From Caulobacteraceae bacterium (lineage in GTDB: Bacteria; Pseudomonadota; Alphaproteobacteria; Caulobacterales; Caulobacteraceae): a DNA stretch of 15,129 nt. Under the pieces are notes generated by a model. That model was not told the DNA's origin and did no database searches. It saw nothing but the letters and a program-made list of their open reading frames with translations. Shown here one piece after another: positions 1 to 15,129 of the stretch (position 1 is the stretch's first letter; every line of letters starts with the position of its first letter). The position numbers and the translations under genes were made by a program. Location of the stretch: assembly GCA_013815405.1 (NCBI GenBank), contig JACDGF010000011.1, forward strand, positions 1-15,129, written 5' to 3'.

Positions 1-66
1 GCGCAAGGGGCCGATCCGCTCGGCGACGACCGGCGCCGCGATCATGAAATTCGATTGGGGCGTCAC
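1..66 (-). CDS. Start of an unknown minus-strand protein (partial)
   Basis: Reading leftward from a GTG at 66-64, an open frame runs to the window edge and encodes TPQSNFMIAAPVVAERIGPL after the start residue. An ATG at 45-43 (the internal Met of SNFM) is an alternative start. The frame begins 20 nt after the stop of the 86-517 gene on the same strand, so the two are probably co-transcribed. Only 22 residues are visible and no family can be named. The SNFM-x-x-AP opening looks like a genuine protein N-terminus, but that is an impression. The ribosome-binding site before the GTG is poor. Confidence 0.45.
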   Translation of the reverse strand, partial: MTPQSNFMIAAPVVAERIGPLR

Positions 67-85
67 CCTCGGGGCCGCCCGACGG

Positions 86-517
86 TCAGAATTTCAGGCA
101 AAAATCGATCAGGCGCGCCTTGTCCCAATAGACCTTGCCCAGATAGAGGCCCGGCGCGATCAAGCGGATCTCGTCGCGGATCCAGTGGGCGACGAGCGAG
201 GTCGTCGAATAGTCCAGGACGACGCAGTCCTTGCCGTCGAGCCAGCTCGCCGCCGGGTAGACGCGGGCGATGATGGCGTTCCAGCCGAACGGCAGGATGC
301 GGTTCTTGAGATCCCCGGCCTTGGCGTCGAAGACCTTGCCCTGCCAGGCGAAGTGATTGACGAAGCTGGCGATCGTCGGGCTGAACGACGTGCCGGGCGC
401 GATGATCGCAGTGCCGTCCGCCTCGCCGTCGGGAATCGGCCCCGGCTCGCTGGCGGTGAACAGGGCGTCGAGGTCCGCCTGGGACATCGTGAGCAATTGT
501 TCGACGGTCCTGGTCAT
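86..517 (-). CDS. Conserved hypothetical protein, 143 aa
   Basis: I cannot name the function. The protein has no signal peptide or membrane segment and is probably cytosolic. The N-terminal 30 residues are acidic (LTMSQADLDALF). A compact C-terminal domain (about residues 48-143) contains SFVNHFAWQGKVFD, the hydrophobic AIIARVYPAASWLDGKDCVV and LDYSTTSLVAHWIRDEIR, ending LYLGKVYWDKARLIDFCLKF. This looks like an alternating beta-strand, lipocalin-like fold, though that is inferred from the residue pattern only. The start chosen is the ATG at 517-515: its leader strand reads AAGGGGGTGG (521-530), a strong Shine-Dalgarno. The open frame extends further upstream to 661, but that extension is basic and low-complexity, and it overlaps the divergent promoter region. 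The partial gene at 1-66 follows 20 nt downstream. Confidence 0.75.
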   Translation of the reverse strand: MTRTVEQLLTMSQADLDALFTASEPGPIPDGEADGTAIIAPGTSFSPTIASFVNHFAWQGKVFDAKAGDLKNRILPFGWNAIIARVYPAASWLDGKDCVVLDYSTTSLVAHWIRDEIRLIAPGLYLGKVYWDKARLIDFCLKF

Positions 518-684
518 CGGCCACCCCCTTTTTGCCAAGGGGCGATTTGTCGTCAAACCGCGACGGCCTTGCAACCGATTATTCGCGCGGGGCGCCGACG
601 GAGATCGCGCCTGGCCGCGTGGAAACCTCGAACGATCCATCGTCGGCCGCGGCCGCCGCAACTCTTTCCCGGAGATTCGAAACC

Positions 685-1011
685 ATGAAGTCGCCCCTCA
701 TCGCGTCCGCCGCCATCGCGGCCTGCTTGCTGGCGGCCGGCGGCGCCGTCGCCAAGCCCAACAGCCCCAAGGCCATGTGCGCGGCCGATGTCCAGCGGAT
801 GTGCCCCACCGCCGCCCAGGGGCGCGGCTATCTGAAGCGATGCTTCAAGGGCCGCATGGACCAGGTGTCCCCCGACTGCCGCTCCGCCCTGGAAATGGCC
901 CGGGCCAGGCACGCCCAGAAGAAGGCGGCCATGGCGGCCGGCGGAGGCCAGCAATACACCTCTCCCGACGGCCAATACGCTTCCCCCGACGGCTCCCCGC
1001 CCTCGCGCTGA
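685..1011 (+). CDS. Small secreted Cys-rich protein (GLG1/Cys-rich FGFR-like repeat)
   Basis: This is a 108-aa exported protein of unknown role. Residues 1-22 form a clear signal peptide: MKSP, then a hydrophobic Ala/Leu core, ending GAVA before KPNSP. The mature part carries one Cys-rich unit: C-AADVQRMCP, then a GRGYLKRCFKGRMDQVSPDC stretch. This four-cysteine spacing matches the repeat of the Golgi apparatus protein 1/Cys-rich FGF receptor family (PF00839), which occurs as single units in many proteobacterial periplasmic proteins. The C-terminus is flexible and has a duplicated YxSPDG unit. The ATG at 685 is preferred over the open frame from 532 because it begins the signal peptide and has GGAG about 11 nt upstream. 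It is divergent from the 86-517 gene across a 167-nt spacer in which I saw no convincing promoter boxes. Confidence 0.8.
   Translation: MKSPLIASAAIAACLLAAGGAVAKPNSPKAMCAADVQRMCPTAAQGRGYLKRCFKGRMDQVSPDCRSALEMARARHAQKKAAMAAGGGQQYTSPDGQYASPDGSPPSR
952..993 (+). repeat. Two tandem 21-nt repeats inside the Cys-rich protein gene
   Basis: Positions 952-972 and 973-993 are near-identical 21-nt units, each encoding Q-Y-(T/A)-S-P-D-G. They differ at three positions (ACACCTCT versus ACGCTTCC region), two of them silent. They form the C-terminal tail of the small secreted protein. Copy number may vary between strains. Confidence 0.75.
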
Positions 1012-1023
1012 TCGCGCGGCGAT

Positions 1024-1047
1024 CCCGCGCTCCCATGGGAGCGCGGG
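1024..1047. terminator. Perfect 24-nt palindrome, possible terminator
   Basis: The half-site CCCGCGCTCCCA is followed at once by its exact reverse complement TGGGAGCGCGGG. As RNA this is a 10-bp, very GC-rich stem with a CAUG loop, 13 nt after the stop of the small secreted protein. There is no U-tract on either strand, so intrinsic termination is plausible rather than certain. A protein-binding site is the alternative. Confidence 0.45.
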
Positions 1048-1078
1048 CGTCCCGTCCATGGGCGCTCGCCCCTCCTAT

Positions 1079-1211
1079 TGAACCCTGCCTACAATATGGA
1101 CGAAAATTTGCTCCATGTGGGCGTGCCTGTAATAAGGCGCTCCTTCTGGTCAGTACCTTCGACTGTCATCGGGTTGCGCCTCCGAGGCCACGGCCCGCAT
1201 AGTGTCGTCCG
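1079..1211 (+). promoter_or_regulatory. Probable promoter/leader region of the hsd operon
   Basis: This is the AT-richer part of the 200-nt spacer before hsdR. TACAAT at 1090-1095 matches the -10 consensus in 5 of 6 positions but lacks a good -35 box. A weaker arrangement is TTGCTC (1108-1113) with TAATAA (1130-1135), spacing 16. No Shine-Dalgarno is visible before the hsdR ATG at 1212. The promoter must lie about here because the next gene upstream ends at a strong hairpin, but the exact boxes are uncertain. Confidence 0.25.
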
Positions 1212-2306
1212 ATGGCGACGCCCGAACAGAAGGCCCGCCAGCTCATCGACGCCCAGCTCGGGGCGGCGGGCTGGGTTATCCAGGATCGCGGCGAGATGAA
1301 CCTCGGCGCGGGCCTCGGGGTGGCCGTGCGCGAATACCCGTTGGCCGGCGGACCTTGTGACTACCTGCTGTTCGTGGACCGGAAAGCCTGCGGCGTGGTT
1401 GAGGCCAAACCCGAAGGACGGACGCTGTCGGGCGTCGCGGAACAGGCTGGCGGCTATCAGCAGCAGCTCCCCGGGCACTTGGCCAACTGGGGCGATCCCT
1501 TGCGCTTCGACTATGAGGCGAGCGGCGCCGAAACCCTGTTCAGCGAAAGAGCGGACCCCGAGCAGAGATCGCGTTACCTTTTCACGTTCCATCGGCCCGA
1601 AACGCTGCTGGATTGGCTGAAAGATGGTTCGTCGCTCCGGGCGCGGTTGGCGGAACTGCCGCCCCTCGATGTGACGGGTCTCCGCGAGTGCCAAATCGAA
1701 GCCCTTATCATCCTGGAAACCTCCCTCGCCCGGGCCGATCCCCGCGCCCTGGTCCAGATGACCATGGGCGCGGGCAAGACCTTCACCGCCGCCACCTTGA
1801 GCTATCGCCTGCTCGCCCACGCCGACGCCCGCCGCATCCTTTTCCTGGTCGACCGTAACAACCTCGGCCGCCAGGCGCTCAAGGAGTTCCAAGACTATCG
1901 CCCGCCAGGGACGGGGCGCCTGTTCACCGAGCTCTACAATGTCCAGCGTTTGGGCGCGGCAGGCCTCGATCCGGCGGCGAAGGTCGTGATCTCCACCATC
2001 CAGCGGGTGTTCGCGCAGCTCACCGGCGCCGCGCTCGACGAAGCCGACGAGGAGGCCAGCGGTTATGAGAGCGAAACCGCGGGCGCCGTTCGCGAGGTCG
2101 CCTACAACGGCGCCCTGCCGCCCGAGACCTTCGACATGGTCATCGTCGATGAGTGCCACCGCTCCATCTACGGAACCTGGCGCCAGGTGCTCGACTACTT
2201 CGACGCCTTCACCATCGGGCTCACCGCGACGCCCTCGGCCCACACCATGGGCTATTTTCAGAAGAACCTCGTGGCCCAATACCCCTATGAGCGATCGGTC
2301 GTCGAC
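1212..2306 (+). pseudogene. hsdR: Type I restriction endonuclease subunit HsdR, truncated
   Basis: HsdR is the ATP-dependent DNA-translocating nuclease subunit of type I restriction systems. The N-terminal PD-(D/E)xK nuclease domain is present (D50, then E64-A-K66 in GVVEAKPEG). The first RecA-like motor domain is also present: Walker A MGAGKT (185-190), motif II VDECHRS (312-318) and motif III LTATP (337-341). Similarity stops after YPYERSVVD (D365, codon 2304-2306). The frame stays open with unrelated residues to a stop at 2385-2387. Motifs IV-VI, the second motor domain and the C-terminal region are missing; the family is usually more than 800 aa. The sequence after the break is hsdS in another frame. 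Without half of its motor the product should not translocate or cleave. The start at 1212 gives a normal family N-terminus (ATPEQKARQLID). Confidence 0.88.
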
Positions 2307-3043
2307 GCAGCTCCTGCGCCGCATCCTGGACGACCGACGGAGCAGTTGGCGGAGAAAGGCCCACGGCGCCTGCAAAATCTACCGTGAAGTCCCGGTTCCC
2401 AATACTGAAGGGATGCCTGAATTACCAAACGGCTGGGTGTGGGCGAGCAGTGAAATGTTGGCGGAAGGCGGTTGGGGAGGGATCGTCATCGGCCCCTTTG
2501 GAAGCAATCTGAAAGTTTCAAATTATACGGCGTCTGGCGTCCCACTGGTGTTTGTCCGGCATATTCGCTCGCATGACTTCGCGGGGATTCGTCCTCAGTT
2601 CATCTCTGCCGTCAAGGCTCGTGAGTTAGCAGCCCATGAAGCCGAGCCCGGCGACATATTGATCACCAAAATGGGGGATCCACCTGGGGACGCGGCCATT
2701 TATCCTTCGGGGTTTCCGAACGCTGTCATCACCGCCGACTGCATTCGATGGCGACCAACGCCCTTGATGAACACCTCCTTCCTTGAAATGTGGGTCAACT
2801 CCTTCTGGGCGTCGCTGGATCACGAGCAAGACCCAAGGCGTGGCGCAGCAGAAAATCAGTTTGGAATTATTTCGCGCCCTTCCGGTACCCGTCGCCAGCC
2901 GCGAAGAGCAACAGCGTATCGTCGATGAGGTAGGTCGACTGCAGGGTCAGACCGGTCGTGGCGAGATGGAATTCGATGTTCCCACCCTCCGCCAATCCAT
3001 CCTCGCCGCCGCGTTCCGGGGAGAATTGGATTTGGGCTCGTGA
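2307..3043 (+). pseudogene. hsdS: Type I specificity subunit HsdS, 5'-truncated and frameshifted
   Basis: HsdS reads the target DNA with two recognition domains (TRDs) separated by helical linkers. What remains starts in the central linker (QLLRRILDDRRSSW, from 2308), then the hallmark entry into TRD2, MPELPNGWVWAS. TRD2 follows (IGPFGSNLKVSNY, FVRHIRS, GDILITKMGDPPGDAAIYP), to FLEMWVNSFW. Around 2807-2820 the reading frame must shift by +1 (frame of 2065 to frame of 2783). It then continues as WITSKTQGVAQQKISLELFR and the C-terminal linker TLRQSILAAAFRGELDLGS. TRD1 and the original start are absent. The TRD2 part looks less GC-rich than its flanks, as is usual for exchanged TRDs. The last linker (GRLQGQTGRGEMEFDVP) looks shortened. 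The stop overlaps the next gene's GTG. Confidence 0.87.
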
Positions 3044-3537
3044 CCGAAGCCGCCGACGTCGATCGCCTGTTGGCTCATACCAAGACGATGGCCGGAACCG
3101 CCGCCTGGGCCTTGGACGGCCGCGAAACAGTCTCACGGCTGGCCGTTTCCTTGGCTGTCGACGGCGTGCTCAGCGGTTTAATTTTCCATGCGCGCGCGAC
3201 GCGCCACACCGACCCTCAGCGAGGCGCATGCGCTCTCATCCTCGATCGACATCCCGTCCAACGCCTGTCGATCCTCCCTGACCACGAGCACTACAATCCC
3301 TTCCTGAAGACCGCCCCGCCGAACCTGCGAGGGTTGCGGCTACCGGCGGGGCGCAGCCGCCTTCACCCTTGGCGGCTCAATCGCGCCTGGCCTCGCCTAT
3401 CGTCCGACAATCTGGGCGTGGCCGAGTCGCTCGATCCCGAACCGTCGTCGTTCGCCGCGGCCATCGCGATTTTCCTGGGACTATGCGCTATTGAGGGCGA
3501 TCTCCCGCCGCCGCCCTGGGAGCCGAGACTGTTGTGA
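3040..3537 (+). CDS. Unknown 165-aa protein inside the hsd operon
   Basis: I do not recognise this family. The protein has no signal peptide or membrane helix. Its N-terminal third (TEAADVDRLLAHTKTMAG) looks helical. The middle has a conserved-looking segment (VDGVLSGLIFHARATRH, then LILDRHPVQRLSILPDHEHY with H and N/P residues). The C-terminus is WRLNRAW, DPEPSSFAAAIAIFLGL, then PPPPWEPRLL. The GTG start overlaps the hsdS stop as GTGA (3040-3043), and its own stop overlaps the next gene's GTG the same way (3534-3537). GGGGAG lies about 16 nt upstream. The tight coupling and the partner DUF1828-like gene suggest the two products work together. Possible roles are an added defence module, an antitoxin/toxin pair or an accessory R-M factor. 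These are hypotheses from context, not from motifs. Confidence 0.7.
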   Translation: MTEAADVDRLLAHTKTMAGTAAWALDGRETVSRLAVSLAVDGVLSGLIFHARATRHTDPQRGACALILDRHPVQRLSILPDHEHYNPFLKTAPPNLRGLRLPAGRSRLHPWRLNRAWPRLSSDNLGVAESLDPEPSSFAAAIAIFLGLCAIEGDLPPPPWEPRLL

Positions 3538-4286
3538 CCCTGCTCAAACCCATCGCCTTCGACGTCTCTCGCGCGGTAGGGGCTGCCGTCGCCGCGCCCG
3601 AGGGTGTGCGCATCGAGACGACGACGCTTCTGCCGGGCGGCGGCGTGGCGGCGGTGTCGGTCCGCCCCGCCGGCGAGTCCTTTGTGGTCAGCGACGACGG
3701 CGTGGCCAGAAGCGCCCTCCTTACCTTGATGGTCCACGACCTGGCGGCGGCGGATTTCCGGCGGGGCCGCGAGATCGCGGAGGCGAGTGGCCTCACCTTC
3801 GACGACGATATCTTTTCCCTTGGCGATGTTTCCCTGGCCCAACTGCCCGCCGCCGTCGCCTTCGTGGCAGACGCGAGCCGGGCCTGGGTTCAAGCGGTCT
3901 TGGACAGGCGGGCGAGGCGCGCCGAGCGCGATCTGGCCCATCGAACCGCGGAGCGCCTCAAGGAAATGTTTCCCGCGGCCCATGTCGAGCCGGAAGGCGA
4001 ACTGATGGGCGCCAGCACAAAGACCCACAGGTTCGATTTCGTGATGACCTTGCCTGGAAACCGGTACGCCGCGTTTCAGACGGTCTCGCCCGTGCCGACG
4101 TCGATCGCGGCCACCCATCTGAAGTTCTATGACCTATCCCAGGTGCATCCGGACTGGCCGAGAGAAGCGATCGTGGAGAGCTACTCCCTTTGGCGCGCCG
4201 ACGATTTGGCCGTCATAGCTCAGGTCTCCAGCCATGTGCGGGACTTCGCGAAACCCTGGCTGGACCTGGCCTCCCTTCACGCATGA
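3534..4286 (+). CDS. DUF1828/DUF1829-like protein inside the hsd operon
   Basis: This is a 250-aa cytosolic protein of unknown function. Residues about 20-110 resemble DUF1828: a short beta-rich stretch with GGGVAAVSVRPAGESFVVSDDG, where SDDG is the typical core, followed by a helical GLTFDDDIFSLG segment. Residues about 130-250 resemble DUF1829: HRFDFVMTLPGNRYAAFQTVSP, then SIAATHLKFYDLSQV and SLWRADDLAVIAQVSS. The RFDF...FQTV arrangement is reminiscent of a nuclease-like or nucleotide-binding alpha/beta core, but no catalytic set can be assigned. The GTG start overlaps the upstream stop (GTGA) with GGGAG about 11 nt before it. Its stop overlaps the hsdM ATG (ATGA, 4283-4286). The family assignment comes from memory of its motifs and is moderately sure. 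Confidence 0.72.
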   Translation: MTLLKPIAFDVSRAVGAAVAAPEGVRIETTTLLPGGGVAAVSVRPAGESFVVSDDGVARSALLTLMVHDLAAADFRRGREIAEASGLTFDDDIFSLGDVSLAQLPAAVAFVADASRAWVQAVLDRRARRAERDLAHRTAERLKEMFPAAHVEPEGELMGASTKTHRFDFVMTLPGNRYAAFQTVSPVPTSIAATHLKFYDLSQVHPDWPREAIVESYSLWRADDLAVIAQVSSHVRDFAKPWLDLASLHA

Positions 4287-5737
4287 ACGAACAGACCCTC
4301 GTCTCCAAGGTCTGGAACTACGCCCATGTCCTGCGCGACGAGGGGGTGTCGTTTGGCGACTATCTGGGTCAGATCAGCTTTCTGCTCTTCCTCAAGATGG
4401 ACGAAGAGCGGACCACCTACCTCAACGAAGGCTCGCTCATCCCCGCCGAATTCCGTTGGGAGGCCCTGCGCGGCAAATCGGGCGATGCGCTGGACGTTCA
4501 CTACAAGGATGCGCTGGCGACGCTCGCCAGGCGGGACGACCTGGTGGGCACCCTGTTCCTCAAGGCCGAGAGCAAGATCAACGATCCGGCCAAGCTGCAG
4601 CGCTTGGTGGACCTGATCGACGGCGAGACCTGGATGGGCGTCAACGTCGACATCAAGGGGGCGATCTATGAGGGACTCTTGGAGCGCAACGCCGGCGAGG
4701 TGAAGTCGGGGGCCGGCCAGTATTTCACGCCTCGCGCCCTCATCCGGGCGATGGTCGAGGTGGTCGATCCCGAGCCCACCGAAACCGTCTGCGATCCGGC
4801 CTGCGGCACCGGCGGCTTTCTGCTCGCCGCCTATGAGCACATGAAGGTCAAGCCCGGCGCCGCCGATCGCGCCGCCTCGATACGCTTGCGGCATCACAAC
4901 TTCCGAGGCTACGACATCGTCGCCGAGGTGGTGCGGATGTGCGCCATGAACCTCTATCTGCACGGCGTCGGCGGCGCCAGATCGCCGGTGGAACAGCGCG
5001 ACTCCCTGCGCTCCGACACCGGTGAGCGTTTCGACGTCGTCCTCGCCAATCCGCCCTTCGGCAAGCGCCAGTCGTTCCGGATCGTCAACAAGGAAGGCGA
5101 TATCGAGTCCGAGCGCGAGGACTACGTGCGCGACGACTTCACCGTCACCACGTCCAACAAGCAGCTCAACTTCCTGCAGCACATCATGACCATCATGACG
5201 CCGACCGGCACCGCGGCCGTGGTGGCGCCAGACAATGTGCTCTTCGAGGGCGGCGCGGGCGAGACCCTGCGGCGGCGTCTTCTGAAGGACTTCAATTTCC
5301 ACACCCTTCTGCGCCTGCCCACGGGGATTTTCTACAAGCAGGGCGTGAAGGCCAATGTCCTGTTCTTCGAAAGGGTCGCGGCCGGCGAGCGCGTCGCCAC
5401 CGAGGCCCTCTGGGTCTACGATCTTCGCACCAACCAGAACTTCACCCTTCGCGAACGCCCCCTGGCGCGCGCCGACCTCGACGACTTCGTGGCGTCTTTC
5501 CACAGCGGTCGCCGCCATCAACGCGAGGAGAGCGAACGGTTTCGGCGCTTCCCCTACGAAGACCTGGCCAAGCGCGACAAGCTCAACCTCGACATCTTCT
5601 GGCTAAAGGACGTTGGCCACGTCGACCCCGACAGCCTTCCGCCCCCTGACGAAGTCGCCGCCGAGATCGTCGAGAACCTGGAATTGGCGTTGGAGAAGTT
5701 CCGCGGCGTGGCGGCGGCGCTGGCGAGGGTGGAATGA
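4283..5737 (+). CDS. hsdM: Type I DNA adenine methyltransferase subunit HsdM
   Basis: HsdM transfers a methyl group from S-adenosylmethionine to N6 of adenine, as M2S with HsdS. The 484-aa product is full length. The HsdM N-terminal helical domain runs from about residue 3 to 135 (VSKVWNYAHVLRDEGVSFGD, FLLFLKMDEE). QYFTPRALIRAMV (146-158) precedes SAM-binding motif I DPACGTGGF (171-179). Catalytic motif IV is NPPFGK (256-261). DNVLF (317-321) and LLRLPTGIFYKQGVKANVLFF fragments of the family core follow. The C-terminus is helical. The ATG at 4283 is chosen because it starts the canonical N-terminus and overlaps the upstream stop as ATGA; the open frame before it is not family-like. No reading-frame damage is seen. 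With hsdS broken, it can methylate only if an HsdS is supplied from elsewhere in the genome. Confidence 0.95.
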   Translation: MNEQTLVSKVWNYAHVLRDEGVSFGDYLGQISFLLFLKMDEERTTYLNEGSLIPAEFRWEALRGKSGDALDVHYKDALATLARRDDLVGTLFLKAESKINDPAKLQRLVDLIDGETWMGVNVDIKGAIYEGLLERNAGEVKSGAGQYFTPRALIRAMVEVVDPEPTETVCDPACGTGGFLLAAYEHMKVKPGAADRAASIRLRHHNFRGYDIVAEVVRMCAMNLYLHGVGGARSPVEQRDSLRSDTGERFDVVLANPPFGKRQSFRIVNKEGDIESEREDYVRDDFTVTTSNKQLNFLQHIMTIMTPTGTAAVVAPDNVLFEGGAGETLRRRLLKDFNFHTLLRLPTGIFYKQGVKANVLFFERVAAGERVATEALWVYDLRTNQNFTLRERPLARADLDDFVASFHSGRRHQREESERFRRFPYEDLAKRDKLNLDIFWLKDVGHVDPDSLPPPDEVAAEIVENLELALEKFRGVAAALARVE

Positions 5738-5759
5738 GTAAACCGTGCCAGCAGCACCG

Positions 5760-6485
5760 TCAGAAGGCGAACGATTCAGGGCCTCCCGTCCCTGTTGACC
5801 GCTTCTTCTCCATTTTGACCTGCGAAACTTCCGCCCACTTCTCGTAGATGTTGCGAACGCGGCCATTAAGTTCTTCGTAGGTCATTAGCGAAACGCCCTC
5901 GTTGAAGTCGAGAACGATTGAGCGGTCGTCTCCGGCGGGCGGGAAGTGTACAATAGCCAGCCGGGCATCACTGAGATCTGGGTGCCGCGCCCGAATCCAC
6001 GCGTCTTGCATCGAGAGTGCAACCCGTCGAGCCTCCAGGGCCGCCAAGCCGTGATCACGACGGTGATCGAAGAACGGAATGAACGGTCCCTCCCCGTCAT
6101 CAACCACGACATCCGCCCAGAACCTCACCGTCTCATTCAAACCGATAGGCATCCGACCCATTTCGACCTTCACAGCCTTCCAACCGTGTAGCCGCGCTGT
6201 GTCGAAGAGAACCTTTCCTACGCCAACATTTGACTCGCGCTGGACGTCGCCATGCGTACAGGCGCGTTCCATCTGTCGCTTTACCGAAGGCCATGTCACA
6301 GGCGCCATGTCATCAAAGAGCGGTGTGACCGCGTTGAGCAGATCTGCGGTCGAAGATCGGACGGGTTCATAGGACCACGATCCTCCGCCAGCCTCGTACG
6401 CCATCAGCGCGCGTTCAAGCATTTTTTCGCTGTTCAGCGCGGAGAACCGCGCCAAGTCGATCTCAGACAAGCGGCGAATCTTCAT
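5760..6485 (-). CDS. Putative toxin partner of the Panacea antitoxin, unknown family
   Basis: This is a 241-aa soluble protein encoded directly downstream of, and overlapping, a Panacea-domain antitoxin gene. In Panacea pairs the neighbour is normally the toxin. The best known case, Caulobacter SocAB, has SocA as a ClpXP adaptor that delivers the DnaN-binding toxin SocB for degradation. Visible features are a helical N-terminus (IDLARFSAL, ERALMAYEAGG), then a central NVGVGKVLFDTARLHGWKAV. The likely conserved core follows at about 118-182: RFWADVVV, GPFIPFFDHRR, a helix to DAWIRARHPD, and ARLAIVHFP. EGVSLMTYEEL and a basic C-terminal helix end the protein. No nuclease, Fic, RES or ADP-ribosyltransferase motif stands out. 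I see no clear beta-clamp hexapeptide (QxLxLF type); TPLF at 54-57 is at best vague. The ATG at 6485 has GGAGAG (6490-6495) 4 nt before it. A SocB relative is possible. Confidence 0.72.
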   Translation of the reverse strand: MKIRRLSEIDLARFSALNSEKMLERALMAYEAGGGSWSYEPVRSSTADLLNAVTPLFDDMAPVTWPSVKRQMERACTHGDVQRESNVGVGKVLFDTARLHGWKAVKVEMGRMPIGLNETVRFWADVVVDDGEGPFIPFFDHRRDHGLAALEARRVALSMQDAWIRARHPDLSDARLAIVHFPPAGDDRSIVLDFNEGVSLMTYEELNGRVRNIYEKWAEVSQVKMEKKRSTGTGGPESFAF

Positions 6486-7017
6486 TCGGCTCTCCAACGC
6501 GACTGTCAGGACCAACGGATACCCTTTGGAACCTGAATCGTTCTCGGGTGACATTATCGGAGATTCGAAGCCCAAGCACCACGGATGTTTTTGCTTTGTT
6601 CACCACGAACGCCCACGGTCCATCTGGCGCATGAGTGATTTCGATCAGGCGTCCGGCCGAGAGGTGTCCGAGGGAGCCCAGAACGCCAACGATAACACGC
6701 TGCACCTCAATATCATCGGGAACGGGCATCGGCCGAGTTGCTCCGGTCATCACATCGCGCGCCGTTGCACGAGTCTCTATGGGGCGACCCTCTTCGCATT
6801 TGAAGGCGCGGTAAACTGCGGGATGCACGGGTCCATAAGTCCAAGCCTCAAAGCATCCGTCGAGCAACGGATTCCCTGTACGAATTAAATATTGACCGTG
6901 TGCAAAATAGAGCAGCTTCTGTAGCGCAAGATTGCTCAGCTTGAGACCAGCGACCGCCGCCTGATCAAGCATGAGGTTGGCGACAGCGCGGGGGTCGAAT
7001 GGCGGACCCTTAGGCAT
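6463..7017 (-). CDS. Panacea-domain (SocA-like, DUF4065) antitoxin
   Basis: The 184-aa product carries the Panacea domain (PF13274), known as a versatile antitoxin domain that neutralises many unrelated toxins. Hallmarks in order are FDPRAVANLML (7-17), LQKLLYFAHGQYL (32-44), FEAWTYGPVHPAVYRAF (56-72) and LSAGRLIEITHAPDGPW (119-135). The 45-residue tail (VVNKAKTSVVLGLRISDN onward) probably contacts the specific partner. The ATG at 7017 is preferred because CGGGGA lies about 10 nt before it; the frame remains open to 7179, but the extension is basic and unlike the family. The gene overlaps the downstream candidate toxin by 23 nt, antitoxin first, which is the usual order for translational coupling. 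Base composition looks lower in GC than the flanking genes, in keeping with lateral acquisition. Confidence 0.88.
   Translation of the reverse strand: MPKGPPFDPRAVANLMLDQAAVAGLKLSNLALQKLLYFAHGQYLIRTGNPLLDGCFEAWTYGPVHPAVYRAFKCEEGRPIETRATARDVMTGATRPMPVPDDIEVQRVIVGVLGSLGHLSAGRLIEITHAPDGPWAFVVNKAKTSVVLGLRISDNVTRERFRFQRVSVGPDSRVGEPNEDSPLV
6490..6495 (-). promoter_or_regulatory. Ribosome-binding site deciding the toxin start
   Basis: On the minus strand GGAGAG lies 4 nt before the ATG at 6485-6483. It sits inside the 3' end of the antitoxin gene. It marks this ATG, and not the open frame from 6575, as the toxin start, and it allows re-initiation after the antitoxin stop at 6465-6463. Confidence 0.7.
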
Positions 7018-7195
7018 GCTTACGCTATCCCCGAAACGAATCATGTCCGAGCATCGTCTAGACCCGTTGGGGCGGCAGTGTAAGGGCGAAAGAGAACAAA
7101 AAGCGAACTTTTTCCGCATCGCTTGGCGGCGGCCTCGGAAAACTTTGGTGGTATGGGAGGGCGCCCATTGAGGCGACAACCCCGAATAGGAAAGA

Positions 7196-7204
7196 TGTTA
7201 TAAT
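7196..7204 (+). promoter_or_regulatory. Extended -10 promoter (TGTTATAAT)
   Basis: TGTTATAAT is a perfect extended -10 element (TGn then TATAAT at 7199-7204), which is striking in such GC-rich DNA. The region 17 nt upstream (about 7175-7181, GACAACC) matches the -35 box poorly, as is acceptable for extended -10 promoters. Transcription would start near 7211 and leave a leader of about 110 nt before the ATG at 7323. Confidence 0.55.
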
Positions 7205-7268
7205 TACAGCGGTGCGGCCTCGACCACGGGGACCCCGCATCGGACCGTCAGCAATCCAAGCCCCAAGC

Positions 7269-7310
7269 TTGCAGAAGCCCTGCAATTGACCGCAAGATCG
7301 CTGCGGTTTT
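7269..7310 (+). promoter_or_regulatory. Two tandem hairpins in the leader of the propeller gene
   Basis: The first hairpin is TTGCAG (7269-7274), a 5-nt loop, then CTGCAA (7280-7285). The second is ACCGCA (7289-7294), a 7-nt loop, then TGCGGT (7302-7307) running into TTTT (7307-7310), which is terminator-like. Both precede the GGGG ribosome-binding site by only a few bases. They could affect leader termination or ribosome access. The stems are only 6 bp, so chance cannot be excluded. Confidence 0.3.
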
Positions 7311-7322
7311 GCGGGGTCTTCC

Positions 7323-10300
7323 ATGCGTCGTCGACACCTCTATTTTGCGACCCTTGTCGTGTCAGCCGGGGTGGCGATTGTCGCCGCGGCGCATCCCGCC
7401 CTCGCCGCCCGGGCTCCGAACCCCAACCCGCCTCCCGCCCTCTATGGCGACCTGAGCTGGCGCCTTGTCGGCCCGTTCCGAGCGGGTTGGGGCGAGATGG
7501 TGGAGGGCGTGGCGGCCCGGCCGGACCGGTTCTATTTCGGCGCGGCGGGGGGCGGGGTGTGGCGCACGGACAACGCCGGGCGCACCTGGGCGTCGCTGTT
7601 CGACAAGGGCCCGACGGCGCCGATCGGCGCCCTGGCCGTGGCCCCCTCCGCGCCCGACACGATCTACATCGGCGCCGGCCAGCCGGAGCCACGCTATGAC
7701 GTGGCCGGCGGGACGGGGGTGTTCAAGACCACCGACGGAGGAAAGGGTTGGCGCTCGCTGGGCCTGGAGAGGACCCGCCACATCGGCCGCATCTGGGTCG
7801 ATCCAAACGATCCAAATACGGTGCTGGTGGCAGCGGTGGGGCAGTTCTTCGGCCCCAGCGCCGAACGCGGCGTCTATCGCTCCGCCGATGGGGGCGCGAC
7901 CTGGTCCCAGACCCTGAAGATCGACGCCGACACCGGCGCCGTCGATCTGGCGGCCGATCCCAAGGACTCGAAGGTGATCTTCGCCGCCGCCTGGCAGGCG
8001 CGGCAATACCCCTGGCAAAGCTATTTCACCCCCGTCGCCGGGGCGGGCAGCGGGATCTACAAATCGGCCGACGGCGGCCTCACCTGGGCGCGGCTCACGG
8101 GCAAGGGCTGGCCCGCCGGCCCCCTGGGCCGCATCAGCGTGGCCGCCACGCGCACGGCCGACGGCGCGCTTCGGGTCTATGCGGTGGTGGCGTCGGAGGA
8201 GGCGGGCGGGCTCTACCGCTCCGACGACGGCGGCGCGTCCTGGGCGCGGGTCAACGACGACCCGGCCTTCAGCGGCTACTACGCGAGCCACGTCACCGTC
8301 GCCCCGGGCGATCCGGACATCGTCTGGCTGGTCGGCCAATCGTTGCGGCGGTGCACGGGCGGCGGCAAGGCGTGCGAGATCGTCAAGGGCGCCCCGGGAG
8401 GCGACGACTACCATCAGATCTGGATCAACCCGGCCCGGCCCGACCACATGGCCACGGCCACCGACCAGGGCGTGGTGGTCACCGTCGACGGCGGCAAGAC
8501 CTGGTCGAGCTGGTACAACCAGCCCACCGGCCAGTTCTATCATTTGGCCGCGGACGATCGCGTTCCGTACACCATCTATTCGGGCCAGCAGGATTCCGGC
8601 ACGGTGGGCATCGCCAGCCGCACCGACTTCGGCGCGATCGGCTATCGCGACTGGCGCCCGGTGGGCGGCGACGAGCGCGACTACGACATCCCAGACCCGG
8701 ATGATCCGACCATCGTCTACGGCTCGGGGCTGGGCGGCCGGATCAGCCGTTTCGACGGGCGCACCGGGCAGTCGGCCAACATCACCCCCTTTCCGGTCCC
8801 TAACTATGGCGAGCGCCAGACCACCACCGAACACCATTTCGTCTGGGTGACGCCCCTGGCCGTTTCTCGCGCCGGGCCGGTGACGCTCTATCTGGGCGGC
8901 GAGGTGGTGTTCGCCTCCGCCGACCGAGGCGACCACTGGAGCATCATCAGCCCCGACCTCACCGGCAAGGAGGCGGGGGCCAAACGATGCGACGGGGAGG
9001 TCGCGGTGGCCGACGCCAAGGCCTGCGGCTATGGCGGTATCTGGAGCCTCGCGCCCTCGCCGCGGCACGCCGGCGAGCTGTGGGTGGGGACGGACAGCGG
9101 CCTGATCCAGCTCACCCGAGACGGCGGGGCGCACTGGACGAACGTCACCCCGCGCGCGGTTCCGGCCTGGGCCAAGGTATCGGCCATCGACGTCTCGCCG
9201 CTGGCCGACGGCGCCGCTTACGCCGCGATCGACAACCAGCGCCAGGCCGACCTCCAACCGAAGGTGCTGGCGACGGGTGACTATGGCGCCACCTGGCGGG
9301 ACGCCACCGGCGATCTGCCCAAGGATCATTTCGTCAGCGTGGTGCGCGCCGATCCGGTCCGGGCGGGCCTGCTCTTCGCGGGCACGGAGGTCGGCGTCTT
9401 CGTCTCCTTCGACGATGGCGCCCACTGGGCGCCCTTGCAAGCGAACCTGCCCACCGCCTGGGTGAGGGACCTGCTCGTCCACGGCGACGACCTGATCGTG
9501 GCCACCCAGGGACGGGCCCTCTGGGCGATGAGCGGCCTCTCCCTCCTGCGCCAGGCCGACGGCGTTATCGCGCGGCGGCCGTTCCACCTTTTCAACCCGG
9601 CGCCGGCCCTGCGCGTCCGGGCCAACAACAACCGCGACACGCCCCTGCCGCCGGAGGAGCCGGTGGGAGAGAATCCGCCGGCCGGCGCGATCTTCGACTA
9701 TTGGCTGGCCGCGCCGGCCAGGGGACCCCTCACCCTGGAGATCCGCGACGCCGCCGGCGCCCTGGTGCGGCGCCTGAGCAGCGAAGCGGAGGCCCGCCCC
9801 GACGCCGAGGCCTATTTCGCCAAGCGCTGGATCAACCCGCCGGCCCCGCTCTCACGCGCCGCCGGGGCCCATCGGGCGGTTTGGGACCTGCATTACGCCC
9901 GCCCCGCCGCCATCCAATACAGCTATTCCATCGCCACCGTGGCGGGCGCCGAGACGCCGATCACGCCGGAAGGACCCCTCGCCCCGCCGGGCGTCTATTC
10001 GGTGACCCTGGCCGCGGACGGAAAGACGGGGCGGGTCGAGCTGACGCTTCTCCAGGATCCGCGCACCCACGCGGCCGCGGCCGATTTCCAGGCGACCCTG
10101 GCCCTGTCGCGCCAGATCGGCGCGAGCCTCGCCACAGCCCGGCGCGGGTACGCCGAGACGGCCGCCGCCTTGGACCAGCTGACGGCGGCGCGGCCCGCCG
10201 GCGATCTGGCCGCCCAGGTGAAGAACTTGGCCGACCGGCTGAAGCCGCCCAAGACGGGGCCCAGCTTCCTCGCCGCCAGCGCCGTCCTGGCCGGGATCGA

Positions 10301-10529
10301 GACCGACCTCGAAGCGGCCGACCGCGCACCCACCGAGCCCCAACGTTCGACCGCCGCCCGAGTGGAGGCCCAGATCGAGACCCTGTGGGCCGCCTGGGCC
10401 GCCCTACGCGACGGAGACCTCGCCAAGGTCAACGCCGCCCTCGCCTCCGCCGGCCAAAAACCCGTGGTCATCCCTCCGCCCGACCACCTGGTCGTGAAAC
10501 CCCCGGCGGGTGGGGAAGAGCTGCCGTGA
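7323..10529 (+). CDS. Exported Asp-box beta-propeller protein (VPS10/sortilin, GH74-like)
   Basis: The 1068-aa protein starts with a signal peptide (MRRRHLYF, hydrophobic core, cut near ALAA at about residue 29). Residues about 40-740 are filled with Asp-box (BNR) motifs of the S/T-x-D-x-G-x-x-W type. Examples are TDNAGRTW (82-89), TTDGGKGW (136-143), SADGGATW (187-194), SADGGLTW (248-255), SDDGGASW (300-307) and TVDGGKTW (387-394), with further copies SADRGDHW, TRDGGAHW, TGDYGATW and SFDDGAHW. Such repeats cap the blades of one or two beta-propellers, as in sortilins, GH74 xyloglucanases and sialidases. After about 760 comes a beta-sandwich-like part (PLTLEIRDAAGALVRRL, APPGVYSVTL), then a helical C-terminus (about 905-1040). 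The family is often labelled glycosyl hydrolase, but no catalytic residues can be assigned. Substrate binding outside the cytoplasm is the safer reading. GGGG lies about 7 nt before the ATG. Confidence 0.88.
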   Translation: MRRRHLYFATLVVSAGVAIVAAAHPALAARAPNPNPPPALYGDLSWRLVGPFRAGWGEMVEGVAARPDRFYFGAAGGGVWRTDNAGRTWASLFDKGPTAPIGALAVAPSAPDTIYIGAGQPEPRYDVAGGTGVFKTTDGGKGWRSLGLERTRHIGRIWVDPNDPNTVLVAAVGQFFGPSAERGVYRSADGGATWSQTLKIDADTGAVDLAADPKDSKVIFAAAWQARQYPWQSYFTPVAGAGSGIYKSADGGLTWARLTGKGWPAGPLGRISVAATRTADGALRVYAVVASEEAGGLYRSDDGGASWARVNDDPAFSGYYASHVTVAPGDPDIVWLVGQSLRRCTGGGKACEIVKGAPGGDDYHQIWINPARPDHMATATDQGVVVTVDGGKTWSSWYNQPTGQFYHLAADDRVPYTIYSGQQDSGTVGIASRTDFGAIGYRDWRPVGGDERDYDIPDPDDPTIVYGSGLGGRISRFDGRTGQSANITPFPVPNYGERQTTTEHHFVWVTPLAVSRAGPVTLYLGGEVVFASADRGDHWSIISPDLTGKEAGAKRCDGEVAVADAKACGYGGIWSLAPSPRHAGELWVGTDSGLIQLTRDGGAHWTNVTPRAVPAWAKVSAIDVSPLADGAAYAAIDNQRQADLQPKVLATGDYGATWRDATGDLPKDHFVSVVRADPVRAGLLFAGTEVGVFVSFDDGAHWAPLQANLPTAWVRDLLVHGDDLIVATQGRALWAMSGLSLLRQADGVIARRPFHLFNPAPALRVRANNNRDTPLPPEEPVGENPPAGAIFDYWLAAPARGPLTLEIRDAAGALVRRLSSEAEARPDAEAYFAKRWINPPAPLSRAAGAHRAVWDLHYARPAAIQYSYSIATVAGAETPITPEGPLAPPGVYSVTLAADGKTGRVELTLLQDPRTHAAAADFQATLALSRQIGASLATARRGYAETAAALDQLTAARPAGDLAAQVKNLADRLKPPKTGPSFLAASAVLAGIETDLEAADRAPTEPQRSTAARVEAQIETLWAAWAALRDGDLAKVNAALASAGQKPVVIPPPDHLVVKPPAGGEELP

Positions 10530-10542
10530 AGGGATTGCAAAT

Positions 10543-10617
10543 GGTCCCCCTCCCCCAAAAGGGGAGGAGAAAACAAGCAATAACGCTCTCTTCTCCCTCT
10601 GGGGAGAAGGGGACTCT
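10543..10617. repeat. Nested inverted-repeat element between convergent genes
   Basis: The outer arms are GTCCCC (10544-10549) and GGGGAC (10609-10614). Inside are two hairpins: CCTCCCC (10549-10555)/GGGGAGG (10561-10567) with loop CAAAA, and TTCTCCC (10591-10597)/GGGAGAA (10602-10608) with loop TCTG. An AT-rich centre (AAAACAAGCAATAACG) separates them. The build resembles dispersed intergenic repeats of GC-rich alphaproteobacteria. It lies between two genes that end towards each other, so it probably also serves as a two-way terminator. Confidence 0.6.
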
Positions 10618-10629
10618 TGCCACATGCCC

Positions 10630-11868
10630 CTACCGCCCAGCCACGCAGCTTAAGTCGCGCCCGTGCAGGCGGCAGGTGGCCGCCACGGCGTCGGTCAGGT
10701 CGTGGAATGTCCCGACCCAGTCCGCCCCCTTCCGGTCGAACAGGAAGTAACCGAAGCGGCCCATGGTGAAGGCCCGCGCCGCCAAGCCGTCGATCTTCAC
10801 CTGGCCGGTCGCCGGCGGAGGGGTGTCGTTGAGCGCCATCAGATCGCCGCCGGTGCCGACCACCAACTGGGCCGGGCGGTTCTCGCCGAAGCCGAGGGCG
10901 GTGAAATTGTGCACATGGCCCGAAAGGATCAGCGCGATTCCGCCCAGGTCGCGTCCCCGGACCGCCGCGCGCTCCGTGGCGTTGACGATGCCGTCGCTCA
11001 GGATGTCGCCGAAACGGATCGCGTCCCAGACCGGGCGATGGGTGACGATCCAGGCCGGCGCTCGCCGGTCGCGACTCTTCAGCGGTTCGAGGCCGCCGGC
11101 GAAGGCGCCGACCGATCCGGCCGTCGCGAAAATGTCGTTGGTGTCGGCGCTGTCGACGACGAAGAGCGTCACGCCCCCCACATCGACCGCGAAGGTGTCG
11201 CTCCGCGCCGGGCAGGCCCTGGGTTTCGCCGCCGCGTCGAGCAGGCGAAACCAGCCCGCGCCGCCGCGTTTGCAGTCCTCGTGGTTTCCCCGCGCGAACA
11301 CCCAGGGCGCGGCGGCCAGAAGGGGCTGGGCGGGATCGAAGAGCTCGGCCTTCCAGGTCGCCCAGCGATCGCCGAACGGGCTGCCCGCGCAGGCCGCCTC
11401 GCGGGCCGGGCAGGGCGTCTCGCGGTAGTAGTAGTCCCCCACATGGATGACCAGATCGGGCCGGCGCGCCGCCGCCAGGGAGGCGACCTTGGCGAAGGGC
11501 CAGCCGGTGGGATCGTTACAGTGCTGGGCCGCGGCGCCCTTCAGCCGGCAGCCGGAGTCGCCCAGGATCACGAGACGGTCGGGGCGGGGCTTGGGGATCG
11601 GCAAGGCCGTCTTGCCCACCGCCGCCCGCCGGGCGCCCTTGGGAAGGGCCGCGCCGCAGACGCGATTGGGAAAGGCGCCGCTCGGAGCCGACCGCTCCCT
11701 CATGGCCAAGGCGCGGCCATCGACGCGAAGGGGCGGGCAGGCCGCCTCGGTAGTGACCGCCCGCGCCTCGGCGCCGCGCCCAGTCATCTCCACCCAGGCC
11801 GTCGGTCCGGCGTGCGCGGCGCCGGCGACGAAGCCGAGCCAACAGCCGATCAGGATCGCGGACTTCAT
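10630..11868 (-). CDS. Secreted metallophosphoesterase (purple acid phosphatase-like)
   Basis: The 412-aa enzyme is predicted to hydrolyse phosphate esters with a two-metal centre outside the cytoplasm. The signal peptide is residues 1-20 (MKSAILIGCWLGF...AHA). The calcineurin-like motifs appear in order: GDSG (103-106, D104), GDYYY (144-148, the GDxxY form seen in purple acid phosphatases, with D145 and Y148), GNHED (194-198), THRPVW (276-281, H277) and SGHVHNF (316-322, H318 and H320). All metal ligands expected of the family are present, so it should be active. Eight or so cysteines, including C44, C71, C107, C117, C153, C160 and C199, suggest disulfides. The ATG at 11868 starts the signal peptide; the ribosome-binding site (GAGAAA) is weak. 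The natural substrate cannot be told. It is divergent from the DUF2141 gene. Confidence 0.9.
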   Translation of the reverse strand: MKSAILIGCWLGFVAGAAHAGPTAWVEMTGRGAEARAVTTEAACPPLRVDGRALAMRERSAPSGAFPNRVCGAALPKGARRAAVGKTALPIPKPRPDRLVILGDSGCRLKGAAAQHCNDPTGWPFAKVASLAAARRPDLVIHVGDYYYRETPCPAREAACAGSPFGDRWATWKAELFDPAQPLLAAAPWVFARGNHEDCKRGGAGWFRLLDAAAKPRACPARSDTFAVDVGGVTLFVVDSADTNDIFATAGSVGAFAGGLEPLKSRDRRAPAWIVTHRPVWDAIRFGDILSDGIVNATERAAVRGRDLGGIALILSGHVHNFTALGFGENRPAQLVVGTGGDLMALNDTPPPATGQVKIDGLAARAFTMGRFGYFLFDRKGADWVGTFHDLTDAVAATCRLHGRDLSCVAGR

Positions 11869-11981
11869 GCTGGATTTCTCAACGGCGAATTGGAAGATTG
11901 GGCCGTCGCCGGGCGAACATCACCCCCTCCCACGCCTGATCGTCAACCCGGGGGCTTTCGGATCGCCGACTCGCCTCCTAT

Positions 11982-12010
11982 TTGACCGGTGCGCGCCAGC
12001 GGGGTATGGG
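11982..12010 (+). promoter_or_regulatory. Candidate promoter of the DUF2141 gene
   Basis: TTGACC (11982-11987) and TATGGG (12005-12010) are separated by exactly 17 nt. The -35 box is very good; the -10 box is modest (TA-T and GG at the end). A start near 12017 would leave a leader of about 67 nt before the GTG at 12084. The rest of the 215-nt spacer (11869-12083) must hold the leftward promoter of the phosphoesterase, which I could not locate. Confidence 0.35.
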
Positions 12011-12083
12011 CGCGACGTGATCGGGGCGACGCTTGGGGGCGGCGCGACCGGTCGTATCCCCTCGCCGGAGGCGTATCGGACCC

Positions 12084-12527
12084 GTGAGACACCGCTCGAC
12101 AATGCTCGCCGCCGCGATCCTGCTGGGCTCCGCCGCCCAGCCGGCGCGCGCCGCGCTGATCGAGGTGGCGGTGACCGGGGTCAGCGACGCGAGGGGCCAC
12201 ATCCGGGTCAACATCTGCACCCAGGACACCTTCCTCACCGAGACCTGCCCCTACCAGGGCGAGGCCCAGGCGATGGTGGGCGCCACGGTGGTCAAGATCG
12301 CCGGGGTGCCGCCGGGACAGTACGCGGCCCAGGTCTTCCACGACGAGACCGACCAGGGGGTGGTCCATCAGAATCTGCTGGGCATCCCAAGGGAAGGGAT
12401 CGGGTTTTCCAACGACGCGCCCCTTCATCTGCGCGGCCCGCGCTTCAGCGACGCCGCTTTTTCGGTGCAACAGGGGGTAGAGCGCATAACCCTGAAACTG
12501 CGGCACCTCCTGGGCGTCAGGCGTTAG
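12084..12527 (+). CDS. Secreted DUF2141 family protein
   Basis: The protein has 147 aa, typical of the DUF2141 family, which is periplasmic and of unknown function. The signal peptide is RHRSTMLAAAILLGSAAQ ending ARA at about residue 23. The mature part shows the family core: VPPGQYAAQVFHDE (75-88), the QNLLGIPREGIGFSND segment (96-111), then GPRFSDAAFSV. Two cysteines (C45 and C55) may pair. GTG at 12084 is chosen as start because GGAGG (12067-12071) lies 12 nt before it and it supplies the basic n-region (RHR) of the signal peptide; the ATG at 12102 is the alternative and would leave a short, uncharged signal. The 3' end overlaps the convergent permease gene by 11 nt. Confidence 0.85.
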   Translation: MRHRSTMLAAAILLGSAAQPARAALIEVAVTGVSDARGHIRVNICTQDTFLTETCPYQGEAQAMVGATVVKIAGVPPGQYAAQVFHDETDQGVVHQNLLGIPREGIGFSNDAPLHLRGPRFSDAAFSVQQGVERITLKLRHLLGVRR

Positions 12528-13917
12528 GCGCCTCTTTGACCGCCGCCGCGCCGCGCGCGGCCAGAGCGTAGAGGATAGCGCCGCCGCCGATCAGCACCGC
12601 CGAAGAAACCACCAGTTTCGCCACCGCCGCCAGCTTATCGGCGGCGTCCGGGCTGGGGAAGAGGGTGCAGGCGATCGCGCTCAAAGTCACCGCCAGGCCG
12701 ATTGCGCCGATCAGCCGCGCCGTGCCGGCCCCGCCGGGCGGGGCCCAGGCGCCTGGCCCCGGTTCCCGCCCCTGAACCTTCAGATAGGTCACGAAAAGAA
12801 AAGCGAAGGGCAGGGTGTAGGAAAGCACGCTCATCGAAATCAGGAAGTCATAGGCGGCCTTGATGCTCGCCCCGGCTTGGCTCAGCAGCACCAGCGCCAT
12901 GACCGCCAAGGCCTGGACGCCAATGGCGACGACCGGCGCGCCGGTCCTGGGGCTCCGCCGGGCGAAGGCCGCCGGAAAATAGTGATCGACGCCGATCACG
13001 AAGGGCAGGCGGGCCGCCACGCCGAACCAGGCGCTGTAGCTGCCCAGCAGCGACAGGGCGAGCAGGAGGAGCGCCGCGGGCGCCGCCGCCCCCAGCCCCA
13101 GGCGCCCGAGGCTCAGGCGCAGGGCGTCGGGCAGGCCCGACAGCCGCGACGCCTCTTCGGGCCTCAGGATCGCCAGCATCGCCAGGGTGCCCAGCATATA
13201 GGCCCCCGCCAGCACCACGCCGACCACCGCCAGGACGCGCAGGATGCGGCGCGTGCCGCCCTTGACGTCCCCCTTGAGGAACGCCAGGGCCTCGGGCCCG
13301 CCGAACGCGAAGACCATGGTCGCCCACAGGGCCGCGCCGTTGGCGTCCAAGGGCGGGGCCCAGGAGGCCCTGGCGAAATCGGTGGCCGGCCCGGCCCGGA
13401 TCGCCAGGGCCGCGCCGGCGGCCAGGAGGATCGCCAGCAGGCCCAAGGACGCCGCCGCCCCGAAGTTCGCCAGCCATTTGCCGGCGTCGAGGCCGGCCAG
13501 CTGCAGGGCCCCGACGGCGGCGGCCAATGCCATCGCCGCGGCGGCGAAGATCAGGGGGTCCTGGACCAGAGGCGCCGCCGCCGGCCCCAGCGCGCCGGCC
13601 AATACGTTGATGATGAAATACAGCGTCGCCGAAAAGAACGGCAGATTGCAGGTCCAATAGAGCCAGCCGCAGAGGAAGCCGGCGAACGGGCCCAGACTCT
13701 CGCGGGCCCAGGCATAGAGCCCTCCCTCGCCGGCGAACCGGCTGGTCAGCTCCGCGGTGGCGATCACCAGCGGGGCCATGAAGCCGAGCATGGCCGCGGC
13801 CCATAGAGGCACGGACGCCGGGCCGGCCGCCGCGGCGACCGCGATCCAGCGGATCGACAGGGTCATGGCGACGGCGTAGAGCCCCAGATCCCACGCCCTC
13901 AGAGGCCGCGCGCTCAC
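12517..13917 (-). CDS. APC-superfamily amino acid/polyamine-type permease
   Basis: The 466-aa inner-membrane protein has about twelve hydrophobic segments, as is usual for APC (amino acid-polyamine-organocation) transporters. TM1 (about 10-30) follows the short cytosolic LRAWDLGLYAVAM. TM2 is followed by ELTSRFAGEGGLYAWARESL, the signature of this superfamily. Later landmarks are FAFGGPEALAFLKGDVKGGTRR between TM6 and TM7, and LGSYSAWFGVAARLPF near TM8. The substrate is not readable from the sequence. The GTG start at 13917-13915 overlaps the stop of the GH84 gene (GTGA), so the two are translationally coupled. That context suggests import of the sugar-amine or glycoconjugate product linked to the hydrolase, though APC proteins mostly carry amino acids. 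Confidence 0.88.
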   Translation of the reverse strand: MSARPLRAWDLGLYAVAMTLSIRWIAVAAAAGPASVPLWAAAMLGFMAPLVIATAELTSRFAGEGGLYAWARESLGPFAGFLCGWLYWTCNLPFFSATLYFIINVLAGALGPAAAPLVQDPLIFAAAAMALAAAVGALQLAGLDAGKWLANFGAAASLGLLAILLAAGAALAIRAGPATDFARASWAPPLDANGAALWATMVFAFGGPEALAFLKGDVKGGTRRILRVLAVVGVVLAGAYMLGTLAMLAILRPEEASRLSGLPDALRLSLGRLGLGAAAPAALLLLALSLLGSYSAWFGVAARLPFVIGVDHYFPAAFARRSPRTGAPVVAIGVQALAVMALVLLSQAGASIKAAYDFLISMSVLSYTLPFAFLFVTYLKVQGREPGPGAWAPPGGAGTARLIGAIGLAVTLSAIACTLFPSPDAADKLAAVAKLVVSSAVLIGGGAILYALAARGAAAVKEAPNA

Positions 13918-14990
13918 GACCCCTCCATCGTCTGGGCGGTGACCCGCCAGGCGCCGTCGAGCCAGGCGACGATCTCGCGGGCGGCGGGATGAGCGAAGCT
14001 GGCGTACCGCGCGCGCAGCCGCGCAGCCCGCTCACCTAGCCGGTCGAGGCCTGTGTCCTGGAGCCAGGCGAGATGCCCCCGCACGATCTCCGCCAGGTCG
14101 GCGCCGAGCACCGCCGCGGCCGCGCGCGCGAAGGCCGCGCCGTATTCGTAGCCCTCGGCCCGGCGATAGCTGTCGGCGAGGGTCAGGGCGGGGATGCGGG
14201 TCAGCACCGGCTGAAGGGCAGGGTTGACGGCGTGGGCCGCGATCCTTCCGGCCACGGACGCCGGACGCCCGGTGAAGGCCCGCAGATGGAGCGCTTGGGA
14301 CATCACCGGCCCGTCGTTGACCGGATAATTGTCCCAGAGGACCGGTTTTCGGCGCAGCTGATCGGCGACCCGCCCCAGATGGCCCGCCCCATATTCGCGC
14401 GAACAGACTTCCTCGCCGGTCCAGAAGATCTCGATACCCGGATCCAGCCCCGTGCCCAGATCCTCGAGATAGTGCTCGGGCCGGGGGCCGAAGACCCGGT
14501 CGAGCACCGGATCGTCACTGTAGTAGGTCGGGCAAAGGATGACTCGCGACGCGTTGGTGCGCTCGGCGATCCAGTGGAGGATGGCGATCTGGCGCTCCGC
14601 CAGATCCGGCAGGTCGCCGCGCATGTCGTCGAACAGGACGGCAAGATCCTGAATGCCCACGGCGGCCAGGTCTGCGAGCTTGCGGGCCAGGGCTTCCCTG
14701 GCCTCCGCATCGAAGGCGCGGTAGATTTCGAAGGGGCTCAGTCCGACGCCGAATCGCACGTCAAGGCGGGCGCAATGCTCCGCCATCCCCCGCAGCCCGT
14801 CCCGGGTTTCCTTCGGGAAATCTTCCCGCCAGCGGCGGCGCAGGAATGGATCGGCCTTGGGCGCGTAGAGGAAGAAGCCGTAGCCGTGCGGGGCCAGGAA
14901 GGCCATCGTCTCGCGCCGCGCATCCCAGGGCCATGGCGTCCCGTAGTAGCCTTCGATCAGGCCCAGTTCCACGTCCGGCGTTCCGGTCAA
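13914..14990 (-). CDS. GH84 beta-N-acetylglucosaminidase (bacterial O-GlcNAcase-like)
   Basis: GH84 enzymes remove beta-linked N-acetylglucosamine by substrate-assisted catalysis using two neighbouring aspartates. The 358-aa product holds the whole (beta/alpha)8 domain. It begins GLIEGYYGTPWPWDARRETM (10-29), then FFLYAPKADPF (39-49) and the catalytic pair in VLFDDMRGD (118-126; D121 and D122). YYSDDP, IEIFWTGEEV and LWDNYPVND follow, all typical of the family. No signal peptide is seen, so it acts in the cytosol. I take the start as TTG at 14990-14988, which overlaps the stop of the upstream gene (TTGA). GTG at 14972 is an alternative. The longer ATG start at 15062 would overlap 73 nt of the sulfotransferase-like C-terminus in another frame and adds a low-complexity Ala/Gly/Arg stretch, so it is rejected. 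Confidence 0.88.
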   Translation of the reverse strand: MTGTPDVELGLIEGYYGTPWPWDARRETMAFLAPHGYGFFLYAPKADPFLRRRWREDFPKETRDGLRGMAEHCARLDVRFGVGLSPFEIYRAFDAEAREALARKLADLAAVGIQDLAVLFDDMRGDLPDLAERQIAILHWIAERTNASRVILCPTYYSDDPVLDRVFGPRPEHYLEDLGTGLDPGIEIFWTGEEVCSREYGAGHLGRVADQLRRKPVLWDNYPVNDGPVMSQALHLRAFTGRPASVAGRIAAHAVNPALQPVLTRIPALTLADSYRRAEGYEYGAAFARAAAAVLGADLAEIVRGHLAWLQDTGLDRLGERAARLRARYASFAHPAAREIVAWLDGAWRVTAQTMEGS

Positions 14991-15129
14991 CCCCGCCAGG
15001 TTTCGAGCGCCGGTCCCAGCGCCTCCTTCAGCGGGGCGAGCCAGGGCTCGAAGTGGCGCCATTGGTCCAGGCCGTCGCGAAAGATCGGCGTGCGGACCTG
15101 CTCCGAGCTGGCGGTCCTCACCGCCCGAT
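14987..15129 (-). CDS. C-terminal end of a sulfotransferase-like protein (partial)
   Basis: The window cuts this gene; only the last 46 residues are visible, ending at TGA 14989-14987. They read RAVRTASSEQVRTPIFRDGL, then DQWRHFEPWLAPLKEALGPA and LETWRG. The pattern QVRxPI...WRxxEPxLxPL matches the C-terminus of sulfotransferases, commonly TPR-containing sulfotransferase-family proteins in alphaproteobacteria. Its stop overlaps the GH84 start (TTGA), so it is the first visible gene of a three-gene minus-strand operon. Whether TPR repeats are present cannot be seen. Confidence 0.6.
   Translation of the reverse strand, partial: RAVRTASSEQVRTPIFRDGLDQWRHFEPWLAPLKEALGPALETWRG

Follow-up and report, generated by a model that had tools for sequence, protein, structure and literature searches.

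The closest described relative of the locus analyzed here is the DUF6978-DUF1828 gene pair, which is carried by prophages, satellite phages, and plasmids and which PADLOC lists as the candidate system PDC-M24, where PDC stands for phage defence candidate in the available part of the source (PMC11514479). In the literature searched, three papers mention DUF1828 or DUF6978 and none names PDC-M24; no published test of function for a DUF6978-DUF1828/PDC-M24 member came to light, and a search by sequence found no solved relative of the family. Two further systems are relevant because of where they lie. PrrC, an anticodon nuclease embedded in the type IC restriction-modification (R-M) system EcoprrI, provides a precedent for type I operons that house a toxin, as described in the accessible portions of the reports (PMC3874165, PMC12707154, PMC2610378). 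SocB, the toxin of the SocAB type VI toxin-antitoxin (TA) system, is described in the available excerpt as being degraded by ClpXP in Caulobacter (PMC5422525).

The window, a stretch of 15,129 nucleotides from a Caulobacteraceae bacterium, carries on its forward strand, in this order, an hsdR remnant, an hsdS remnant, two genes here termed P1 (gene A) and P2 (gene B), and hsdM. P1 (3040..3537, +; 165 amino acids) is a remote relative of DUF6978/PDC-M24A and P2 (3534..4286, +; 250 amino acids) of DUF1828/PDC-M24B; both start with GTG. As the first-pass annotation had claimed, the two frames are open between hsdS and hsdM, with no internal stops, and are stitched to their neighbors by overlaps that prove exact in the sequence (all +): GTGA at 3040..3043, where the hsdS stop (TGA, 3041-3043) meets the P1 start; GTGA at 3534..3537, where the P1 stop meets the P2 start; and ATGA at 4283..4286, where the P2 stop meets the hsdM start. 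The position of the P2 stop within the last of these places the start of hsdM at ATG 4283, from which its N-terminus reads MNEQTLVSK, the same as in the G234 orthologue. Neither Rfam matches nor a tRNA were found. P1 has 17 homologues, which are 50-92% identical and 160-165 amino acids long with one exception of 184, and P2 has 14, itself not counted. The 18-row alignment of P1 contains 39 invariant columns, among them its last 11 residues, LPPPPWEPRLL. Codon position 3 is the most divergent and position 2 the least in all eight pairwise comparisons made, four for each gene; relative to the G174 copy, for instance, divergence at positions 1/2/3 is 0.35/0.25/0.57 for P1 and 0.35/0.25/0.60 for P2. 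Codon constraint across relatives, which had been named beforehand as the test of the P1 frame, is thus present, and, judged from their sequences, P1 and P2 are real, constrained genes.

The earlier description of P1 as unrecognized holds, in that it matches no Pfam family at E-values up to 1, with the cut-off of PF22398 (DUF6978) not reached, and no NCBIfam family. The label "DUF1828-like" for P2 fares less uniformly: as a remote homology detected via profiles it stands, whereas a direct comparison with Pfam returns no DUF1828 match, and P2 matches PDC-M24B and phrog_1960 no better than E = 0.0075 each. In profile-profile comparisons, the P1 set (19 rows) aligned with DUF6978 at a score of 56.6 (probability 95.5, E = 1.6e-8), against 21.1 for the best of 100 column shuffles and 13.8 for the reversed profile. 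Likewise, the P2 set (19 rows) aligned with DUF1828 at 74.6 (probability 96.8, E = 3.1e-10), against 19.0 and 15.4 for the same controls, and three unrelated profile pairings scored 7.0, 13.2, and 22.4. This bridge depends on intermediate rows: five distant Caulobacteraceae rows score 169.6 against the P1 alignment and 37.5 against DUF6978, while the 18-row P1 alignment by itself reaches 19.7 with DUF6978, a value inside the shuffle range of the larger set. The P2 alignment by itself reaches 27.2 with DUF1828. We therefore term P1-P2 a diverged relative of the family rather than a member. Of five distant P2 relatives, four match PDC-M24B directly (best E = 1.1e-12), two canonical pairs match PDC-M24A (1.1e-57 and 2e-56) and PDC-M24B (1.2e-102 and 1.2e-103), and one canonical B protein retrieves plasmid and phage proteins annotated as DUF1828. 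Going by these sequence relationships, P1-P2 is very probably an independent module, which forms a diverged branch of the DUF6978-DUF1828 pair in Alphaproteobacteria.

Across the family, the two genes travel together. Of the 43 locus records, many of which also fed the profiles, 37 have A directly upstream of B (in L081 only at E = 5e-3, and with L077 degraded). Of 42 viral records that were fetched with B alone and did not feed the profiles, 35 have A within 400 bases upstream of B (31 of 38 without exact duplicates). Such adjacency marks the pair as a unit and confirms, on the co-occurrence check, the earlier proposal of a recurring two-gene unit. The 85 records represent fewer elements, as near-copies remain in the viral set, four of the locus records (L004, L005, L006, and L030) share one chromosomal site and so are not independent, and the viral set overlaps with the profile in two places (L122 shares a contig with L090, and the A tail of L132 is that of L085). 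The 43-record scan omitted L002, L003, and L007, which coincide in place with L028, L029, and L030 and reduce 16 records of relatives to 13 places; it also left out L078 and L079, and G839 (L115) lies outside it. The six locus records with no A detected directly upstream of B are L080, L110 (at a contig edge), L111, L112, L113, and L114. L080, L112, L113, and L114 contain a far-diverged type of pair, with a B found by profile and an upstream frame of 115-174 amino acids that carries a His-rich stretch (WHCH, LHCH, or LHAH-like) and ends in LL in three of the four. In G069 (L034), the A frame (2046-2525) is whole, and the TAA inside the match reflects the match overrunning its stop. In G385 (L079) and G491 (L078), where the PF22398 matches fall below the cut-off, no B gene was recognized in the lists of open reading frames.

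The pair is sparsely distributed. In a survey of 299 genomes of the bacterial family, the window's own included, P1-like genes occur in 9 and P2-like genes in 10; matches are seen in 2 of 16 genomes of the genus, and a broader P2 profile matches 11 of 190 genomes of the class. Canonical DUF6978 (PF22398) has matches in 3 of 150 genomes at the level of the order, 3 of 398 in the phylum, and 1 of 186 in the class, of which 2, 2, and 0, respectively, are above the cut-off. A scan of genome contigs with the P1 alignment gave 91 pattern matches, none confirmed, and one with the P2 alignment gave 6 loci of 50 stretches. No matches were obtained from viral contigs scanned with the P1 alignment, the P2 alignment, or one canonical B protein, from a plasmid search with P2, or from E. 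coli DNA queried with the pRSB223 pair; in the E. coli genome serving as a control, the PDC-M24B model has matches. Two small, closely spaced genes beside unrelated genes, with B adjoining A in all nine genomes with an A match, could represent a classic type II TA addiction pair devoid of any phage role. However, no known toxin or antitoxin family is recognized in either protein, and P2 lacks a DNA-binding family and would be a large antitoxin. We accordingly regard this explanation as rather unlikely, although it is the strongest of the rivals to a captured defence module.

The features of the proteins themselves bear on how such a module might work. Over 27 diverse A proteins, K15 is conserved in 26, N86 and H109 in 25 each, H84 in 24, and R75 in 23, and the position of the canonical HxH His107 is Arg in all 18 rows of the P1 alignment. 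The structural model of P1 has a mean pLDDT of 90.2, dropping to 49 over the last five residues. The tail LPPPPWEPRLL, identical throughout the 18 rows, is altered in L028, L029, and Brevundimonas; more broadly, an L-[LFIVPM] ending is seen in 24 of 27 A rows, yet also in 9 of 31 B proteins, and is absent from many viral A proteins. In P2, the N-terminal domain resembles class I type III secretion system chaperones in fold, with middling Z scores, and the C-terminal domain may resemble PD-(D/E)XK nucleases, with an eroded active site: in the P2 alignments, D168 of the catalytic D...(D/E)xK signature is largely kept, and the second acid and the lysine are not conserved. An alternative reading takes P2 for a nuclease that actively cuts DNA and P1 for the subunit that inhibits it or gives it specificity. 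We consider an active nuclease unlikely, by a shade more so than the addiction pair.

The concentration of conserved polar residues in A makes it the better candidate for the effector. Under the captured-module reading, P1 and P2 would act as a two-protein phage defence or TA-like complex, for which we see about an even chance that the role is of the defence/TA type; a TA or abortive infection function, as suggested earlier, is plausible. Within such a complex, P1 might be the effector, acting via the conserved Lys15, Arg75, His84-x-Asn86, and His109, and P2, with its chaperone-like and eroded nuclease-like domains, might be the partner that holds P1 or senses on its behalf. This division of labor is offered only tentatively, with odds well below even; it is weakened by the predicted looseness of the tail being confined to the last five residues and by variation of the tail in relatives beyond the 18-row set. 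The conservation of the tail, along with its loose predicted end, leads us to guess that it may dock on P2, perhaps in the N domain that resembles secretion chaperones.

The operon that houses the pair is damaged. The hsdR remnant (1212..2387, +) retains the N-terminal part, including the ResIII/helicase region (ResIII E = 2.2e-32), with homology stopping at about 2287-2321. The hsdS remnant (2305..3043, +) comprises the second half only, in two frames, one running to about 2830 and the other over about 2783-3043, with the frame change near 2800-2830; both pieces have PADLOC Specificity_I matches, and the end, LRQSILAAAFRGELDLGS, bears a C-terminal motif common to the orthologues. hsdM (4283..5737, +; N6_Mtase E = 2e-62) is intact. 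Close relatives of this hsdM (79-82% identical) occur in 4 of the 299 genomes of the bacterial family (G019, G222, G008, and G234), 17 of which have some hsdM match at 1e-80, and all four close relatives lie in operons of the order hsdR-hsdS-hsdM. The full-length orthologous hsdR (about 915 amino acids) aligns to the window at 1212-2321 only, and the matches of the orthologous hsdS begin at 2308, in the second half of that gene. The hsdR-hsdS fusion at 2287-2321 would thus correspond to a single deletion, of about 2.4 kb when set against the G019 operon, though it is possible that the fusion or the hsdS frame change is an assembly or sequencing error. The decay of hsdR and hsdS noted by the first-pass annotation is therefore real, with hsdR cut off and hsdS halved and split between frames, but the reading drawn from it, that P1 and P2 are under separate selection because they stay open beside decayed genes, is not borne out. 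The compared stretch of the hsdR remnant, 358 residues, shows 79-82% identity to the four intact orthologues, and its mean codon-position divergence (about 0.15/0.11/0.42) is close to that of hsdM (0.15/0.12/0.40). The remnant is hence as well conserved as hsdM, which implies a recent break of the R-M system, and after so recent a break the open frames of P1, P2, and hsdM say little about separate selection; we have rejected this line of proof.

The orthologous operons also reveal how the pair is seated. None of the four has a P1 or P2 match. Their hsdS closes with AAFRG(E/D)L and one or two further residues, its stop overlapping the start of hsdM by ATGA in three and by GTGA in one. The hsdS of the window has a like ending, AAFRGELDLGS, but leads into P1, and P2 in turn joins the same hsdM start. 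The shared ending, the same start, and the insert-free orthologues together indicate that P1-P2 was inserted exactly at the gene joint, around which no convincing flanking repeats were found. Capture of an independent DUF6978-DUF1828-type module at precisely this hsdS/hsdM seam would explain why its frames overlap those of the operon. A chance insertion with no present function, persisting as a relic in a dying operon, might seem favored by the broken R-M genes and by the source genome being a fragmented draft of 513 contigs. Nevertheless, the frames of both genes are intact and conserved, and close homologues (92% and 86%) exist elsewhere, on 8603-base contigs in both cases, and we hold such a relic to be distinctly improbable. 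Immediately beyond hsdM, on the opposite strand, lies a SocAB locus (5760-7179, -; SocB 5760-6575, SocA within 6463-7179) whose products exceed their NCBIfam cut-offs (215.5 versus 210 bits for SocB and 232.4 versus 190 for SocA) and whose GC content (0.56-0.58) is below that of most neighboring genes measured. R-M, P1-P2, and SocAB are thereby stacked in the window, followed at 7323-15062 by ordinary chromosomal genes, including those for a sortilin/BNR-repeat protein, a calcineurin-like phosphoesterase, an amino acid permease, and a beta-N-acetylglucosaminidase.

Elsewhere, the pair is found after clpB or gyrB or near phage integrases, an integrase gene being among the three that follow B in 6 of 8 annotated plasmid and phage records. 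The ten neighboring or nearby proteins checked (ClpB, GyrB, an impB/mucB/samB-family protein, a LuxR-type regulator, DUF2336, an epimerase, a P450, and three without a family) come mostly from housekeeping genes, with no defence island among them; the impB/mucB/samB-family (ImuB-like) protein is encoded downstream of the pair. In Brevundimonas (L004, L005, L006, and L030), the pair sits behind clpB on the same strand, at a gap of 47-56 bases in three and 132 in L004, with ClpB identified by Pfam in L005 and by similar sequence in the others, which suggests an old or preferred site. The hsd genes of the window have no match in 16 records of relatives (13 places). With a panel of 16 Hsd proteins, which covers the type I families met here and which other kinds of R-M could escape, type I genes are in reach in 3 of 43 locus records (the window, L071, and L072) and 0 of 42 viral records, or 3 of 85 in total. 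These figures and the four orthologous operons without the pair show that it is not a fixed part of an R-M system, and the notion of an R-M accessory, raised earlier as one option, is rejected as a general rule. L071 and L072 have canonical pairs in operons of the form hsdM-hsdS-A-B-...-hsdR, with an hsdM about 25% identical to that of the window. At each of the three loci the pair thus immediately follows hsdS on its 3' side, apparently the outcome of two or more separate captures. The L071 operon (8460-14958) holds the canonical pair and Abi_C between hsdS and hsdR, and that of L072 (1347-10272) holds the canonical pair, Abi_C, DUF6119, and a 278-amino-acid gene without a Pfam family; both gaps are crowded accessory slots. 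Adjacency to hsdS may reflect the clustering of defence genes rather than coupling.

Coupling is what a guardian of the R-M system would entail, with the pair silenced by, or sensing, the type I complex and killing or arresting the cell when restriction is blocked, in the manner of PrrC and EcoprrI. The overlapping frames just 3' of hsdS here, the same placement beside Abi_C genes in the unrelated L071 and L072, and the PrrC precedent speak for it. Against it are the rarity of type I genes near the pair, the four pairless orthologues of the window's operon, and the intactness of the pair where the R-M system is broken; PrrC, by contrast, is described in the available text as being linked to type Ic systems without exception (PMC2610378). 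We judge a guardian very improbable. Least probable of all is the bolder version in which the DUF6978-DUF1828 superfamily is a new immunity module of two proteins, repeatedly captured 3' of hsdS and controlled by type I assembly or methylation state, a guardian unlike PrrC and PARIS that was left armed here after the R-M system broke.

On balance, we favor, with some confidence, a captured independent module that would encode a two-protein defence or TA-like complex, tentatively with P1 as effector and P2 as partner. A hitherto unannotated alphaproteobacterial pair is thus placed beside a large, partly phage-borne family (1529 small-protein homologues at E-values of 0.001 or better), and our analysis supplies concrete residues to test. 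The occurrence of at least two separate captures beside hsdS likewise renders the question of R-M coupling a testable one.

Compared with the known systems, P1-P2 shares with PrrC/EcoprrI the presence of an extra gene within a type I hsd operon. However, PrrC is an ABC-ATPase/nuclease protein described, in the part of the account at hand, as always tied to type Ic (PMC2610378), whereas P1 and P2 have neither an ABC ATPase nor an anticodon nuclease domain by Pfam and NCBIfam and are mostly found without R-M, with no PrrC-like regular linkage to type I systems in the records surveyed with the Hsd panel. SocAB is similar in being a two-gene TA locus known from Caulobacter, but it lies on the other strand and matches its own NCBIfam models, which P1 and P2 do not. 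The likeness to PDC-M24 goes furthest: gene order, sizes (about 150-165 and 250 amino acids), shared strand, and close or overlapping frames all agree, the R..H.N.....H motif line is common to P1 and canonical A proteins, and profile homology is colinear across almost all of P1 and, in P2, from about residue 11 to 217. Even so, P1 and P2 fall below the curated cut-offs, P1 has Arg for the first His of HxH and a proline-rich tail, and the relatives seen of the pair are chromosomal rather than in prophages, with the window copy at an hsdS/hsdM seam. Thus, to the DUF6978-DUF1828 pair already known as a PADLOC candidate, the present locus adds a diverged relative that lies inside a type I operon and moves as a unit of its own.
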